NCBI RefSeq assembly: GCF_000688255.1
Contig: NZ_JHYS01000014.1
Span: forward strand, 1-64,000
From: Simplicispira psychrophila DSM 11588
GTDB taxonomy: Bacteria; Pseudomonadota; Gammaproteobacteria; Burkholderiales; Burkholderiaceae_C
Length of the DNA stretch: 64,000 nt
Reading direction: 5' to 3'
Below are positions 1 to 64,000 of this stretch, one piece after another; within the stretch, counting starts at the first letter, position 1; the number at the start of each line of letters is the position of its first letter. A program made the translations under genes and the position numbers. The notes under the pieces were generated by a model. It was not told where the DNA came from, did not search any database, and saw only the letters and a list, made by a program, of their open reading frames with translations.

Positions 1-3000
1 CTGCCACTGCCGCTGCCGCTGCCGTCGCGTTCTTTTAAGCGCGCCTCTTTTTTAGTGGACTCGTCACGCTCTTGGCGCTCTTTCTTGTCTGCAGCCTCGC
101 GCGCTGCCTGCTCGGCTTTGCGCTGGCTTTCGGCTTCTTTTTCAGCGCGGTCTTTTTCTTCGCGCTGGCTTTTTTCTTTGCGGTAAATTTGCTCTAACAA
201 CCTGAGTTGCTGCTGATAGGTGTCCAGCTCTTTCTCCAGCAGCGTGACTTCTTCGGCATCTTTGCGTATCCGTGCGCGCTCGATGTCCAGTTTCAGCAGG
301 GCCATTTTTTGCTGCGTCTCGGCTTGGTCTCGGGCGTAGCGGGCAGCGGCGACTTCTTCTTCGCTGCCCGACAGCTGAAGGAGGCGGTCTTGCAGCCCAG
401 CCAGCCCCTGAGCCGCATCTGAGCCGCTGCGCTCGATGGCTTGCTGCTGCTTATCCAGCTCTTTCATCGCCGCGCTAGCTTCCCAAATGGCTTTATCTAG
501 CCCCCACGGCCCAATGTTTTGGAAGTCCTCGTGCTTGCGATAAATTTTGGACAGCTCTTGGTAATACTCATCGGCCTCGACAATCGATTTGCGCCACGCG
601 TTGGTGAGTGCGTTGGTCGCAGCGTTCTGAATGTCCGCCGCCTCCTTCATGTCCTCGGCAATACCCCAGCCCTGAGACTTAATAGATTGCAGCTCTTCGA
701 CGCTTTTGCCGGCCATTTGCGCTGCGTAGTCAATTTTCTTCAGCCCGCCCTCGACCTTTTCCAAGCTCTTGACCGAGGCCTTGCCAGCCGCATCGACCTC
801 AATGGCAAAGCCTTGCGCTGCGGCCCCGGACGTGATTGCCGCATCGGCCACGCCGTCGTTGGCGGCAATGCTGGCCTCGGCCATCGCTTTCCATGCTTCG
901 CTGATTTCACGCGGGCTAGCGGTTCCGCTGGCTTTGATGGCCTCAAACGCTTCTTTGGCGGTGGCGGCGGTTTGTTTCAGCTCTTTGTCGCTGGTGATGC
1001 CTAGCTCTTTAAAAGCCTCGGCAGCGCTGTTGATGCCCGGCGTGGCCGCGTCCATTGCGGCCTTGAGCTCGTCTGCTTTTTTGGCCGCTTGCTCCAAAAA
1101 GCCGTTGGCAACTTGCTCGCCCAGCACGCTGCGCAGCTCCTGCACTTTGGCTTTGAGAGCGTCGAGGTCGGCTTGGTTTTTGGCCTCCGACAGCATCTTG
1201 TTGAGCCCCAGCGTGATGGCCTCAGCGGCCTGTACGCCCTGCGCTTCCAGCGCGCTAAAGTTGTTTTGCAGCGCCGTCACAGCGACCGCCGACTCTTTAA
1301 AGCCGCTGCTGATTTTGGTGGACACCGTCTCGGCATCAATGCCCAGCGTTTTGAGCGCTTGGGCTGCGCCCTGAGAGGCGTTCACCAGCTTGAGCGTTTC
1401 TTTGCCCGCTGCGTCCATCTCAATCTTGTAGCCGCGCGCTGCGGCTTCGGCCTTGACCCACGAGGGGGCCAGTCCGTTGTTGGCGGCAATGGCTTTTTCT
1501 GCCGCCGCTGCAAATGCCGCGCCCACGTCTGCTGCGCTAGCGCTGGCGCTGTTTTTTATCAGCTCAAAATCGCTCTTGGCTTTGCTAGCCAAGTTCGTCA
1601 GCGCGGCGCTGCTGGTCACGCCCAAATTAATGTACGCATCCGCCAGCGCTGTGGCCGCCTGCGCAGCGTCCTGCACTGCGGGGCCGGCGCCGCGCAAAGC
1701 TGCGTTAATTTGCTGCAGCTTTTCCGCTGCGCCCTGCAGGTCACCAGACGCAATCAGTGCAGCGTATTCTTCGCGCAGCTTGGCGAGTGCTGCGGCGTGT
1801 TCGGCGGCTGCAGCCGTGGCCTTTGCGTCAGCGTCTGTTTTCTTTTTTTGCGCGTCAGTGGCAGCGGGCAGCGTGGTCGATAGGGTCGCCAGCGCAGCGT
1901 CAATCTCACGGGTTTTGGCGGCGGCTGCTTCTAGGTCGCCATTGGCAATCAGTGCAGCGTATTCCTCGCGCATCACCGCAACTGCGGCGTTGACCTGGGC
2001 AATCTTTTCGGCAGACGCGGCGGCCGCTGCTGCTGCGCTGGCAATGGCTGGGGTCGCCGCTGCGGTGCCAGAGGCCAGCTCGGCAAAGCCGTCGCGCGCC
2101 AGTTGCGCGCCATCGGCCACGGCGATAAATGCCGTTGTGGATTTAGCGCCCAGCGCCTCGGACGCGGCCCAAGTGGTTTCTGCTGACAGCCGAATTTCGT
2201 CGGCAGCCAATTTGTAAGCCTTGGACACATCGCCAAAGGTGACCTTGGCAAAGTTGTCATAGATCAGCGCCAGACCGGACTGGATGTTGCTGGCCACGCC
2301 AGCGAACGCCGCGCCGATGCCGTAGATGGCCCCCATGACAGTGTTGGTGCCGGCACTCATCACGCCGTAGACCAGCTTGACGATGTTGCCAGCGTTGGTG
2401 GCGTACTCGCCCACCTGTGCAAACGCTGCGCCGGTGCGGTCGGCAAAATCGCGCAGGTCAGTGGTTAATTTGCCAAAATCTATCGTCGCCAAAAACGCCC
2501 GCGCCCACGTCGCGCCCGACTGAAATGCAGCAGCAATGGCCTCGCCAAACCTTTGCACCGTGCCATCGGCTACAGCGCTGCGCAGCGCGCCCGCCAGTTG
2601 CTCCACGGCGCTTTTGAGCGCCGGCAGCACCGGCGTGCCCAGCACGGTGGTCACTGCGTCCCATGCGCTAGACAGCCCGGTGAGCGCGCCGCGCAGGTTG
2701 TTGCCCATCACATCGGCGGTGGCTTTGGCACTGCCCGCAGAGTCGTGCAGTTTGGCGCGCAATGCCTCCAGCGCCGGGATGCCCAAATTGAGCGCCGATT
2801 GCAGGGCCGGGCCGGCCTCCAGCCCCACGGCGCGCACGGCGGCAGCACCATTGGGGCCGGTAGCGGCCAGCTGCTTCAGCGCTTCGTCAAAATTGGTGGT
2901 GGTAATGCCCAGCGCGGCCAGCTCGCTGCGAAACTTGCTGGCCGGGTCGCTGAACTGCGACAGGATGGAATTGAGCGCAGTACCGGCGCGGCCCGCGTCA

Positions 3001-3617
3001 ATACCGGCGTTGGCAAACTGCGCCACGATGGCGGTGGTGCTCTCCAGCGACAGGCCAATGGTTTTGGCCACCGGCGCAGCGTAGCTCATGGCCTCGGCCA
3101 GACCGGTGATGCTGGTGCGGCTGGCATTGGCCCCCATGGCCAGCACGTCGGCTACGCGGGCCGACTCGCCAAACTGCAGGCCCATGCCCATCACCACGCC
3201 CGTCAGGCGCTCGGACGCATCGGCCAGCGACACACCGCCGGCCTGCGCCATAGCCATCACGGCCGGCAGCGCGGCAATGGCCTCTTTGCCGCTCAGGCCC
3301 GCCTTGGCCAAGTTCTCCAGCGCCTGCGCCGCCTGTACGCCGGTAAATTTAGTGGTGGCGCCGGCTTGCTCGGCGGCCTTTTTGAGGGCTTCCAGCTCGG
3401 CACCACTGGCCTCGGTGGCCGCCTGCACCTTGCTCATGGCCTCCTCAAAGTCGGCTGCGCTAGACACTGCGCCCGCAAACGCCTTGATGCCAAAATAGCC
3501 CGCAATGGCGGCGCCAAATAATTTGACCTTGTTGCTCAGCTTGTCAAAAACCCCGCTGGCGTTGTCGCGGGCGTTGATCAGGATCCGCAGTCCAGCCCTC
3601 ATCTCAGGATTCGCCAT
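1..3617 (-). CDS. Phage tail tape measure protein (C-terminus outside window)
   Basis: The minus-strand frame is open from an ATG at 3617 to the window edge, giving at least 1205 residues, so the stop lies outside. The N-terminus (MANPEMRAGLRILINARDNA) leads into the TP901-type tape measure core, rich in Ala and Gly with phrases such as AAEQAGATTKFTGVQAAQAL. Long coiled-coil and Ala-rich segments follow, including tandem stretches of the type REEYAALIA.GDL.AAAEK. The visible end is highly charged (Glu/Lys/Arg). The protein would set tail length and be ejected with the DNA. It is the last visible gene of the leftward late operon and is separated from the tail tube gene by a terminator-like hairpin. 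Such a long tape measure fits a siphovirus tail better than the contractile tail of Mu itself. Confidence 0.88.
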   Translation of the reverse strand, partial: MANPEMRAGLRILINARDNASGVFDKLSNKVKLFGAAIAGYFGIKAFAGAVSSAADFEEAMSKVQAATEASGAELEALKKAAEQAGATTKFTGVQAAQALENLAKAGLSGKEAIAALPAVMAMAQAGGVSLADASERLTGVVMGMGLQFGESARVADVLAMGANASRTSITGLAEAMSYAAPVAKTIGLSLESTTAIVAQFANAGIDAGRAGTALNSILSQFSDPASKFRSELAALGITTTNFDEALKQLAATGPNGAAAVRAVGLEAGPALQSALNLGIPALEALRAKLHDSAGSAKATADVMGNNLRGALTGLSSAWDAVTTVLGTPVLPALKSAVEQLAGALRSAVADGTVQRFGEAIAAAFQSGATWARAFLATIDFGKLTTDLRDFADRTGAAFAQVGEYATNAGNIVKLVYGVMSAGTNTVMGAIYGIGAAFAGVASNIQSGLALIYDNFAKVTFGDVSKAYKLAADEIRLSAETTWAASEALGAKSTTAFIAVADGAQLARDGFAELASGTAAATPAIASAAAAAAASAEKIAQVNAAVAVMREEYAALIANGDLEAAAAKTREIDAALATLSTTLPAATDAQKKKTDADAKATAAAAEHAAALAKLREEYAALIASGDLQGAAEKLQQINAALRGAGPAVQDAAQAATALADAYINLGVTSSAALTNLASKAKSDFELIKNSASASAADVGAAFAAAAEKAIAANNGLAPSWVKAEAAARGYKIEMDAAGKETLKLVNASQGAAQALKTLGIDAETVSTKISSGFKESAVAVTALQNNFSALEAQGVQAAEAITLGLNKMLSEAKNQADLDALKAKVQELRSVLGEQVANGFLEQAAKKADELKAAMDAATPGINSAAEAFKELGITSDKELKQTAATAKEAFEAIKASGTASPREISEAWKAMAEASIAANDGVADAAITSGAAAQGFAIEVDAAGKASVKSLEKVEGGLKKIDYAAQMAGKSVEELQSIKSQGWGIAEDMKEAADIQNAATNALTNAWRKSIVEADEYYQELSKIYRKHEDFQNIGPWGLDKAIWEASAAMKELDKQQQAIERSGSDAAQGLAGLQDRLLQLSGSEEEVAAARYARDQAETQQKMALLKLDIERARIRKDAEEVTLLEKELDTYQQQLRLLEQIYRKEKSQREEKDRAEKEAESQRKAEQAAREAADKKERQERDESTKKEARLKERDGSGSGSG

Positions 3618-3660
3618 GTCTCACACTCCTCATTCATTGATTTAGCCTTTCACCCCACAA

Positions 3661-3698
3661 AAAAACCGCGCCCAAGGCTTACGCCTGGCGCGGTTTTT
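3661..3698. terminator. Bidirectional intrinsic terminator-like hairpin
   Basis: AAAAACCGCGCC and GGCGCGGTTTTT form a perfect 12-bp inverted repeat around a 14-nt loop. A/T tracts on both sides make it look functional in both directions. It lies between the tail tube and tape measure genes, both read leftward, so it may reduce tape measure transcription. Confidence 0.75.
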
Positions 3699-3718
3699 GT
3701 TTGCGTGGCACCCGAGCG

Positions 3719-4516
3719 TCAGACTGGCAGGTCAGGCATCGTGTCAATGCGCATGAACGGGCCAAACTCGGGGTCGGTCTGCAGGCCGGGCACATACAAA
3801 GCCGGGCCGCCCAACGTCAGCGAACTGGCCTCATCGCTGATCCAGCCAAAGTCGCCGGTCATGGCCAAGCTGATGCGCGGGATGATCACCCGCACCTTCT
3901 GCCCGTCGCCATTGACGCCGCTGAAGATGATTCCCTTCTCGACGTTGGACTTGCTGAACGCCGCAATATTCACAAAGCCGGCGTAGCTGTAATCCACCTT
4001 CAGCGGCTCCACGTGCGTCGCCGGGTGCGCCAGCAGGCGGTAGCGGCTGTGGTCGGCATCGCTGACTTCATAGTGCGTGCCCTGCACATAGGTGATCGGC
4101 ACGCCGGTGCTGTCTTCAATCACCACGCTAGAGCTGCGCGGATTCTTCAAAAAGAAGTAATCCCCCGGCTGCATCTCGGCCAGCAACTCCTCGGTCACGG
4201 TGCCAGCGGCCTTGACCACCGCCGCGCCATAGAACGCCTGCGCCAGCGTGCGCCCGTCAAACTGCACCATCTCCAGGCCCACCGTCAGGCTCTTGCTTTT
4301 TTCCATTTCTTTGAGCGTCAGGCGCTGGCCCGAGCAGCTCTCGTTAATGGTGGTGGTCTCGCGCGCGGGCGTGGCCGTCAGCGTGCGGTTGCCACAGCCG
4401 ACGCTGTACAGGTTGGTCAAAAAGCCCATCTCGGCACGGCCGTTCACCGGGTCATAGGTGCCAATGTGAACGGGCCCTTGGCCGTTCCAGATCATGCTGG
4501 TGGATGCAAGCGTCAT
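3719..4516 (-). CDS. Major tail tube protein
   Basis: This 265-residue protein begins MTLASTSMIWNGQGPVHIGT and has a beta-rich composition without membrane segments. Size, composition and position (directly before the tape measure) match the tail tube subunit of siphovirus-like transposable phages. Family knowledge says it polymerises into the hollow tail shaft. The gene starts 3 nt after the preceding small gene, so the two are probably co-translated. No separate chaperone genes (lambda G/GT type) lie between it and the tape measure, which is unusual. Assignment rests on position and general resemblance, not on a diagnostic motif. Confidence 0.7.
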   Translation of the reverse strand: MTLASTSMIWNGQGPVHIGTYDPVNGRAEMGFLTNLYSVGCGNRTLTATPARETTTINESCSGQRLTLKEMEKSKSLTVGLEMVQFDGRTLAQAFYGAAVVKAAGTVTEELLAEMQPGDYFFLKNPRSSSVVIEDSTGVPITYVQGTHYEVSDADHSRYRLLAHPATHVEPLKVDYSYAGFVNIAAFSKSNVEKGIIFSGVNGDGQKVRVIIPRISLAMTGDFGWISDEASSLTLGGPALYVPGLQTDPEFGPFMRIDTMPDLPV

Positions 4517-4519
4517 GGC

Positions 4520-4732
4520 TTATTGCTCCTTGGTTTTAGGGGTGGCCACCGGTGCAGCAGCCGGGGCGGGGGCAGGGGCGGGCGCAGCCTCAGCGGCACC
4601 CACAGAAATCAGCCACTGGGCCTTGCCCTCGGGCAGCTCCAAGCATTGCTCGGGCAAATAATCGCGCCCGGCGTGGCGGTGCGGCTTGATCAGCTTGATG
4701 CGCTTATGCGCCAGCGGGTCGGGTTTGGACAT
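4520..4732 (-). CDS. Small phage protein with Ala/Pro-rich tail, function unknown
   Basis: This 70-residue protein has a basic N-terminal half (HKRIKLIKPHRHAGRDYLP) and an Ala/Pro-rich C-terminus (APAPAPAPAAAPVATPKTK). The N-terminal half resembles small proteins found beside tail tube genes in Mu-like phages; no function is assigned. Its ribosome binding site (AGGAG) is partly inside a stem-loop immediately upstream, so translation or transcription may be regulated there. Co-directional with and 3 nt ahead of the tail tube gene. Confidence 0.6.
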   Translation of the reverse strand: MSKPDPLAHKRIKLIKPHRHAGRDYLPEQCLELPEGKAQWLISVGAAEAAPAPAPAPAAAPVATPKTKEQ

Positions 4733-4733
4733 G

Positions 4734-4759
4734 AAAAAGGGCTCCTATGTAAGAGCCCC
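4734..4759 (-). terminator. Leftward terminator-like hairpin overlapping a ribosome binding site
   Basis: On the minus strand GGGCTC, an 8-nt loop and GAGCCC are followed by five T residues and then the ATG of the next gene. The 3' arm takes in part of the AGGAG ribosome binding site. It could act as an intrinsic terminator ending the fibre-gene transcript, or as a stem that hides the start of the next gene. Confidence 0.55.
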
Positions 4760-4847
4760 CAGTGTTTGCCGTGCAGCGGTTTTGCAGGAAGAAAAGCGCT
4801 TTAGAAAATCAAGTGGTTGGATGCGGCATTCTTGTGTGCGAGTGCTG

Positions 4848-6014
4848 TCACCCCGCCTTGACCCACTGCTTGTAGGGGCTGGCCACAGCCGCAGCCGGCG
4901 GCACTAGGAATGTCGGCAACGCTACTGGGAGCGTGGCGGCACCGTTAGTTCCTGCGGCGACAAAAGCGAACAGGCCTTCTTTGTACGCCCCGGCGCGCCA
5001 GTCCAACACTAAGGGGAGAGTGCGCAGCGTCCACGCGATGCCGTCAGGTGACGTTGCAGCGACGTTGCTTGGCTCCGAGTCGCTTCCGGCAAGCGCGATG
5101 AACTGACCAGCACCAAATACCACGCACCCCCAAGATGCGCTCGCCGGAAGCGTGCGCTGCGTCCACATGATGCCGTCCGGCGATGTCGCTGCGATGTCCC
5201 CTGCCGTTGCGACGGCAACAAAAACGCCGTTGCCATAGGCGATAGATCGCCACTGCGCGGACTGCGGCAGCGTGCGTGGCGTCCATGTGCCTGCGGCGTT
5301 GGTTGATGTCAGCGCAATGTCGCCGTCATACGGCAACAGTATGTTGACACCGTTGCTTCGGCAGATGGCACCCCAACGCACTAGAGCCGGTAGCGGAAGA
5401 GGGCTCTTTACCCAGCTGCTACCAGTAAAGCGCACAACGTCGCCGGTTGCCCCGGCAACAAATGTAGACATAGGCAAAGCACCGAACCCCGCCGCCACAC
5501 GGGCAACGCCGCCCACTTCCCATTCGGCACTGACCGGCAAAACACCTTGCGTCCACGTGATGCCGTCGGTCGAGGTCAGCGCAATGTCGGTGCCTTTGGC
5601 GACAGTGCTGAAAACGCCGCTGTTGAATATCACTGCCACCCAGTCTCCCGACACTGGCAGCGTGCCCAATGTCCAAGTGACGCCGTCGGGCGACGTAGCC
5701 GCCAGATCGGTGCCTCGGGCAATAGCGACAAAAACCGCACTTGTCGTAGAGTAGGCAATGGAGCTCCACTCTGCATTCTGGGGCATATAGCGGGTCACAG
5801 GCGCCCATACGCCTTGTTCGGGTAGCCCGAGCGCAGCGTACAAATCCGGGTAGTCTGCGCTTGGGTAAACGCCGCCGGCTTGCAGCCACTGCGCCCCGGG
5901 CGACTGCAGGCCGGTGTACACCGTGCCAACCGCCGGGGCGCTGGCACTGTGCAGCGCTTTGATGTCTGCGCCGATGGCCTGCGCCAGCGCGGTGATGCTG
6001 GACTCCAACGACAT
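4848..6014 (-). CDS. Putative fibre/receptor-binding protein with seven propeller-like repeats
   Basis: This 388-residue protein opens with MSLESSITALAQAIGADIKA, shared with the N-terminus of the next upstream gene and typical of phage fibre attachment segments. From about residue 70 on it is built from roughly 40-residue units. The clearest are TSPDGITW, then T.RTLP.SA.W, then IAYGNGVFVAVA. Seven positions fit the LP....W landmark: YMPQNAEW, TLPVSGDW, VLPVSAEW, PLPLPALVRW, TLPQSAQW, TLPASASW and TLPLVLDW. This suggests a seven-bladed beta-propeller. No sialidase catalytic residues are evident, so binding to a surface glycan or protein is more likely than hydrolysis. It is the last gene before a terminator-like hairpin. 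Role as a receptor binder is inferred. Confidence 0.65.
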   Translation of the reverse strand: MSLESSITALAQAIGADIKALHSASAPAVGTVYTGLQSPGAQWLQAGGVYPSADYPDLYAALGLPEQGVWAPVTRYMPQNAEWSSIAYSTTSAVFVAIARGTDLAATSPDGVTWTLGTLPVSGDWVAVIFNSGVFSTVAKGTDIALTSTDGITWTQGVLPVSAEWEVGGVARVAAGFGALPMSTFVAGATGDVVRFTGSSWVKSPLPLPALVRWGAICRSNGVNILLPYDGDIALTSTNAAGTWTPRTLPQSAQWRSIAYGNGVFVAVATAGDIAATSPDGIMWTQRTLPASASWGCVVFGAGQFIALAGSDSEPSNVAATSPDGIAWTLRTLPLVLDWRAGAYKEGLFAFVAAGTNGAATLPVALPTFLVPPAAAVASPYKQWVKAG

Positions 6015-6018
6015 GGTG

Positions 6019-6552
6019 TTACGCCTTTGCCGCGTTGTAGGCGGCCACGTAGTCGCTGTCGTATGCGCCCAGCCCGTCGGTCAGCGCAGTCAGGTCAGCC
6101 GCAGCAGCTGCGCCGATGTTGTCACGTGCCTGTGTTTTTTCAGGCGAAGTCAGCACCTGCGCGGCGTCAAAGCGCACGCGGTTGGCAATCTCGGTGGCGA
6201 TAGTGGCGGCAAAGCTCGGGTCGTTGCCCAGCGCTGCGGCCAGCTCGTTGAGCGTGTCCAGCGCAGCAGATGCGCCGCCCAGCAGCTCGTCTTTGACGGC
6301 GGTCTTGGCAGCTTCGATACTGTCGAAAATTTTGTCAGCGCTCCACGTCACGCCGGTGTTGCCGTTGCCTGCGCTGTCGTTCACGGCCACGCCGGCGCTG
6401 CCGATAAGCGTGAGCAGTTCGTTGATGGCCGAGACAATACTGGTTTTGGTAGTGGTGCCCAGCGCGGTCAAGTCGCCGCGCGCTACGTGCAGAGCTTTGA
6501 CGTCGGTGCCCATAGCTTGGGCAAGGGCGATGATGCGAGTTTCGAGGGACAT
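6019..6552 (-). CDS. Fibre-like structural protein, helical
   Basis: This 177-residue protein starts MSLETRIIALAQAMGTDVKA, nearly the same as the start of the propeller-repeat protein that follows 4 nt downstream. The rest is Ala-rich and mostly helical, with TSIVSAINELLTLIG and TSPEKTQARDNIGAA, phrases common in phage tail-fibre stalks. The two genes look like a pair sharing one docking domain with different distal parts. It may be a shorter fibre, a stalk, or an adaptor for the propeller protein. No enzymatic motif seen. Confidence 0.6.
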   Translation of the reverse strand: MSLETRIIALAQAMGTDVKALHVARGDLTALGTTTKTSIVSAINELLTLIGSAGVAVNDSAGNGNTGVTWSADKIFDSIEAAKTAVKDELLGGASAALDTLNELAAALGNDPSFAATIATEIANRVRFDAAQVLTSPEKTQARDNIGAAAAADLTALTDGLGAYDSDYVAAYNAAKA

Positions 6553-6574
6553 GGTGACTCTTTCAGGGGTTGGT

Positions 6575-6808
6575 TCAGGATTTGGCCAAGATGTAATAGG
6601 CCAGCGGGTCTACGGTACCGAGGCCGAGATTTGTTTGGGCGTCCGCTTGCGCAGCAGGGTCGGCGGCGAATTCGGATAGGCGGTTAGTCGTGAGCAGCGC
6701 ACCGCCGGCGTCGCCGACAGGGCCGGGCGGGCCTTGCAGCCCAGGCACACCAACAATGGTGACCACGTGGGCACTGGCGCCGTGGTTGATGACAGTGACA
6801 AAGCTCAT
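6575..6808 (-). CDS. Short fibre-associated protein with collagen-like GPPGP segment
   Basis: This 77-residue protein has a beta-type N-terminus (MSFVTVINHGASAHVVTIVG), a short collagen-like stretch (GLQGPPGPVGDAGG), and a C-terminal part resembling fibre stalk proteins (LSEFAADPAAQADAQTNLGL). Collagen-like triplets are common in phage fibres, where they help trimerise. It sits directly upstream of the two genes with matching fibre N-termini and belongs to the same cassette. Exact role unknown. Confidence 0.55.
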   Translation of the reverse strand: MSFVTVINHGASAHVVTIVGVPGLQGPPGPVGDAGGALLTTNRLSEFAADPAAQADAQTNLGLGTVDPLAYYILAKS

Positions 6809-6821
6809 GCTGTAACTCCGC

Positions 6822-7145
6822 TCAAGGGGTGGTGACGGCGTCTAGCACTTGCACGCTCACGTCGCAGGTGTGCATAACGCAACCGGCCGCGTCGGCGTAG
6901 CGAATGTCGGCAGACAGCTGTCCCGTAGGCCAGCCCGAGGTCTCGGCACTCGTGGCGCTCAGCAGGTAGGTGCCCGCCGCAGCAAGGTTGCCAATAACAA
7001 CGGCAAGGCGATGCACCAGCTTGCCGCCAGGCGCGCGCACCCAACAGTCGATCTGCCAGCCCGTAATGTCCAGCGGCTGCCCTTGCTGCTGCACAGTGCA
7101 GACAAGGTTGAGGGTGTCGCCGCGCTTGAGGGTGATCAGGCGCAT
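6822..7145 (-). CDS. Small beta-sandwich-like phage structural protein
   Basis: This 107-residue protein (MRLITLKRGDTLNLVCTVQQ) looks like a single Ig/BppU-N-like beta domain: alternating hydrophobic strands, one central GWQIDCWVR strand and no helices of note. Comparable small domains occur near the fibre genes of many tailed phages. The gene begins 3 nt after the gp37-like gene ends and precedes the fibre cassette. Function not assigned beyond a likely virion role. Confidence 0.55.
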   Translation of the reverse strand: MRLITLKRGDTLNLVCTVQQQGQPLDITGWQIDCWVRAPGGKLVHRLAVVIGNLAAAGTYLLSATSAETSGWPTGQLSADIRYADAAGCVMHTCDVSVQVLDAVTTP

Positions 7146-7148
7146 GGG

Positions 7149-7613
7149 TCAACCTCCTTGGCGGCATGGCACATCCTTGTGCAGCAGGTATTGGATTTGG
7201 TAGCGGTCGGCAAACAGCAGCACGCTGGCGTCGTAGTCCAGCACCGCCCCGCCGTCCCAGCCCACCACGCGGGCGCCCTTGTCGGGCTTGTGCCCAATCA
7301 GCGCCGTGCGTACTTGGCCAATCAGCACGCGGGCTTGGTCGCTCATCTGTTCGCCCATTTGCTCGCGGTAATTGCGCAGTGCCAGCACCACACCAAAGCG
7401 CACGCGCGCCTCTTGGCTGCACACGCCAATGCTGGTCGGGATGCGACCGGTGTTCTCCTCCTCAGAAAACACCACAAACGCGCTGGGTGTGCGAAAGCTG
7501 CGCAGCTCTTTCACCGCCGCATAGTCCGCCGCGCTGCCCACCACCTGCAGCTCAGGCACCGCCTGCAGCAGACGCTGCACGATCAGGCCGGTATCAAAAG
7601 GCTCAAAGTTCAT
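7149..7613 (-). CDS. Mu gp37-like tail terminator/completion protein
   Basis: This 154-residue protein has an N-terminal helix with PFDTGLIVQRLLQAVPELQVV, then FRTPSAFVVFSEEENTGR and a conserved central R.RFGVVLALRNYR. This matches the Mu gp37-type proteins thought to sit at the head-tail connection or tail end. It lies just after the gp36-like gene in the order found in Mu (T, 36, 37). The product would be a structural completion factor. Assigned by order plus general sequence pattern. Confidence 0.7.
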   Translation of the reverse strand: MNFEPFDTGLIVQRLLQAVPELQVVGSAADYAAVKELRSFRTPSAFVVFSEEENTGRIPTSIGVCSQEARVRFGVVLALRNYREQMGEQMSDQARVLIGQVRTALIGHKPDKGARVVGWDGGAVLDYDASVLLFADRYQIQYLLHKDVPCRQGG

Positions 7614-7624
7614 TGCGCACCGCC

Positions 7625-8137
7625 CTACCTGAAAGCCTTGAGCTGGTCACGCCCAAACACATTCGGCGCAAACGCAAAGCGGGCATCGTGCTGGTCAATG
7701 GCCACCGCGTCTTGCGCGCCCAAACTGAATTTGCCGTCCGCCGTCTGCTGCAACAAGCGCAGCGCATCGTTGTAGCCGCGTGCAATTGGGTCTTTGCTCT
7801 CCAGCGCGGTGCGGTTTTTGTGCAGCAGGTAGCGCGCAAGGGCCCGGCACCACGCGCTCACCAACGGGTGCACCGGGCTGAGCGGCAGCACATAGCCGCG
7901 CTTGGCCAGGTAGCCGTCGATCAACGCGCCGGCATCGCCCACGGCGGCATCAATGCGCGTGGCCGCGCGCTGCGCCGCCAGCACATCGTCGGCCGGCCAC
8001 GCGCTCACATCCGCGCCGCGCAGCACGGCATCCAACAACTCGGCGGGCACGGGGCGGCGGTGCTCATCGCTGGCCACCTCCGACAACTCCAGCGCGCCGG
8101 GGCTCTCAGCCAAATCTGCGTGGGTGATGTAAGCCAT
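7625..8137 (-). CDS. Mu gp36-like protein (DUF1320), head-tail connector
   Basis: This 170-residue protein begins MAYITHADLAESPGALELSE, the hallmark start of DUF1320/Mu gp36. The middle has ATRIDAAVGDAGALIDGYLAKRGY, and the C-terminal helical part has LVSAWCRALARYLLH. The family is helical and resembles head-completion proteins (gp6-type adaptors). The gene sits 12 nt downstream of the capsid gene and 11 nt upstream of the gp37-like gene, the same order as in Mu. Length is slightly longer than the usual 140 or so residues. Confidence 0.8.
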   Translation of the reverse strand: MAYITHADLAESPGALELSEVASDEHRRPVPAELLDAVLRGADVSAWPADDVLAAQRAATRIDAAVGDAGALIDGYLAKRGYVLPLSPVHPLVSAWCRALARYLLHKNRTALESKDPIARGYNDALRLLQQTADGKFSLGAQDAVAIDQHDARFAFAPNVFGRDQLKAFR

Positions 8138-8149
8138 GACCTGCGCTCC

Positions 8150-9058
8150 TTACAGCCAGTCGGCCACCAGCGAATCGAGCGCGCCCATCACATCGTTGGT
8201 CACCACGCCCACGCCCGGCTCGGCCACCAGTTCGGCCTCCATCAGCTTCTTGGCCACAAAGCGCAGCGCCTTGGGCACCACCAGAATGTTGGGGCTGATG
8301 CCCAGCGGGCGACCGTGGTCGCCGGTCTGCGTCTCCATCGCCAAGATGGCTTCTTTCAGGCTCTCGGCCGTCAGCGGCTTGTTGCTGGCGTGGGCCAGTT
8401 GCCAAAAGCCAAAGCCCGCATTGCGCCGCGCATCCACGCCGTACACATACTGCGCGCGGTTAAACACACCCTCGTCCGTCTCGCCGGTCAGCGAGACAAA
8501 GTTGGGGTTCTTGCGGTTCTGAAAAATCAGCGGCTTGAGCGCGCGGCGTGTCTCCAAGATGTACCAGCTCGGGCCAGCGCCGGCGTCGTCTGACACGTTG
8601 GACACGCTGACTTCTTTGCCCTTTTCATTGAGCACCTTATGGCCGGCGCTGAAAAACGGCTGGCCGTCGTAGCACAGCGCCGTGCGCCCGTCTTTGAGCA
8701 GGCCAAACACCAGCTGGTCGGGGTGCACCTCCACCGCGCGGCCCATCTCCTGCATCAGCGGGGTGTAGACGCCGTACTGGTCGTCTTCAATGGCGGTGCG
8801 CGGCACGCCCACCGTCAGCTCAAACGGCTTGTTTTTGATGGTGTAGCCGTGGTTGCCAATGGCGTGCACCACGCGGTCGCCCAGCCACTCGCGCAGGCCC
8901 GGCAATTGGCCCAGCCAGCCGTATTCTTCTGCCGCCGTGGTGCTGGGCACCGTAGTGGCAATCTGGCCGTACTGGCTCTCGGCCTGACCCAGACCGGCCT
9001 TGAAGGCCGCGTTAAACGCCACATACAGCGTCTTGAGGTTTGCGTTGTTTACTTGCAT
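8150..9058 (-). CDS. Major capsid protein, Mu gpT-like
   Basis: This 302-residue protein starts MQVNNANLKTLYVAFNAAFK and continues with the gpT signature (GLGQAESQYGQIATTVPSTT, EEYGWLGQLPGLREWLGDR). These are the N-terminal arm and early E-loop of the Mu-like HK97-fold capsid. Later phrases such as DQLVFGLLKDGR and FVSLTGETDEGVFNRAQYVYG also fit. The expected length is about 300 residues, so the gene looks complete. It follows the protease/scaffold and decoration genes, giving the usual maturation order. Confidence 0.92.
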   Translation of the reverse strand: MQVNNANLKTLYVAFNAAFKAGLGQAESQYGQIATTVPSTTAAEEYGWLGQLPGLREWLGDRVVHAIGNHGYTIKNKPFELTVGVPRTAIEDDQYGVYTPLMQEMGRAVEVHPDQLVFGLLKDGRTALCYDGQPFFSAGHKVLNEKGKEVSVSNVSDDAGAGPSWYILETRRALKPLIFQNRKNPNFVSLTGETDEGVFNRAQYVYGVDARRNAGFGFWQLAHASNKPLTAESLKEAILAMETQTGDHGRPLGISPNILVVPKALRFVAKKLMEAELVAEPGVGVVTNDVMGALDSLVADWL

Positions 9059-9079
9059 TTCAGTCTCTCTATTTGGTTA

Positions 9080-9469
9080 TCAGCCCACGCGCACCCACAC
9101 GCCGCGCTCGGTCACGTCCAGCACCGTGCCGGCCTGGCAGGTGCCGGTTTTTTGCACGGTGCAATCGTCCAGCGCGTAGCAGGCGGCACCAATGTCGGTG
9201 CGCGCCAGTGCGTCAGCGCCGGGCGCGTTATCAAAGCAAAACACCCCCAGCGCGCCAGCGGTCTGCGCATCGCCTGCAGCTTGCACGGCGCGCACACGGG
9301 CTACGGCACGCACTGGGGTAGTCGCTGCCGCCGTGGCAGGCGTAGCCAAGGCGGTAGCGCTCAGCACATACATCGCGCCGGCAAAAATCGTTGCGCCAGT
9401 GGCCAGCGGGTCGGCCACCAAGCGGCCATCGCGCTCGGGCGTGGTGCGGTCTTGGGTCAAAGCAGTCAT
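9080..9469 (-). CDS. Putative head decoration / capsid cement protein
   Basis: This 129-residue protein lies between the protease/scaffold and the major capsid gene, the usual place for a small decoration protein. It starts MTALTQDRTTPERDGRLVA, the kind of N-terminus seen in DUF2190-type or gpD-like cement proteins. The rest is Ala/Thr/Val-rich, beta-prone, and has a Cys-containing C-terminal third (CFDNAPGADAL, DDCTVQKTGTCQAG). Identity is inferred from position. Confidence 0.55.
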   Translation of the reverse strand: MTALTQDRTTPERDGRLVADPLATGATIFAGAMYVLSATALATPATAAATTPVRAVARVRAVQAAGDAQTAGALGVFCFDNAPGADALARTDIGAACYALDDCTVQKTGTCQAGTVLDVTERGVWVRVG

Positions 9470-9501
9470 TGAGTGGTACTCCTTGCGCTAAAAATTAAAA
9501 A

Positions 9502-10056
9502 TCAGTTGCTGCGGCCGCCGGCGTAGGCCTCGGGCGTCATGCCGCAGGCCACGGCTACCGCCATTTCAGAATCGCTCAGGCCATGCGGGTTGCCGCTCTG
9601 GTTGCCCTGCGGTGCCAGGCCCCGGGTCTGCGTGCCGGTCAGCGCCGCCATCGGCTGCGCCGCCGCCAAATAAGCACTCAGCGCCGCCACATCCTTGCCG
9701 CCCAGCTCGCGCGCCCACACCTCTAGCGCTGGCAGCAAGCGCCCGTCTTGCAGCGCCGGTGCCACCAAGTCATCGACTTGGCGCGTGCGCGACTGCGCCG
9801 TCAGCGCCGCCACTTGGGTTTGCAGCTCGCGTACCGCAGCCACGGGCACAAACAGCGCCGGGTCAGCGCCTTGGGTGCGCAGGCGGGCACAGGCGGCAGC
9901 CACCGCCGGGGCGTCCGCCTTGTTGTCCAGGCCCAGCTCTTGGTGCGCGGCATCCAGCTGCGTCTTCATGGCACCCAGCGCCTTGAGCGCGTCGTCTTCG
10001 CTGGTGGTATCGGGCAAGCCCAAGGCGGCTAGCAGTTTTTTTAGCAATTCATTCAT
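9502..10056 (-). CDS. Nested in-frame scaffold protein (Mu gpZ-like)
   Basis: Within the protease/scaffold gene, an ATG (MNELLKKLLAALGLPD) has GGAG nine bases upstream and would give a 184-residue scaffold alone. In Mu, the scaffold Z is known to be made from an internal in-frame start of gene I. The residues before this ATG (HPPAPETPA) look like a Pro-rich linker, consistent with a domain boundary. No further evidence can be seen in sequence alone. Confidence 0.5.
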   Translation of the reverse strand: MNELLKKLLAALGLPDTTSEDDALKALGAMKTQLDAAHQELGLDNKADAPAVAAACARLRTQGADPALFVPVAAVRELQTQVAALTAQSRTRQVDDLVAPALQDGRLLPALEVWARELGGKDVAALSAYLAAAQPMAALTGTQTRGLAPQGNQSGNPHGLSDSEMAVAVACGMTPEAYAGGRSN

Positions 10057-10662
10057 CGCGGGGGTCTCCGGTGCGGGGGGATGGTTCAAAGGGGTAAAAC
10101 GTGCGCTGGCAGCGGCCATCAGATTGATGGCCTCCATGCCGGCAATGGCGGGGTGATTGGTCAGCGCGCCCATCAAGATGCGCGTGACCTCACCCGTGCC
10201 CCGGGCGTACTCAAAAACGGGGGAGAAATAGCGGTACTCGCCCGCCTGCACCAGGCTGCGGGCGCGCTCAGTCAGCTCCGCCTGCGCAAACAGGCCTTGG
10301 CCTTCAATCCAGCGCAGGCCGTGCATCCAGCCCGCCGCCGGTGCGGGCTGGCCGTTGGCTTCTTTGTGCAGAGTCTGGTGCTCGTAGTCGATGACCGGGG
10401 GCTGCTGCGCATTGAAGGCTGCAATCACCCGCTGCGCCACCTGCGCATCCATGCGCCACGCGGGCACGTCCATCGCGCGCCCGTCAGACGGCGCAAAGTC
10501 CTGCCCCGGCGTCAGCTGCAGCAGCACATGCTGCGCAGGCACTGCTGCACCTGCAACAGCAGTAGCGGCAGCAGCACCAGCGGCCTTGGCGTCAAACGCG
10601 CAGGCCGCCACCGCAATGCAGTAAGGGGATAGGGTGGGGAAAGAAAGAGAAGCACTAGGCAT
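9502..10662 (-). CDS. Mu gpI-like prohead protease/scaffold
   Basis: This protein of about 386 residues combines a protease N-terminal half with a scaffold C-terminal half. The protease part has VIDYEHQTLH, AAGWMHGLRWIEGQGLFAQA and YRYFSPVFEY, phrases typical of the Mu gpI family, where Ser and His form the active site. The C-terminal part is helical and charged (LLKKLLAALGLPDTTSEDDA onward). Start: ATG at 10662 is preferred over an ATG 15 nt upstream, because the N-terminus (MPSASLSFPTLS) is Ser-rich; neither has a clear ribosome binding site. It heads the leftward late operon and lies just below a 12-bp element shared with the other late operon. Confidence 0.85.
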   Translation of the reverse strand: MPSASLSFPTLSPYCIAVAACAFDAKAAGAAAATAVAGAAVPAQHVLLQLTPGQDFAPSDGRAMDVPAWRMDAQVAQRVIAAFNAQQPPVIDYEHQTLHKEANGQPAPAAGWMHGLRWIEGQGLFAQAELTERARSLVQAGEYRYFSPVFEYARGTGEVTRILMGALTNHPAIAGMEAINLMAAASARFTPLNHPPAPETPAMNELLKKLLAALGLPDTTSEDDALKALGAMKTQLDAAHQELGLDNKADAPAVAAACARLRTQGADPALFVPVAAVRELQTQVAALTAQSRTRQVDDLVAPALQDGRLLPALEVWARELGGKDVAALSAYLAAAQPMAALTGTQTRGLAPQGNQSGNPHGLSDSEMAVAVACGMTPEAYAGGRSN

Positions 10663-10699
10663 GGCGCCATAGTGCAAGGCAAGGGGTGCGGGGGCCGAC

Positions 10700-10711
10700 T
10701 AAAGCGTTTTA
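10700..10711 (-). promoter_or_regulatory. Candidate late-activator site upstream of the leftward late operon
   Basis: Read leftward the element is TAAAACGCTTTA, about 23 bases upstream of the first possible ATG (10677) of the protease gene. The same 12 bases occur in the same orientation relative to transcription at 21732 upstream of the lysis operon. The near-dyad (TAAA..CG..TTTA) suits a dimeric activator such as the Mor protein encoded next door. Confidence 0.5.
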
Positions 10712-10743
10712 CAACTTAGCCCCCCGCTGGCGTGACAACCGCC

Positions 10744-11181
10744 TCAGGCGTCGCCCAAGCCCGGCAGGCGGCCTTGGCAGGTCTGGAATTGCTCCAGCTG
10801 CCAAGTGCCCACAATTTGGCGCACGCGCATCTCAGTCAGGCCGTAGCGCCGGGCCAACTGCGGGTAGTTGTTGCCCATAAATTCAGCGCACAGCCGCCGG
10901 TCGCGCGCGCTCAGACCCACGGCCATGCCCTTGGCCAAGTAAATCGGCTGGCCGCCCAGCTGCGTCGCCAGTGCATCGAGCTGCAGCAGCACCACCTGCG
11001 CCATCGCCACCAGCACCGCTAGCCAGGGCTCATTCGGGCAGTGCTGGCCGGCGCGCGCGTCTTGCAGCACCAAGGGCGTAAACAGGCACAGCGCCACCTC
11101 GCGCATCGTCTCCGTCAGTCCCTGCGGCAGCATGGCTTCGAGCACCTGCGCCTCGGCGCTGCTCAGGTAGCGCTGCGTCAT
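10744..11181 (-). CDS. Mor-type transcription activator
   Basis: This 145-residue protein has a Mor/C-type C-terminal helix-turn-helix (YPQLARRYGLTEMRVRQIV) preceded by RDRRLCAEFMGNN. In Mu, Mor turns on middle transcription and its relative C turns on late genes through dyad sites just upstream of weak promoters. The gene overlaps the end of gemA by 4 nt (ATGA) and is the last gene before the late operon, matching Mu order. A single Mor-like protein here could serve both late operons through the shared 12-bp elements. Confidence 0.85.
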   Translation of the reverse strand: MTQRYLSSAEAQVLEAMLPQGLTETMREVALCLFTPLVLQDARAGQHCPNEPWLAVLVAMAQVVLLQLDALATQLGGQPIYLAKGMAVGLSARDRRLCAEFMGNNYPQLARRYGLTEMRVRQIVGTWQLEQFQTCQGRLPGLGDA

Positions 11182-11621
11182 GCCGCACCCCCGCGCAGTT
11201 GCCAGGCCTTGAGCGCCTCAATCAGCACGTCCAGCTGCACATCGGTGGCAAAGCGCAGCGCACTCACCTGCACCGTGCGCTCCACCCAGGCATTCAGCGC
11301 GGCCGCGCTGGTGTTGCGCACCACGCCGTCGCGCCCCAGCTGATGCCACAGCGCCCACACCTTGCGCTCCTTGGGGCTGGCGGCAGCTTTGACCTGGTCG
11401 AATTTTGCCGCTGCGTAGGGGCGCTGGCGCGTGGGCTGCACCGCGCCCATGCGCTCGGCCAGCTTTTGCAGGTGGTCACGCACCGCGCCGCGCTGGGTAG
11501 GGGTCAAGTCCTTGCTGCTGGTCTTGCCGGTCAAGTTGGCCAGCAACGCGCGGTAGTCGCCATCTTGCAGCTGCAACTTGGACTTGAGCACGTGGATGGC
11601 GGCAATGTGGTTGGTGGCCAT
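11178..11621 (-). CDS. gemA: GemA-like protein (DUF1018)
   Basis: This 147-residue protein has the typical start (IAAIHVLKSKLQLQDGDYRA) and the SSKDLTPTQRGAVRDHL block. The later KVWALWHQLGRDGVVRN and VQLDVLIEALKAWQLR match the GemA family of Mu-like phages. GemA is associated with changes in host gene expression and DNA supercoiling in Mu. It overlaps mor by 4 nt. Length is normal for the family. Confidence 0.85.
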   Translation of the reverse strand: MATNHIAAIHVLKSKLQLQDGDYRALLANLTGKTSSKDLTPTQRGAVRDHLQKLAERMGAVQPTRQRPYAAAKFDQVKAAASPKERKVWALWHQLGRDGVVRNTSAAALNAWVERTVQVSALRFATDVQLDVLIEALKAWQLRGGAA

Positions 11622-11624
11622 GCG

Positions 11625-11843
11625 CTACCCCTGTTTCAATTTAAGCGCCACAGAGACGATTTCGGGGCCACTGGCACCCAGCGCCCCGGCATTTTCTTTG
11701 GGACGTTTTGGGACGGCATTGGGCGCGGCTGCGGTGCCTTGGTGGCCGATGGCGGCGGCCATGTGTGCCAGCAGCCGCACCGCATCAGCCCCGGTGGTGC
11801 GAATCGTCACGCCCTTGGCGGTTTCGCGCACGGTGATGCTCAT
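11625..11843 (-). CDS. Small early phage protein, unknown function
   Basis: This 72-residue protein (MSITVRETAKGVTIRTTGAD) has a beta-type N-terminal half and a flexible C-terminal half. It overlaps the DUF3164 gene by 4 nt and ends 3 nt before gemA starts, so it is clearly part of the early operon. No motif recognised. The small size and position between DUF3164 and gemA are common in B3-like phages. Confidence 0.6.
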   Translation of the reverse strand: MSITVRETAKGVTIRTTGADAVRLLAHMAAAIGHQGTAAAPNAVPKRPKENAGALGASGPEIVSVALKLKQG

Positions 11844-12499
11844 ACCGCCGCCACGTCCAAACTGATAGGCAAATACTCACCGGTGGTGTCGTTGCGCTCG
11901 TAGAAGCGGATGTAGGGCTTGGTGCTGGCGGTTTGCATACTGTCGGCAATGGCCTGCATGGCTTGCTGCCACGCCTCGTCGTGAATGGCCAGGCGACGCA
12001 GGCCCAGCACGCGGGCGGTGTTGATCTTGCCCTCTTTGTCGGTTTGGAAAGCATGGTTTACCAACACCAGCATGTTGTCATTGGCGCCTTCGCTCCACTG
12101 CTGCACGCATTCATCAATCAGCTCTTTGGCGGCCATCAACTGCTCGCCAAACACGATGCGATCTTGCATCTGGCGCACCAGCTTGAACTTGCCGTCAAAG
12201 CTGACCAGCGTGACGTTGCCCTTGTTGCCGCCACTTTTAACGCCGTACTGTTCCATGCTGGTGGACACCAGCGCGGCCACCTCTTGCATGGCATCGAGCT
12301 TGAATTTGCCCAGAGCGGCGCTGCTGGCCTTGGCCATGATGCACAGGTCGGTGACCACCTGGTGGCGCAGCTTGTCGATGTCTTTGACCTTGGCGTCGGG
12401 CACCAGGCTGCCGTGCTGGTCTTTCCAGTAGCCGGGGGGCGCTCCGGCCGTCGTGGGTACGGCGACAGTGGCCGTGTAGGTGGTGGTGATTGCGGTCAT
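11840..12499 (-). CDS. DUF3164 family protein
   Basis: This 219-residue protein carries the DUF3164 signature GYWKDQHGSLVPDAKVKDID, followed by a long helical region and the conserved GKFKLVRQMQDRIVFGEQL. The family is present in most Mu-like phages within the early operon and has no settled function; a link to DNA recombination has been suggested from context. A dispersed hairpin repeat separates it from the gene upstream, so it may have its own promoter. Length is normal. Confidence 0.85.
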   Translation of the reverse strand: MTAITTTYTATVAVPTTAGAPPGYWKDQHGSLVPDAKVKDIDKLRHQVVTDLCIMAKASSAALGKFKLDAMQEVAALVSTSMEQYGVKSGGNKGNVTLVSFDGKFKLVRQMQDRIVFGEQLMAAKELIDECVQQWSEGANDNMLVLVNHAFQTDKEGKINTARVLGLRRLAIHDEAWQQAMQAIADSMQTASTKPYIRFYERNDTTGEYLPISLDVAAV

Positions 12500-12521
12500 T
12501 GCAAATTCCTCTCAGGGGTGG

Positions 12522-12579
12522 TTAAAAAAGATAGCTGCTAGCGCTTGTCGAATAAGCGCTGCAGGCTGTTTTGGCTAAA
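12522..12579. repeat. Dispersed intergenic repeat copy inside the prophage
   Basis: The core AGCGCTT (7-nt loop) AAGCGCT is a perfect hairpin, flanked by ATAGCTGCT before it and GCAGGCTGTTTT after it. Diverged versions of the same block sit between host genes at about 32.2, 35.5, 42.8, 46.9 and 56.2 kb, so the prophage has picked up a host-type repeat. Confidence 0.65.
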
Positions 12580-12587
12580 TGCTGGAA

Positions 12588-12968
12588 TCAGCAGTGGCCA
12601 CGGCTGGCGACAGCGGCAAAGTCCATCGCACCAGGGCGAGTCGGAGCGAAGACGCGGGGGGCGTAGGTGCCCTCCATCACGTTGATGCGCCGGGGTGGCA
12701 CCAGGTTGAGTGCGGCGGGCGGCTCGGCTACAGCCGCAGCCACTGCGGTGCGTGCCGATGGCTGCACAAACCAGTGCTGTGCTCCATCCTTGTCCCAGCC
12801 AAAGTCCAGCCAGCTGTAGGCCACCAGGTTGCGTAAGCGCTTGAGCAACTGGCCCTTGGTCTCCTCAGGAAACTGAGCGCACAGGTCTTTTGCGGTGGCC
12901 TTGCCATGCGTGCGCAGGTAAGCGATGACGGCCACGCTTTCGGGGCCAAGAGCGGTTTTTCGGGTCAT
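12588..12968 (-). CDS. Putative winged-helix phage protein
   Basis: This 126-residue protein begins with a compact DNA-binding-like fold: SVAVIAYLRTHGKATAKDLC, then FPEETKGQLLKRLRNLVAYS and WLDFGWDKDG, the layout of a winged helix. The C-terminal third is Pro/Ala-rich and probably disordered. It overlaps the gene upstream by 4 nt. It may be a small regulator within the early operon. Not recognised as a named family. Confidence 0.55.
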   Translation of the reverse strand: MTRKTALGPESVAVIAYLRTHGKATAKDLCAQFPEETKGQLLKRLRNLVAYSWLDFGWDKDGAQHWFVQPSARTAVAAAVAEPPAALNLVPPRRINVMEGTYAPRVFAPTRPGAMDFAAVASRGHC

Positions 12969-13564
12969 GACTGAGCGGCTTTCTTTTTGCGTTCAATTTC
13001 TTCGCGGAATTTGCGCACCGTGGGGCTGGGGCCTGCCGGTGTAGCTGGGGCTGCCAGGCGCGGCGCTGGTTGCAGCGCCTGCGCCACCTGCACCGGCGCG
13101 TGGGTGGTAGCAGGGCGCGGCCCCATGCGCCGCTCTTGCTCGTGCTGCTGCTCTTGCGCGGCTTCGTGCTTGTCCGCCTGCGCGGCAACGATGGAGTACA
13201 GGTAGGCGTGGCCGGTCATCGGCAGGGTGAGCCTGTCATTGGCGCGGGCGCTGAGCATTTGCTCTATCGCCGCTGCCCATGCCGGCAGCGGCGCTGGCCA
13301 GTCGCGCCCTTTGTGCGTGATGGCGCGGCGCTCCAGGTCCGGCAGCAGCTGCGCCATCAGGCGCAATTTCTTGCTGTTGGTCAGGCGCTGCTTGGGCGGC
13401 GTGAACAGCGTCAGGTACTGCAGTACCAGGGTGCCCAGCGGCACGCTCAGGGTGACCATGCGGTCAAAGGTGCGGTCAGCCTCCAGGCGCCCCAAAATCT
13501 GCTCAAAATTCAGCGTGGCCGAGCACACCGGGCAGGCGAGGTTTTCAACAGAGGGGCTTACCAC
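12965..13564 (-). CDS. Early phage protein with N-terminal CxxC, GTG start
   Basis: The reading frame is open further upstream, but that part would overlap the preceding gene. The best start is GTG (VVSPSVENLACPVCSATL), which overlaps the stop of the gene before and gives 199 residues. The single CPVC pair may be half of a metal site. A helical core follows (LRLMAQLLPDLERRAITHKGR), and the C-terminus is Pro/Ala-rich and highly charged. Function unknown. Confidence 0.6.
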   Translation of the reverse strand: MVSPSVENLACPVCSATLNFEQILGRLEADRTFDRMVTLSVPLGTLVLQYLTLFTPPKQRLTNSKKLRLMAQLLPDLERRAITHKGRDWPAPLPAWAAAIEQMLSARANDRLTLPMTGHAYLYSIVAAQADKHEAAQEQQHEQERRMGPRPATTHAPVQVAQALQPAPRLAAPATPAGPSPTVRKFREEIERKKKAAQS

Positions 13565-13824
13565 AGCGCGGCTCCTTTGGTCAGCACCAGCACAGCAGCG
13601 GCCAGGGCCACGCCGGCCAGCAATGCGCCCAAGAGCTTGCGCAGGAGACCACGGCGTACACGCTTGGGCCCGCACTGCAGCACACCAGGGGCAAACGGAT
13701 AGTCCGCTCCCGAGAGTCGCTCTTGCAAAGCCAGTGCGTCGTAGTCGCACGTATCGCAGTCGGCACGGCCCTGGCACACGCCCAACTCAGCGCAAGTGCG
13801 CACGCGGATGTTGTTGGAAGTCAT
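13558..13824 (-). CDS. Cys-rich small membrane protein
   Basis: This 88-residue protein has a Cys-rich N-terminal half (RTCAELGVCQGRADCDTCDY, five Cys in a row of motifs) and a single C-terminal membrane segment (LLGALLAGVALAAAVLVL). The N-terminal part could bind a metal or form disulfides. It overlaps the larger membrane protein upstream by about 38 nt and the CxxC protein downstream by 7 nt, so the cassette is tightly packed. No known family recognised. Confidence 0.6.
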   Translation of the reverse strand: MTSNNIRVRTCAELGVCQGRADCDTCDYDALALQERLSGADYPFAPGVLQCGPKRVRRGLLRKLLGALLAGVALAAAVLVLTKGAALW

Positions 13825-14827
13825 CGATCAGCTTTCGTAAAAAGGCAAAAAAAGAGAAAAAAGGCAGGGCAAGCATCCGGCGGTCACGCCACGTAACAGG
13901 CCAACATCGCCAGTGCTCGGGCATGGTTTTGGTACGGCCCGATGGCTGCACGAGCGGCGACACAACAGCCTCTGTAGGCAATGGGGCCGGCTGTATGGGC
14001 GCTCGGGCAGATGCCGCAGCAGCAGTGCCGGCCTCAGCAGCTGCCACAGCCACCACCGGGGTGGGCAGGGCCAGCGTCCACAGCAACGCCGCCATCAACT
14101 CCAGCAGCAGGCTTTGCAACAGCGACGACAGCAGCGCTACCACGCCCGCATCCAGCCCGGTGATGGCCGCTAGACGTGCATCGACTGGGTCGCCAGCCTG
14201 CGCTGCGCGCTGGCGGTCTTGGCCCGCAGCCGCATCGGCCAGCTGGGTGCGCAAGGCACCGGCCCGCAGGGCACTGGCGCGCTCGTCCTGCAACGCTTGC
14301 ACCCGTGCAGCAGCGCCCTCTACGCTGGCCTGAGCGCTATGGCAACGCCCCTCAGACTGCGCAGCGCAACGCGCCAGCGCCGCCTGCGCCTGTGCCGCGC
14401 GCACGCTGGCCTGCGCCAGATCAGCAGCCACCGTGGGCAACGCCCGCGCCGCTGCATGGGCCTGCAACTCCGCCTGCAATGCCTGTGCATGTCCGCTGGG
14501 GGCTACCACGGCAGCCCGTTGCGCACCGGCGCGCTGTTGCACCCCGGCAAAGTAATGCGCGTGGTGGTACAGCGTGGCCAGCACACAGCCGACAAACAGC
14601 GCCTGCACCAGCCGGTTGCGCCGCGCCGCCAGTGCTGGCAGCAGATGCGCCCCCAGCACCAAGGCCACCGCCACGGCAGTCACCAGCACCCGGTCATCGC
14701 TGGTAGCGGCCCGCTCGGCAGCAGCGGCAGCGGCCATGGCAGCGCACACCCCCGACACCGCCAAGGCCAGCGCAGCAGAGACGCTGCGGCGCAGGGCCAT
14801 CAGGTAGCGCTGGGCCACGTTCAGCAC
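13787..14827 (-). CDS. Uncharacterised membrane protein with periplasmic-type coiled coil
   Basis: The preferred start is a GTG (VLNVAQRYLMALRR) overlapping the end of the MuB-like gene; an ATG nine codons later is the alternative. Three hydrophobic segments follow (residues about 15-35, 45-67, 70-90 of the predicted protein). Next comes a long Ala/Gln/Arg coiled-coil region with Cys residues (ARCAAQSEGRC), then another hydrophobic segment (VVALLSSLLQSLLLELMAAL) and a cytoplasmic-type tail. It resembles membrane proteins seen in some Mu-like phages but no function is known. Superinfection exclusion is one possibility. Confidence 0.55.
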   Translation of the reverse strand: MLNVAQRYLMALRRSVSAALALAVSGVCAAMAAAAAAERAATSDDRVLVTAVAVALVLGAHLLPALAARRNRLVQALFVGCVLATLYHHAHYFAGVQQRAGAQRAAVVAPSGHAQALQAELQAHAAARALPTVAADLAQASVRAAQAQAALARCAAQSEGRCHSAQASVEGAAARVQALQDERASALRAGALRTQLADAAAGQDRQRAAQAGDPVDARLAAITGLDAGVVALLSSLLQSLLLELMAALLWTLALPTPVVAVAAAEAGTAAAASARAPIQPAPLPTEAVVSPLVQPSGRTKTMPEHWRCWPVTWRDRRMLALPFFSFFAFLRKLIDDFQQHPRAHLR

Positions 14828-15807
14828 CCCCCAATCACTTGGGCATCCACCTGCGGCCAGCCAGCGCGGGTGGCGGCATTCATGGCACGGCACACCAAGT
14901 TATTCACCACCAGCGGAAAGCACTCGCTGCGGGCGTCGGTGGGCTTGCCGCCACGTGGGATGTGCACCAGACGGGCGCGGATGGCGTCGGCCGCATCGGG
15001 GGCAAACACGTCCTCGTACTTCAAATCAAAGCGGGCAAACTTGTGGCGCAGGTAGCCTTCCAGCTCACTGTCCAAAGGCTCCAGCTCTACCACTTCGCAG
15101 CGCTGCGCCACCTCGCGCACCTCGGCGTTCTGGCTGGACAGGCGATCGCGCAGCTCGGGCTGGCCGATCAGGGCAATGCCGACCAGGCGCTGCATACCGT
15201 CTTTGAGTTCCAGGAAGCGCTTGAGGTGCTTAAGCGTGGGCGATGGCAGGCAGTGCGCCTCTTCGATCACCAGCAGGTGGCGGCGGCCCGCGCGGCGGCT
15301 GGCCTTGAGCAGTTCGTGCACCTGACGAAAGCGCGCCTCGGGGCTGCTCTTGATCTTGAGCTGCGGATCCAGCGCGGCGCCAATGGCCTCGGCAATGTGG
15401 CTAGCCTTGAGCGTTTTGCCCTTTTGGTCATTGGCCTCCATGGCCAGCACGTAGGGGCGGATGATCACCACGTCGCGCTTGTCCGCCTTGATGCTCTCTT
15501 CCAGGTCTTCGGCCAGCGTGCTCTTGCCCGCGCCGCTCTCGCCCACCACGGCGACAAAGCCGTGGTGGTTGGCGCAATCGCTCAAAGTGGCGCGCACGTA
15601 GCGCACGCTGGCGGTTTGGAACACGTCGTCAGGGCTTTGCACGTCGTCCAAAAACGGGTTGCGTGGCAGGGCAAAGTGCTTACGCGCGTCGGAGCTAAGG
15701 GCTTCGTTTTGTAATAACATGGTTTCTTCCTTTGTGGTTTCGTTTGGTTTTGGGGTTACAGAGGCGGCCTCGGTGAGGGGCGAATTCACCGGGGCCAACC
15801 GTTTCAT
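14821..15807 (-). CDS. MuB-like transposition AAA ATPase
   Basis: This 328-residue protein starts at an ATG overlapping the transposase stop by 4 nt. It has a Walker A at residues 89-97 (GESGAGKST), a Walker B at about 178-184 (LLVIEEAH) and a sensor segment ALIGQPEL, the ExeA/TnsC/IstB type AAA layout. In Mu the equivalent protein, MuB, binds target DNA, activates the transposase and gives target immunity. The position directly after the transposase supports this role. The sequence class is closer to the B3/ExeA-like ATPases than to Mu MuB itself. Confidence 0.88.
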   Translation of the reverse strand: MKRLAPVNSPLTEAASVTPKPNETTKEETMLLQNEALSSDARKHFALPRNPFLDDVQSPDDVFQTASVRYVRATLSDCANHHGFVAVVGESGAGKSTLAEDLEESIKADKRDVVIIRPYVLAMEANDQKGKTLKASHIAEAIGAALDPQLKIKSSPEARFRQVHELLKASRRAGRRHLLVIEEAHCLPSPTLKHLKRFLELKDGMQRLVGIALIGQPELRDRLSSQNAEVREVAQRCEVVELEPLDSELEGYLRHKFARFDLKYEDVFAPDAADAIRARLVHIPRGGKPTDARSECFPLVVNNLVCRAMNAATRAGWPQVDAQVIGGC

Positions 15808-17582
15808 GGCGCACCTCCGGCCACCACGCGCAGGCTGGTGCGCACCGTCAGGCGCGCTTGCAGGTCGTTTAGCTCGGTTTCTGGCACCCCATCGGGGTAC
15901 CAAGTGCGCAGACTGATCACCATCTCGCGCGTCATCTCCAGCCCCTTGCGGCGCAGGTCGGCAGCGGCTTCAAACTGGGTCAGTACGCGGGCTGGCAAAG
16001 CCGTGCTGCTGGTGGTCGTGGTGGGCGCCAAGTCGGTGCCACGGCGGGGCATAAAGGTGCGCTCGGGCGCTTGGTCTATGACCTTGCCGGGGTCAATGCG
16101 GCCACCAAACGGTGTGGCCTTGGCGCGGCGTTTGGCCTCGGCCTCGGCATCGGTGCTGGCGTCCATCGCAAAGCGCTCCACCTCGCGGCGGTTGGCTTCC
16201 AGCTGGGTGTCGGCGGGGCGTGCCCAGTCTTCGCCAATGACGTTGGCATCCTCGCGAAAGCCCGCCTCGTTGCGCACCACCACCGGCACGCTGTGCAGCA
16301 CCTCGTTACCGTCAGCGTCGGTGTCCACCACCATGGCGGCGTCTGGCACCCACGGGTTCAGGGTGATGTGCAGCTTCTCACCCACCATCACGCCGGGCAC
16401 GTTGCGCACATCAAACTCGCGCCCTTTGTAGGACACGGTCAGCTGGTCGCTCACTTTGCGCGTCTCGGGCGCTTCGGTCAGCAGCGCTTGGCACACTTCT
16501 ATCGGCGGCGCCACGCGCAGCTGCTCGGCCGCAATGGTCAGCCACGCGTCGTAGCGCGTTTTGCCGTGGCGGCTATGCACCTTGGTGGCGTTAAACCAGC
16601 GCGCCCAGCGCTGCGCTTGGGCGTTGAGCTCTGCCAAGTCGCGCACCGGGCGCAGGCGCAAGCCCGACTCAAAGCCGCGCTCAATCAGGTCGCGTGCTTT
16701 TTCTACCTGACCGGTGGCCCGTGCATTGCCGGGGGCGTGGGCAATGGTCTTGACCTGCAAGCGCCGCGCGAGGTTGCGGAACAGGCCGCTGGTGTTGGCA
16801 CTGCCCATGTCCATCATCAAAATGAATGGCACGCCGTGGAAGGGGTCGCCCTCACGCTTTTGCGTGGCAGAGATAAAGCACTCTGACAAATTGGCACCGC
16901 TTTCGGCCCCCATCACGTACTGCACATAAATGGCGCTGCTGTAGTGGCAGGTGACTTCGTAGCTCCACACCCGGTCGGCCTCAATGCGTTTCAGGTTTGC
17001 GGGCTTGTTCTTGTAGAACTTGTCGCGATCCATCACTTGCAGGCCGCTTTCGGCTTGGGTGCGAGCGTTGAGGTAATACAGCACGCACAGGCTGGCATCG
17101 ATTTGCCAGACGTGGTTGGGGTGCAGGCTTTTGAGCTCCACCGCCGGGGTGGGCCGGTTGAGCTGGTCGGGGTGCAGGCTGTAGTGGCGCAGCGCGCGGG
17201 CAATGGCCGAGTCGCTGAGGGGCGTTATTTCGCCGGTGGCGGGGTCGGTGCGCTGGGCGCGCACTTCGCCGTTGGCGCGCATCACATCCACGGCTTGGCC
17301 AATGGACATCAGGCGCTTGTTGGTTTTGCGGTGGCTGACCATCAGCGCGGCGCTGATGGCAATGGCCTCAGTGCGCGAGAGCGAGACATCGCCCGCATCA
17401 CTGCGTTTTTTGCGTTCGGGTTTCATGGTAATTTTTCCAAGTTGGCGGTGCAGCGTGGCGGCGCTCATGCCCAGCTCGGCGCAGGCCGCTGCATAGACGG
17501 CGGTTTTGCCGCCGTGCGGGGCCGCCTGTGCGGCTTGGCGCACCTGTACCAAGCGGGTGACGATCACGGGGTTGAGCGACAT
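15804..17582 (-). CDS. Mu-type DDE transposase
   Basis: This 592-residue protein has a short N-terminal helix-turn-helix-like part (AAACAELGMSAATLHRQLGK) and then the integrase core. Likely catalytic residues are D162 (HVWQIDASL), D258 (MMDMGSAN) and E294 (ATGQVEKARD). The C-terminal Mu-transposase domain includes LTVSYKGREFDVRNVPGV. It would catalyse strand transfer during replicative transposition with the MuB-like ATPase encoded next. It lacks the long N-terminal region of Mu MuA, so end recognition is likely by a different N-terminal domain, as in B3-like phages. No frame break was seen. Confidence 0.92.
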   Translation of the reverse strand: MSLNPVIVTRLVQVRQAAQAAPHGGKTAVYAAACAELGMSAATLHRQLGKITMKPERKKRSDAGDVSLSRTEAIAISAALMVSHRKTNKRLMSIGQAVDVMRANGEVRAQRTDPATGEITPLSDSAIARALRHYSLHPDQLNRPTPAVELKSLHPNHVWQIDASLCVLYYLNARTQAESGLQVMDRDKFYKNKPANLKRIEADRVWSYEVTCHYSSAIYVQYVMGAESGANLSECFISATQKREGDPFHGVPFILMMDMGSANTSGLFRNLARRLQVKTIAHAPGNARATGQVEKARDLIERGFESGLRLRPVRDLAELNAQAQRWARWFNATKVHSRHGKTRYDAWLTIAAEQLRVAPPIEVCQALLTEAPETRKVSDQLTVSYKGREFDVRNVPGVMVGEKLHITLNPWVPDAAMVVDTDADGNEVLHSVPVVVRNEAGFREDANVIGEDWARPADTQLEANRREVERFAMDASTDAEAEAKRRAKATPFGGRIDPGKVIDQAPERTFMPRRGTDLAPTTTTSSTALPARVLTQFEAAADLRRKGLEMTREMVISLRTWYPDGVPETELNDLQARLTVRTSLRVVAGGAP

Positions 17583-17613
17583 GGGTGATCAGGCCTGTAA
17601 GGGGGTGCCGGGC

Positions 17614-18483
17614 TTACTCAGCCCACTGCGCCACTTCGCCTGCCAGCTGCGCGTCGGCGGCGTTGCTCACGTCGGGCAGGTTGAACTCTTCGCGCAGCGC
17701 GTTCAAGTCGGCCTGTATCTGCCCCACCAGACCGGCCATAAACACCGACTGGGTGCCGCTGGCAGCGGGCACATCGTTCAGCGCCGTCAGCGCTTGGCGC
17801 ACCCCACCACGAATGGCACCCAGCGCGTCGCGGGTGATGGTGGTGGCCTCTTTCATCACCTCCTCCAGCACCTCATCGGCGGACATAATTTGGATGCGGT
17901 GCTCCAGCCGGTCAATCTTGGCGTTCTTGTCGGCCATCAGCTTTTCGCTGGCCTCTTTCTCCTTGTGCGCATCGCGCAGCGCGGCGCGCAGTTGGCTGGC
18001 GCTCATTTTTTCTACAGCGTCCATGTTGGTCAGGTTTTCCAACACGTCGTCGTCGTGGGTGACCAGTTCCAAGAAGGCGCTGGCGCTTTTTACTTGGGTG
18101 CTCAATTGTTCCAATTTGGAACTTTTGGCTGTTTTGGCGGCGGCTTGCATGAATCGAAACGCGGTAGTCCTAGCGAATCCAAGCATCTCGACACGCTGTG
18201 CAAACTCGCCGTGGGCAGTCAGCTCCTTCAGTACCAGCAGCCGCTTGCCAGTCTCCAGAATGGCCTCCACAGTGCGGCGCTGATAAAAGCGAATTTCATC
18301 TTCCAGCGCGCCTACGGTCATGGCACCCTGGTAGCCAATCTGCACCGCCATCGCATGGGCTGCGTCGTTGGCTTCTATGGTCAGCGCGGCCAACTGATTG
18401 GCGGCGCTGAACTCTTGTGCAATCACGACGGTGTTGGCGGGGGTCTCTTTGCTCTGGGGCATGGGGGTCTCTTGGCGGGCCAT
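17614..18483 (-). CDS. DUF3102-like coiled-coil early protein
   Basis: This 289-residue protein has the DUF3102-like pattern (EIRFYQRRTVEAILETGKRL, then LTAHGEFAQRVEMLGFARTT), a fold found in phage and plasmid proteins that touch DNA. A Lys/Glu coiled coil follows (about residues 160-200). It comes just before the transposase in the early operon, 31 nt upstream. Possibly a replication or transposition accessory factor. Function unknown. Confidence 0.65.
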   Translation of the reverse strand: MARQETPMPQSKETPANTVVIAQEFSAANQLAALTIEANDAAHAMAVQIGYQGAMTVGALEDEIRFYQRRTVEAILETGKRLLVLKELTAHGEFAQRVEMLGFARTTAFRFMQAAAKTAKSSKLEQLSTQVKSASAFLELVTHDDDVLENLTNMDAVEKMSASQLRAALRDAHKEKEASEKLMADKNAKIDRLEHRIQIMSADEVLEEVMKEATTITRDALGAIRGGVRQALTALNDVPAASGTQSVFMAGLVGQIQADLNALREEFNLPDVSNAADAQLAGEVAQWAE

Positions 18484-18517
18484 GTGGTTTCTCTCTTTTG
18501 GGTTTCAGGGTTCAGGG

Positions 18518-18832
18518 TTACAGGGGTACGGAATAACGGGCGCTGATGTCGTCCAGCTGCTGCTTGGCTTTGTTCAGGTTGGTGCTCACGGTCAGCGCAA
18601 TGCGCACAAACTGCACGCCCAAGCGCCAGCGGTTGGTACCAGCCACTTGCTCGACATAGCCGGTGGTGGCCAGTGCGGGCAGGTTCTGGCTGACCCAACT
18701 GGCGGGCACGCCTAGGCCTTTGGCAATCTCGCCGGGCGCCAAGCCCAGCACTTCGTGGCCGGCCAGCAAGCGAAACAGGTCGCAGGTTTTGCGGATCGGG
18801 CCGGCCAGTGGGTAGTCGGGGGCGCGGCTCAT
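18518..18832 (-). CDS. Small winged-helix regulator (IclR/MarR-like fold)
   Basis: Starting at an ATG that overlaps the gene before by 4 nt, this 104-residue protein has the layout of an IclR-type DNA-binding domain: IRKTCDLFRLLAGHEVLGLA, GEIAKGLGVPASWVSQNLPA, TGYVEQVAGTNRWRLG. A short C-terminal helix may dimerise it. It has no effector domain. It probably fine-tunes early gene expression. The reading frame continues upstream, but the Arg/Pro-rich sequence there is the shadow of neighbouring genes. Confidence 0.65.
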   Translation of the reverse strand: MSRAPDYPLAGPIRKTCDLFRLLAGHEVLGLAPGEIAKGLGVPASWVSQNLPALATTGYVEQVAGTNRWRLGVQFVRIALTVSTNLNKAKQQLDDISARYSVPL

Positions 18833-19080
18833 ACCTGCCCCCGCTCGACAAGGTATTTCCACTCGGTCATGCCCATCAGGTTGCCCGCCAGCCAAGCGTC
18901 GCTTTGCGCGGTGCCGCAGGGGTAGGGGCTGCCAAGTTGGCGCAGGCCAGCTTGCTGGCGCAGGCCGCGCAGGGCGCCTGCCTTCCACTCGGGGCTGCGG
19001 GGGCAGTGGGCGTATTCGGTGTCGTACACGCGCTGGGTGGCGTGCAGGACGCACGGCGGGGTGTTTGCGGCGGTGTTCAT
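18829..19080 (-). CDS. Small early phage protein, unknown
   Basis: This 83-residue protein (MNTAANTPPCVLHATQRVYD) is joined to both neighbours by 4-nt ATGA overlaps, which sets both the start and stop. It has four Cys/His-containing phrases (HCPRSPEWK, YPCGTAQSD) that might form a small metal site, but no family was recognised. Confidence 0.5.
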   Translation of the reverse strand: MNTAANTPPCVLHATQRVYDTEYAHCPRSPEWKAGALRGLRQQAGLRQLGSPYPCGTAQSDAWLAGNLMGMTEWKYLVERGQV

Positions 19081-19622
19081 GCCACACCCCCAACCCGGCA
19101 CGCGGCCAGCAGTCCCAAGCGGCGCGCTGCACTGCGCTGGTAGCTGACGCTGGCCACGCTGCAACCGAGCCATGTGGCGGTGTCGCTGCGCGTTAGGCCG
19201 TCGGCAAAGTCCTGCACCACGGGGCGCAGCTTGGGGCGGATGGTGTCCAGCGCAGCGACGTAGCGCGCTTGCAGGTCGGCCAAGTCACGCTCTTGCTGGC
19301 GGAAGGCGGCGAGGAACTTCCACTTCCATGCCATGGCCTCGGGGCCGGTGAAGCCCATGGCAACCACGGCAAAACCGTCATGGCTCAGTTCGTAGATGGG
19401 GCGCTGGCGCAGCTTGCCCTTGAGCAGGTAAGGCTCGGATTGCTCCTGAAAATTAAGGAGCAATTCGTCGCTGGGCGTGTCGTCCATCACGCGACGGATG
19501 GCGTCCATCACGTTGTCATGGCGCTTGCCAAAGTGCTCGGCAATCTTGACGCTGGTGGTGTAAATGCGCGCGCCGCAGTGGGCAACAAGCAGCGATTCAG
19601 GAAACAGGTCGGGGTTGTGCAT
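19077..19622 (-). CDS. Rha-family phage regulatory protein
   Basis: This 181-residue protein has the Rha-type N-terminal domain: TTSVKIAEHFGKRHDNVMDA, then RPIYELSHDGFAVVAMGFTG, then AMAWKWKFLAAFRQQERDLA. Rha was described in lambdoid phages as interfering with growth in IHF-deficient hosts. The C-terminal part adds a small helix-turn-helix-like segment (LTRSDTATWLGCSVASVSYQ). The arrangement fits a DNA-binding regulator. Located early in the operon after the tandem HTH genes. Confidence 0.75.
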   Translation of the reverse strand: MHNPDLFPESLLVAHCGARIYTTSVKIAEHFGKRHDNVMDAIRRVMDDTPSDELLLNFQEQSEPYLLKGKLRQRPIYELSHDGFAVVAMGFTGPEAMAWKWKFLAAFRQQERDLADLQARYVAALDTIRPKLRPVVQDFADGLTRSDTATWLGCSVASVSYQRSAARRLGLLAACRVGGVA

Positions 19623-19670
19623 GGCAAAATCTCTCAGCTAGTGATTGAATGGGTGGGGTGGCGCGGGGTT

Positions 19671-19865
19671 TTAGGCCGAGGTCTTGGCAGAGTCGGACTT
19701 GAGACCCAGCGCCACCGCTACTTGGTGCGTCTGGCCGCGCCAAGCGGGGGTTCTGCCGTTGAGAACGCGGTACACCACGTCACGCGGAAAGCCATGGGCG
19801 TCAGCCCACGAGGCAACGGTTTCACCGCGCTGGCGGAAATTGGCTTTGATTTGTTGGGGGGTCAT
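19671..19865 (-). CDS. Ner-like small HTH protein (second of tandem pair)
   Basis: The ATG at 19865 is preceded by GAAGGAG and gives a 64-residue protein (MTPQQIKANFRQRGETVASW...). An in-frame ATG at 19955 overlaps the previous gene's stop and would add 30 residues (MNAAVIAVGAGPLGYVLCAI...). The Shine-Dalgarno favours the shorter form; both could be made. The helix-turn-helix part (VASWADAHGFPRDVVYRVLN) aligns with that of its neighbour, so the two are paralogs. The small size and position beside the repressor suit a Ner-like negative regulator of early transcription. Confidence 0.65.
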   Translation of the reverse strand: MTPQQIKANFRQRGETVASWADAHGFPRDVVYRVLNGRTPAWRGQTHQVAVALGLKSDSAKTSA

Positions 19866-19951
19866 GAAGGCTCCTTCGTTTGAAGCCTCGGCCTCAATGG
19901 CACACAGGACATAGCCCAGCGGGCCGGCGCCTACGGCGATGACGGCGGCGT

Positions 19952-20167
19952 TCATGCCAGCGCCCGCTTTGGATCGGTCACAATCTCGCCAGCCTTGAGG
20001 CCCAAGGAAACGGCAATGCGGTGGGTCTGTCCCATTGTTGGATTGCGGCGGCCCGACAGCACCTCGAACACGAGGTTGGGCGAGTAGCCGTTGGACACCG
20101 CCCACTGGGTGATGGATACGCCTTTGCTGCGCAGTTCGGCACGGACTTGTTCGGGGGTTCTAAGCAT
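19952..20167 (-). CDS. Ner-like small HTH protein (first of tandem pair)
   Basis: The start chosen is the ATG at 20167 (MLRTPEQVRAELRSKGVSIT), preceded by AAGGAG nine bases upstream; an ATG 39 nt earlier lacks a ribosome binding site. The 71-residue product contains ITQWAVSNGYSPNLVFEVLS and GQTHRIAVSLGLKAG, matching its downstream paralog (GQTHQVAVALGLKS). It is the first gene of the leftward early operon, divergent from the XRE repressor, so it is well placed to act as the Ner/Cro equivalent. Confidence 0.7.
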   Translation of the reverse strand: MLRTPEQVRAELRSKGVSITQWAVSNGYSPNLVFEVLSGRRNPTMGQTHRIAVSLGLKAGEIVTDPKRALA

Positions 20168-20206
20168 GGGGATAGGCTCCTTTGGTTGTGTTGATTGGTT
20201 GCTCAT

Positions 20207-20261
20207 GTGTCGATTATGGGCAATAAATTACCCATTTGCAATAGTTAACGGGAAATTTTTT
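20207..20261. promoter_or_regulatory. Divergent control region between repressor and early operon
   Basis: This AT-rich segment contains GGGCAATAAATTACCC (20219-20234), an imperfect palindrome, and a related half-site run TTAACGGGAAATT just before the repressor ATG. It is the only gap between the divergent XRE repressor and the early operon, so it should contain both promoters and the operators. Confidence 0.5.
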
Positions 20262-20705
20262 ATGCACTTAGGTGAACGCATCAAAGAAGAGCGGGAACGG
20301 CTCGGCCTCAATCAGATTGATTTCGCCGCGCTTGCAAGCTCCACGCGCAAGACGCTTTTCAATTGGGAGAGTGGTGCAGCGACACCCAATGCAACCGTTC
20401 TTGCAGCTTGGGCCGCCCACGGTCTGGATGTGCTGTATGTCGTGACCGGCCAGCGCAGCCCCTCAATGCCCGCTACAGACCCTGCCGAGCAGGTGCTGCT
20501 CGACAGCTACCGCCGCTGCGGCGCTCAGGCGCGGCAGAACCTGATTCAGACGGCAGCACTGCTGTCAGCGGGCATATCCCTGCCAACACTAGGCAAGCAA
20601 GGCGCCGCGCCGCGCGGCAGTGCTGGCGGGCAGCAAATCAACACTGCATCTGGTGCCGTGCAAGTCTTGGGTTCAAAAAACCGGGTTACCACTAAGCGAA
20701 CTTGA
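20262..20705 (+). CDS. XRE-family phage repressor
   Basis: This 147-residue protein has a classical N-terminal helix-turn-helix (ERIKEERERLGLNQIDFAAL, then SSTRKTLFNWESGAATPNAT). It has no peptidase (LexA/CI-type) domain, so it is unlikely to be cleaved upon SOS. The C-terminus ends in a Gly/Gln/Asn phrase (GGQQINTASGAVQVLGSKNR) that resembles a motif in the next gene. It would keep the early operon silent, divergent across a 55-nt control region. Confidence 0.8.
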   Translation: MHLGERIKEERERLGLNQIDFAALASSTRKTLFNWESGAATPNATVLAAWAAHGLDVLYVVTGQRSPSMPATDPAEQVLLDSYRRCGAQARQNLIQTAALLSAGISLPTLGKQGAAPRGSAGGQQINTASGAVQVLGSKNRVTTKRT

Positions 20706-20717
20706 GGACAAGCGTGA

Positions 20718-21293
20718 ATGAATGAAAAGAAAAAAACCGGCGCGCAGGTCATTCAATTTCCCGGTGTAAAGCGATCTCCCGTCGAGGTAACGCAAAAGAT
20801 CAGCGGCCACGGCAATGTAGGCGTCGTGGGCGATGGCAACCACGTGCAGATCAATCTTGCTGGCGTAGCGCCCAGCAAATCTTTCAAGTACATCGTGCAG
20901 CCAGGGCCGCAACACATAGGCCCAGCCGAAACGGCTGAGGTTCGTGAATTGGTGTCAAAGATAGCCGCTGCAACCGGACGAGGGCACTCTTTTGTGTGGT
21001 CAACGATCAAGCGTGAACACCGCTTCGCTAGGTACGAGTTGTTGACTCCAGAAATTTATGAACAGGTGTGTCAGTATTTGCGTAGGTGGATTGCCCGCTA
21101 CACAGCAAAACCCACTGGGAGCGCGGAAGACCAACGCAAGCATCTTCTCAAGCGCATCCACGCTGAAGCGAGGAAAAGGCATGGCGTGCTTGACCAAATT
21201 CACGCCTACGTTTCGGGCCGATTCGGAACGAGTAGCTTGGCCGACCTTGCGCCTGGACAACTGCACGAAGTCATCAGGCAATTTCTTCTGTAG
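20718..21293 (+). CDS. Phage regulatory-type protein with Gly-Asn repeat motif
   Basis: This 191-residue protein starts 12 nt after the repressor. Its N-terminal part has ISGHGNVGVVGDGNHVQINL, a short glycine-turn beta motif of the kind G.GN..V.GDGN.V.I. A helical domain then runs from about residue 65 to the end, with PAETAEVRELVSKIAAATGR and HSFVWSTIKREHRFARYEL. The latter resembles the C-terminal domain of phage ORF6C/anti-repressor proteins. It probably works with the repressor. Identity is tentative. Confidence 0.6.
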   Translation: MNEKKKTGAQVIQFPGVKRSPVEVTQKISGHGNVGVVGDGNHVQINLAGVAPSKSFKYIVQPGPQHIGPAETAEVRELVSKIAAATGRGHSFVWSTIKREHRFARYELLTPEIYEQVCQYLRRWIARYTAKPTGSAEDQRKHLLKRIHAEARKRHGVLDQIHAYVSGRFGTSSLADLAPGQLHEVIRQFLL

Positions 21294-21361
21294 TGCCCAT
21301 TCAAGTAAAGAGCCGCAGTGGAAGCAGGATGACTCGCCTTGACGTGCTAAAGCCCGCTGGC

Positions 21362-21727
21362 TCATGGACGTTCGATGTCCTCAAGGAATGGCTGAAAGCC
21401 GAAATCACCCAAGGCCTGCCGACCCTCAGGGGATTGGGCCAGTAGCTCCAGCAGCTCTTGCGTGGCGGCTGCCAGCGCCCGTTGTGCATCGGGCAGCAAG
21501 GCCAGCTCTAGCGGTGTTTTTTTGCGCCAAGCCTTGCTTGTATCGCCAGCAAATTCGAGCGGTAAATCCGGTGCTGTCTGGCGCATAACCCAATGCGCGG
21601 CCATGCGTGCAAGCTGCGTTGGCAGGGGAGGTGTGCGGGACGCGGGCAGCGGCTCGCGCGGTGGTGGCGAAGGTGGCGGAACATTTATATGCATTTGCTG
21701 ATGGTGCAGGTGGGCACCGCCCGCCAA
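21362..21727 (-). CDS. Small hypothetical protein, convergent to regulators
   Basis: This 121-residue reading frame has a Pro-rich N-terminal third and a helical C-terminal half (TPLELALLPDAQRALAAATQ, ELLELLAQSPEGRQALGDFG) with sensible codon use. The opposite strand offers only weak alternatives, so it is probably real. An internal ATG at 21694 (MHINVPPP) is also possible as start. It ends about 70 nt from the stop of the regulatory gene on the plus strand. Function unknown. Confidence 0.5.
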   Translation of the reverse strand: MAGGAHLHHQQMHINVPPPSPPPREPLPASRTPPLPTQLARMAAHWVMRQTAPDLPLEFAGDTSKAWRKKTPLELALLPDAQRALAAATQELLELLAQSPEGRQALGDFGFQPFLEDIERP

Positions 21728-21731
21728 TAAC

Positions 21732-21743
21732 TAAAACGCTTTA
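21732..21743 (+). promoter_or_regulatory. Candidate late-activator site upstream of the lysis/head operon
   Basis: TAAAACGCTTTA lies 39 bases upstream of the holin ATG. It is identical to the element at 10700-10711 when each is read in its direction of transcription. This suggests one activator, most likely the Mor-type protein, turns on both late operons. Confidence 0.5.
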
Positions 21744-21781
21744 CCCAAGCCCTCGGGCGTGTGCGCGGCATTCTGCTGGGC

Positions 21782-22150
21782 ATGACGCTCAAATCCCATA
21801 TCCCCTTGTGGCTGCGCGCCCCGCGCAACAGCCTGTTTGTGTTGCTGGCGGTGTTGCTGCTGGCCTGTATTGGCTGGCTGGCACCGGTGCAGCTGCCGGT
21901 GGTGCTGTACAAGGCGGCGCTGATAGCGCTGGCGGCCGCTCTTGGCTACTGGCTTGACCGCGCGCTGTTCCCCTACGCCCGGCCTGACTCCTTTCTCTGG
22001 CGCGACTGGCGCAAGGGCACCAACGAGCCCGAGGGCGATGTGGACTTTCCCATTGCCCATGCCCAGTACATGAGCGCGTATTGCGCGGCCCAGCTGCGCC
22101 GCGCCATCGTGGTCGGCTGTGTGGTGCTGGGTGTGGCGACGGGGCTGTAA
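21782..22150 (+). CDS. Putative phage holin
   Basis: The ATG at 21782 gives 122 residues; a GTG at 21761 would add seven. The protein has two close N-terminal membrane segments (LFVLLAVLLLACIGWLAPV, VLYKAALIALAAALGYWL) and a third at the C-terminus (AIVVGCVVLGVATGL). Between them is a soluble part with DSFLWRDWRKGTNEPEGDVD. This pattern matches the putative phage holins of BcepMu/B3-like phages. It precedes the endolysin gene and overlaps it (TAATG). Confidence 0.75.
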   Translation: MTLKSHIPLWLRAPRNSLFVLLAVLLLACIGWLAPVQLPVVLYKAALIALAAALGYWLDRALFPYARPDSFLWRDWRKGTNEPEGDVDFPIAHAQYMSAYCAAQLRRAIVVGCVVLGVATGL

Positions 22151-22770
22151 TGCGCCGCGCCGCTCAAGATTTTGCGCTGGCCGTGCTGGTGGTGGCGCTG
22201 TGCGCGCTGGCCGCTTGTGCGCTACCGGCACACGCCCAAGCGCCGCCAGCTGCGCAGCCCTACCGAGCGCTGCTGCTGCGCACGGCGCACGCGGTGTGGG
22301 GGCTCAATGCGCCGGTGGCGGTGTTTGCTGCGCAGGTACACCAAGAAAGCGCGTGGCGCCCGGGCGCGCTGTCGCACGTCGGCGCTCAGGGCTTGGCACA
22401 GTTCATGCCCGCTACCACGCAATGGATTGCTGGCTTGCACCCAGACCTTGCGGTGCAGCAGCCCTACAACCCAGCGTGGGCGCTGCGCGCTTTGGTCACT
22501 TATGACCTGTGGCTGTACCAGCGCACCCCCGCGCGCTACCCGCCACACGACCGTATGTGGGTAGCCCTGCGCGGCTACAACGGTGGACTAGGCCACTGGC
22601 AAGCGGAGGCCGCCAGTACCGGGCTGGCCCAGCCAACGCGCGCCCAAGTGGACGGTGCGTGCGGGAGGGCCAAGCGATCCCCAGTGCATTGCCGCGAAAA
22701 CCTGGGCTATCCGCACCGCATTCTGGTTGTCGTGCAGCCGCGCTATGCGCAGTGGGGGCCGGGGCTATGA
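22150..22770 (+). CDS. Phage lytic transglycosylase (endolysin)
   Basis: This 206-residue protein has an N-terminal secretion signal (FALAVLVVALCALAACALPA) that may be a lipoprotein type because of LAAC. It has an SLT catalytic core: HQESAWRPGALSHVGAQGLA with the catalytic Glu in QES, then QFMPATTQWIAGL. It would cleave peptidoglycan glycan strands. The signal means it may be exported by Sec and then activated, with the holin acting as a trigger. Its ATG overlaps the stop of the holin gene. Confidence 0.85.
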   Translation: MRRAAQDFALAVLVVALCALAACALPAHAQAPPAAQPYRALLLRTAHAVWGLNAPVAVFAAQVHQESAWRPGALSHVGAQGLAQFMPATTQWIAGLHPDLAVQQPYNPAWALRALVTYDLWLYQRTPARYPPHDRMWVALRGYNGGLGHWQAEAASTGLAQPTRAQVDGACGRAKRSPVHCRENLGYPHRILVVVQPRYAQWGPGL

Positions 22771-23297
22771 GTGCCGCTGCCCGCTGGCTACTAATAGGTG
22801 CTGCGCTGGTGGGCGCTGTGGCCGGGGTCAATGCCTGGCAGAACCATTTGATAGCGCGTGGTGACGCACAAGGTGCAGCACGGGTGCAACAGGCTTGGGA
22901 TGCACAAGAAACCGCCCGCAGCCGCGCCACTGCGCGCGACAACGCCGCCAAATTTCGCAACGCTGAAAGACTTGTCGATGAAGATGCCCAACGTGAGGCC
23001 GCGCGCCTGGCCCGTGATGCTGCTGCTGCCACTGCTGTGCGCAGCCTGCGCGCCGAAGTGGCCCGCCTCAACCGCCGCCCCCATCCCTACCCGGCAACTG
23101 ATGCCGGCCTTGCCGCCTGCGCTGGCGAAGCCACCACCGCCCGAGAGCTTTTCTTTGAAGGCGCAAGCGCTTATCAAGAGCTGGCAACAGCGGCTGACGG
23201 ACTCAGCAGCCAAGTGACAGGCCTGCAATCTTTTGCCAGCAACGTCTGCCGCGCCGGTCAGACAGAAAACGGATCGCCCAATGACTTTGCAGATTGA
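22767..23297 (+). CDS. i-spanin, Rz-like
   Basis: This 176-residue protein starts at an ATG overlapping the endolysin stop (ATGA). It has one N-terminal membrane anchor (WLLIGAALVGAVAGVNAWQN) and a long periplasmic coiled coil (ARVQQAWDAQETARSRATAR onward) like Rz/DUF2514 spanins. The C-terminal part has Cys residues. It should pair with the embedded o-spanin to fuse inner and outer membranes during lysis. Confidence 0.8.
   Translation: MSAAARWLLIGAALVGAVAGVNAWQNHLIARGDAQGAARVQQAWDAQETARSRATARDNAAKFRNAERLVDEDAQREAARLARDAAAATAVRSLRAEVARLNRRPHPYPATDAGLAACAGEATTARELFFEGASAYQELATAADGLSSQVTGLQSFASNVCRAGQTENGSPNDFAD
22978..23217 (+). CDS. o-spanin, Rz1-like lipoprotein, fully embedded in the i-spanin gene
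   Basis: In another frame inside the i-spanin gene, an ATG starts MKMPNVRPRAWPVMLLLPLL, followed by a lipobox (LLCAAC, Cys about residue 21) and a Pro-rich segment (TAAPIPTRQLMPALPPALAK). This 79-residue lipoprotein has exactly the properties of Rz1. Embedded Rz/Rz1 pairs are well known. A longer upstream reading in this frame lacks a sensible start. Confidence 0.8.
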   Translation: MKMPNVRPRAWPVMLLLPLLCAACAPKWPASTAAPIPTRQLMPALPPALAKPPPPESFSLKAQALIKSWQQRLTDSAAK

Positions 23298-23673
23298 ATT
23301 TTGGCAGCTGCTGGGGTTGCTCCTCAGTGGGCTGGGTGTGTTTTGGGGGGTGGTCAAGCACAGCTTGGGCCAATCTCAGCACCATTTAGACGAGCGTTTT
23401 ACGCTGCAAGACGCTGCCCGCGAGGCCAACCACAAAGCGCTGGCCACGCGCCTTGACGGCATGGAGCAGATCAACCGCGACGAGGCTGCGCAGTGGCAGC
23501 GCATCGAGCGCGACCTGCTCAAGATGCAGGCGGAAATGCCGCTGCACTATGTGCGCCGCGAAGACTACATCCGGGGCCAAAGCGTGATCGAAGCCAAGCT
23601 CGATGCGCTGGGCTCCAAGCTGGAGGCCGCCCAGCTGCGCGCGGCCGCAGGAGGACACCATGCAAGCAATTGA
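23281..23673 (+). CDS. Mu gp25-like protein (DUF2730)
   Basis: This 130-residue protein starts MTLQIEFWQLLGLLLSGLGV, one membrane segment, and continues as a charged coiled coil (AREANHKALATRLDGMEQIN, EAAQWQRIERDLLKMQAEMP). Mu gp25 and its DUF2730 relatives look the same and lie in the same place, between lysis genes and terminase genes. The start overlaps the i-spanin by 17 nt. Its function is not known. Confidence 0.75.
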   Translation: MTLQIEFWQLLGLLLSGLGVFWGVVKHSLGQSQHHLDERFTLQDAAREANHKALATRLDGMEQINRDEAAQWQRIERDLLKMQAEMPLHYVRREDYIRGQSVIEAKLDALGSKLEAAQLRAAAGGHHASN

Positions 23674-23971
23674 CCACACCCGACTGCGGCGCGAAGCGCT
23701 GCGCTGGCTCGCGCTACTCACCCTCAATAACGCGCGCCCCATCGGTGCTTTTGAATCTCTGGTGCTGTCGGTAGCGCAAAGCGAATACCCCGACGCCACG
23801 GCGCTGGAGCTGCGCCGCGAGCTGGACTATTTGCACGGGCGCGAGCTGGTGCGCGTAGACAAACAGCCCAGTGGCAAATGGTTTGCCGAGCTGACGCGCC
23901 ACGGCGTGGACGTGGCCGAGTACACCGTGGTCTGCGAGCCCGGCATTGCCCGCCCGGCCAAATACTGGTGA
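23660..23971 (+). CDS. Mu gp26-like protein
   Basis: This 103-residue protein (MQAIDHTRLRREALRWLALL) has an ATG preceded by AGGAGG and overlaps the gp25-like gene. The central HGRELVRVDKQPSGKWFAEL segment resembles a winged-helix unit, as known for Mu gp26-type proteins. Position between gp25 and gp27 is conserved. Likely a DNA-binding packaging accessory, but unproven. Confidence 0.7.
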   Translation: MQAIDHTRLRREALRWLALLTLNNARPIGAFESLVLSVAQSEYPDATALELRRELDYLHGRELVRVDKQPSGKWFAELTRHGVDVAEYTVVCEPGIARPAKYW

Positions 23972-23976
23972 GCGGT

Positions 23977-24549
23977 ATGGGCCGCAAAAGCAGTGTGTCG
24001 CGCCTGAGTGTGCAGATCAAGAGCTACATCGAGGCCATGCTGGCCACCGGCGCGCAGACGCTCGATGAGCTGATACGCGACCTGCAAGAGCGCTTTCCCG
24101 CCGAGGCGCAGGCGGGCAGCCTGCCCAGTCGCTCGGCCCTGCACCGCTACGGCGCCAAGCTGGACCGGCGCTTGTCCGCCATCCGCGCTAGCACCGAGGC
24201 CGCCAAGCTGATCCAAGCGCAGGCGGGCGACGACAAGGACGCGCGCAGCGAGGCGCTCACGGCGCTGATCCAAACAGAGTTGTTCGAGGCTATTTTGGCG
24301 CTGCAAGAGGCCGACGACCCCGAGGCCAATGCCGAGGATCGGGTGGCCATGCTCAGTTCGGCGGCTAAGAACATTGCGACGCTGACGCGCTCAAGCGTGA
24401 ACCTCAAGCAGTTTCAGGTGAAGGTAGAGAAGGACACACGCGAGCGGGTGCTGGCCGAGCAGCGCACCAAGCTCGACGAGCTGGGCAAGACCGGCACTGT
24501 GCCCGCCGACGTGCTGGCCCAAGTGATCAAGGCGGTCTATGACCTTTGA
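23977..24549 (+). CDS. Mu gp27-like protein (DUF3486), putative small terminase
   Basis: This 190-residue protein starts MGRKSSVSRLSVQIKSYIEA. A GTG at 23968, overlapping the gp26 stop, would add three residues and may be the true start. It has an N-terminal helix-turn-helix-like part (TLDELIRDLQERFPAEAQAG, SLPSRSALHRYGAKL) and a helical core, matching DUF3486/Mu gp27. The family is thought to be the small terminase subunit. It overlaps the large subunit gene by 11 nt. Confidence 0.8.
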   Translation: MGRKSSVSRLSVQIKSYIEAMLATGAQTLDELIRDLQERFPAEAQAGSLPSRSALHRYGAKLDRRLSAIRASTEAAKLIQAQAGDDKDARSEALTALIQTELFEAILALQEADDPEANAEDRVAMLSSAAKNIATLTRSSVNLKQFQVKVEKDTRERVLAEQRTKLDELGKTGTVPADVLAQVIKAVYDL

Positions 24550-25906
24550 TCTGGCACCCGCTGCACCCGCCTTGCAGCTGCACCCCTATCAGCGCCGCTG
24601 GGTGCAGGACGCATCGCGCTTCAAGATTGCCATGTTTGCGCGCCAATGCGGCAAAACCTTTACCAGCACGCTGGAGCTGGCACTGGATGTGGTGCGCGCC
24701 GAAGCCGAGGGGCGGCGCGTGCGCTGGGTGATTTTGAGCCGGGGTGAGCGCCAAGCGCGCGAGGCCATGAACGAGGGTGTCAAGCTGCACCTGCGTGCCA
24801 TGCAGGCCGGCTTCAAAGAGTTTGAGACCGAGTTCAGCGCCAATGTGCGCTCGCTGGAGGTGGAGTTGCCCGGCGGCAGCCGCATCACGGCACTACCCGC
24901 CAACCCGGACACGGCGCGCGGCTTCAGTGCCAATGTGTTGCTCGACGAGTTTTCCTTTCACCAAGACAGCCGGGCGATTTGGCGGGCGCTGTTTCCAGTG
25001 ATCTCCAAGCCCGGCCTGAAGCTGCGCGTGGTCAGCACACCCAATGGCAAGGGCAACAAGTTTTATGAGTTGATGACCGGCAAGGACGACGGCTGGAGCC
25101 GCCACACCACCACCATCCATCAGGCGGTGGCAGACGGCCTGCCGCGCGACATCGAGGAGCTGCGCCGAGGCGCGAGCGATGAGGACTTGTGGCGCCAAGA
25201 GTTTGAGCTGGAATGGCTCGACGAGGCCAGCAGCTGGCTGGACTACGACCTGATTGGCGCCTGCGAAGACGACTTGGCAGGTGAGTCGGCCCACTACAGC
25301 GGCGGCCCGTGCTTTGTTGGCGTGGACATTGCCGCGCGCCACGACTTATTTGTCATCTGGGTACTGGAGCAGGTGGGCGATGTGTATTGGACGCGCGAGA
25401 TTATGGCCAGAAAGCGCATCAGCTTTGCCGAGCAAGCGGCGCTGCTGGACGGGGTGTTTGCCCGCTACCGCGTGATGCGTGCCTGCATGGATCAAACCGG
25501 TATGGGCGAGATGCCGGTGGAGGATGCGCAGCGGCGACACGGCTCTATGCGGGTGGAGGGTGTGCTGTTTACCGGCCCCAACAAATTGACGCTGGCTACG
25601 CGCGGCAAAGAGGCGTTTGAAGACCGGCGCATCCGCATTCCGGCGGGTGACCCGGTGCTGCGCACCGACCTGCACAAGCTGCGCAAAGAGACTGGCCCCA
25701 CCGGTGCGCCGCGCTTTGTGGCCGAGAGCGATGGCGCGGGCCACGCTGACCGCACTTGGGCGTGTTTTTTGGCGCTTAACGCCGCTGGGCAGGCGCCGCC
25801 AGCCATCGACTACATCCCCGTGCCCGGTCACGCGCGCGGGTTCGACAACCACACCCATCTACCTGCCGACCTGGACTTTTCCATGCCAGAGCCGGGTGGC
25901 TGGTAA
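24539..25906 (+). CDS. Terminase large subunit, Mu gp28-like
   Basis: This 455-residue protein has an N-terminal ATPase with a Walker A-like ARQCGKT (about residue 34-40), Walker B ANVLLDEF (about 131-138) and the coupling segment VVSTPNGKGN. The C-terminal nuclease has probable acidic metal ligands at D263 (VGVDIAARHD), D318 (CMDQTGMG) and D404 (GAGHADRTW). It packages phage DNA into proheads; for Mu-like phages this is headful packaging from an integrated copy. Length is normal for Mu-type terminases. Confidence 0.9.
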   Translation: MTFDLAPAAPALQLHPYQRRWVQDASRFKIAMFARQCGKTFTSTLELALDVVRAEAEGRRVRWVILSRGERQAREAMNEGVKLHLRAMQAGFKEFETEFSANVRSLEVELPGGSRITALPANPDTARGFSANVLLDEFSFHQDSRAIWRALFPVISKPGLKLRVVSTPNGKGNKFYELMTGKDDGWSRHTTTIHQAVADGLPRDIEELRRGASDEDLWRQEFELEWLDEASSWLDYDLIGACEDDLAGESAHYSGGPCFVGVDIAARHDLFVIWVLEQVGDVYWTREIMARKRISFAEQAALLDGVFARYRVMRACMDQTGMGEMPVEDAQRRHGSMRVEGVLFTGPNKLTLATRGKEAFEDRRIRIPAGDPVLRTDLHKLRKETGPTGAPRFVAESDGAGHADRTWACFLALNAAGQAPPAIDYIPVPGHARGFDNHTHLPADLDFSMPEPGGW

Positions 25907-25917
25907 GGAGCACCGCC

Positions 25918-27495
25918 ATGGCAAAAATTTTGGGGCCAGACGGCCAGCCCATCAGCCGCGAAGTGCTGGTGCAGCCGCAGACTTCGCACCTCTCGCACTT
26001 GCAGCGCGAGCTGCAAACCCACCCCACGCGCGGGCTCACGCCGTCCAAGCTAGCGGCCATTCTCGATCAGGCCGAGCAGGGCGACTTGCAGGCGCAGTTC
26101 GACTTGTTTGAGGACATGGAAGAAAAAGACGGCCACATTGCCGCCGAGCTGGGCAAGCGCCGCCGCGCGCTGCTGGTCGATTGGACAGTGGCGCCGCCCG
26201 ATAACCCCAGCCCCCAAGAGAAGTTGGCCGCCGAGCGGCTGACCGAGCTGCTGGGCGAGATTGCCGATTTTGAGGATGTGCTGTTTGATGTGACCGATGC
26301 GATCGGCAAGGGCTTTTCTTGCGGCGAAATCGAGTGGCATAAGCCAGGCGCGTACTGGCTGCCCAAGACCATCACGCACCGGCCCCAAAGCTGGTTCAGC
26401 GTCCACCGGGGCTACCGCCAAGAGCTACGTCTGCGCAGCAATACGGTCGGCGCTGATGGCAGTGTTGGCGAGCCGCTGCTGCCGTTTGGCTGGATCACGC
26501 ACATCCACAAAGCCAAGAGTGGCTACATCGAGCGCACGGCGATGTTTCGCCAGTTGGTCTGGCCGTATCTGTTCAAGAACTATTCACTTGGCGACTTGGC
26601 TGAATTTTTGGAGATTTACGGCATCCCGGTACGCATCGGCAAGTATTCCAGCGGTGCCAGCGAGAAGGAGAAAATGACGCTGCTGCGCGCGCTGACCGGC
26701 ATTGGCCACAACGCGGCGGGCATCATCCCCAGCGGCATGGAGCTGGACTTTATGGATGCGGCCAGCGGTGACCCCGCTGCATTCGAGCTGATGATCAACT
26801 GGTGCGAGCGCACGCAATCAAAGGTGATTCTGGGCGGCACGCTGACCAGCGGGGCCGACGGCAAAAGCAGCACCAATGCGCTGGGCAACGTACACAACGA
26901 GGTGCGTAAAGACCTGCGCGACAGCGACATCCGGCAGGTGTGCAGCACGCTGACGCGCAGTTTGCTCTATCCGATGGCCGCACTCAACGGCCTCGCGCCC
27001 GATGGTGTGCGCCGCTGTCCGGTTTTTCGGCTGGACACGGGCGAGACAGAGGACATGACGGCCTATGCCAACGCATTGCCTAAGCTGGTCAGCATTGGGA
27101 TGCAAATTCCGGTGCAGTGGGCGCAAGAGAAGTTGGGCATTCCGCAGCCAGAGGCGGGCCAGCAGGTGCTGCAAGCGGCCCCAAGAAATTTTGGTATTGC
27201 TGCCGCTACCGGGCAGGTGTCCACAGCGGCACCGACCAGTCCACACATGGCCATGCTGCCCCAGCTGGCGACCCATGTCCGTGCGCCAGCGGCCACGTGG
27301 GTCGAGCAAGTGCGTGCGCTGGTCACGCAGGCCAACAGCTTGGAAGACATCCGAGATGGCCTAGTGCAATTGCAGCCCGATATGTCACTGGACGACTATG
27401 CGGCGGCTATGGCCGAGGCCCTGAGCGCTGCGCAGTTGGCCGGGCGCTATGAGGTGCTGCAAGAGGCTGCGGCGCTGGGTTCAGGGGGCGGCTGA
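25918..27495 (+). CDS. Portal protein, Mu gp29-like (DUF935)
   Basis: This 525-residue protein has the typical DUF935 start (AKILGPDGQPISREVLVQPQ), then LQAQFDLFEDMEEKDGHIAA and GKRRRALLVDWTVAPPDNPS. The stem region has YSLGDLAEFLEIYGIPVRIG. It forms the dodecameric portal ring through which DNA passes. It lies 11 nt after terL and just before the gpF-like gene, as in Mu. Length is normal. Confidence 0.9.
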   Translation: MAKILGPDGQPISREVLVQPQTSHLSHLQRELQTHPTRGLTPSKLAAILDQAEQGDLQAQFDLFEDMEEKDGHIAAELGKRRRALLVDWTVAPPDNPSPQEKLAAERLTELLGEIADFEDVLFDVTDAIGKGFSCGEIEWHKPGAYWLPKTITHRPQSWFSVHRGYRQELRLRSNTVGADGSVGEPLLPFGWITHIHKAKSGYIERTAMFRQLVWPYLFKNYSLGDLAEFLEIYGIPVRIGKYSSGASEKEKMTLLRALTGIGHNAAGIIPSGMELDFMDAASGDPAAFELMINWCERTQSKVILGGTLTSGADGKSSTNALGNVHNEVRKDLRDSDIRQVCSTLTRSLLYPMAALNGLAPDGVRRCPVFRLDTGETEDMTAYANALPKLVSIGMQIPVQWAQEKLGIPQPEAGQQVLQAAPRNFGIAAATGQVSTAAPTSPHMAMLPQLATHVRAPAATWVEQVRALVTQANSLEDIRDGLVQLQPDMSLDDYAAAMAEALSAAQLAGRYEVLQEAAALGSGGG

Positions 27496-27496
27496 T

Positions 27497-28738
27497 ATGC
27501 CTCAAGCGCCTCAAGCCGCCTATGGCTCGCTGCCCTTTGCCGAGCAAATAGCGTTTTTCAGGGCCAAGATCAATCTGCCCACTGCGCACTGGACGGATAT
27601 TTACAAGGCCGAGCACGATTGGGCCTTCGTGGTGGCCGGTGCCAATCGCAATGCCATCGTGGAGGACTTCAGGGCGGCGGTGGATCAAGCCATTGCCCAA
27701 GGTACGACACTGGAGCAGTTTCGCAAAGATTTTGATGCCATCGTGGCGCGCCACGGCTGGGACTACAACGGCGGGCGCGATTGGCGCAGCCGTGTTATCT
27801 ATGAAACCAACTTGAACACCAGCTATGCCGCCGGGCGCTGGCAGCAGTTGCAGGCCGCGCCGTTTTGGCAGTACCAGCACAGCGAGTGGGTGGAGAGTCC
27901 ACGCCACCAGCATGTAGCTTGGGATGGCTTGGTGCTGGCGCGTGACGATTCATGGTGGCAGACTCACTTCCCACCCAACGGCTGGGGCTGTCAGTGCAAG
28001 GTGTTTGGCCTGTGGCCGCGCGACTTGTCACGCCTAGGTAAAAAGGTGCCAGACCCGTCCCCCCCGGTGCAATGGCTGGAGCGCGAGATCGGCAAGCGTA
28101 GCCCAAATGGACTGCGCATAGTGAAGGTGCCCGAGGGGATTGACCCAGGGTTTGAGTACGCACCGGGCAACGCGCGCCTGCAAAGCGCCATACCGCCCGA
28201 GCGGCCCGAGCCGCCCATGCCTGGTAGCGCGGGGGGGCTGGGCCTGCCCAACCGCCGCCCGCTTGAGCCGTTACCGCCTCCACGTCCAATACTCCCAGAA
28301 CAGTTGCTGCCTGCTGGCTTACCTCCAGAAGAGTATGTTCGTGCCTTTTTGGCACCGTTGGGGGGCGAGCTGGATCGCTCCACCATCGTGCCCGATGTGA
28401 TTGGTGAGCGCTTGGTTGTTGGTAAGGAGCTATTCCAGACCGCCAGAGGCGAGTGGAAGGTTTTGAAACTGGGTCGCGAACGATTTTTGCCGCTGTTAGC
28501 TCAGGCGCTTCTACAGCCAGATGAAATCTGGGTACGTATGGAGTGGATGTATGCCTTGAATAAAGCTGTAGTTCGCAGGCGCTACGTGGCCCGGTTTTCC
28601 GTAGAGGGGCAGGAAGTACCAACTCTGGTGGTGTTTGAGTACGGCGAGGGCGGCTGGTCAGGCATTACTGCGTTTCAAGGAGCTGCCCAGACAGCAGACG
28701 ACTGGCGTGTTGGCGTACGTCTGTACGCCAGAGAATAG
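27497..28738 (+). CDS. Mu gpF-like head protein fused to a PBECR-type nuclease-like domain
   Basis: This 413-residue protein has an N-terminal gpF/SPP1 gp7-like domain (SRVIYETNLNTSYAAGRWQQ, then HQHVAWDGLVLARDDSWW, FPPNGWGCQCKVF). After a Pro-rich linker (PEPPMPGSAGGLGLPNRRPL), residues about 270-413 form a different domain with PDEIWVRMEWMYALNKAVVR, RYVARFSVEG and VVFEYGEGGWSGITAFQ. The C-terminal pattern fits the phage Barnase-EndoU-ColicinE5/D-RelE-like (PBECR) superfamily, known from fusions to Mu-like head proteins. It may be a toxin or a nuclease delivered with DNA. The domain assignment is by pattern only. Confidence 0.75.
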   Translation: MPQAPQAAYGSLPFAEQIAFFRAKINLPTAHWTDIYKAEHDWAFVVAGANRNAIVEDFRAAVDQAIAQGTTLEQFRKDFDAIVARHGWDYNGGRDWRSRVIYETNLNTSYAAGRWQQLQAAPFWQYQHSEWVESPRHQHVAWDGLVLARDDSWWQTHFPPNGWGCQCKVFGLWPRDLSRLGKKVPDPSPPVQWLEREIGKRSPNGLRIVKVPEGIDPGFEYAPGNARLQSAIPPERPEPPMPGSAGGLGLPNRRPLEPLPPPRPILPEQLLPAGLPPEEYVRAFLAPLGGELDRSTIVPDVIGERLVVGKELFQTARGEWKVLKLGRERFLPLLAQALLQPDEIWVRMEWMYALNKAVVRRRYVARFSVEGQEVPTLVVFEYGEGGWSGITAFQGAAQTADDWRVGVRLYARE

Positions 28739-28742
28739 AAAT

Positions 28743-28775
28743 AAAAAAGCCCAGAACGGCACCGCATACTGGGCT
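28743..28775 (-). terminator. Leftward intrinsic terminator-like hairpin after the gpF-like gene
   Basis: AGCCCAG and CTGGGCT form a perfect stem with a 14-nt loop. On the plus strand the A-run is upstream, so as read leftward the stem is followed by a T-run. It faces transcription entering from the host genes on the right (NUDIX and norR also run leftward), so it may shield the late operon from antisense read-through. Confidence 0.55.
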
Positions 28776-28851
28776 CCTCCGGGGGTAGGGTCGGTTGGCT
28801 CGGTGCAGTCTTCTCACCCGATGAGTTGCAACGATTATAGGAAATTTCACC

Positions 28852-29292
28852 ATGGCAGAAACGCACTTTTCTGTGGACTTTGATGCCAGATCGGTCATCG
28901 TCAGCCTGCGTGGGCTGCCAGATGCCATCGACCACCCTGCGCCGCTACTGGCCCAGCTAGGCGAGTACGCGCTGCGCACAACAACCGAGAGGTTTAGGAC
29001 GCAAACCGCACCGGACGGCACGGCGTGGGCCAAGCTGACACCTCGGTATCAGCGCGAGAAGCCCCGCAACAAGAATCGCATCCTGACATTAAACGGCTAC
29101 CTGCGCGGTCAAATGGCAGTGCAGGTCAACGAGAAATCAGTTCAGGTGGGCAGCAACTCTATTTACGCCGCCACCCATCAGTTTGGTCGAGGTGCAATTC
29201 CGACCCGCCCCTACCTAGGCCTGTCGGATATCGACCGTAACGAGATCGTCGAGCGCACGCAAGACTGGCTACAACGGCAGATGAGAGGCTGA
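28852..29292 (+). CDS. Mu gpG-like virion morphogenesis protein
   Basis: This 146-residue protein has RTTTERFRTQTAPDGTAWAK, then QREKPRNKNRILTLNGYLRG and IYAATHQFGRGAIPTRPYLG, matching the gpG family (tail completion/virion morphogenesis). It is the last phage gene before the right end of the prophage. In Mu, G directly follows F, and here it is separated only by a 113-nt stretch with a terminator-like hairpin. The family is often slightly longer. Confidence 0.85.
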   Translation: MAETHFSVDFDARSVIVSLRGLPDAIDHPAPLLAQLGEYALRTTTERFRTQTAPDGTAWAKLTPRYQREKPRNKNRILTLNGYLRGQMAVQVNEKSVQVGSNSIYAATHQFGRGAIPTRPYLGLSDIDRNEIVERTQDWLQRQMRG

Positions 29293-29333
29293 TTCCGTCT
29301 TTGCACCACACGCAAGACATTTGCATTAGCCGG

Positions 29334-29402
29334 TTTCACTTTATCCCGCCTCAGCCCCGTAAATTTCGATTTATCGCGCCTCTCACTCTTTCTTTATCTC
29401 AA
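29334..29402. mobile_element. Right end of the Mu-like prophage with transposase-binding-like repeats
   Basis: Two similar 19-bp direct repeats, TTTCACTTTATCCCGCCTC and TTTCGATTTATCGCGCCTC, start 30 bp apart (29334 and 29364), about three helical turns. A shorter relative, TTTCTTTATCTCA, follows at 29389. Mu-like ends carry several transposase sites and finish in CA; the CA at 29400-29401 or nearby is a candidate terminus. The repeats lie between the last phage gene and the host NUDIX stop codon. Exact end not proven. Confidence 0.55.
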
Positions 29403-29884
29403 CTTCCGTTATGCAGCACGCTGGCGTCGGTATTTACCAGTGACAGCGCAAAGCGCTGGCCTGCCAGATAGTCTTCCAGACTGCGCAGCAGCAGCGGGCT
29501 GCGATGGCGCTCGGGGCAGGCGCGGATTTCGTCGCCCGTCATCCAGACGGTGCGCACGATGCCCGTATCCAGCGCGCGCCCGGCATGGTGGGCGCCGACG
29601 CTGCCGGCAAAGGCAAAGCGCAGGTAGGTCAGGTCTTCTTGCGTGCCGGTTTTGGTGAAGCGGTTGAGGTACACGCCAACTAAGGCTGTTGGCATGAACT
29701 CGTGCGCCGTTTCTTCCAGCACCTCGCGCGCGCAGGCGCTTTGCGGCGACTCGCCCGGATCGAGGTGACCGGCCGGGTTGTTCAGTTTGAGCCCGTCGCG
29801 GGTTTGTTCTTCCACCAGCAGAAAGCGGCCATCACGCTCCATGATGGCGGCCACGGTGACGTTGGGTTTCCAGCGGTTTGGCAT
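29399..29884 (-). CDS. NUDIX hydrolase (NudJ-like)
   Basis: This 161-residue protein starts at ATG 29884 (MPNRWKPNVTVAAIMERDGR); a further ATG lies 9 nt upstream. The Nudix box reads GHLDPGESPQSACAREVLEE, with the usual Gly, Glu, Arg and Glu-Glu residues, though the last Gly position is Ala. Similar proteins in Burkholderiales hydrolyse pyrophosphates such as thiamine pyrophosphate or nucleotides. Its C-terminus (VNTDASVLHNGS) looks natural, so the prophage probably inserted immediately downstream rather than inside the gene. Confidence 0.85.
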   Translation of the reverse strand: MPNRWKPNVTVAAIMERDGRFLLVEEQTRDGLKLNNPAGHLDPGESPQSACAREVLEETAHEFMPTALVGVYLNRFTKTGTQEDLTYLRFAFAGSVGAHHAGRALDTGIVRTVWMTGDEIRACPERHRSPLLLRSLEDYLAGQRFALSLVNTDASVLHNGS

Positions 29885-29953
29885 GGCCGGCATTATCACC
29901 ACGGCGGCTGACAGCGCCGTGACACAGAGATGACAGGCGCTGCGTTCACGCCT

Positions 29954-31528
29954 TCAGGCCTTTACGCCCAAGCGCCGCGCCAGTTTGTGCAGGTTGCTGG
30001 CGTCCAGGTCGAGTTGGCGTGCTGCTTGCGCCCAATTGCCGTGGTGCGTGGCCACGGCGGCCAGGATGGTCTGGCGCTGGCAGTCGTCCACGGCGCTGCG
30101 CAGCGTGATCGCGCTGAGCGCGCCGCTGGCTGCCGTGGCGTGGCTGGGCGCCAGAGGGGCCGCTTGGGCGGCGGGTGCTACGCCCGGCGTGGGCAGTGCA
30201 TCCAGATCCAGCCAATGCGCCGGCAGCGTGACGATGGCGTTGGGCGCTACGCCTTGGCTCAGCGCTTTGAGGGCGGCGCGGCTGATGACATGTTCCAGCT
30301 CGCGCACGTTGCCGGGCCAGTGGTAGCGCAGCAGTGCGGCCTGCGCGTCGCCCGCCAGGCGCAGGCTGCGAAAACCCAGCCGCGCGCGGTTGAGTTCCAG
30401 AAAGCGCCCGGCCAGCAGCAGCACATCGCCGCCGCGCTCGCGCAACGGCGGAATCGGTGCCGGATACACCGACAGGCGGTGGTACAGGTCGGCGCGGAAG
30501 GCACCGCTGGCCACTTGGTCGCGCAGGCTGCGGTTGGTGGCAGCGACGATGCGCACGTTCACGCGCCGCGGCGTGTCGGCGCCCAGTCGCTGGATTTCGC
30601 CGTTTTGCAGCGTGCGCAGCAGCTTGGCCTGCACCGACAGCGGCAATTCACCCACTTCGTCCAGAAACAGCGTGCCGCCCTCGGCGGCTTCAAAGCGGCC
30701 CGGCCGGTCGGCCACCGCGCCTGAAAACGCGCCCCGGCGGTGACCGAACAGTTCACTCTCGGCCAGCGACTCGGGCAGTGCGGCGCAGTTGACATGCACC
30801 AGCGGCTTATGGCGGCGCGGTGAATGGCGATGCAGCAGGCGCGCAAACAGCTCTTTGCCAACGCCAGTTTCCCCCAGCAGCAGCACCGGCAGGTCCGAGC
30901 CCGCCACCACCTTCATCTCTTGCAGCAGGCGCGTCAGCACCTCGCTTTGGCCCATGATTTCGGTGTCGCCGGGGGTGTCGGTGGCTGCGGTATCTGCGTC
31001 GCCGTGCATCGGTGGCGTCAGGCGCAGTGCGTGGTTTTCCTGCTCCAGGCGAGCGACGCGGATGGCGGCTTGCACCAGCGCAGTGCACGCTTGCAGCGCG
31101 GTGCGGGCCGCTGCGTCAAAGGTGCCGGTCTGCAGAGCATCCAGCGTCAGCACGCCCCACGGCTGGCCGTCGATACGCAGAGCCACGCCCATGCAGTCGT
31201 GTACCGGCAGTGGCTCGCCGACCAGCGCATCGAGCAGGCCGTCGTAGGGGTCGGGCAAGGTGCTGTCGTGGTCAAAGCAGGTGACGGCGCCGTTGCGCGC
31301 CAGGATGGTCGCCAGCCGCGGGTGCTGGCCCACGGCAAAACGCCGCCCCAGCGCCTCGCCTACTAGGCCATCCAGCGCCACCGGCCGCAGGTGCTCTTCT
31401 TGCAGGCGCAGCAGCACCACGGCGCCGCAGCCAAAACGGGTGCGCAGCCAAGTCACCAAGCGCTGCAGGCGCACGGCCTGGGGCAGGTCGCTGGCCAAGT
31501 CGGCCAGCGGATCGTCATCGGTAGGCAT
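29954..31528 (-). CDS. norR: Nitric oxide-responsive sigma-54 activator NorR
   Basis: This 524-residue protein has an N-terminal GAF domain containing [20 protein letters not shown]; its C112 and D130 match iron ligands proposed for E. coli NorR. The AAA+ domain has Walker A (GETGVGKE, 219-226), the sigma-54 contact loop as GAFSGA (266-271) rather than GAFTGA, and Walker B (TLFLDEVG). A C-terminal Fis-type HTH ends with [20 protein letters not shown]. It senses NO and activates detoxification genes. It is divergent from a hemerythrin gene, with three NorR boxes in the space between. Confidence 0.92.
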
Positions 31529-31529
31529 T

Positions 31530-31586
31530 GGTATTTATGACCATTTAGCGGTTAAAAATACCGTGAATATAAGGGTTAAAAACACC
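31530..31586. promoter_or_regulatory. Three NorR binding boxes (GGT-N7-ACC)
   Basis: Three matches to GGT-N7-ACC sit at 31530-31542, 31550-31562 and 31574-31586, 20 to 24 bp apart. This consensus was described for NorR in Ralstonia eutropha. They lie between norR and the hemerythrin gene and 42 to 98 bp upstream of a sigma-54 promoter, a normal enhancer distance. Confidence 0.85.
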
Positions 31587-31627
31587 ATGGTGGCGTGTAA
31601 GTCGTTGATGTGTGGTCGCGGCGCGGC

Positions 31628-31643
31628 TGGCCCCAGTCTTGCT
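31628..31643 (+). promoter_or_regulatory. Sigma-54 promoter for the hemerythrin gene
   Basis: TGGCCCCAGTCTTGCT matches the -24/-12 consensus TGGCAC-N5-TTGCW, with the GG and GC dinucleotides exactly spaced. Transcription would start near 31655, some 75 nt before the hemerythrin ATG. Confidence 0.8.
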
Positions 31644-31730
31644 TAGATACGAGGGTATGTCTGGCAATGCCACTGCCTCGGGCGGTGGTGATGCCGGGAT
31701 TTTTCCTCCTGACAAAGAAAGACCATAGGT

Positions 31731-32156
31731 ATGAACATCGATCGCTTCAAACACGAGCACGTCAGCATTCTGGAGAGCATTGCCACACTGCGCCGCCTCA
31801 CCCAGAGTGGTGTGGCCACCCATGCCGCACAAATTGCACAGGGCGTGGTGGCGATGAGCTCACTCATCAAACTGCACCTGGCGGTGGAAGACCGGGTGCT
31901 GTACCCGGCACTGCAAAACGGCTCCGATGCCCAGTTGGCGCGGCTGGGCCAGCGGTTTCAGCAGGAAATGGGCGCTATCGCCAATGCCTACATGGCTTTT
32001 GCCCGGCGCTGGAATACCGCTGAGGCGGTGCGCGGTGATGAGGCCGGTTTCAAGGCGGATGCCAATACGGTGCTGCGCCAGGTCTACGAGCGGATGCAAC
32101 GTGAAAACCACGATTTCTATCCACGTATCGAGGCGATGGACGCTGTCGCTGCGTAG
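31731..32156 (+). CDS. Hemerythrin HHE-domain protein, NorR target
   Basis: This 141-residue protein has the four-helix hemerythrin-like pattern: FKHEHVSILE, IKLHLAVEDRVLYPAL and a distal ENHDFYPRI, giving His/Glu ligands for a di-iron site. It has no N-terminal ScdA domain, so it is not a full YtfE/RIC. The upstream sigma-54 promoter and NorR boxes show that it is NO-induced. It may bind or reduce NO, or protect iron centres; the exact reaction is unknown. Confidence 0.85.
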   Translation: MNIDRFKHEHVSILESIATLRRLTQSGVATHAAQIAQGVVAMSSLIKLHLAVEDRVLYPALQNGSDAQLARLGQRFQQEMGAIANAYMAFARRWNTAEAVRGDEAGFKADANTVLRQVYERMQRENHDFYPRIEAMDAVAA

Positions 32157-32548
32157 GAATAATACCGTTATATTTTGCGATTATCACTATTAAAAAAATA
32201 GCTTATAACGCATGTTGAATAAGGGCTAGAGGCTGAATTGACGGTTATGGAGGTGGCTGCTGCTCTGCATCGGTCCAGCGCTGCTGGACCTGCATCGAAA
32301 GGCGCAAAAAAGACAAAAGGCTGAGATCGGCTATTTTTATAGTCGGATATATACCCACACGCAATATCAAATATTTGCAATAATTGAATGTTTTTGTTTC
32401 TTGATGTGCGAGATATTTGCATGACTGTCAATGCGGTGTCAAAGCGCTTCGCTCCGAGTGGCTATTGCCCTTGAAGCGGCTGGCAAAAATATCCATGCCG
32501 GCATGTCTTATGGCCGCAGCGCATTTGTCACCCTTAGAAAGCCTGTGT
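32157..32548. other. Intergenic region with a repeat copy and a hairpin
   Basis: No gene was seen here. It contains a copy of the dispersed intergenic repeat (32191-32240, aagggctagaggctg core), a GGTCCAGC-GCT-GCTGGACC stem-loop (32272-32290) with no T-run after it, and an AT-rich stretch (about 32335-32415) that could hold the promoter for the chemoreceptor. Confidence 0.6.
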
Positions 32549-34141
32549 ATGTCCTCCCCCTCTCAGCCTGCCCCGCCTGGAATGCGCATCAAGACCCGTC
32601 TGGGCTTGGGTTTTGGCTTATTGATTGTCATGATGCTGGCGATGGTGGCGGTCGGCTTCATGGGTCTGACCAGCGTCTCCAACAGCAATAAACAGCTGAT
32701 TGAGCGGGATTGGGTCAAGGCCGACGCAGCCAACACCTTGAGTTCCATTGCACTGGCCAATGGGCGGCGCACTGTGGAAATTCTCACCGCCCCCACCGAT
32801 GCCCACCGCGCCCAGATGCGCGCGGAAATCGGCGGTGGGCGTGACGCTTTCATCAAGGCCTTCAAGACCTTGCAAGACATGGTGGAGCTGCCTGAAGCCC
32901 GGGCGCTGCTCAAGCAGGCTGAAGAGGCACGCGGGCGCTATGTCATCTCACAGGCCAAGTTCAACAGCTTGGTCGATGAAGGGCGCCTCGAAGAGGCCGC
33001 CACCGAACTCAATGGCCACACCCTGCGCGAGCTGAATGCGGTGCAAGTTAGCGTCGATGCGCTGGCACAAGCGGAGCACCGCACGGTGATTGAAAACGGC
33101 ACCCGGGCTGCGGCCGAGGCGCAAACCGCCCGCCTGATTCTGCTGGCGCTGGGTGGCTTCGGCCTGCTGTGCGGGCTGGTGCTGGCGGTGCGCATCACAA
33201 ACTCCATCGTCAGGCCCTTGATGGCTGCCGTGCAGGTGGCGCAAGCGGTGGCCGCCGGTGACTTGACCAGCCGCGTCGAAGTGCGCACCAGCGACGAAAC
33301 CGGCCTGCTGATGCAGGCCCTCAAGGACATGAATCAGAGTCTGTCGGCCATCGTCAGCAATGTGCGTGGCAGCACCGACGCCATTGCCACGGCCACTAGC
33401 CAGATTGCTGCCGGCAACCTGGACCTGTCCTCGCGTACCGAAGAGCAGGCCAGCGCGCTGGAGCAGACCTCGGCGTCGATGCAGGAGCTGGCCGGTGCCG
33501 TCAAACAAAACTTTGACAGTGGCAAACATGCCAACGAGCTGGCCGAGTCGGCCTCCCAGGTGGCTCTCAAGGGGGGAGCCGTGGTGGCTGAGGTGGTGCA
33601 CACCATGGAGGCCATCAACACTTCCTCGCGCAAGATCGCCGACATCATCAGCGTCATCGATTCCATCGCCTTCCAGACCAACATCCTGGCCTTGAACGCT
33701 GCCGTGGAAGCGGCGCGTGCCGGCGAGCAGGGGCGCGGCTTTGCCGTGGTGGCGTCTGAAGTGCGCAGCCTGGCCGGGCGCTCGGCCACAGCCGCCAAAG
33801 AGATCAAGGGCCTGATCGACGCCTCGGTGGACAATGTCAGCCAGGGCTGCACGTTGGTCGAGCAGGCTGGCAGCACCATGGATGAAATCGTCGTCAGCGT
33901 GCGCCGTGTGGCCGACATCATGGGCGAGATCAGCCTGGCCAGCCAGGACCAGACCCAGGGCATTGAACAGATCAACCAAGCCATGGTGCAGATGGATCAG
34001 GTGACGCAGTCCAACGCTGCACTGGTCGAAGAGGCTGCCGCCGCTGCCCAAGCGCTGGAGGGGCAGGCGCAGGCACTGGTGCGTACCGCCAGCGTGTTTC
34101 GCCTGCAACCCCACCACCCATTGCTGGCCCTGGCGGCTTAA
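32549..34141 (+). CDS. Methyl-accepting chemotaxis protein (Tar/Tsr-like)
   Basis: The start [20 protein letters not shown] gives 530 residues; the upstream in-frame part looks non-coding. It has two membrane segments ([39 protein letters not shown]) around a periplasmic four-helix domain of about 150 residues. A HAMP domain and the cytoplasmic signalling tip ([20 protein letters not shown]) follow. It ends in FRLQPHHP with no CheR-tether pentapeptide. The bacteriohemerythrin gene follows 12 nt later, suggesting a shared role in oxygen or NO taxis. Confidence 0.92.
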
Positions 34142-34153
34142 GAGGAAAGACGT

Positions 34154-34594
34154 ATGGCTTATTTTGAGTGGGCGGATGACATGGTCATCGACAACGGCCC
34201 GATCGACGATGACCACCGCAAACTGGTCCAACAGGTCAACGCCTTGCACAGCGCCACCAGCCAGGGGCGTGGGCAGGACATGGTGGCGCACTTGCTCGCT
34301 AGCGTGATTGCCGATACGCAGGAGCATTTGCGCCGCGAAGAACACCTGATGGAAGTGGCCAAATTTCCTGATCTGGAACGGCACAAACAGGGCCACGTGC
34401 AGTTTGTGGAAAAGCTGCACGATTTGCAGCAAAAGCACCAGAGCGGCAGCATCACGGTGGCCTCGCAGCTGTCCACTTTGCTGCGCGATTGGCTGTCGCT
34501 GCACATTCGGCGCGGCGACAAAGGGTTGCAGCGCTTCCTGCAGTTGCAGCGCTTCCTGCAGCAGCAGCAGCAGCGCCGCCCCGCCGTCAAGTAA
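34154..34594 (+). CDS. Bacteriohemerythrin
   Basis: This 146-residue protein has the full hemerythrin signature: IDDDHRKLVQQVNALH, HLRREEHLMEVAKFPDLERH, KQGHVQF and LSLHIRRGDKG, providing the His, Glu and Asp ligands of a di-iron O2 site. It would bind oxygen in the cytoplasm. The C-terminus carries a duplicated LQRFLQ unit and a Gln run absent from typical members. It lies 12 nt after the chemoreceptor gene and is likely co-transcribed, so oxygen delivery or sensing for chemotaxis is a fair inference. Confidence 0.9.
   Translation: MAYFEWADDMVIDNGPIDDDHRKLVQQVNALHSATSQGRGQDMVAHLLASVIADTQEHLRREEHLMEVAKFPDLERHKQGHVQFVEKLHDLQQKHQSGSITVASQLSTLLRDWLSLHIRRGDKGLQRFLQLQRFLQQQQQRRPAVK
34526..34561 (+). 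repeat. 18-bp tandem duplication in the bacteriohemerythrin 3' end
   Basis: TTGCAGCGCTTCCTGCAG is repeated twice without mismatch, keeping the frame, and is followed by CAG-type triplets coding for Gln. It adds a second LQRFLQ unit. Short tandem duplications like this can vary between strains. Confidence 0.7.
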
Positions 34595-34673
34595 CAAGTA
34601 ACAAGTAACGCCGTGTGCTTTTAAAAGCACGTACGCCTTGTGGATGCGCATGATGGGGTGGCTTGGTCAGGGC

Positions 34674-35441
34674 TCAGGGCTGCAGGTAGAGGCGGACCAG
34701 GCGTTGCTGCGCCGCTGCATTGACGCCCAGCACCCGCTCCAGGTAAGGCGCAATACCGCCGTACTCGACTTCCACGCCATGCAATGCGGCTTCCAGGAAA
34801 TCTTCCTGTACGCGCCACAGCACCTGCAGCCCGGCGGGCGTGGTGGCGGCGTCGCCCCAGTGGCTGGGCGGGCGGTACAGCGTGTTGGTCAGCAGGTAGT
34901 CCTGCATCACTACGGCGCGTGGTACGCCCAGCGCCAGCAGGATCAGCGCGGCAGCAAAACCGGTACGGTCTTTGCCGGCGGTGCAGTGAAAGACGAGGGG
35001 GGCGTCGCTGTCGAGCAGCAGCTCAAACAACTGCGCAAAGCGCGGCGCGTGCTCAGTGACAAAGCTGCGGTAGGTGGCGTGCATCAGGCGCACCGCCTGC
35101 GCCGCGGTCAGGCGGTCACCCTGCGCTTGCAGCGCCTGCTGAATCAGGATCGGCTCAATCTCCAAAGTGTGCGTGGCCACGCCGGGCAGGGCATAGGCCT
35201 GCGCCGCGCGCTCGGTGACACCGCGAAAATCGGCGCTGCGGGTGATGCCCAACTCGCCTAGCCGGGCCAGGTCGGCCGGCGTCAGCGCTGCCAGATGGTC
35301 AGCGCGGAACAGGTGGCGCCACTTCAGCGGCCGCCCACCGTGTCCGGCGTAGCCGCCCAGATCACGAAAATTGCTGGCCCCGCTCAGGGCGATGGTGCGC
35401 GGGGGCGGCTCGGCAGGGGCGGCAGTGGGGGTGGTATGCAT
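34674..35441 (-). CDS. Tyrosine-protein phosphatase (PF13350-type)
   Basis: This 255-residue protein has the N-terminal family phrase GASNFRDLGGYAGHGGRPLK and the P-loop HCTAGKDRTGFAAAL with catalytic Cys and Arg. The family acts on phosphotyrosine, and some members on phosphoinositides. It is cytoplasmic, with no signal peptide. It faces the bacteriohemerythrin gene convergently and has no obvious operon partner. Confidence 0.88.
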   Translation of the reverse strand: MHTTPTAAPAEPPPRTIALSGASNFRDLGGYAGHGGRPLKWRHLFRADHLAALTPADLARLGELGITRSADFRGVTERAAQAYALPGVATHTLEIEPILIQQALQAQGDRLTAAQAVRLMHATYRSFVTEHAPRFAQLFELLLDSDAPLVFHCTAGKDRTGFAAALILLALGVPRAVVMQDYLLTNTLYRPPSHWGDAATTPAGLQVLWRVQEDFLEAALHGVEVEYGGIAPYLERVLGVNAAAQQRLVRLYLQP

Positions 35442-35465
35442 GGCAATTCAATGTGTTTTTAGTAT

Positions 35466-35515
35466 CAAATCGGCCTCTAGCCCTTTAAATAGTTGCGCTA
35501 GTAGCTATGTTTTTA
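35466..35515 (-). repeat. Dispersed intergenic repeat copy
   Basis: Read on the minus strand it has ATAGCTACTAGCGC, then AAGGGCTAGAGGC, matching the copy at 32191-32240. It overlaps the last bases of the helicase gene, so part of the C-terminal coding sequence may derive from the repeat. Confidence 0.6.
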
Positions 35516-37514
35516 ATAGTATCGGTGCGCTGGGTGCGCTGGGTGCGACTGTGGGGGTGTAACCCAACGCTGCCAGCAGGCTGCTGGGGCGCTGGCGCTG
35601 CGCCAGCAGGGTGAGTTGCTGGCGTGCGCGCGTCATGCCGACATAGAGCAGATTCTGTTCTTCGCCGGCCTCGGCCTGCGGCGTCGGAAAGAGGCCGCGC
35701 TCCAGAAACGGAATTACCACTTGGCCAAACTCCAGCCCTTTAACCTGCCCGATACTGGCCAGTACCAAACTGGCGGTGCTTTTCAGTGTGTGCTGTTGCT
35801 GCTCGATGCGATTGAGGTGCAAAAAATAGTCGCGGGCTGAATCAAAGCCTTGCGCTGCGCTGCACAGGCCGGCTAAGTTGTCGCGCGCGTCTTGGCGGCG
35901 TTCGCGCGACACCAGTACCTCGTTGAGGAGGGCGTCGATGTGCAGTGCTTGCAGCAGCCGCGCCAGCATGTCGGGCGCGGGCGGTGCTTGCGCCACCTGT
36001 ACCGCCCGTTGCAGCCGCTGTTGCATGGCTGGCGCCACGTTGTTCAAGATTTGGTTTTGAAAGAAATTTTGCAGAAACAGCGGGTTGTCAGTGACGCTGC
36101 GGATGGCGTCGGCCAGCAAGTCGGCCTGTGACTCGTCCTCGCGCCCGGCGACGACGATGCGGGCACCGCAAAAAAACACCAGCGCCTGCATCAGTTTTTC
36201 GCGCGTGCGTGGCTCGGTCACGCTGTCAAAGTTGTCGGTGGCTACCGCCAGCAGGCCGCGCACCAGCAGCACTTCGGGGCGCAGCAGGTAGCTGTCAAAG
36301 CCGTTGGTGCGGTAGGGCAGACCCTCGGCCAACAGGCGGTTTTCAATACCGACCGACTGGCCGGGATGGCGTAGCAGCACCGCAAAATCGGCCATTTTGG
36401 CGCGCGGCTGGCCACGCCACTGCAGCGCCTGGGCCGCTACCTGCGCGGCGCAGTCGGCGGCATCGTCGTAGGCCAGCAGCGTGACGGCCGTATCGTGCGC
36501 TGCCAGCGAGCTGTACGGCTTGTGTGCCAGCCGACCCGCCTTGACCGCCAGCTTGGCACCAAAACGGTGGCTGGGCGTGAGCGGCAAGCGCAGCACCTTG
36601 CGTCCAGTGCGCTGCGCGATGGCCTCGCCCATAAAGGCACTGTCGGCGCCGCTGGCGCTGTAAATCACTTGGTCGCGGTCACCGACACCGCAAAAGAACG
36701 CCTGCGTGGTGTTGAGCAGCTCTTGCAATACGCGAAACGCGGCCTGGTTGACGTCGTGCATCTCATCGACCAGCAACACCCGCAGCGCGCGCGGCCAAGC
36801 GCGCAGCTGCTGCACCGCGCCGCCTTGCTCCAGCCACAGTGCCAGATCGTAGGTGGCGTCGCCCGGCCCCTGAAACACTGGCTGCTGCACCAGTTCGTGC
36901 AGGCGAATGCGCTCAAAGGCCAAAAATAGGCGCAGCTGGGTGTAGCTCACGCCAAGCGCACCGGCGTAGTCGGGCGAAGGGCGGGCGCCATCCCGCTCCA
37001 GCGTGTCTTTCATCGTGCCCTTGAGCCACGCGGCGCGTTGTAAAAACTCTTCGACAAAGCCGCTGTCGCCGAGGTTGGGCAGCGCCAAATCCTCGGGCCA
37101 GCGCTCCTCTTCGTTCCTCTCGACACGCTGCACCGCCTCCCAGACAAAGGGCTGCAGTTCTTCCAGCGTCTGGTACGGCGTGGCGGGCCGGTCCAGCGTT
37201 GCTTGCAGCAGTTGCGCGCAAAAATCTTCAAAACGGCTGATGCGAAAACGCTGCGCCACCGGCGCCGGCACGCCGACCTTTTGCAGCGCCGCCCGCAGCG
37301 CTTGGCAGGCGGTCTCGGTGTGCGTCAGCGCCAAAAAATCTTCCGGCCGAATGCCGCGCGCCCAGCCCTCGGCCATGCGCAGCGCCAGCGTGGTGGTTTT
37401 GGCGGCGCCGGCGTTGGCCTCGATCAGCAGGGTTTGCGCGCTGGCGGTTTGCACCGCCAGCTGCTCTGCCGTGGGGGTCATGGTTTTGGCAGCAAAAGCC
37501 GCCACGCTGGTCAT
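35505..37514 (-). CDS. UvrD/Rep-like superfamily 1 helicase
   Basis: This 669-residue protein has motif I as EANAGAAKTTT (GxGKT is replaced by GAAKT), motif II LLVDEMHD, motif IV region LLRHPGQSVGIENRLL, and motif VI LLYVGMTRARQQLTLL. The Glu-Met-His-Asp box replaces the usual DEFQD. It probably unwinds DNA during repair. The start overlaps the stop of topB by 4 nt (ATGA), so helicase and topoisomerase III are co-transcribed, suggesting joint work on recombination intermediates. Confidence 0.85.
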   Translation of the reverse strand: MTSVAAFAAKTMTPTAEQLAVQTASAQTLLIEANAGAAKTTTLALRMAEGWARGIRPEDFLALTHTETACQALRAALQKVGVPAPVAQRFRISRFEDFCAQLLQATLDRPATPYQTLEELQPFVWEAVQRVERNEEERWPEDLALPNLGDSGFVEEFLQRAAWLKGTMKDTLERDGARPSPDYAGALGVSYTQLRLFLAFERIRLHELVQQPVFQGPGDATYDLALWLEQGGAVQQLRAWPRALRVLLVDEMHDVNQAAFRVLQELLNTTQAFFCGVGDRDQVIYSASGADSAFMGEAIAQRTGRKVLRLPLTPSHRFGAKLAVKAGRLAHKPYSSLAAHDTAVTLLAYDDAADCAAQVAAQALQWRGQPRAKMADFAVLLRHPGQSVGIENRLLAEGLPYRTNGFDSYLLRPEVLLVRGLLAVATDNFDSVTEPRTREKLMQALVFFCGARIVVAGREDESQADLLADAIRSVTDNPLFLQNFFQNQILNNVAPAMQQRLQRAVQVAQAPPAPDMLARLLQALHIDALLNEVLVSRERRQDARDNLAGLCSAAQGFDSARDYFLHLNRIEQQQHTLKSTASLVLASIGQVKGLEFGQVVIPFLERGLFPTPQAEAGEEQNLLYVGMTRARQQLTLLAQRQRPSSLLAALGYTPTVAPSAPSAPILLKT

Positions 37515-40447
37515 GCCAAGTGTTTGCCGACGATGCCGGCCAGCTCAAACATGGTGATTTGCGGCTTGCCAAACACCGGCAGCAGTTGGGCGTCGGCGTT
37601 GATGGCGCGCTTGTTGACGCTGTCTTGCAGGTTATGGGCCTTGACGTAGTCCCACACTTTTTTGATGACCTCGGTGTGCGCTACCGGTTCGCTGCCAATC
37701 ACCGCGGCCAGTGCGGCGCTGGGCTGCTTGCCGACGGCGGGTTTGCGCGGGGCTTTGACTGCGGCAGTTTTGGCGGCAGTGCTCTTGGTGGCGGTGGATT
37801 TAGTGGTTTTTTTGGTTGCAGCGCTGGTGGGACGTGCGCTAGTAGCTACAGTTTTGGTAGCGCCAGCGGCAGTCTTGCGCGGCGGGAATTTGCTCGGCGC
37901 AAATTCAAAGCCGACCTTGCCGGCTTCGGCGTCCCACGCCAGATGCGCCTTGAAGGCACGGCGGGTGCGCATGCTGACGAACTTGTCCAACAGGTCGGTC
38001 TTGCCGGTTTCCAGCAGCTTGGTGACTTGCTCGCGCTCCACCGGTTGCTGCAAGATGATTTTGCCGGTCTTGAAGGTGCAGCTCGGTGTCGGCTGGGCGT
38101 GGGTCGGTACGGCTTTGCTGCAGACGTAGTTGCTGCCGTGCTCGTGCACCGGTGCACCGCAGGCGGGGCAGGGACCCAGGCTGGCGTCGGTGAATTCCAC
38201 CAGTTCGCCCGATTCTTCGGCTTTCTTGTCGTCGCCAAAGTCAAATTCGAGCTTGTAGTTGTGCGTTTCCTCGTCGTACTTGAGCACGATCTCGGACGTG
38301 AACGGCCAGCCAGCCTTGGAGCGAAAGCCCTCCAGCGGGCCGATCTTGTGCGTTGCCAGCAGTGCCTCGGCTTCGTTCGGCTCAAAGGTGCGGCCCGCCG
38401 GCGATTTGCCAAACGAGAAGCCGCACGGCTCGGCGCCGGCCTTGCCGATACAGGCGTAGCGGCGGTAGTTTTCTGTCACCACGCCGCCGCAGTTGGGGCA
38501 GGGCGCTTCCAGGCGGGCGTAGTCGCCGGGGATGGTGTCGCGGTCGTACTCTTTGGCTTTTTTCACCATGCGCTCGGTCATGGCGGCAATTTCTTGCATG
38601 AAAGTGGCGCGCGACAGCAGGCCTTTTTCCATCTGCGACAGCTTGTATTCCCACTCACCGGTCAGGTCGGCGCGGGCCAGTTCTTTCACTTCGAGGCCGC
38701 GCAGCAGCGTCATCAGCTGAAACGCTTTCGCCGTGGCGATGATTTCGCGGCCTTCACGCAGCATGTATTTTTCGGCCAGCAAGCCTTCGATGGTGGCGGC
38801 GCGCGTGGCGGGCGTGCCCAGACCCTTTTCCTGCATCGCCTCGCGCATGGTTTCGTCTTCAATCTGCTTGCCGGCGCTCTCCATCGCGCCCAGCAGCGTG
38901 GCTTCGGAGTAGCGCGCCGGGGCTTTGGTTTTCAGGGCCTTGGCATCGACCTGCTCGGCATTCGGGCGCTCGCCTGGCTGCACTGGCACCAAGTTTTGGC
39001 CCTTGTCGCCTTCTTTGGCGTCGGGCACTTCGCTGGCAATTTCTTTGCCGTAAATCGCCAACCAACCCGGTTTGACCAGCACCTTACCCTCGGTCTTGAA
39101 GTGCTGCACGGTGCCGGCTTGCTCGACTTTGCTGATGCGCGTCGTCACCAAGTATTCAGCGCTCGGGAAGAACACCGCCATGAAGCGGCGCACCACCAGG
39201 TCGTACAGCTTTTGCTCGGCTTCGGACAGCTCGCCGGGGGCTTGCAGCGTCGGGATGATGGCAAAGTGGTCCGACACCTTGCTGTTGTCAAAAATGCGTT
39301 TGTTCGGCTTGACATAGCTGCCATTCAGCGCCGTGCGCGCGTGCGGTGCCAAGTGCGCCATGCCGCTGCTGGCCAGCATCTCGAAGGTTTCTTTGGCCAC
39401 CGGCACATAGTCTTCCGGCAACGCGCGCGAGTCGGTCCGGGGATAGGTCAGCGCCTTGTGGCGCTCGTACAAAGCCTGTGCCAGCGCCAGCGTGGTTTTG
39501 GCGGAAAAGCCGAACTTGCCGTTGGCCTCGCGCTGTAGGCTGGTCAGGTCGAACAACTGGCCGGGCGCTTGCGTCGTCGGCTTGCTTTCTTCCGTTACCG
39601 TGGCGGCTTGGCCGCGCGAGGCGTCGGCAATGGCGCGGGCTTGGTCGGCGGACCACACGCGGTCGGCGCGCTGCTCGGCGTCTTCGGGGTTTTTCTTCCA
39701 CTGCGGATCAAACCATTTGCCCGGGTAATGGCCCGCCTGGGCGGCAAAACTGGCGTGGATTTCCCAGTAATCGCGGCTGATGAATTTGCGGATTTTTTCT
39801 TCGCGCTCGACCACCAAGGACAGCGTCGGCGTCTGCACCCGGCCCACCGTGGTCAAAAAGAAGCCGCCGCCCTGCGAGTTGAACGCCGTCATGGCGCGCG
39901 TGCCGTTGATGCCGACCAGCCAGTCGGCCTCCGAGCGGCTGCGCGCCGCGTCGGCCAGGCCCTGCATCTGCTCATTGCTGCGCAGTTGGTTAAAGCCGTC
40001 GCGGATCGCCTGCGGCGTCATCGATTGCAGCCACAGCCGCTGCACCGGTTTGCCCAGCGGCTTGGCGCCACCGGCGTATTGCTCGATCAGGCGGAAGATC
40101 AGCTCCCCCTCGCGGCCGGCGTCGCAGGCGTTGATCAGTTCGGTGACGTCTTTGCGCTTGGCCAGTTTGACGACGGCGTTCAGGCGGGTTTTGGTTTTAT
40201 CCACCGGCTTCAGATCAAAGCGCGGCGGAATGACGGGCAGGTTGGCAAAGCTCCACTTGCCGCGCTTGACGTCGAACTCTTCCGGCGCCTGGATCTCTAC
40301 CAAGTGGCCGACGGCGCTGGTGACAACGTAGCGCTCATTTTCAAAGTGCTCATCGTGTTTGTCGAACTTGCCGGCAATGGGCGTCAGGGCGCGCACGATG
40401 TCTTGTGCAACGGATGGTTTTTCTGCAATTACCAGGGTCTTGGTCAT
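37511..40447 (-). CDS. topB: DNA topoisomerase III with C-terminal SWIB domain
   Basis: This 978-residue protein starts at MTKTLVIAEKPSVAQDIVRA. Toprim residues include NACDAGREGE (about 106-115), and the catalytic Tyr is Y335 in TYPRTDS. Cys-pair zinc modules occur near CPNCGGVV and CPACGAPVHEHG. A Lys/Thr/Ala-rich linker follows, then a SWIB/MDM2-type domain in about the last 75 residues (VIKKVWDYVKAHNLQD, LPVFGKPQITMFELAG). It decatenates DNA. Classic E. coli TopB is about 650 residues, so this protein is markedly longer. It overlaps the helicase downstream. Confidence 0.92.
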   Translation of the reverse strand: MTKTLVIAEKPSVAQDIVRALTPIAGKFDKHDEHFENERYVVTSAVGHLVEIQAPEEFDVKRGKWSFANLPVIPPRFDLKPVDKTKTRLNAVVKLAKRKDVTELINACDAGREGELIFRLIEQYAGGAKPLGKPVQRLWLQSMTPQAIRDGFNQLRSNEQMQGLADAARSRSEADWLVGINGTRAMTAFNSQGGGFFLTTVGRVQTPTLSLVVEREEKIRKFISRDYWEIHASFAAQAGHYPGKWFDPQWKKNPEDAEQRADRVWSADQARAIADASRGQAATVTEESKPTTQAPGQLFDLTSLQREANGKFGFSAKTTLALAQALYERHKALTYPRTDSRALPEDYVPVAKETFEMLASSGMAHLAPHARTALNGSYVKPNKRIFDNSKVSDHFAIIPTLQAPGELSEAEQKLYDLVVRRFMAVFFPSAEYLVTTRISKVEQAGTVQHFKTEGKVLVKPGWLAIYGKEIASEVPDAKEGDKGQNLVPVQPGERPNAEQVDAKALKTKAPARYSEATLLGAMESAGKQIEDETMREAMQEKGLGTPATRAATIEGLLAEKYMLREGREIIATAKAFQLMTLLRGLEVKELARADLTGEWEYKLSQMEKGLLSRATFMQEIAAMTERMVKKAKEYDRDTIPGDYARLEAPCPNCGGVVTENYRRYACIGKAGAEPCGFSFGKSPAGRTFEPNEAEALLATHKIGPLEGFRSKAGWPFTSEIVLKYDEETHNYKLEFDFGDDKKAEESGELVEFTDASLGPCPACGAPVHEHGSNYVCSKAVPTHAQPTPSCTFKTGKIILQQPVEREQVTKLLETGKTDLLDKFVSMRTRRAFKAHLAWDAEAGKVGFEFAPSKFPPRKTAAGATKTVATSARPTSAATKKTTKSTATKSTAAKTAAVKAPRKPAVGKQPSAALAAVIGSEPVAHTEVIKKVWDYVKAHNLQDSVNKRAINADAQLLPVFGKPQITMFELAGIVGKHLA

Positions 40448-40567
40448 GTTGGGTTCTCGCCATACGGCTAGTACCGGAGAGATGCTCCGGGCGCTTCTAC
40501 AATCTGGGCCTCTCGCGCGTGCCTGCGCACGCACATGTGTGCTCATTTAAATTAACAGAGTTTTGCC

Positions 40568-41095
40568 ATGTCCCGCACCGCACCGCGCGCCAGCACCGGC
40601 CGCCGAATCCAGATGCGCACCTCCGGCGTGCACGGCAAGGGTGTTTTTGCCGTGCAGGAGATTGCCGAGGGCGAAGTGCTGATCGAGTACACCGGCCAGA
40701 TCATTGGCTGGCAGGAGGCGCAAGACCGCCACCCGCACGATCCGCTGCAGCCGAACCACACGTTTTACTTTCATGTCGATGAAGACCGCGTGATTGATGC
40801 CCACTTTGGCGGAAATTCTTCGCGCTGGATCAACCACAGCTGCGCGCCCAACTGCTTTGCCGACGAGCAGGATGGGCGTATTTTTATCACGGCGCTGCGC
40901 AACATTGCGGCGGGTGAAGAGCTGAATTACGACTATGGCCTGATGCTTGATGAGCGCTACACCAAGAAGCTCAAGGCCGAATACCCGTGCTGGTGCGGCG
41001 CTGCCACTTGCCGCGGCACCTTGCTGGCGCCCAAGCGTGGCCCGGCAGCGCCCAAACCGCTGAAAAAACCCGCACCACTGGGTACCCGTCCATGA
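40568..41095 (+). CDS. SET-domain protein lysine methyltransferase
   Basis: This 175-residue protein is a minimal SET domain: GVHGKGVFAVQEIAEGEVLI, then INHSCAPNCFAD (the NHSCxPN motif), EELNYDYGL (with the catalytic Tyr), and a post-SET Cys cluster CWCGAATCRGT that would bind zinc with the Cys of NHSC. SET proteins transfer methyl groups from S-adenosylmethionine to lysine. The bacterial target is unknown; a DNA-binding or ribosomal protein is possible. It overlaps birA by 4 nt. Confidence 0.85.
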   Translation: MSRTAPRASTGRRIQMRTSGVHGKGVFAVQEIAEGEVLIEYTGQIIGWQEAQDRHPHDPLQPNHTFYFHVDEDRVIDAHFGGNSSRWINHSCAPNCFADEQDGRIFITALRNIAAGEELNYDYGLMLDERYTKKLKAEYPCWCGAATCRGTLLAPKRGPAAPKPLKKPAPLGTRP

Positions 41096-41988
41096 ACCAA
41101 CCCATCCGCTGGCCGGCCGAGGCGATCTGGGAGGCGGTGGCACCGTTGCTGCCGGGCTTCACCGTGGAGGTGCTGCCTTGTATCGACTCGACCAACAGCG
41201 AACTGATGCGCCGTGCCCGTGCCGGGCGCTGCGAGCCGATTTTGTTGGTAGCCGCGCAGCAGACTGCCGGGCGCGGGCGCCTGGGCCGGGTCTGGCACAG
41301 CGGTGTGGCGGTGGTTGCTGCCGATACCGCGCCGCCTTCGCTCACCTTTTCCCTGGGCTTGCCGCTGGCGCCGGCCGATTGGTCGGGCCTGTCGCTGGCC
41401 GTCGGTGTCAGCGTGGCCGAAAGCCTGCAGCCGGTGCTGCCGAGTGCCACCAGTGGGGGGCGCGCCCTGCCGCGCATCGGGCTGAAGTGGCCGAATGATT
41501 TGTGGCTGGGCGGCACTGGGGGCGACCGCAAACTGGGCGGCATTCTAGTCGAGACGGCCAGCTTTGTCGCCCCGCAGCAGCCCGGCCTGGGCGCTGCCCC
41601 CGCTGCAGCAGCGCGCTACGTCGTGGTGGGAATCGGGCTGAACGTGCAGGCGTGCGCTGCTACTGGTCTGTCGATGCCACCGGGCAGTTTGCAAGAGATC
41701 GATGCGGACTTGGATGCTCCCACCGCGTTGGGGCGCATCGTGGCGCCACTGGTCGCCATGCTGCAGTCGTTTGAAGCCTATGGTTTTGAGCCGATGCAGC
41801 CGCGCTTTGCCGTGCGCGATGTGTTGCAAGACCGGCAGGTGAACCTGAGCGATGGCAGCAGCGGCACGGCGCATGGCGTCGGTCGCGATGGCGCCTTGCA
41901 GGTATTGACGGCGCAGGGCATGCAGTCTGTCACCAGTTCTGAGGTTAGCGTGCGCCCGGCCAGCGCCGCCGCGCTGCCGCCGCACTGA
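41092..41988 (+). CDS. birA: Biotin-protein ligase
   Basis: The 298-residue product starts MNQPIRWPAEAIWEAVAPLL at an ATG overlapping the SET gene stop. It has the ligase core: CIDSTNSELMRRA, then QQTAGRGRLGRVWHSG (biotinoyl-AMP loop) and LKWPNDLWL. A C-terminal SH3-like domain follows. The N-terminal HTH of E. coli BirA is absent, so it should attach biotin to carboxylases without acting as a repressor. Confidence 0.9.
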   Translation: MNQPIRWPAEAIWEAVAPLLPGFTVEVLPCIDSTNSELMRRARAGRCEPILLVAAQQTAGRGRLGRVWHSGVAVVAADTAPPSLTFSLGLPLAPADWSGLSLAVGVSVAESLQPVLPSATSGGRALPRIGLKWPNDLWLGGTGGDRKLGGILVETASFVAPQQPGLGAAPAAAARYVVVGIGLNVQACAATGLSMPPGSLQEIDADLDAPTALGRIVAPLVAMLQSFEAYGFEPMQPRFAVRDVLQDRQVNLSDGSSGTAHGVGRDGALQVLTAQGMQSVTSSEVSVRPASAAALPPH

Positions 41989-42000
41989 GCCGCACCGCCC

Positions 42001-42792
42001 ATGCTGCGTCTTTTTGCCATTTTTTTACTGCTGGCCAATGTCAGCTATTACGTTTGGTCGGACGGCTGGCTGCGTTCTTGGGGGCTGGCGCCGACGCAAG
42101 AGTCCGAGCCACAGCACGCGGCGCAGCAGATCAGCCCGGAGGCGCTGCGCATCCTGCCCCGCCCAGATGCCGCCCCGGAGGCCGCAGCTGCCGATCCCGA
42201 CACGCCGCCGGCGCGACCTGTGCCCCCCGAACCAGCCCCGGCTGCCGCTGCCCCCCTCAGCGCGGCGCCGCCTGCACCCGTGCAAGCTGTGGTATTGCAG
42301 CGCACCGTGACACTGCCACCCGTGGCGGCCTCCAGTGGCGAATGCCTGCAGGCCGGCCCTTTTGACCCGGCGCAGGCCCAAGTCTGGCGCCAAGCTGCCA
42401 GCGCGCTGCCCCAGGGCAGTTGGCGCTTGGAGAGCAGCCCCGTGCCGGGGCGCTGGATGATTTACATGGGCCGCTTTGCCGATGCCGACGTGCTGGCCAA
42501 AAAGCGCGTCGAACTGCGCATTCGCAAGGTGTCCTTTGACCGGATCAACAACCCGGAGCTGGAGCCGGGCCTGGCGCTGGGGCGGTTTTCTTCCGAAGAG
42601 GCGGCCCAGCGCGGGTTGGTCAACCTGAGTAACCGCGGCGTACGCACCGCGCGCGTGCTGCTGGAGCGTCCCGCATCCGAGACCTTTACGCTGCGCCTGC
42701 CGCTGGTCGATGCTGCACTGCAGGCGCGACTCAGCCGCCTGCATTCGGCGCTGGCAGGCAACCCGCTGCGCTCGTGTTTTAGCCCTAAATAG
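42001..42792 (+). CDS. SPOR-type membrane-anchored protein
   Basis: This 263-residue protein has one N-terminal membrane segment (FAIFLLLANVSYYVWSD), a long Pro/Ala linker (PPARPVPPEPAPAAAAP) and a C-terminal domain with CLQAGPFDPAQAQVWRQAAS and RWMIYMGRFADADVLAKKR. This resembles a SPOR fold that binds denuded peptidoglycan at the septum. The birA-SPOR gene pair is common in Burkholderiales. Starts 12 nt after birA. Confidence 0.7.
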   Translation: MLRLFAIFLLLANVSYYVWSDGWLRSWGLAPTQESEPQHAAQQISPEALRILPRPDAAPEAAAADPDTPPARPVPPEPAPAAAAPLSAAPPAPVQAVVLQRTVTLPPVAASSGECLQAGPFDPAQAQVWRQAASALPQGSWRLESSPVPGRWMIYMGRFADADVLAKKRVELRIRKVSFDRINNPELEPGLALGRFSSEEAAQRGLVNLSNRGVRTARVLLERPASETFTLRLPLVDAALQARLSRLHSALAGNPLRSCFSPK

Positions 42793-42830
42793 GCCTCAAA
42801 CGCTTATTGGATATGCGGTGTCGGCTATTT
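42791..42830 (-). repeat. Dispersed intergenic repeat, diverged copy
   Basis: On the minus strand it reads ATAGCCGACACCGC, then CCAATAAGCGTTTGAGGCC, alignable to the copy at 12522. It begins at the stop codon of the SPOR gene. Confidence 0.4.
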
Positions 42831-42881
42831 ATTCGATAGTGGGATCGGCCGATCGGCGCTGCCGCCACGCCGGCAGATGCC

Positions 42882-44327
42882 TTACAAATCCACCGGCCGT
42901 GCGGGCAGGCGCAGCGTGAAACAGGCCCCGGGTGGAGTTTGGCCGGGGTGGGCGTCTTCGACGGTCAGCTCGGCACCGTGCTGGCGGGCGATTTCTTGCA
43001 CGATCGGCAGGCCCAGGCCCGAGCCATCGGCGCCGCTGCCCAAGGCGCGGTAGAACGGCTGAAAAATCAGCTCACGCTCGGCTTCGGGCACGCCGGGGCC
43101 GGAGTCTTCGACCTGGACCACCAGCATCCGGCCAAACGGATCGGCCAGCACGCGCGCCGTGATGACGCCGGGTTTGTCCAAGCTGGACGGCGTGTAGTTC
43201 ATGGCGTTGTCCAGCAGGTTGCGCACCAACTCTTTCAGCAGCGTCGAATTGCCGTCCACCCAGACCCCCGGATCGCCGGGTTGGGCGCCGTCATAGCCCA
43301 GGTCGATGTGTTTTTCCAGTGCGCGTGGCACCGAGTCGCGCACCACCTCGATGGTCAGGCGCGCCATGTCGCAGGCGACAAACGCCTTGAGCGTGCTGCT
43401 GCTTTCGGCGCGTGCCAGTGCCAGCAACTGGTTCACGGTGTGCGTGGCGCGGATGCTGGCGTGACCAATCTGTTGCAGCGAGCGCTTGAGTTCTTCATTG
43501 CTGGTGCCTTCGCGCTGCGCCAGGTCGGCCTGCATGCGCAGGCCGGCCAGCGGAGTTTTGAGCTGGTGGGCGGCGTCGGTCAGAAAGCGTTTTTGTGTCG
43601 CCAGCGAATCGCTCAAGCGCGTCAGCAAGTCGTTCACCGAGGCCACCAGCGGCGCTACTTCCAGCGGTACGGTGCGGTGGTCGAGCGGGCTCAGGTCGTC
43701 TGAATTGCGTGCGCGGATGCGTTCTTCCAGCTGGTTCAGCGGCTTGATGCCGCGCGCCAGCGCCAGCCACACCAGCAGCACCGCCAGCGGCAGGATGACA
43801 AATTGCGGCAGCATCACGCCTTTGATGATTTCGGTCGCCAGCACGCTGCGTTTTTCGCGCGTTTCGGCGACCTGCACCAATGCTTGGCGCGCTTCACGGC
43901 CCGGCAGGCGCACCCAGATATAGGCCATGCGGATGTCGATGCCGCGCAGTTCGGCGTCGCGCAGCAGCACTTCCCCAGGGACGTGGACTTCGTCTTCGGG
44001 CGGCAGCGGTAGCGCGCGTTCGCCCGAGAGCAGCTCGCCGACCGGCCCGGTCACTTGGTAATAGACCATGTCTGAGTCGTCGGCGCGCAGGATTTCGCTG
44101 GCGGGCTGGGGCAGATTGAACTGCGCCTTACCCTTGTGCACCGTGATCAGCTGCGCCAGCGCATGCGCGTTGTATTCAAGCGCACGGTCAAACGGTTTGT
44201 TGGCAATGCCCTGCGCCACCAGCCAGGTCAGCGCCAGGCTGATCGGCCACAGCAGCAGCAACGGCGTCAGCATCCAGTCGAGGATTTCGCCGAACAGGGA
44301 GCGCTGCTCGCGCTGGAAAAGCTTCAA
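42882..44327 (-). CDS. Sensor histidine kinase with 2CSK_N domain (TctE-like)
   Basis: This 481-residue protein has membrane segments at about 18-40 and 170-192 with a 2CSK_N-type sensing domain between. The HAMP-like region is followed by the phospho-acceptor H254 (AAHQLKTPLAGL), an N box (NLLDNAMNYTP), a G1 box (EDSGPGVP) and a G2 box (SGLGLPIV). 2CSK_N kinases such as TctE respond to tricarboxylates in some bacteria; the signal here is unknown. The response regulator gene starts 12 nt upstream. Confidence 0.88.
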   Translation of the reverse strand: MKLFQREQRSLFGEILDWMLTPLLLLWPISLALTWLVAQGIANKPFDRALEYNAHALAQLITVHKGKAQFNLPQPASEILRADDSDMVYYQVTGPVGELLSGERALPLPPEDEVHVPGEVLLRDAELRGIDIRMAYIWVRLPGREARQALVQVAETREKRSVLATEIIKGVMLPQFVILPLAVLLVWLALARGIKPLNQLEERIRARNSDDLSPLDHRTVPLEVAPLVASVNDLLTRLSDSLATQKRFLTDAAHQLKTPLAGLRMQADLAQREGTSNEELKRSLQQIGHASIRATHTVNQLLALARAESSSTLKAFVACDMARLTIEVVRDSVPRALEKHIDLGYDGAQPGDPGVWVDGNSTLLKELVRNLLDNAMNYTPSSLDKPGVITARVLADPFGRMLVVQVEDSGPGVPEAERELIFQPFYRALGSGADGSGLGLPIVQEIARQHGAELTVEDAHPGQTPPGACFTLRLPARPVDL

Positions 44328-44339
44328 GGTGACCGCCTT

Positions 44340-45014
44340 TTAGTCTGGGATTTTTTCCAGGCAGTAACCCAGGCCGCGCACGGTGGCGATGCGGATCGGG
44401 TCTTTTTCAATCTTCTTGCGCAGACGGTGGATATAGACCTCGATGGCGTTGTTACTCACTTCTTCGCCCCATTCGCACAGGCGCTCGACCAGCTGGTCTT
44501 TGCTGACCAGACGGCCGGCGCGCTGCAGCAGCACTTCCAGCAGGCCCAGCTCGCGCGCCGACAGTTCAACCATCTTGCCGTCGATGGTAGCGACGCGCCC
44601 GGCCTGGTCATACACCAGCGGGCCGTGCTTGATGGTGGCGCTGGTGGTGCCCATGCCGCGGCGCGTCAGGGCGCGCACGCGTGCTTCGAGTTCCTGCAGC
44701 GAGAACGGCTTGGCCATGTAGTCGTCGGCACCAAAGTCCAGACCTTTGACGCGCTCTTCGACGCTGTCGGCGGCGGTGAGAATCAGCACCGGCAGAGCGG
44801 AACCACGGCTGCGCAGCTTTTTCAGCACTTCCAGGCCGTGCATTTTGGGCAGGCCCAAGTCGAGGATGAGCAGATCAAATTCGTTGTTGGTCAGCAGCGC
44901 CGCATCGGCTTCGCTGCCACTGGACACATGATCGACCACGGCACCCGAACTGCGCAGTGTGCGCAGCAGGCCATCGGCCAACACCTGGTCGTCTTCGGCA
45001 ATAAGAATGCGCAT
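44340..45014 (-). CDS. OmpR-family response regulator (TctD-like)
   Basis: This 224-residue protein has the receiver signature AEDDQ at residues 6-10, the phospho-acceptor D52 (LLILDLGLP) and the conserved Lys in MAKPF. Its winged-helix DNA-binding domain includes LSARELGLLEVLLQRAGRLV and NAIEVYIHRLRKKI. It pairs with the downstream sensor kinase. Target genes are not evident; tctCBA transport genes are not in the window. Confidence 0.9.
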   Translation of the reverse strand: MRILIAEDDQVLADGLLRTLRSSGAVVDHVSSGSEADAALLTNNEFDLLILDLGLPKMHGLEVLKKLRSRGSALPVLILTAADSVEERVKGLDFGADDYMAKPFSLQELEARVRALTRRGMGTTSATIKHGPLVYDQAGRVATIDGKMVELSARELGLLEVLLQRAGRLVSKDQLVERLCEWGEEVSNNAIEVYIHRLRKKIEKDPIRIATVRGLGYCLEKIPD

Positions 45015-45099
45015 GGGAGAAATCTTTCCTGTGGGGCTCTTGGAGGCCTAGGGCGGCATGGCGCCGCGCTGTCAGGCCTGATTTTAGGCGCCTGCCCCG

Positions 45100-45606
45100 T
45101 CAGAAGGCCGCTGCGCTGGCATAGGCCTCCAGCCCGATGGCCACCACCACGGCCACTTCATCCCCCACTTCAGCGCGAAATTCTGCTTCGGCCTGCGCTA
45201 GTGCCTCGCGAAACGCCTGCAGCCAGGCCAAGCCGGTGGGCGTGAAACAGACGCGGCGGGCGCGTGCGTCCCGCGGGTCGGGTTGGCGGGTGACCAACCC
45301 CCAGGCGCTGCACTGATCGACCAGATGGGCCATGGCCTGCTTGCTCATGCCGGCGCGGTGTGCCAAGTCGGTCAGGCGGTCACCGCCCAGGGACAAATGG
45401 CGCGTGATGTGGACGTGCGCGGCGCTGATCTGGTCGCGTGCGGCCAGGTTGGACAGCGCCAGCGGCACCTCGACATTGCGCGCCATCAGCTGCAGCACGC
45501 GGGCGTCAAAACGGCGCAGTGCGTCCCCCATCAGCCGGCCCAGGTGCGTCTGGCGCCAGCCGTCGTCCGGCGGATGCAGCGCGGCAGAAGGAGCGATTTC
45601 CGTCAT
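45100..45606 (-). CDS. MarR-family transcriptional regulator
   Basis: This 168-residue protein has the winged-helix core GGDRLTDLAHRAGMSKQAMA, then LVDQCSAWGLVTRQPDPRDARARRV, the usual MarR wing with DxRxxR-type ending. It likely binds an inverted repeat right upstream of its own gene. It is divergent from recA with about 140 bp between them. Ligand unknown. Confidence 0.85.
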   Translation of the reverse strand: MTEIAPSAALHPPDDGWRQTHLGRLMGDALRRFDARVLQLMARNVEVPLALSNLAARDQISAAHVHITRHLSLGGDRLTDLAHRAGMSKQAMAHLVDQCSAWGLVTRQPDPRDARARRVCFTPTGLAWLQAFREALAQAEAEFRAEVGDEVAVVVAIGLEAYASAAAF

Positions 45607-45614
45607 GGTATATG

Positions 45615-45629
45615 GTCAAGTAAACTGAC
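45615..45629. promoter_or_regulatory. Candidate MarR operator
   Basis: GTCAAGTAAACTGAC, with GTCA/TGAC arms, lies nine bases upstream of the marR start, fitting an autoregulatory operator for a dimeric MarR protein. Confidence 0.45.
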
Positions 45630-45669
45630 TAAAAAATAGACTTTTAATTTTCATAACCGTCTTAAACTA

Positions 45670-45685
45670 CTGTTCAAGCATCCAG
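45670..45685. promoter_or_regulatory. LexA (SOS) box of recA
   Basis: CTGTTCAAGCATCCAG fits CTG-N10-CAG and sits 61 bp upstream of the recA start. The flanking TA before and TT after also resemble the consensus. RecA is SOS-regulated in most proteobacteria. Confidence 0.7.
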
Positions 45686-45745
45686 TTCGACATGGTTTGC
45701 AGGCCCGATGATATTTTTATCCTGTTGATTTTCAAGGAGATTTCC

Positions 45746-46888
45746 ATGAACGCACCTATTAGCCGCAGTATGCCCGCCGACGGCGAAAAAGCCAAAGCCC
45801 TGGCCGCTGCCCTAGCGCAAATCGAGAAGCAGTTTGGCAAGGGAACCATCATGCGCCTGGGGGAAGGTGAAGTGATCGAAGACATCCAGGTCGTCTCCAC
45901 CGGCTCGCTGGGGCTGGACGTCGCGCTGGGCGTGGGCGGTCTGCCGCGGGGCCGCGTGATCGAGGTTTATGGTCCCGAGTCTTCGGGCAAGACCACGCTG
46001 TCACTGCAAGTCATTGCCGAAATGCAAAAGCAGGGCGGCCAGTGCGCTTTTGTCGATGCCGAGCACGCGCTGGACATCCAGTACGCGCAAAAATTGGGCA
46101 TCAACCTGCAAGACCTGCTGATCAGCCAGCCCGACACCGGCGAGCAGGCGCTGGAAATTGTGGACAGTCTGGTGCGCTCGGGTGCGGTGGATCTGATCGT
46201 TATCGACTCGGTCGCGGCGCTCACGCCCAAGGCCGAAATTGAAGGCGATATGGGTGATAGCTTGCCCGGCTTGCAGGCCCGCCTGATGAGCCAGGCACTG
46301 CGCAAGCTCACCGGCACCATCAAGAAGACCAATTGCATGGTGATCTTCATCAACCAGATCCGCATGAAGATTGGCGTCATGTTTGGCTCGCCCGAAACAA
46401 CTACCGGCGGCAATGCGCTCAAGTTCTACGCCTCGGTGCGCCTCGATATTCGCCGCATCGGCTCGATCAAGCGCGGCGATGAGGTGATCGGCAACGAAAC
46501 CCGCGTCAAGGTGGTTAAAAACAAGGTGTCGCCACCGTTCAAGACTGCCGAGTTCGATATCCTGTTTGGCGAAGGCATTTCGCGTGAGGGTGAAATCATC
46601 GACATGGCCGTGGTGGCGCGTCTGGTGGAAAAGTCCGGTGCCTGGTATGCGTACAACGGCGAGAAAATTGGCCAGGGACGCGACAACGCACGCGAATTTT
46701 TGCGCGAAAACCCGGCGCTGGCGCACGAGATTGAAAACAAGGTGCGCGACAGCCTGGGCATTGCTGCGCTGCCCGCCGCGCTGGTGGCTGCTGCACCGGC
46801 CGCCGCAGTGGTGCCCACAGACGACGCCGATGGCGTGGTGGCTGCGCCTGCAGCCCGCGCCCGTAAATCAGAGCAAAAAGTGGACTAG
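45746..46888 (+). CDS. recA: Recombinase RecA
   Basis: This 380-residue protein starts [20 protein letters not shown] after AAGGAGA. It shows Walker A (GPESSGKTT), the KKT/TGI segment of RecA, DNA-binding loops ([20 protein letters not shown]) and the family core [18 protein letters not shown]. The C-terminal tail is Ala-rich and basic at the end ([10 protein letters not shown]). It drives homologous recombination and SOS induction. A repeat unit separates it from recX. Confidence 0.98.
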
Positions 46889-46899
46889 ATGCTTGATGG

Positions 46900-46945
46900 G
46901 TAAGCGCTGATAGCTATCTTATTGATAGTATTGGCGCTTGCTGCA
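46900..46945. repeat. Dispersed intergenic repeat, partial copy, between recA and recX
   Basis: AAGCGCTGATAGCTATC and then GGCGCTTGCTGCAG carry the palindromic AGCGCT and ATAGCT blocks of the family, in a rearranged order. It lies between recA and recX and may fold as a hairpin, lowering recX expression. Confidence 0.45.
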
Positions 46946-46957
46946 GTCTTTGATCCC

Positions 46958-47404
46958 ATGGCCACCACACCCATTTCCCTGAAAGGCCGTGCGCTGCGTT
47001 ACTTGGCGGGGCGCGAGCATTCGCGCGCCGAGCTGGTGCGCAAGCTGGCGCCGCACGCAGAAGAGCCCGGCCAGATCGAGCGTGTGCTCGATGACTTGCA
47101 GGCCAAGGGCTTTATCAGCGAGGAGCGGGTCGTGGCTTCCGTGCTGAATCGGCGTGCCGCCAGCCTGGGCGGTGCGCGCTTGCGCCAAGAGCTGCAAGCC
47201 AAAGGGTTGGAGCCAGAATTGGTGCGCCATGCCGTGGCGCAGCTGAAAGACAGTGAACTGGAGCGCGCCCAAGCGGTATGGCACAAGCGCTTTGGCGCTG
47301 CACCGGAAGACACCAAACAGTGGGCGCGCCAAGTGCGCTTTCTGCTGGCGCGCGGCTTTGCTGGCGAGGTGGTGCGGCGCGTGGTGCCGGACGCACCCCG
47401 CTGA
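46958..47404 (+). CDS. recX: RecA regulator RecX
   Basis: This 148-residue protein starts MATTPISLKGRALRYLAGRE. It has the RecX helical repeats: HSRAELVRKLAPHAEEPGQI, LDDLQAKGFISEERVVASVL, then QELQAKGLEPELVRHAV and RFLLARGFAGEVVRRVV. RecX inhibits RecA filament growth. Downstream of recA as in most proteobacteria. Confidence 0.93.
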   Translation: MATTPISLKGRALRYLAGREHSRAELVRKLAPHAEEPGQIERVLDDLQAKGFISEERVVASVLNRRAASLGGARLRQELQAKGLEPELVRHAVAQLKDSELERAQAVWHKRFGAAPEDTKQWARQVRFLLARGFAGEVVRRVVPDAPR

Positions 47405-47453
47405 ACCTACCGCTGCTGGGCACATTTTCTTTACCGGCTGGCGCGGAGCCCGT

Positions 47454-48632
47454 TCAGCGTTCATCACCCAACAGCTTGCCGTTGACCGTAGTACCGTACA
47501 GCGAATAGGGCGCGTTGTGGAATTGCGCCCGTGTCGTAGCTACGTCCTGCGTGAAGCGCGGGTCCTGCGGCCGCTCCTGGCTGTTGATGTAGGTGGAGAC
47601 ATCCCAGGCGTCCTGCAGGCTGAGCGAGCCACCCCGACCCAGCGGCATGTTGGCCTGGATGAAGGCCGCTGCCTTGTCCACCTCGTGCATGCCTGCGCCC
47701 CAGTTGTACGAGCGCGCGCCCCACAGCGGCGGAAACACCTGCACATTGCCGCTGCGCTGCCCCTGGCCATCGGCACCATGGCACAGCGCGCACTGCGCAA
47801 CAAACACCGTCTGGCCTCGAGCGAAGTCCGGCACCTTCGCTGGTGCTGGCGCCTTGCCGTAGCCGGCGCCCGGCAGCTTCTTGCCGACCGGTGCACCCTG
47901 CGCCATCCAGTAGGCATAGGCCTCCAGCGCCACCAGCACCTCGTCACCCGGATCGGGGGCTTTGCCGTTCATGCTGTAGGTGAAGCAGCCACGCAGGCGC
48001 TCGGAAAAAGTATCGACGTGCTTGGTCTTGGAGCGGTAGGCCGGGTACAGCGGATAGGCGCCCCACAGTGGCGCCGATTGCGCCTTGCGCCCGGCGTCCA
48101 GGTGGCAATTGGAGCAGTTGAGGCTGTTGCCGACAAAACCGGGTGCATGGGTGGCTGTCTGCAGGAAGATCTGCTCGCCGCGCCGAATCACTGCGCCCAT
48201 CGGAGTGTCCGGAATCTGCCGCGCATCCGGGGGTACAAAACCGGCTACGGTGATGGCGCTTGGCTGGCCATTGGCGCTGCCATGGGCAAAGCTGGCATCG
48301 GCTGAGGTCGGCGTGGGCGTGACAAGGATGCTGTCATCTTCTGCTGCCGCCTGTGGCGTGGTCAGCGCTGCGCTGACAGCGAGGCTGTTTTTGTTGGCTG
48401 CGGCGCTGGGCCCTTGGAGGGTTGTGGCTGAACCGGTGGCTGGCGCTGGGTAAGGGGTGTGTAGTACCCGGCTGACCAGCATGTTGTAGCCCACCACCAC
48501 CAGCAGACACAGCAGCACAGCAGCTATTGCAATGCCCATCAGACCGCGTGTTTCACGCTGGCTGTGGGTCGAAGGGCGATGGGCGGTGCCGCTGTCGGGC
48601 GATGGAGGCAGGGGGGCGTGGTGCGTGGTCAT
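47454..48632 (-). CDS. tsdA: Thiosulfate dehydrogenase TsdA-like diheme cytochrome c
   Basis: Starting at MTTHHAPLPPSPDSGTAHRP (ATG overlapping tsdB stop), the 392-residue protein has one N-terminal membrane anchor (GIAIAAVLLCLLVVVGYNML) and two heme sites: CSNCH (173-177) and CALCH (281-285). C216, in RLRGCFTYSMNG, is at the position of the Cys heme ligand of TsdA. TsdA couples two thiosulfates to tetrathionate. The protein is membrane-anchored rather than freely periplasmic. Confidence 0.82.
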   Translation of the reverse strand: MTTHHAPLPPSPDSGTAHRPSTHSQRETRGLMGIAIAAVLLCLLVVVGYNMLVSRVLHTPYPAPATGSATTLQGPSAAANKNSLAVSAALTTPQAAAEDDSILVTPTPTSADASFAHGSANGQPSAITVAGFVPPDARQIPDTPMGAVIRRGEQIFLQTATHAPGFVGNSLNCSNCHLDAGRKAQSAPLWGAYPLYPAYRSKTKHVDTFSERLRGCFTYSMNGKAPDPGDEVLVALEAYAYWMAQGAPVGKKLPGAGYGKAPAPAKVPDFARGQTVFVAQCALCHGADGQGQRSGNVQVFPPLWGARSYNWGAGMHEVDKAAAFIQANMPLGRGGSLSLQDAWDVSTYINSQERPQDPRFTQDVATTRAQFHNAPYSLYGTTVNGKLLGDER

Positions 48633-49462
48633 GGCTTGCCTTGCGAGGTGGCGTGCACAGCGCTGGGGGAAGGGGCTACAGCTGCTGCGGGGGCTGGCCC
48701 TTGCGGCGCCAGACTGGCCGCGCCGGCGACCGGTTGCTCCTGCAGGCGCAGGTAATAAGCAGCGATGGCCGTGAGGTCCTGCGGCGTCAGTTTTTGTGCC
48801 ACCGTGACCATCAGCTGCAGCGGGCCGGGTGGGCGTTTGCCGCTTTGCCAGGCCGTTACCTGGGCCTGCATGTAGGCGGCGCTCAGACCGGCAATCGCTG
48901 GAAAATGTTCTCCCACCCCGCGTCCATCCGGGCCATGGCACTGCGCGCACGCCGGAATGCCGTCGGCCCAACGGCCGCGCTGTACCAGCCAGGCGCCGGC
49001 ATCTGCCGGGTTGGCGGCCGGCACGGTGACGGCATGTTGCACGGAGGGCTGCCCGGCATAAAACGCCACCACATCGGCGCGTTGCTGGGCGTTCAGGCCC
49101 TTGGCAATCGGTCCCATGATGGCCTGGGCGCGGCTGCCGTCGGCAAACGCCTGCAATTGGGCCAGCAGATAGGCGGTGCCATTACCGGCCAGGGGCGGGA
49201 AGGCGGCGCTGCCCTCCCCCCGTGGACCATGGCAGGTGGCGCAGGCCGCCACCGCAGGCGGCAGGCCGTTGTTTGCAATGCCTTGCCCGACCTTGCCGTT
49301 GGCTGTGAGGGCGGGTGCTGCGGGGGCCGGGCCGGCAGGCACGGCAGGGGCCGCCGTCTGCGCCCCTGCTGCTGCACACAGCAGCAGGCTGGCAGTGCAT
49401 CCGACCGAGACACGGCCGGCAGAGGCCAGCGCACGCCGCCAGGAAGAAAGAGAAGAGGTCAT
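48629..49462 (-). CDS. tsdB: TsdB-like diheme cytochrome c (c4 type)
   Basis: This 277-residue protein has a signal peptide (VSVGCTASLLLCAAAGAQTA) and two c4-type heme domains with CATCH and CAQCH. The Met ligand regions (GPIAKGLN, MVTVAQKLTPQDL) follow each. It precedes tsdA and overlaps it by 4 nt, as in known tsdBA pairs in which TsdB receives electrons from TsdA. The C-terminus is Ala/Pro-rich. Confidence 0.8.
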   Translation of the reverse strand: MTSSLSSWRRALASAGRVSVGCTASLLLCAAAGAQTAAPAVPAGPAPAAPALTANGKVGQGIANNGLPPAVAACATCHGPRGEGSAAFPPLAGNGTAYLLAQLQAFADGSRAQAIMGPIAKGLNAQQRADVVAFYAGQPSVQHAVTVPAANPADAGAWLVQRGRWADGIPACAQCHGPDGRGVGEHFPAIAGLSAAYMQAQVTAWQSGKRPPGPLQLMVTVAQKLTPQDLTAIAAYYLRLQEQPVAGAASLAPQGPAPAAAVAPSPSAVHATSQGKP

Positions 49463-49570
49463 GCCAAACCACCGCAGGAGAGAAACATGCTGTCGATGCT
49501 AGGCAGCCATGCGCCCGGTGTGTGTCGGACGAAGCGCCGCCTGCGCGCGGCTCGGCAGGCCCCAGGCGCC

Positions 49571-50503
49571 CTACAGCCCCAGCATCAGTTGCAGGTTTTG
49601 TACCGCCGCGCCGCTGGCGCCCTTGCCCAGGTTGTCCAGACGCGCCACCAGTACCGCTTGGCGATAGGTCTCGTTGCCGAAGACGCGCAGCTCCAGCTGG
49701 TTGGTACCGGCCAGGGTGTCGGCGGCGAGTTTGCCGTCGTCCGTGGCGGGCAAGACTTTCACCCATTGCTCAGGCGTATTGGTCTGGGCGTAGTGCGCGG
49801 CCAGAGCGTTGTGCAGATCGGCGGCGGTGGGCGCGCCGGGCAGCAAGTCCAGGTGCAGCGGTAATTGCACCAACATGCCCTGGGCAAAATTGGCCACCGC
49901 AGGAATGAAGATCGGCCGGCGCGTCAGGCCGGTGTAGTGCAGGATTTCAGGGATGTGTTTGTGCGCCAGGCCCAGGGCATAGGCCTCGTAAGGCGGCGCG
50001 TTGCCGGCTTCATAGGCTTCCATCATCGGCCGGCCGCCGCCGCTGTAGCCGCTGACCGAGGGCAGGGACAGCGCAAAGTCTTTCGGCACTAATCCGGCAT
50101 CGACCAGCGGGCGCAGCAGGGCAATCGCGCCGGTGGCGTAGCAGCCCGGGTTGGAGACTCGGCTGGATTGGCGTACGGCGTCTGCTTGACCGGCACACAG
50201 TTCCGGAAAACCAAATACCCAGCCCGGCGCGGTGCGGTGCGCGGTGCTGGCGTCGATGATCTTGATGCTGCGGCCGGTGGCTTGCTCCATCTCGTCCACC
50301 ATGGCCACGCTGTCGCGCGCGGCGTCGTCGTGTAGGCACAACACCACCAGATCGACGCCAGCGATCAGCGCACGCTTGGCGGCCGGGTCTTTGCGCTGCT
50401 CGGGCGCAATGCTGACCAGTTGCACTTGCGCCATGGCTTGCAGGCGTTCGCGAATTTGCAGGCCAGTGGTGCCGGCTTCGCCATCAATAAAAATTTTGAA
50501 CAT
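49571..50503 (-). CDS. argC: N-acetyl-gamma-glutamyl-phosphate reductase (type 2)
   Basis: This 310-residue protein has the NAD(P)-binding start [20 protein letters not shown] and the catalytic [20 protein letters not shown] with the active Cys. Its shorter length compared with about 340 residues marks the type 2 form. It converts N-acetyl-glutamyl phosphate to the semialdehyde in arginine synthesis. It is divergent from sucC. Confidence 0.93.
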
Positions 50504-50668
50504 GGGTTACTCCAGCACGGGGGCCTGTCAACGGGCAGATCGTGTAAGTTTTTCACAAGGTGCGATACGTCGCCGCATGATACATTCTGCGGCTGCCATG
50601 TCCCATGCCCGCCGCCAGACATTCCAACCATGGTAGCCGGGTGAAATCCAGTTCCTGAGAGAGCCCTC

Positions 50669-51832
50669 ATGAAGATTCACGAATACCAAGCCAAGGAAAT
50701 CTTGCGCAATTTTGGTGTGCCCGTTCCACGTGGCATTCCCGCTTTCACCGTTCAAGAGGCTGTGGAAGCAGCCCAGAAATTGGGCGGCCCTGTCTGGGTT
50801 GTCAAAGCCCAGATCCACGCTGGTGGACGTGGCAAGGGTGGTGGCGTCAAAGTCGCCAAGACCATTGAGGACGTCAAGCGCATTGCGAGCGAAATTTTGG
50901 GCATGCAGCTCAAAACCCACCAGACCGGCCCCGAAGGCCAGAAGGTGCGCCGCCTGTACATCGAAGACGGTGCCGACATCCAGAAGGAATACTACGTTTC
51001 GCTGGTGACCGATCGTGCTACGCAAAAGGTGGCGTTCATCGCTTCCAGCGAAGGCGGTATGGACATCGAGGAAGTGGCCCATTCCACGCCTGAAAAAATC
51101 ATCACCGAATTCATCGACCCGCTGACTGGCCTGAGCGCCGAGCAAGCCACCAAGATTGCCAATGGCATCGGTCTGCCAGCGGAGTCCACCGCGCAAGCCA
51201 TCGACATTTTCCAGAAGCTCTACCAGTGCTACATGGATACCGACGCGTCGTTGGTCGAAATCAACCCGCTGAATCGCAACAGCAAAAATGAACTGATGGC
51301 ACTGGACGCCAAGTTCAACTTTGACCCGAACGCGCTGTTCCGCCATGCCGATATCGTGACCTACCGCGATCTGGACGAAGAAGACCCGGCCGAAGTGGAA
51401 GCCTCCAAGTTCGACCTGGCCTACATCAGCCTGGACGGCAACATTGGCTGCTTGGTCAACGGTGCTGGCTTGGCCATGGCCACCATGGACACCATCAAGC
51501 TGTTTGGCGGCGAGCCAGCCAACTTCTTGGACGTCGGCGGCGGTGCAACCGCTGAGAAGGTCACCGAAGCCTTCAAGATCATGCTGGCCAACCCCAAGGT
51601 CGAAGGCATTTTGGTCAACATCTTTGGCGGCATCATGAAGTGCGACACCATTGCTTCCGGCGTGATTGCCGCCTGCAAGGCCGTCAACCTGTCAGTGCCA
51701 CTGGTGGTGCGCATGAAGGGTACCAACGACGAGCTGGGCAAGAAGCTGCTGGCAGAGTCGGGTCTGCCCATCATCTCTGCCGACACCATGGCCGAAGCGG
51801 CCACCCAGATCGTTGCGGCGGTGTCCAAGTAA
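50669..51832 (+). CDS. sucC: Succinyl-CoA ligase, beta subunit
   Basis: This 387-residue protein starts [20 protein letters not shown]. It has the ATP-grasp fold: [20 protein letters not shown], then [14 protein letters not shown] and the CoA-ligase part ([28 protein letters not shown]). It makes succinate and ATP/GTP from succinyl-CoA with SucD. sucD follows 66 nt downstream. Confidence 0.97.
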
Positions 51833-51898
51833 TTTTGCGGGACAGACCGCAGGCCGCGCAGCGGACCCGCTCTGTCACCCACTGAATAGGTAACTTTC

Positions 51899-52795
51899 AT
51901 GTCGATCTACATCAATAAAGACACCAAGGTCATCACCCAGGGCATCACGGGCAAGACCGGCCAGTTCCATACGGAAAAGTGCCAGGAATACGCGAACGGC
52001 AAGAACTGCTTCGTCGCCGGCGTGAACCCGAAGAAGGCCGGCGAGTCGATCTTCAACATCCCCATTTACGCTTCGGTCAAAGAAGCTGCGCACCAAACCG
52101 GCGCTACTGTGTCGGTGATCTATGTGCCACCGGCTGGCGCTGCGGCTGCCATCTGGGAAGCGGTTGAAGCCGACCTAGACATGGCGATCTGCATCACCGA
52201 AGGCATCCCCGTCCGTGACATGCTGGAAGTGCGTAACAAAATGCGCGCCAAAGAAGCTGCTGGCGGCAAGCGCACGCTGCTGCTGGGCCCAAACTGCCCC
52301 GGCATCATCACGCCTGACGAAATCAAGATCGGCATCATGCCCGGTCACATCCACCGCAAGGGCCGCATTGGCGTGGTTTCGCGCTCCGGCACGTTGACCT
52401 ACGAAGCCGTGGCGATGCTGACCGAAGTCGGTCTGGGCCAGTCCACTGCTGTGGGCATTGGTGGCGACCCGATCAACGGTTTGAAGCACATCGATGTGAT
52501 GCGTGCCTTCAACGACGATCCAGATACCGACGCCGTCATCATGATTGGTGAAATCGGTGGTCCGGATGAAGCGGAAGCTGCTCTGTGGTGCAAGGCCAAC
52601 ATGAAGAAGCCTATCGTTGGCTTTATCGCTGGCGTCACGGCTCCTGCCGGCAAGCGCATGGGCCACGCTGGTGCGCTGATCTCTGGCGGTGCCGACACGG
52701 CCGATGCCAAGCTGGCCATCATGGAAGAGTCCGGCTTCATCATCACGCGCAACCCGTCTGAGCTGGGTCACCTGCTCAAGGCGCAGCTGAAGTAA
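51899..52795 (+). CDS. sucD: Succinyl-CoA ligase, alpha subunit
   Basis: This 298-residue protein starts [20 protein letters not shown]. It has the CoA-binding Rossmann fold ([15 protein letters not shown]), [12 protein letters not shown], and the phosphohistidine in [18 protein letters not shown]. Complete and normal length. A strong terminator follows. Confidence 0.97.
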
Positions 52796-52800
52796 AAACA

Positions 52801-52852
52801 GCGCCTGCGTATCCCATCAGCGTCTGCGGCCTCGGTTGCAGGCGCTTTTTTT
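52801..52852 (+). terminator. Intrinsic terminator of sucCD
   Basis: GCGCCTGC and GCAGGCGC form an 8-bp stem followed by seven T residues, three nt after the sucD stop. The 29-nt loop is rather long. Confidence 0.75.
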
Positions 52853-52989
52853 ATGGACGAGATAAGCCAGCAGAGTGTTTTCTGCGCGTAGCCCGCCCGG
52901 CGCAGCGCAGCGCATGAGAGTTTTCCCCCGGTGGTCGGCCCGATTTTCCCCGTAAAATCAATTACAACCGGTTACCAGACATACACTCA

Positions 52990-54672
52990 GTGGCAAAGAC
53001 AACAGGCGGACAGGAGCCTGCGCAGTGGCGCAGACAGGGGCAGGCGCTGTGGGCGGTCCTGGCTTTGGCGAGCCTGATCGGCCTGTACTTGACCACGCCT
53101 GTCTTTCTGCCCCTGGAGCGGCGCGTCTACGATGCAGCTGTCACCACTGCCGCTCTGCGGCCGCTGCCCGAAATTGCCGTCATTGCCATCGATGACGCCA
53201 GTCTGGCCCATCTGGGCCCCTGGCCTTGGTCTTACCAGCTGCACGCCCAATTGCTAGACCAATTGACTGCTGCGGGCCCCAAAACCATTGTCTATACCAG
53301 CGTCTTTCAACCGCCACAAACCGACCCTGTCGTGCGTGCCCGCCTACTGCCACTGGGGTCGACCGCCGTGTCAGGGTCTGGCTCCGCAGCGTTGTTGCCC
53401 GTAGCCGGCGCGCGCGATCGCGCGACCGATTCTGTGGCGGCATGGTCAGTCGAGGCGCCACCTGCGCCTGAGCCGCTTGCCGATCCCGACGCGCGTCTGA
53501 CCAGCAGCCTGCAGCGCGCTGGCAATGTGCTGCTGGCGGCTGATTACGTTGTCAGCTCGGCGGCCACGAGCGACGCCGCCATCCCGCCCACGCGTCCCGC
53601 GCAGATACTTCACAAAAGTGCGCTGCCCGATCTGGGGGCGGAGATTCTCCCTGCGGTGCCCACTCACAAACCACTGGACGAATTTGACCAGGCTGGCGTC
53701 GGTGTCGGCCACTTGGTCTTGCTGGCCGATACCGACGGCACCGTACGCAGCCTGCCCTTGCTGCTGCGCCATGAGAGCGCTGGCGTGCCTTCGCTGGCGT
53801 TGTTGGCGGCGGCCCACAGCCTGCACCTGGGGGTAGATGATGTGCAGCGCGTGGCCGGCCCGGCCCTGCGTGTCGGTGCACTCACCGTGTCCACCGACGC
53901 CGCTGCGGTATTGCGGCCCCATTTCTATGCCTCCCGCCCCAACCAGCCAGCGTTTGTGCAGCATTCTTTTCACGATGTTCTGGGCGGGCGGGTGGATTCG
54001 CGCATTTACCACGACAAAGTGGTGCTGATCGGCGTCACGGCCGCCGTCCTGCAAACGCCTGTGGTTGTGCCCGGTGGGCAGCAGTGGGCGCCCGTGCAGG
54101 TGCTGGCGCACAGCCTCTCCAGTTTGCGCCAGGGCCATGGCTACACCTTGCCCGCTTGGGCCTCGAAGAGCCTGTGGCTGGCCTTGCTGCTGGTGGCGGT
54201 GTATGTCGTTTTCGGGCTACCCTGGTTGCTTGGTATGACCGGTGCAGTGGTCACGCTGGCCCTGTTGGGCGTTTTGCTGGGGGTGCAAGCATGGTGGCTG
54301 ACGCGTGCCCATGTATGGCAACCGTTGGTGTTGCCCATGCTGGCTCTGCTGGTCGGGCAGATACTGCATTTTTTGTATGGTTTGCGGCCAACCCCCCACA
54401 CCCGTGCACGCGCAGGCGATGGTCCTGGTCCTAGGGCGACCCATGCCGCGTTTGCGCCGACCGTTCCCGCACCCCTGTCCCACGCCGCCGAGCCACGGCT
54501 TGACTGGCCCCTCAACCCCGCGCAGACCCTCGTCTATGATGCAGTCCGCGACGTCAACGAGCATTCCCATATGGCCGACTTCCCAGAAACGGTGATGGAC
54601 ACTGCCGCCCTGTCGGTTCCCGTCGCCCCTTCCGCCCCGGACACTCCCATGGCATTGAGCACTACGCCATGA
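52990..54672 (+). CDS. CHASE2 membrane sensor without kinase domain
   Basis: This 560-residue protein starts with GTG (VAKTTGGQEP). After one membrane segment (LWAVLALASLIGLYLTTPVF) comes a long CHASE2 sensing domain with IAVIAIDDASLAHLGPWPWS and DKVVLIGVTAAVLQTPVVVP, then three membrane segments (about 395-465). The cytoplasmic part is only about 90 residues and has no kinase or cyclase. It ends with DFPETVMDTAALSVPV; TVMD fits a phospho-Thr-x-x-Asp FHA target. In relatives the CHASE2 domain is joined to a Ser/Thr kinase, so a kinase was lost or acts from elsewhere. It overlaps the PP2C gene. Confidence 0.8.
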   Translation: MAKTTGGQEPAQWRRQGQALWAVLALASLIGLYLTTPVFLPLERRVYDAAVTTAALRPLPEIAVIAIDDASLAHLGPWPWSYQLHAQLLDQLTAAGPKTIVYTSVFQPPQTDPVVRARLLPLGSTAVSGSGSAALLPVAGARDRATDSVAAWSVEAPPAPEPLADPDARLTSSLQRAGNVLLAADYVVSSAATSDAAIPPTRPAQILHKSALPDLGAEILPAVPTHKPLDEFDQAGVGVGHLVLLADTDGTVRSLPLLLRHESAGVPSLALLAAAHSLHLGVDDVQRVAGPALRVGALTVSTDAAAVLRPHFYASRPNQPAFVQHSFHDVLGGRVDSRIYHDKVVLIGVTAAVLQTPVVVPGGQQWAPVQVLAHSLSSLRQGHGYTLPAWASKSLWLALLLVAVYVVFGLPWLLGMTGAVVTLALLGVLLGVQAWWLTRAHVWQPLVLPMLALLVGQILHFLYGLRPTPHTRARAGDGPGPRATHAAFAPTVPAPLSHAAEPRLDWPLNPAQTLVYDAVRDVNEHSHMADFPETVMDTAALSVPVAPSAPDTPMALSTTP

Positions 54673-55457
54673 AATACGAATTTTTTGCCCGCACCGACTG
54701 CGGTCGTGTGCGCTCCAACAACGAAGATGCCATCAGCGTTGATGCCGAGGCCAACGTCGCTGTGCTCGCTGACGGCATGGGCGGCTACAGCGCTGGTGAA
54801 GTGGCTGCCGACATGGCTACCACTTTCATTCGGACCGAAATGGGTCGCTGGATGGCGCAGGCAGCGACGCCGTTGTCCAGCCACGATATCCGCCGTGCCC
54901 TGGAAATTTGCATTGATAACGCCAACCAAGCCATTTATGGTGCGGCCCTCTCCAACCCAGAGTACGCTGGCATGGGTACCACCCTGGTGGTGGGTGTGTT
55001 GAATGGTGAGCGACTCCTGCTCGGGCATGTCGGTGATTCACGCTGCTACCGCTTGCGCGCTGGCGTGCTCAAGCAGATCACACGCGACCACTCTTGGCTG
55101 CAAGAGCAGCTGGACGCCGGTTTGCTCACGCCGCAGCAGGCGGCCGTTTCCTCCAGCCGCAACTTGGTCACGCGCGCGCTCGGCGTGGAGCCTACCGTTC
55201 TGGTGGAGATCAACGAGTTCAAGATGGAATCGAACGATTTGCTGCTTATGTGCTCTGACGGTTTGAGTGAAATGCTCGACCAAGATGAAATTGCCGCCCT
55301 GGTTTCCACCGATGAGACGCTGGAAGAAAAAACCACCCGACTCATTGCCGCGGCTAATGCCAATGGCGGGCGCGACAACATCAGCGTATTGCTGGTGCAG
55401 GCGGGGCAGGCGCAGCGCAAATCTGGTTTCATCTCGCGCTGGCTGCGCGCCGCTTAA
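54669..55457 (+). CDS. PP2C-family Ser/Thr phosphatase
   Basis: This 262-residue protein has the metal-binding motifs of PP2C: RSNNEDAISVDAEANVAVLA, DGMGGYSAGEVAADMA, VGVLNGERLLLGHVGDSRCY and LLLMCSDGLSEMLDQDE, and GGRDNISVLLV. It would remove phosphate from Ser/Thr. The start overlaps the CHASE2 gene (ATGA) and FHA follows about 40 nt later, so they form one signalling operon. Confidence 0.93.
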   Translation: MKYEFFARTDCGRVRSNNEDAISVDAEANVAVLADGMGGYSAGEVAADMATTFIRTEMGRWMAQAATPLSSHDIRRALEICIDNANQAIYGAALSNPEYAGMGTTLVVGVLNGERLLLGHVGDSRCYRLRAGVLKQITRDHSWLQEQLDAGLLTPQQAAVSSSRNLVTRALGVEPTVLVEINEFKMESNDLLLMCSDGLSEMLDQDEIAALVSTDETLEEKTTRLIAAANANGGRDNISVLLVQAGQAQRKSGFISRWLRAA

Positions 55458-55498
55458 TGCTGATCCCTCACCATGCACCACAAAATCAGGAGTTGGCC

Positions 55499-56206
55499 AT
55501 GGCCAAAATGATCGTTTCAATTGACGGCGTCGTCATCAAGGAAGCTGAACTTACCCAGGAGCGCACCACCCTGGGGCGCCGGCCTTACAACGATATCGTC
55601 ATCGACAACCTGGCCGTTAGCGGCGAGCACGCCGCCGTGCGTCTGGACCCTGCCAGTGGCACCGTCGAGGTGGAAGACCTCCGCAGTACCAACGGCACCT
55701 ACGTCAACGGCAAAGCCATCCAGCGCCAGGCCCTGCGCAACGGCGACACCATTGAAATTGGCAAATACAAGGTGCGCTTCCTGAGCGAGGAGGAAGGCCA
55801 GAGTTTTGAAAAAACCATGCTCTTTAAGTCGGGTACGGCGCTGCCGCCGATCCCTCCCCGGCCCACTGCGACCGTGGCGGGTACACCGGTGTCGGTTGCT
55901 GCGCCGGTCAGGCCGGCCACCGCTGTGCCTGCGCCAGCGGCTGCACCCATGGCCGCCATTCGCGTGCTCTCCGGCGTGGCCGCCGGGCGCGAGGTGCTAC
56001 TCACCAAAGTGGTTACCACTATCGGCAAACCTGGCTTGGCTGTGGCAGCCATCACCCGGCGCCACCACGGTTTCGTGCTGGCCCACGTCGAAGGCCCGGA
56101 AATGCCGATGCTCAACGGCATCGCCATTGGTTTGGACCCGGTACCGTTGAAAAACGGCGACCACCTGGAGCTCGCCGGCACGGCAATGCAATTCGTCCAG
56201 GGTTGA
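55499..56206 (+). CDS. FHA-domain protein
   Basis: The start MAKMIVSIDGVVIKEAELTQ follows AGGAG. The 235-residue protein has an N-terminal FHA domain with TLGRRPYNDIVIDNLAVSGE (Gly-Arg, Ser), the His in EHAAVRL and NGTYVNGKAI. A short segment SFEKTMLFKSGTA follows, where Thr could be phosphorylated. The C-terminal half seems to be a second, degenerate FHA-like domain (TTIGKPGLAVAAITRRHHGF). It binds phosphothreonine partners, perhaps the CHASE2 tail. Confidence 0.9.
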   Translation: MAKMIVSIDGVVIKEAELTQERTTLGRRPYNDIVIDNLAVSGEHAAVRLDPASGTVEVEDLRSTNGTYVNGKAIQRQALRNGDTIEIGKYKVRFLSEEEGQSFEKTMLFKSGTALPPIPPRPTATVAGTPVSVAAPVRPATAVPAPAAAPMAAIRVLSGVAAGREVLLTKVVTTIGKPGLAVAAITRRHHGFVLAHVEGPEMPMLNGIAIGLDPVPLKNGDHLELAGTAMQFVQG

Positions 56207-56211
56207 TTTTG

Positions 56212-56268
56212 CTTCTTTAATGAGAGCTAGAAGCGCTTTGCCGATAAAGGTTGCAGCCTGTTTGAGAT
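56212..56268. repeat. Dispersed intergenic repeat copy
   Basis: GAGCTAGAAGCGCTTTGCCGATAA followed by GGTTGCAGCCTGTTT matches the copy at 12522 (AGCGCTTG-TCGAATAAGCGCTGCAGGCTGTTTT) in the same order. It separates the convergent FHA and corA genes. Confidence 0.55.
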
Positions 56269-56318
56269 GATTTTCACGAAAAACACGTTTGCAAAGCGCG
56301 GCCGGGCTGTGAAGGGTG

Positions 56319-57305
56319 TTATTTCAGCCAGCCGCGCTTTCTGAAGTACCACATCGGGCCCAGCGCGCTGGCCAGCATCAGCGCCAGCACATACGGGTAG
56401 CCCATCGACCACTCCAGCTCGGGCATGAACTTGAAGTTCATGCCGTAGATGCTGGCAATCAAGGTCGGTGGCAGCAGCGCCACGCTGGCCACCGAGAAAA
56501 TCTTGATGATTTTGTTTTGGTTGATGTTGATGAAACCCACCGTGGCGTCCATCAAAAAGTTGATTTTGTCGAACAAGAAGGCGGTGTGGCTGTCGAGCGA
56601 TTCGATGTCGCGCAGAATTTGCCGTGCTTCTTCAAACTGCTCGGCGTTGAGCATTTTGCTGCGCATCATGAAGCTGACCGCACGGCGCGTGTCCATGACG
56701 TTGCGTCGAATGCGGCCATTCAAGTCTTCTTGGCGCGCAATCGCGCCCAGTACCTCGCCCGCGCGCTCGTCGGTCACGTTGCCGGACAGCACCTGGGTGC
56801 TGACTTTCTCCAGATCGTCGTAAATGCCTTCGAGCGTATCGGCGGAATACTCGGCGTCGGCGTCGAACAGTTTCAGCAACACCTCGCGCGCATCCTCGAT
56901 CAGCCCCGGCGCGCGGCGGGCACGCAGGCGCAGCAGGCGAAACACCGGCACGTCCTCGTCGTGGATGGAGAACAGCACGCCCTTGCTGCGCAGGTCGGGG
57001 TTGGTCAGGTTCAGGATGAAAGCCACGCGCACCGAGCGCGGCTGGTCGTGGTCGTCGATGAGAAAGTCGCTGCGAATATGCAGTTCGCCGTTGTCTTCTT
57101 CGTAAAAACGGGCGGACTCTTCGATGTCCTCGTCCATTGCATCTTCGGGGATGGAGAGGCCGTAATACTGCTTGATCCAGCGCTTTTCGTCGATCGTTGG
57201 TGATTCGAGATCAACCCAGATCGGCTGGAATTTGGACAGCTCTTCCAGCGACTCGATTTCTTCTTGAAAGAGTCGCCCATTGGCAAGCGTGAAGATGTTG
57301 AGCAT
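56319..57305 (-). CDS. corA: CorA magnesium/cobalt transporter
   Basis: This 328-residue protein has a large cytoplasmic domain with acidic helices and two C-terminal membrane segments. The signature is IASIYGMNFKFMPELEWSMG (GMN at the pore), followed by LMLASALGPMWYFRKRGW. It imports Mg2+. Length is normal. A possible structured leader RNA lies directly upstream. Confidence 0.95.
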   Translation of the reverse strand: MLNIFTLANGRLFQEEIESLEELSKFQPIWVDLESPTIDEKRWIKQYYGLSIPEDAMDEDIEESARFYEEDNGELHIRSDFLIDDHDQPRSVRVAFILNLTNPDLRSKGVLFSIHDEDVPVFRLLRLRARRAPGLIEDAREVLLKLFDADAEYSADTLEGIYDDLEKVSTQVLSGNVTDERAGEVLGAIARQEDLNGRIRRNVMDTRRAVSFMMRSKMLNAEQFEEARQILRDIESLDSHTAFLFDKINFLMDATVGFININQNKIIKIFSVASVALLPPTLIASIYGMNFKFMPELEWSMGYPYVLALMLASALGPMWYFRKRGWLK

Positions 57306-57327
57306 GGCTCACTCCCTGAATGGAACG

Positions 57328-57400
57328 GTCGGTAGCGGAGGGGATGAAGTGGCGCGCTTTCAACCCCCCGCAACCGGCCTAGGAGCTGAAAGCTACCGAC
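57328..57400 (-). ncRNA. Candidate structured leader RNA upstream of corA
   Basis: Read as the corA leader, GTCGGTAGC (57400-57392) can pair perfectly with GCTACCGAC (57336-57328), enclosing about 55 nt. Inside, TTTCA (57391-57387) pairs with TGAAA (57362-57358). The G-run of the inner loop (57369-57364) can pair with CCCCTCC (57343-57337) as a pseudoknot with one bulge. The outer stem ends 22 nt before the corA ATG. A metal-responsive riboswitch or attenuator is possible, but no known class was recognised. Confidence 0.45.
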
Positions 57401-57485
57401 TGGGGTAGGTTTCCATGGCTTTTCTCAGCAAAAACGTGAACCGTGAATTATCGCATTCGTATGTGACAAAACGCGTGCAGCTCGC

Positions 57486-58280
57486 TCAGCGGGTGCCTGG
57501 ATGGGGGGTGTCAGGAGGTGCCAGCGCCAGTGCGCGGGCGCGGCACAGGTCGTCCCAGGCGCCGGCTTTGGCGCCGGGAGCGCGCAGCAGGTAGGCTGCG
57601 TCGTAGGTCGCCACGGCAGGCACACCGCAGGCGTTGTGCGCTTGGCTGCGCAATTGGCCCAGAGGCTCGCTGCGCCCGAGCACGGCGCGTGCCGCCGGGC
57701 GGCCCATCAGCAGCACGACGGCGGGTTGTATGTCGGCGATGGCCTGTGCCAGGGTCTGGGTGCACGACATGGTGGTGGGTGGGTGTGTGGCATCTGCCGC
57801 CAGGGGCGTCAGCCAGCAGAGGAACACCCGTGGCTGCTGGTGCAGGCGCAGAGCGCGCAGCATGTTATCGAGCAAGCGCCCGGCATCACCGGCCAGCGGA
57901 TCGGCGCCGGCCACGCCTTCGGCCACCAGCAACCAGCAGGGACCGGCTTCGGTCGACATGCCGGGTGCGTTGGCCGCCGGGTAAACGGGTTGGGGCGCTT
58001 GCAGCCTCCAGGCCAACGGTGTGCCGGGCACGGTAGCCATGGGCGCGGTGGCGGTGGAGGCCGGCGGAGGTGTGGGTGGTGCGGTGCGCGCGGCTGTGGG
58101 TGCATTTTTGGGCTGGCCGTGCTGCGCGAGGGCTCCTGCGGCCTTGGGAAGAGGAGGGGGGTGCGGGCTAGTGGCACGGGCGTGCGCTGCGCTAGGCACC
58201 GGCGCGGGCCGGGGTGACCAGACCTGTATGCCCATTTCCTGCAGCATGGCGCGTTGGCGGGTGTCAAGGTGCAAGCTCAT
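57486..58280 (-). CDS. Degenerate uracil-DNA glycosylase-fold protein
   Basis: The 264-residue product starts MSLHLDTRQRAMLQEMGIQV. After a Pro/Ala/Thr-rich linker it has a UDG-like core: CWLLVAEGVAGADPLAGDAG, LLDNMLRALRL, then PAVVLLMGRPAARAVLG. The last block reads VATYDAAYLLRAP; the usual catalytic HPS/HPA is replaced by YDAA. The four Cys iron-sulfur ligands of family 4 are not evident. It is probably a non-catalytic or altered relative. It lies beside rimI-tsaB, a common arrangement in Burkholderiales. Confidence 0.65.
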   Translation of the reverse strand: MSLHLDTRQRAMLQEMGIQVWSPRPAPVPSAAHARATSPHPPPLPKAAGALAQHGQPKNAPTAARTAPPTPPPASTATAPMATVPGTPLAWRLQAPQPVYPAANAPGMSTEAGPCWLLVAEGVAGADPLAGDAGRLLDNMLRALRLHQQPRVFLCWLTPLAADATHPPTTMSCTQTLAQAIADIQPAVVLLMGRPAARAVLGRSEPLGQLRSQAHNACGVPAVATYDAAYLLRAPGAKAGAWDDLCRARALALAPPDTPHPGTR

Positions 58281-58287
58281 AGGGCGT

Positions 58288-58779
58288 TCATAGGGCATAA
58301 CTCATGACGACAGCATCTTCGCGCTCGGTGCCGGGGCCGGGGCCGGGGTAGTAACGTTTGCGCTCACCGACGCGCTGAAAGCCGTATTTTTCATATACTT
58401 GGCGTGCGCGCAGGTTACTGATGCGCACTTCCAGCCACAGCCACTGCGCGCCGCGTCCGCGGGCCCACAGTGCCAGCGCGTCCAGCAGCATCGGTGCCCA
58501 GCCTTGTTGCTGACACTCGGGTGCCACAGTGAGGTTGAGTAGGTGGGCTTCGTCCACGCCCGGCATGGCAACAAAGTAGCCAATCAGTTGTTCGCCGCCG
58601 AGCAGCAACTCTATCTGGTAGCCGCTGGCCAGTGAGTCGGTGAAATTGCCACGCGACCAGGGGTGTGAATAGGCGCACTGCTCTACGGCCAACAGCAAGT
58701 CCATGCGCTCGAGCGTGAACAGCTCCAGCCGCGCCTCGGGAGCGCTGGCGTACTGGCCGAGGCGGGCGGCGGCGTTCAT
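58288..58779 (-). CDS. rimI: Ribosomal protein S18-alanine N-acetyltransferase RimI
   Basis: This 163-residue GNAT protein starts MNAAARLGQYASAPEARLEL. It has VEQCAYSHPWSRGNFTDSLA, then LLNLTVAPECQQQGWAPMLL (acetyl-CoA loop, with QQQGWA in place of RRQGIG) and RISNLRARQVYEKYGFQRVG. It acetylates ribosomal protein S18. It overlaps tsaB by 4 nt. Confidence 0.88.
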   Translation of the reverse strand: MNAAARLGQYASAPEARLELFTLERMDLLLAVEQCAYSHPWSRGNFTDSLASGYQIELLLGGEQLIGYFVAMPGVDEAHLLNLTVAPECQQQGWAPMLLDALALWARGRGAQWLWLEVRISNLRARQVYEKYGFQRVGERKRYYPGPGPGTEREDAVVMSYAL

Positions 58780-59531
58780 GGCTGGGTGCTGACCAAGGCC
58801 GCCGCTGCCAGTTGCGCGGCGCGTTCGTCGGCCCGCTCCTGGGTGGTTTTGGCCACCTTGTTGCGGATGTAGCGCGGCAGTGCTTGCGCCGCAGCCAAGG
58901 CGCCGCCAGCGGCCAGCAGTGCCGGTGCCAGACGCAGCAGGGCGTTGGCGTCGGGCAGCGCCCGCAGGTGCGTGGCGTGCGGTGCCAGGCGCTCGCCATA
59001 GGCGGCTTGGGCATTGCCAGCGATGCTCCAGCCGGGCGCCACCACCAACGCCTCGGGCGCGCACAGGCCAAAGTCGCCGTCACTGCTTTCACCTTCTTCG
59101 CCGCTGCCACTGCCGTGCCAGACGCCGTCCTGCCACTGGTAGCGGGCCCAATACACCTCGTTCATGCGCGCATCCAGCACGGCGACGACCTCTGTGCAGC
59201 CATATTGCTGGCGCGCGGCCTCGGCCACGGCGGCCAGGGTGTCGATCGGCAACACCGGCACGCCGCGTCCGCCCCCGGCGCCAAAAGCCAGCCCCTGCGC
59301 CACGGCGCAGGCGGTGCGCAGCCCGGTGAACGAGCCGGGGCCGCGGCCAAAGGCGATGGCATCCAGGTCACCCAGCGCCAAACCGGCCTCGGCCAGCAGC
59401 TGGCGGATGGCGGGCAGCAAGGTGGTGGACGCCTGCGCGCCACCGGGGCCCGTGTGCTGCCACCGCGCAGCACCGCGCGCCACGGCAATGGACAGGGTGT
59501 CGGTACTGGTGTCAAAGGCAAGCAGGTTCAT
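58776..59531 (-). CDS. tsaB: tRNA threonylcarbamoyladenosine protein TsaB
   Basis: This 251-residue protein starts MNLLAFDTSTDTLSIAVARG. The TsaB pattern includes LLPAIRQLLAEAGLALGDLD and AFGRGPGSFTGLRTACAVAQ. It is the scaffold partner of TsaD in making t6A in tRNA. It forms an operon with rimI and the UDG-fold gene. Confidence 0.93.
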   Translation of the reverse strand: MNLLAFDTSTDTLSIAVARGAARWQHTGPGGAQASTTLLPAIRQLLAEAGLALGDLDAIAFGRGPGSFTGLRTACAVAQGLAFGAGGGRGVPVLPIDTLAAVAEAARQQYGCTEVVAVLDARMNEVYWARYQWQDGVWHGSGSGEEGESSDGDFGLCAPEALVVAPGWSIAGNAQAAYGERLAPHATHLRALPDANALLRLAPALLAAGGALAAAQALPRYIRNKVAKTTQERADERAAQLAAAALVSTQP

Positions 59532-59587
59532 GGCGCACAAATATTGGAGGCAAGCCGGCAATTATCGGCGCCCCTACACTCGCCGCC

Positions 59588-61048
59588 ATGTCTTTGTCCC
59601 TTGCCTTTTTTTCTCTGCTGTTCCTGCGCCGTGCAGTCTCTGTGGGGCTTTGCGCTGTCACTGTGGCCACTGGCGCGCAGGCCGCTGCCCCTTTGCCCAT
59701 AACCGCGCTGCCGCCCCCGGTCGAGGCGGCTTTGGCCCGTGCCAAGGTGCCGCGCGAGGCCGTGTCCGTGCTGGTGCTGCCGGCCCAGGGCGGTGGCGCG
59801 CCACGTCTGGCCTGGCGGGCGCAGGAGCCGATGAACCCGGCCTCGGTGATGAAGCTGGTCACCACCTTTGCCGGCCTCGAGCTGCTCGGGCCGGCCTATG
59901 TCTGGCAGACGCCGGTGTATATCGAGGGCACGGTGCAGGGCGGCACCTTGCGCGGCAATGTCTACCTGCGCGGCCAAGGCGATCCAAAGTTGGTGCTGGA
60001 GCGCCTGTGGCTGCTGCTGCGCCGTCTGCAGGGCCGGGGCATCCAGGCCATCCACGGCGACATCGTGCTCGACCGCTCGGCCTTTATCGTCACCGGCCAC
60101 GATGCGGCGCAGTTCGATGGGGAGCCGCTGCGCCCCTACAACGCTGCGCCGGACGCGCTGCTGTTGAATTTTCAATCGGTGGTAATGGGCTGGGTGCCGG
60201 ATGTGGCTGCCGGTGTGGCGCGCGTGCAGTGGGACCCGCCGCTGGCCGGGGTGCAATTGCCGGCCAGCGTGCCCCTGGCGCCTGCGGGTACCGCCTGCGG
60301 TGATTGGCACGCTGGTTTGCGTGCCGAATTGACCGATGCGGCGCGTTTCAGCTTCGCTGGCAGCTACCCGGCCAGCTGCGGCGAGCGCCAGTGGGCGGTC
60401 GCTTACGCCGACCCCGGCGCTTATGCCGCGCGCGCCGTCGCCGGTATGTGGCGTGACATGGGCGGCACGTTGACTGGCACGGTGCGCAACGGCACCGTGC
60501 CCTCAGGATTGCAGCCGGCCTTCATTGCCAGCTCGGCGGCGCTGGCCGAGGTGGTCCGCGATATCAATAAGTACAGCAACAACGTCATGGTGCAACAGCT
60601 GTTTCTGACGCTCAGTTGGCAGCAAAGCGGAGTGGGCAGCATGGATGGCTCGCGGGCTGTGCTGCAGCAATGGTGGCGCAAGCGCTTTGGCGACGCCGAC
60701 CTGCCGGTGGTCGATAACGGCGCCGGTCTGAGCCGCGCAGCGCGCATCAGCGCCCAAGCCCTGGGGCGCATGTTGCAGGCCGCCTGGGCCGCGCCGGTGA
60801 TGCCTGAACTGATGGCCTCCCTGCCGGTGGTGGGCGTGGATGGCACCCTGCGCCGCAGCCAAAGCCGCGCCGCCGGTCGTGCCCACCTCAAGAGCGGCAG
60901 CCTGCGCGACGTGGCCGCCGTGGCCGGCTATGTGCATGGCGCCGATGGCCAGCGCTACGTGCTGGTGGCCCTGGTCAACCACGCCAACGCTCTGGCCGCG
61001 CGCCCGGCGCTGGACGCGCTGATCGACTGGACGGCGCGCCTACCCTGA
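59588..61048 (+). CDS. dacB: D-alanyl-D-alanine carboxypeptidase/endopeptidase (PBP4)
   Basis: This 486-residue protein has a signal peptide ending near GAQAAAPLP. The active-site motifs are SVMK (MNPASVMKLVTTFAGLELLG), SNN (YSNNVMVQQLFLT) and KSG (HLKSGSLRDVAAVAGYVHG), as in S13 peptidases. It trims peptidoglycan cross-links and stem peptides in the periplasm. Divergent from tsaB. Confidence 0.93.
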   Translation: MSLSLAFFSLLFLRRAVSVGLCAVTVATGAQAAAPLPITALPPPVEAALARAKVPREAVSVLVLPAQGGGAPRLAWRAQEPMNPASVMKLVTTFAGLELLGPAYVWQTPVYIEGTVQGGTLRGNVYLRGQGDPKLVLERLWLLLRRLQGRGIQAIHGDIVLDRSAFIVTGHDAAQFDGEPLRPYNAAPDALLLNFQSVVMGWVPDVAAGVARVQWDPPLAGVQLPASVPLAPAGTACGDWHAGLRAELTDAARFSFAGSYPASCGERQWAVAYADPGAYAARAVAGMWRDMGGTLTGTVRNGTVPSGLQPAFIASSAALAEVVRDINKYSNNVMVQQLFLTLSWQQSGVGSMDGSRAVLQQWWRKRFGDADLPVVDNGAGLSRAARISAQALGRMLQAAWAAPVMPELMASLPVVGVDGTLRRSQSRAAGRAHLKSGSLRDVAAVAGYVHGADGQRYVLVALVNHANALAARPALDALIDWTARLP

Positions 61049-61187
61049 ACTGATGCCATTTTCTAGCGATAGCGTGAGTTACTGTGCAAAAACAACAGTC
61101 ATGGCGTCTGTCTGTTTTATTTATCCCGGGGCAGGGCTTTCCCGCATGACGGAAAAAGTGGGCGAATTTATGATTTCCGTATAAATC

Positions 61188-61206
61188 GCACGGCCGTGCT
61201 TTTTTG
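61188..61206 (+). terminator. Terminator-like palindrome after dacB
   Basis: GCACGGCCGTGC followed by six T residues lies 140 nt after dacB and 19 nt before the GDSL lipoprotein start. The loop is only four bases (GGCC). Confidence 0.4.
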
Positions 61207-61224
61207 AACCCAACGGAGATAATC

Positions 61225-62367
61225 TTGATTCCTCATCCCCAAGCTTCCTGGACGGCACTCTTTGCCGCCTGCATGTTGGTGGCCTGTGGCGGCGGTGGTG
61301 CCGACACGACTCCTCTCACCAATATCACCGCAGTCAAAGTCGTGGGGGACAGCCTGTCTGACAGTGGCACCTTTGGCTACAAATTTTCGGTGCAGGGAGC
61401 AGTGTCCACCGGTGTGGATTCCACCCCGTTGTGGGTGGAGCGTGTAGCGACCAGCTATGGTCAGACGCTGTGCCCGCACTACGCCTCGTCCGATAAAGTG
61501 AATTTTGCTAGCCAGGCGGGTTGCACCAACTATGCCGTGGGCGGCGGGCGCATCAATAACTTCACCGCCCCCACCTCACCGGTGTCGATCACGCAGCAGC
61601 TCAAGGATGCGGGTGCTGCCGGTTATGGCGCCTCCGACTTGCTGCTGGTGGACGGTGGCTCCAACGACGCCGCTGACCTGATCGGCGCCTACCTCAAGGC
61701 GGCCAGCGATGGTGGGGTGGCCTACAAGACCGTGCTGGGCACGGTGCTGGACGCTGCGACCCTGCAGGCCTTGCTGACTTCCGGCCCGAACGGTGCTGCC
61801 CAAGCCGGTGGTGCGTACATGAAGGCGCTGGCAGTGCAGTTTGCCGCCACCCTCAAAGCCAACGCCTTGGACAAGGGCGCCACGCACGTAGCCATCCTGA
61901 ACGTACCGGACATCCTGGGAACACCGAGGTTCAAGATGGTGCTGGGCTCCCTCACGGCAGCCAAGGGCGCTACAGCCAGTGCCCAGGCTGCGGCGTTGTT
62001 TGACACCTGGGTGCAGGCTTTCAATGCCCAGCTGGCCGCCAGTTTTGCCGGTGACAACCGTGTGGTGATTGCAGATTTCAATGACTCGACCAAGGATCAG
62101 GCGCGGTTCCCGGCCCAGTACGAACTGACCAACATCACCACCCCGGTCTGCCCTGCCACCGGCCGTGGCGGTGATGGTCTGCCGACGTACACCTTCTCTA
62201 CTTGCATGGGGGCTGCGCTGTCGGCCATGCCGCCGGCCGATGCCGCCGGCAACCCCGACTGGTGGAAGCACTACGCCTATGCCGACAGCTTCCATCCCAC
62301 GCCCTATGTGCACCAGCTGATGGGGCAATTGGTTTCGCGCTCGTTGTCCCAGGCCGGCTGGCTGTAA
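61225..62367 (+). CDS. GDSL/SGNH hydrolase lipoprotein
   Basis: A TTG start (GGAG seven bases upstream) gives 380 residues. The N-terminus is a lipoprotein signal (ASWTALFAACMLVACGGGG, lipobox LVAC). Catalytic blocks are intact: GDSLSDSG, VDGGSNDAADL and ADSFHPTPYVHQ, providing Ser, Gly/Asn and Asp-His. It is probably an outer-membrane lipase or esterase. ompW follows 32 nt later. Confidence 0.85.
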   Translation: MIPHPQASWTALFAACMLVACGGGGADTTPLTNITAVKVVGDSLSDSGTFGYKFSVQGAVSTGVDSTPLWVERVATSYGQTLCPHYASSDKVNFASQAGCTNYAVGGGRINNFTAPTSPVSITQQLKDAGAAGYGASDLLLVDGGSNDAADLIGAYLKAASDGGVAYKTVLGTVLDAATLQALLTSGPNGAAQAGGAYMKALAVQFAATLKANALDKGATHVAILNVPDILGTPRFKMVLGSLTAAKGATASAQAAALFDTWVQAFNAQLAASFAGDNRVVIADFNDSTKDQARFPAQYELTNITTPVCPATGRGGDGLPTYTFSTCMGAALSAMPPADAAGNPDWWKHYAYADSFHPTPYVHQLMGQLVSRSLSQAGWL

Positions 62368-62399
62368 GCCCGCCGCTGTCCTTTTTTCCAGGAACTTTC

Positions 62400-63071
62400 A
62401 TGCACCATTTTTCCAAGCTCAGCCTGACCGCTGCGGCCCTGTTGTTGGGCGCCAGCGCCAGTGCGCAGGTGGCAGGCACCTTCAGTGTGCGCGTCGGCGC
62501 GACGCACATTGCGCCCCAGGTGACCAGCGGCAATCTGTCCACCCCCAGCTTCCCGGGCACGACGGTGGACGTGGGCTCGGCCAGCGCTCTGACGGGTGGA
62601 CTGAATTACATGCTGACCGACCACTGGGCGGTTGACCTGCCGATCGGCCTGCCGTTCAAGCACGACTTCTCTGGTGACGGTGCCATTGCCGGGGTTGGCA
62701 AGCTGGGCCAGACCAAGGTCGTGCCAGCCACGCTGTTTGCGCAGTACCGCTTTGGTGAAGCCAACGCCAAGTTCCGCCCGTATCTGGGTTTGGGTGTCAC
62801 TTACAGCAAATTCTTCAAGAACCGCTCCACCGCAGCACTGACGGCAGTGAGCGGCGGCACGCCAGCGAACCCGACCACGGCGTCGATTGACAACAAGTGG
62901 GGCATGACGCCGCAAGTGGGCTTTGTCTGGAGCATCAACGAGCGCTGGTTTGTCGATGCCGCCTATTACAAGAGCTTCTTGAAGACCACCACGCATCTTT
63001 CCAGCGGCCAGAGCATCAATATCAAATTGAACCCGAACGTGTTTGCCGTGGGGATTGGCTACCGCTTCTGA
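62400..63071 (+). CDS. ompW: OmpW-family outer membrane protein
   Basis: This 223-residue protein starts MHHFSKLSLTAAALLLGASA with a signal peptide cut after SAQ. The beta-barrel ends in GIGYRF with a terminal Phe. Family phrases include LNYMLTDHWAVDLPIGLPF and RPYLGLGVTYSKFF. The 8-strand barrel is thought to pass small hydrophobic compounds. A strong terminator follows. Confidence 0.93.
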   Translation: MHHFSKLSLTAAALLLGASASAQVAGTFSVRVGATHIAPQVTSGNLSTPSFPGTTVDVGSASALTGGLNYMLTDHWAVDLPIGLPFKHDFSGDGAIAGVGKLGQTKVVPATLFAQYRFGEANAKFRPYLGLGVTYSKFFKNRSTAALTAVSGGTPANPTTASIDNKWGMTPQVGFVWSINERWFVDAAYYKSFLKTTTHLSSGQSINIKLNPNVFAVGIGYRF

Positions 63072-63085
63072 AGTTTGCTGCTGGC

Positions 63086-63117
63086 ATAAAAAACCGACTC
63101 TTGGGTCGGTTTTTTTG
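63086..63117. terminator. Intrinsic terminator between ompW and the convergent SGNH gene
   Basis: AAACCGAC and GTCGGTTT with a short loop and A/T runs on both sides act in both directions, suited to convergent genes. Confidence 0.8.
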
Positions 63118-63134
63118 TGGGGTATGTGCAGCGC

Positions 63135-64000
63135 TTACCAGCGGGCGTGCAAACGGTCGTAGGCGTAGGTGCCAAACAGGCGCTGTGCTGCGGGCGTGAA
63201 GTACACCGTGTCGGCAAACACATATTTGGTGCTGTCGGCCCCCGGCAGCAGCGTGCTGGCCGTGCACAACGCGGAGTTGACCTGGGCGGCGCCAATGCCG
63301 ATGCCCGGGCCGGTATCGACCGAGGTGCAGACCGCCGTGGTGGCGTTGTCAAAGGCGTAGCTGCTGTGTGATGCGGTCAGCAGGTTGAAGTAATACGCTG
63401 CGTCCACATACAGCACCTTGGCACCCTGGTCGACGATGCTGACCAGCAAGGCTGCATTGAATTTGCTGCTGGCCTGGGTCAGCAGGCCGCCATCTGTCTG
63501 GCCGATGGCCGTGGCCCAGGGTGAGCGGCCCAGGTTGTAGGTGCCCGCCACCACCACGTACTTGGCGCCGGCCGCCGTGGTGCGGATGACTTGCGCACCC
63601 AGATCGCGTCCGGCCTGCTGTGCATTGAGCAGCATTTGTTCAGGCGTTTGCGTACCGGCGGTGACGGCGGCCATTTGCGCCACGATATCGGCCGCGCCGG
63701 CGCCGATCAGCACCACGTCCGTTTCTTTGAAATTGCCGGTGGCCAGGAATTTATCAATCTGCTCGGTCACCGTGGGCGTGCTGGCGTTGCCGGCTGCGTC
63801 CGGATGGGCCGTGACGCGTGCATTGCCTTGGGCGTAGCTGGTGCCGCCGGCAGATGCCGGGGTCAACGCGAGGCCATAGGTGGTGGCCAGCTGCAGTGTC
63901 CAGTTGTTCACTGAGCCGTCGTTGACGGTGTAGCGCGCGCCGCCGACTTGGCCAATATCGCTGAAGCCGTCGCCAAAAGAGATCAGGCGCTGGGGCTTGA
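63135..64000 (-). CDS. SGNH-like protein lacking catalytic residues (N-terminus outside window)
   Basis: The frame stays open to the window edge, so at least 288 residues are visible and the start lies outside. Block I reads SFGDGFSDIG: the nucleophile Ser of GDS is Gly. Block V reads FADTVYFTPAAQRLFG: the His of DxxH is Tyr. The rest keeps the fold (VVLIGAGAADIV, QAGRDLGAQVIRTTAAGAK, VVAGTYNLGRSPWA). It is probably a binding or structural protein. An intact paralog-type GDSL gene lies 0.8 kb away. Confidence 0.75.
   Translation of the reverse strand, partial: KPQRLISFGDGFSDIGQVGGARYTVNDGSVNNWTLQLATTYGLALTPASAGGTSYAQGNARVTAHPDAAGNASTPTVTEQIDKFLATGNFKETDVVLIGAGAADIVAQMAAVTAGTQTPEQMLLNAQQAGRDLGAQVIRTTAAGAKYVVVAGTYNLGRSPWATAIGQTDGGLLTQASSKFNAALLVSIVDQGAKVLYVDAAYYFNLLTASHSSYAFDNATTAVCTSVDTGPGIGIGAAQVNSALCTASTLLPGADSTKYVFADTVYFTPAAQRLFGTYAYDRLHARW

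Follow-up and report, generated by a model that had tools for sequence, protein, structure and literature searches.

The corA locus and its leader

The window, as the whole 64,000 nt stretch of DNA analysed here is called, carries the magnesium/cobalt transporter gene corA on its minus strand, and the identity of this gene, already given in the original prediction, is upheld by TIGR00383 (E 7.5e-70) and PF01544 (E 9.2e-55). On the same strand, corA has as its 5′ neighbour a gene of the uracil-DNA-glycosylase superfamily (PF03167; 57486-58298, minus strand), 180 nt away, and it is possible that transcription from this gene runs on into corA. The leader holds a promoter element, a short upstream open reading frame (uORF) and four segments with alternative pairings, the last being the core of the corA Shine-Dalgarno (SD) sequence. 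The features are as follows:

56319..57305 (minus strand): corA, magnesium/cobalt transporter, the presumed regulated gene
57447..57455 (minus strand): extended −10 promoter element TGCGATAAT, assigned by conservation among leaders
57393..57416 (minus strand): uORF of 7 codons, METYPSR*, from its translation and its presence in 122/122 leaders of the hairpin set
57382..57393 (minus strand): segment 1, GCUUUCAGCUCC, the 5′ arm of hairpin P1 (1:2), its first base being the G of the uORF stop codon; from covariation
57381..57386 (minus strand): anti-SD part of segment 1 (GCUCCU), complementary to segment 4; from swap tests and flank pairs
57356..57367 (minus strand): segment 2, GGGGUUGAAAGC, the 3′ arm of hairpin P1; from alignment A1, covariation and model R1
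57335..57348 (minus strand): segment 3, UUCAUCCCCUCCGC, C-rich, the alternative partner of the segment 2 G-run; from the minimum free energy (MFE) fold and 2:3 swap tests
57311..57316 (minus strand): segment 4, the corA SD core GGGAGU, partner of segment 1; from swap tests, fold energies and flank pairs
57328..57400 (minus strand): outer stem of the original prediction (arms 57400-57392 and 57336-57328), lineage-specific and outside the conserved switch

The original prediction had described a pseudoknotted leader RNA. Its parts are found on the minus strand where it placed them, namely the arms of a 9 bp outer stem (GTCGGTAGC, 57400-57392, and GCTACCGAC, 57336-57328), an inner TTTCA/TGAAA stem and a G-run/C-run pair, and 22 nt separate the end of the block from the corA ATG (57305). 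Comparison with related leaders shows the inner stem to be the central part of a longer hairpin that is conserved (1:2); two alternatives to this hairpin are likewise conserved, and the G-run/C-run pair is one of them. The outer stem was rejected as a conserved element, with 8–9 Watson–Crick pairs in just 4/189 leaders (L001–L004), which are the window itself and its three best blastn matches. The prediction is sound as to a conserved, structured and regulatory-looking corA leader, but not as to a pseudoknot closed by the outer stem; the uORF (57416-57393) and the SD-complementary segment were absent from it.

Folded as a single sequence, the leader of the window has a z-score of −2.35 against shuffles, with 3/200 shuffles equally good. 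No Rfam family reached its gathering score over the 64 kb window, and permissive E-values gave only chance-level miRNA and snoRNA models in the leader (E ≥ 0.28). The models searched, which we take to include the M-box and mgtA leader families, gave no match to any Mg2+ riboswitch, in agreement with the view that the leader is not a known one.

Leader collections

Leader DNA is present in 38/100 related genomes, the window's own among them, and CorA-like matches occur in 247/250 genomes of the window's family. A set of 155 distinct upstream regions was assembled from 30 leader-DNA loci, 30 CorA loci and 100 places chosen among the best CorA matches listed, with genomes of lower-scoring CorA under-sampled. 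A scripted hairpin search, which needed most of the lower stem to be paired and gave a bonus for TGGA upstream, found the element in 122/155 regions (L051 among them, despite its ORF being in another register). Thirteen of the 33 regions missed by the script carry the same kind of uORF by eye (L077, L102, L113, L137, L141, L152 and L154–L160), so that 135/155 carry the element and 20/155 do not, and the element is consequently not essential.

Adding 80 named loci (Variovorax, Acidovorax, Comamonas, Polaromonas, Rhodoferax, Limnohabitans, Giesbergeria, which is a member of the Comamonadaceae, and others) gave 222 distinct upstream regions. A peptide-motif filter retained a uORF in 191 of these; it demands a proline and the peptide motif, and peptide counts on the 191 are partly imposed by it. 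Six of the 31 excluded regions have a 7-codon uORF by eye (L102, L126, L228, L238, L253 and L299). Two leaders without a hairpin (L290 and L293) were left out of structural counts, giving n = 189.

A conserved upstream ORF

The uORF of the window reads ATG GAA ACC TAC CCC AGT CGG TAG (METYPSR*), and the consensus in Comamonadaceae-type genera is M[E/D]xxPS[R/W/C]; an SD and a −10 element usually accompany it. Its stop codon precedes segment 2 in all leaders (122/122 of the hairpin set, 189/189 of the larger set), and lies at the first base of segment 1 in 103/122 and later in 19/122. Start codons in the 122 are ATG (54), TTG (51), GTG (16) and CTG (1), the TG being imposed by the search pattern NTGGA, which also fixes GAN at codon 2. 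A count free of both constraints, anchored only at the junction of stop codon and hairpin, found ATG, TTG or GTG exactly 7 codons upstream in 145/169 places and GAN as codon 2 in 142/169. Exceptions exist: by eye, residue 2 is not acidic in MLPVPSC (L228 and L253), MKSCPSC (L238) and MNPYPLR (L299), and L333, where the script found no ORF, reads MQPDPR*, with the acidic residue later.

In the 122 leaders chosen without the peptide filter, Pro5 is kept in 120 and uses all four codons (CCC 66, CCT 29, CCG 24 and CCA 1), while Ser6 is kept in 118, as AGT in 113 and as TCT, a two-base synonymous switch, in 5. The filtered 191 have AGT (157) or TCT (19) as codon 6, and Arg, Trp or Cys at codon 7 in 186. 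A single acidic residue among residues 2–6 is present in 184/191, and a single proline among the first seven in 167/191. The uORF has 7 codons in 146 of the 191 and is longer in 45, the longer forms ending within segment 1 or beyond it (such as MEPDPSWQLSTPA and METAPSRQLSTPLRRRA). An SD-like 4-mer precedes it in 152/191 leaders, compared with 11/190 control windows. On sequence evidence, then, a short uORF with start, stop and SD stands before a transporter gene, as in mgtQ-type leaders, and it is presumably translated.

The original reading as a metal-binding riboswitch with a pseudoknot would suit a structured leader with a covarying hairpin in front of a Mg2+/Co2+ channel gene. However, its outer stem is confined to the four leaders mentioned above, its loops differ greatly in both length and sequence and show no conserved pocket, Rfam gives no match, and the strongest conservation is codon-like, leaving a riboswitch very improbable. 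Since the most conserved feature is the 7-codon ORF, a leader-peptide attenuator is favoured over a metal-binding RNA fold.

Such an attenuator might respond to the charging of Pro, Ser or Arg tRNAs, to the state of EF-P or to general translation stress, rather than to Mg2+, and the strong retention of Pro5 and Ser6, the latter mostly as one codon, would be in keeping with this. Single Pro, Ser and Arg codons would nevertheless make a poor starvation sensor, the element stands only before corA in the 86 matching family genomes described below, and early acidic residues recur in the mgtQ and mgtL uORFs of Mg2+ transporters, as the available parts of those reports describe them (PMC8092293, PMC11282234). 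A signal of this other kind is considered unlikely.

Promoter

In 182/191 leaders a [CGT]ATAAT element is found in the 75 nt preceding the uORF, compared with 1/187 control windows, and TG stands one base ahead of it in 164 leaders. A strict two-hexamer scan found no sigma-70 site at the corA promoter of the window, so the promoter assignment there rests on conservation. Transcription would start near 57440 and, as the −10 element is 5′ of the uORF, the whole element lies inside the transcript. A start downstream of the element, which would have been at odds with a leader RNA, is for the same reason unlikely.

Hairpin 1:2 and its alternatives

Hairpin 1:2 (12 bp) starts where the uORF stop codon lies. 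Covariation was examined in 46 leaders (alignment A1) drawn from the hairpin-finder set, with loops of at most 30 nt and thinned. Seven of the 12 pairs show compensatory change and five are invariant, with 94.4% of cells paired; this last figure is partly imposed by the selection of the hairpin finder, which bears less on the compensatory changes and on the upper five pairs. Scored for covariation, the alignment reaches 0.274, compared with 0.147 ± 0.012 for shuffles (0/500 as high) and at most 0.142 for slid versions. The check proposed with the original prediction has therefore found compensatory changes in homologous leaders, for its inner stem.

The hairpin is also recovered when the uORF is the only starting point: 189/191 leaders have a partner of 6 bp or more downstream, 185 of them at a fixed offset. 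Shuffled tails at this offset give at least 6 bp in 36/191, and 9 bp in 5 compared with 142 native leaders. Searched with model R1, built from A1, the window's genome has a single strong place (E 2.4e-22), the next being at 1.7e-3.

The corA SD (GGGAGY) has its complement in the upper half of segment 1 (RCUCCC). Native 1:4 duplexes are stronger than permuted ones (z −10.5, n = 122; z −14.2, n = 191, 0/5000), while a neighbouring region, used as a control, gives no signal (z 1.4, n = 122; z 0.3, n = 191). In the swap test, each leader entered one pair only, together with a near relative in which both segments differ, to reduce the effect of shared ancestry. Among 95 disjoint nearest-relative pairs the native 1:4 combination was better in 61 and the swapped one in 30 (p 0.0015), compared with 43 native and 45 swapped for the control region; the 30 of 91 non-tied pairs that go in the opposite direction count against an attenuator. 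Where both cores are exact (CUCC and GGAG; 112 leaders), pairing exceeds permuted levels at the base 5′ of the core in segment 1 and at each of the three bases 3′ of it (z 4.9, 7.0, 3.6 and 2.4, respectively). The second base before the core pairs below permuted levels (z −3.5) and the fifth after it not above them, limits that give a 1:4 helix of about 6–9 bp.

Segments 2 and 3 behave similarly, with native pairing stronger than permuted (z −13.1, n = 187) and better than swapped in 55 of 93 pairs, compared with 30 for the swapped combination (p 0.0088); here too the opposite direction, in 30/85 non-tied pairs, counts against an attenuator. A control stretch upstream of the uORF gives no signal with segment 2 (z 0.2; 39 vs 48; n = 186). 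Pairing of segment 2 with the SD was also considered and rejected, giving no signal (z −0.6). Together, the 1:4 and 2:3 swap results indicate that segment 1 pairs with 2 or 4, and segment 2 with 1 or 3. Comparative sequence and prediction thus point to mutually exclusive stems of the mgtQ type, one of which would hide the ribosome binding site (RBS).

The tract from the hairpin to the SD is 48% C and 16% G, with C exceeding G in 188/189 leaders; for comparison, the region upstream of the uORF is 33% C and 31% G, with C exceeding G in 112/188. No intrinsic-terminator-like site is present in the window's leader. A Rho-dependent attenuator resembling the enterobacterial corL and mgtL leaders, in which uORF and fold gate Rho loading on the C-rich tract and so control transcription elongation, would account for a C-rich, G-poor tract after the hairpin and for the lack of a terminator-like site, and E. 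coli corA uses Rho together with the corL uORF, according to the part of the report available (PMC11552253). A purely transcriptional device would, however, have no need for the covarying partner of segment 1 to be the SD region of corA, and the C-run has a pairing role (2:3) of its own. Rho-dependent attenuation as the sole explanation is held to be somewhat unlikely; translational and Rho layers could act together.

Predicted fold energies

When hairpin 1:2 is forced and compared with a state in which its lower arm is blocked, the median MFE difference is −0.2 kcal/mol, and the two are within 3 kcal/mol in 104/189 leaders. The SD is predicted to be more open with 1:2 in 147/189 leaders and not more open in 42/189, openness being low in both folds (median 0.24 with 1:2 and 0.07 without). 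Masking 14 nt of segment 1, to mimic a ribosome, leaves the SD more open than in the blocked state in 151/189. For the window (L001), the fold that sequesters the SD is the more stable by 5.7 kcal/mol, with openness at 0.16 vs 0.09, values that weaken the case for an attenuator in this single sequence, because the sequestered fold is favoured and the gap in openness is small.

Distribution, a second form and losses

At E ≤ 1e-4, R1 matches 86/200 genomes of the window's family, with one sense place each (four have the same hairpin in antisense as well). All 86 sense places are directly 5′ of corA, 85 by coordinates compared by eye and one (G183) by its locus. The proportion understates the range, since R1 covers the first form of the leader only.

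Among 300 genomes of the order, 26 match R1 at E ≤ 0.01. Six of these, counting the window's genome, belong to its family and all have corA downstream; the 20 weak matches in other families have no CorA in their ~3 kb loci. The best two matches outside the family (L174 and L175) were judged to be coding sequence and chance. Four of 275 genomes of the class match at E ≤ 1e-4, two of them from the window's family; the others, G707 (which has two places) and G830, show no CorA at the one locus examined in each. By eye, no such uORF and hairpin was seen within 200 nt at 24 loci from other families of the order, of which 19 are informative, the extracted start lying inside a longer ORF in the other five (L217, L219, L220, L222 and L223). 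In the genomes searched, the leader appears confined to corA and to the Comamonadaceae-type family, with no convincing case elsewhere, and diverged forms in other groups might escape R1.

A diverged sub-clade carries a second form, seen in 18 leaders (L154–L160, L322–L327, L329–L332 and L334), with uORFs such as MDVAHPR*, MDVPPTR*, MDSDHPR* and MDKPPSR*. The longer ORF called by the script in L326 ends in the same kind of peptide. Most have a stem of approximately GACCGUCCACUCC...GGAGUGAGACGGU, which begins at TGA or, in read-through forms, at its counterpart, and several once more have an SD that mirrors segment 1 (in L158, ACUCCAAC with GUUGGAGU). Judged by eye, the second form is a different sequence with the same layout. 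In L334, the MDSDHPR* uORF is followed by a 13 bp hairpin with one bulged C, and no SD is evident before corA, so its regulation may differ from that of the other leaders.

The whole leader is gone in L057, L062, L073 and L121, four of the 20 regions that lack the element; here a −10-like element (cATAAT or gATAAT) ends 10–20 nt ahead of the corA start, and corA expression in these species probably does without the switch. Three leaders are degenerate (L078, L087 and L254), keeping the start region of the uORF (GTGGAA; GTGAAA in L254) and having lost the usual stop codon and the hairpin. A short GGGGTCAGATTCC-like sequence occurs before corA in L034 and L043, and in the hairpin loop of L079 in the opposite orientation. 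In L034, where it replaces the usual SD, pairing with segment 1 persists in the region before the start.

Proposed mechanism

We consider it fairly likely that the corA leader is a leader-peptide translational attenuator of mgtQ-like build, sensing ribosome stability and hence low Mg2+. The magnesium state would then probably be sensed by the ribosome itself and not by an RNA pocket. A ribosome would translate the 7-codon uORF and, at the stop codon, cover segment 1. The distance from the ribosomal P-site to the leading edge is about 15 nt, so that a ribosome at the stop codon should cover segment 1 almost exactly. With segment 1 covered, newly made segment 2 would pair with C-rich segment 3 and, once the ribosome is released, free segment 1 would pair with the corA SD (segment 4), turning corA off. 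Low Mg2+ would destabilise the ribosome and favour early drop-off at the acidic-plus-proline start of the peptide; segment 1 would then be free when segment 2 emerges, hairpin 1:2 would form, the SD would stay open and corA would be on.

Comparative sequence supports the uORF, hairpin 1:2, the 1:4 and 2:3 alternatives, the placement of the stop codon, the promoter and the position before corA. From these we infer the sign of regulation, the action of Mg2+ through ribosome drop-off and the order of folding. The opposite sign is possible, with the SD kept open by a ribosome that has halted on segment 1. Further points against the attenuator proposed here are that one acidic residue and mostly one proline make a weaker signal than the EPDP of MgtL, that residue 2 is not acidic in some leaders, that the predicted openness of the SD is low in both folds, that 1:2 does not open it further in 42/189 leaders, and that 20/155 regions lack the element.

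Comparison with known leaders

CorA is a major bacterial Mg2+ channel and, according to the available part of a recent report, corA expression in E. coli was deemed constitutive until lately (PMC11552253). Attenuation of Mg2+ transporter genes through uORFs is a known kind of control, and the conserved, regulatory-looking corA leader of the Comamonadaceae-type family would be a new variant of it. A literature search confined to the best-ranked matches, with most subscription papers outside its scope, found no report of this leader. If the leader works as proposed, ribosome stability would serve as a metal sensor outside the enterobacteria, perhaps reached independently, and the sufficiency of a minimal peptide with one acidic residue and one proline would become directly testable. 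Natural variants (start codons, read-through forms and lost leaders) provide a ready mutant series.

In a fuller version, the chances of which we place about even, the family evolved its own ribosome-based Mg2+ sensor before corA: a 7-residue destabilising peptide with its stop codon fused to a four-segment switch of two nearly isoenergetic folds. It would have arisen independently of mgtQ, mgtL and corL, an early acidic residue and proline being the point of convergence with mgtQ and mgtL. The sub-clades MExxPS[R/W] and MDxx[P/H]xR differ in peptide and stem and share one layout.

The published corA motif is reported only in Gammaproteobacteria and metagenomes, in the portion of that paper available (PMC6429828). 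The present leader, which has no Rfam match, is set apart from that motif and from corL by description. As in the corL-corA leaders of E. coli and Salmonella, a short uORF lies in the 5′ region of corA with two possible folds, and a well-translated corL represses; the enterobacterial system works through Rho, as far as the available text describes it, unlike the corA leader as read here (PMC11552253).

The leader closest in build is that of mgtQ in Salmonella mgtCBRU, a uORF of 8 amino acids with Asp2 and Glu5 in which alternative stems control the mgtB RBS, as given in the accessible part of the report (PMC8092293). Both have a very short uORF with an acidic residue 2 and a proline, and alternative stem-loops; translation initiation is controlled in mgtQ, and would be in the corA leader, by an mRNA fold that masks or exposes the RBS of a Mg2+ transporter gene, a likeness by description, not by sequence, between mgtQ and the betaproteobacterial family (PMC8092293). 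They differ in that mgtQ is intergenic, in the mgtC-mgtB context before mgtB, whereas the present element is the 5′ leader of corA, and in that mgtQ switches between stems 1:2 plus 3:4 and stem 2:3, whereas the corA leader would switch between 1:2 and 2:3 plus 1:4. MgtQ has two acidic residues, and its Pro4 is described as acting through base pairing (PMC8092293).

The mgtL leader of mgtA is described, in the parts of the reports available, as working through EPDP-dependent ribosome destabilisation and drop-off (PMC11282234, PMC6460261). It shares with the corA uORFs the N-terminal acidic and proline residues of a Mg2+ transporter leader peptide, and two relatives (L056 and L067) read MEPDPSW. 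The described mgtL has prolines 3, 5, 7 and 9 and Rho termination, whereas corA uORFs mostly have one acidic residue and one proline. The sign proposed for the corA leader is the same as that described for mgtL, corL and mgtQ: efficient translation of the uORF would repress, and destabilised translation would activate.
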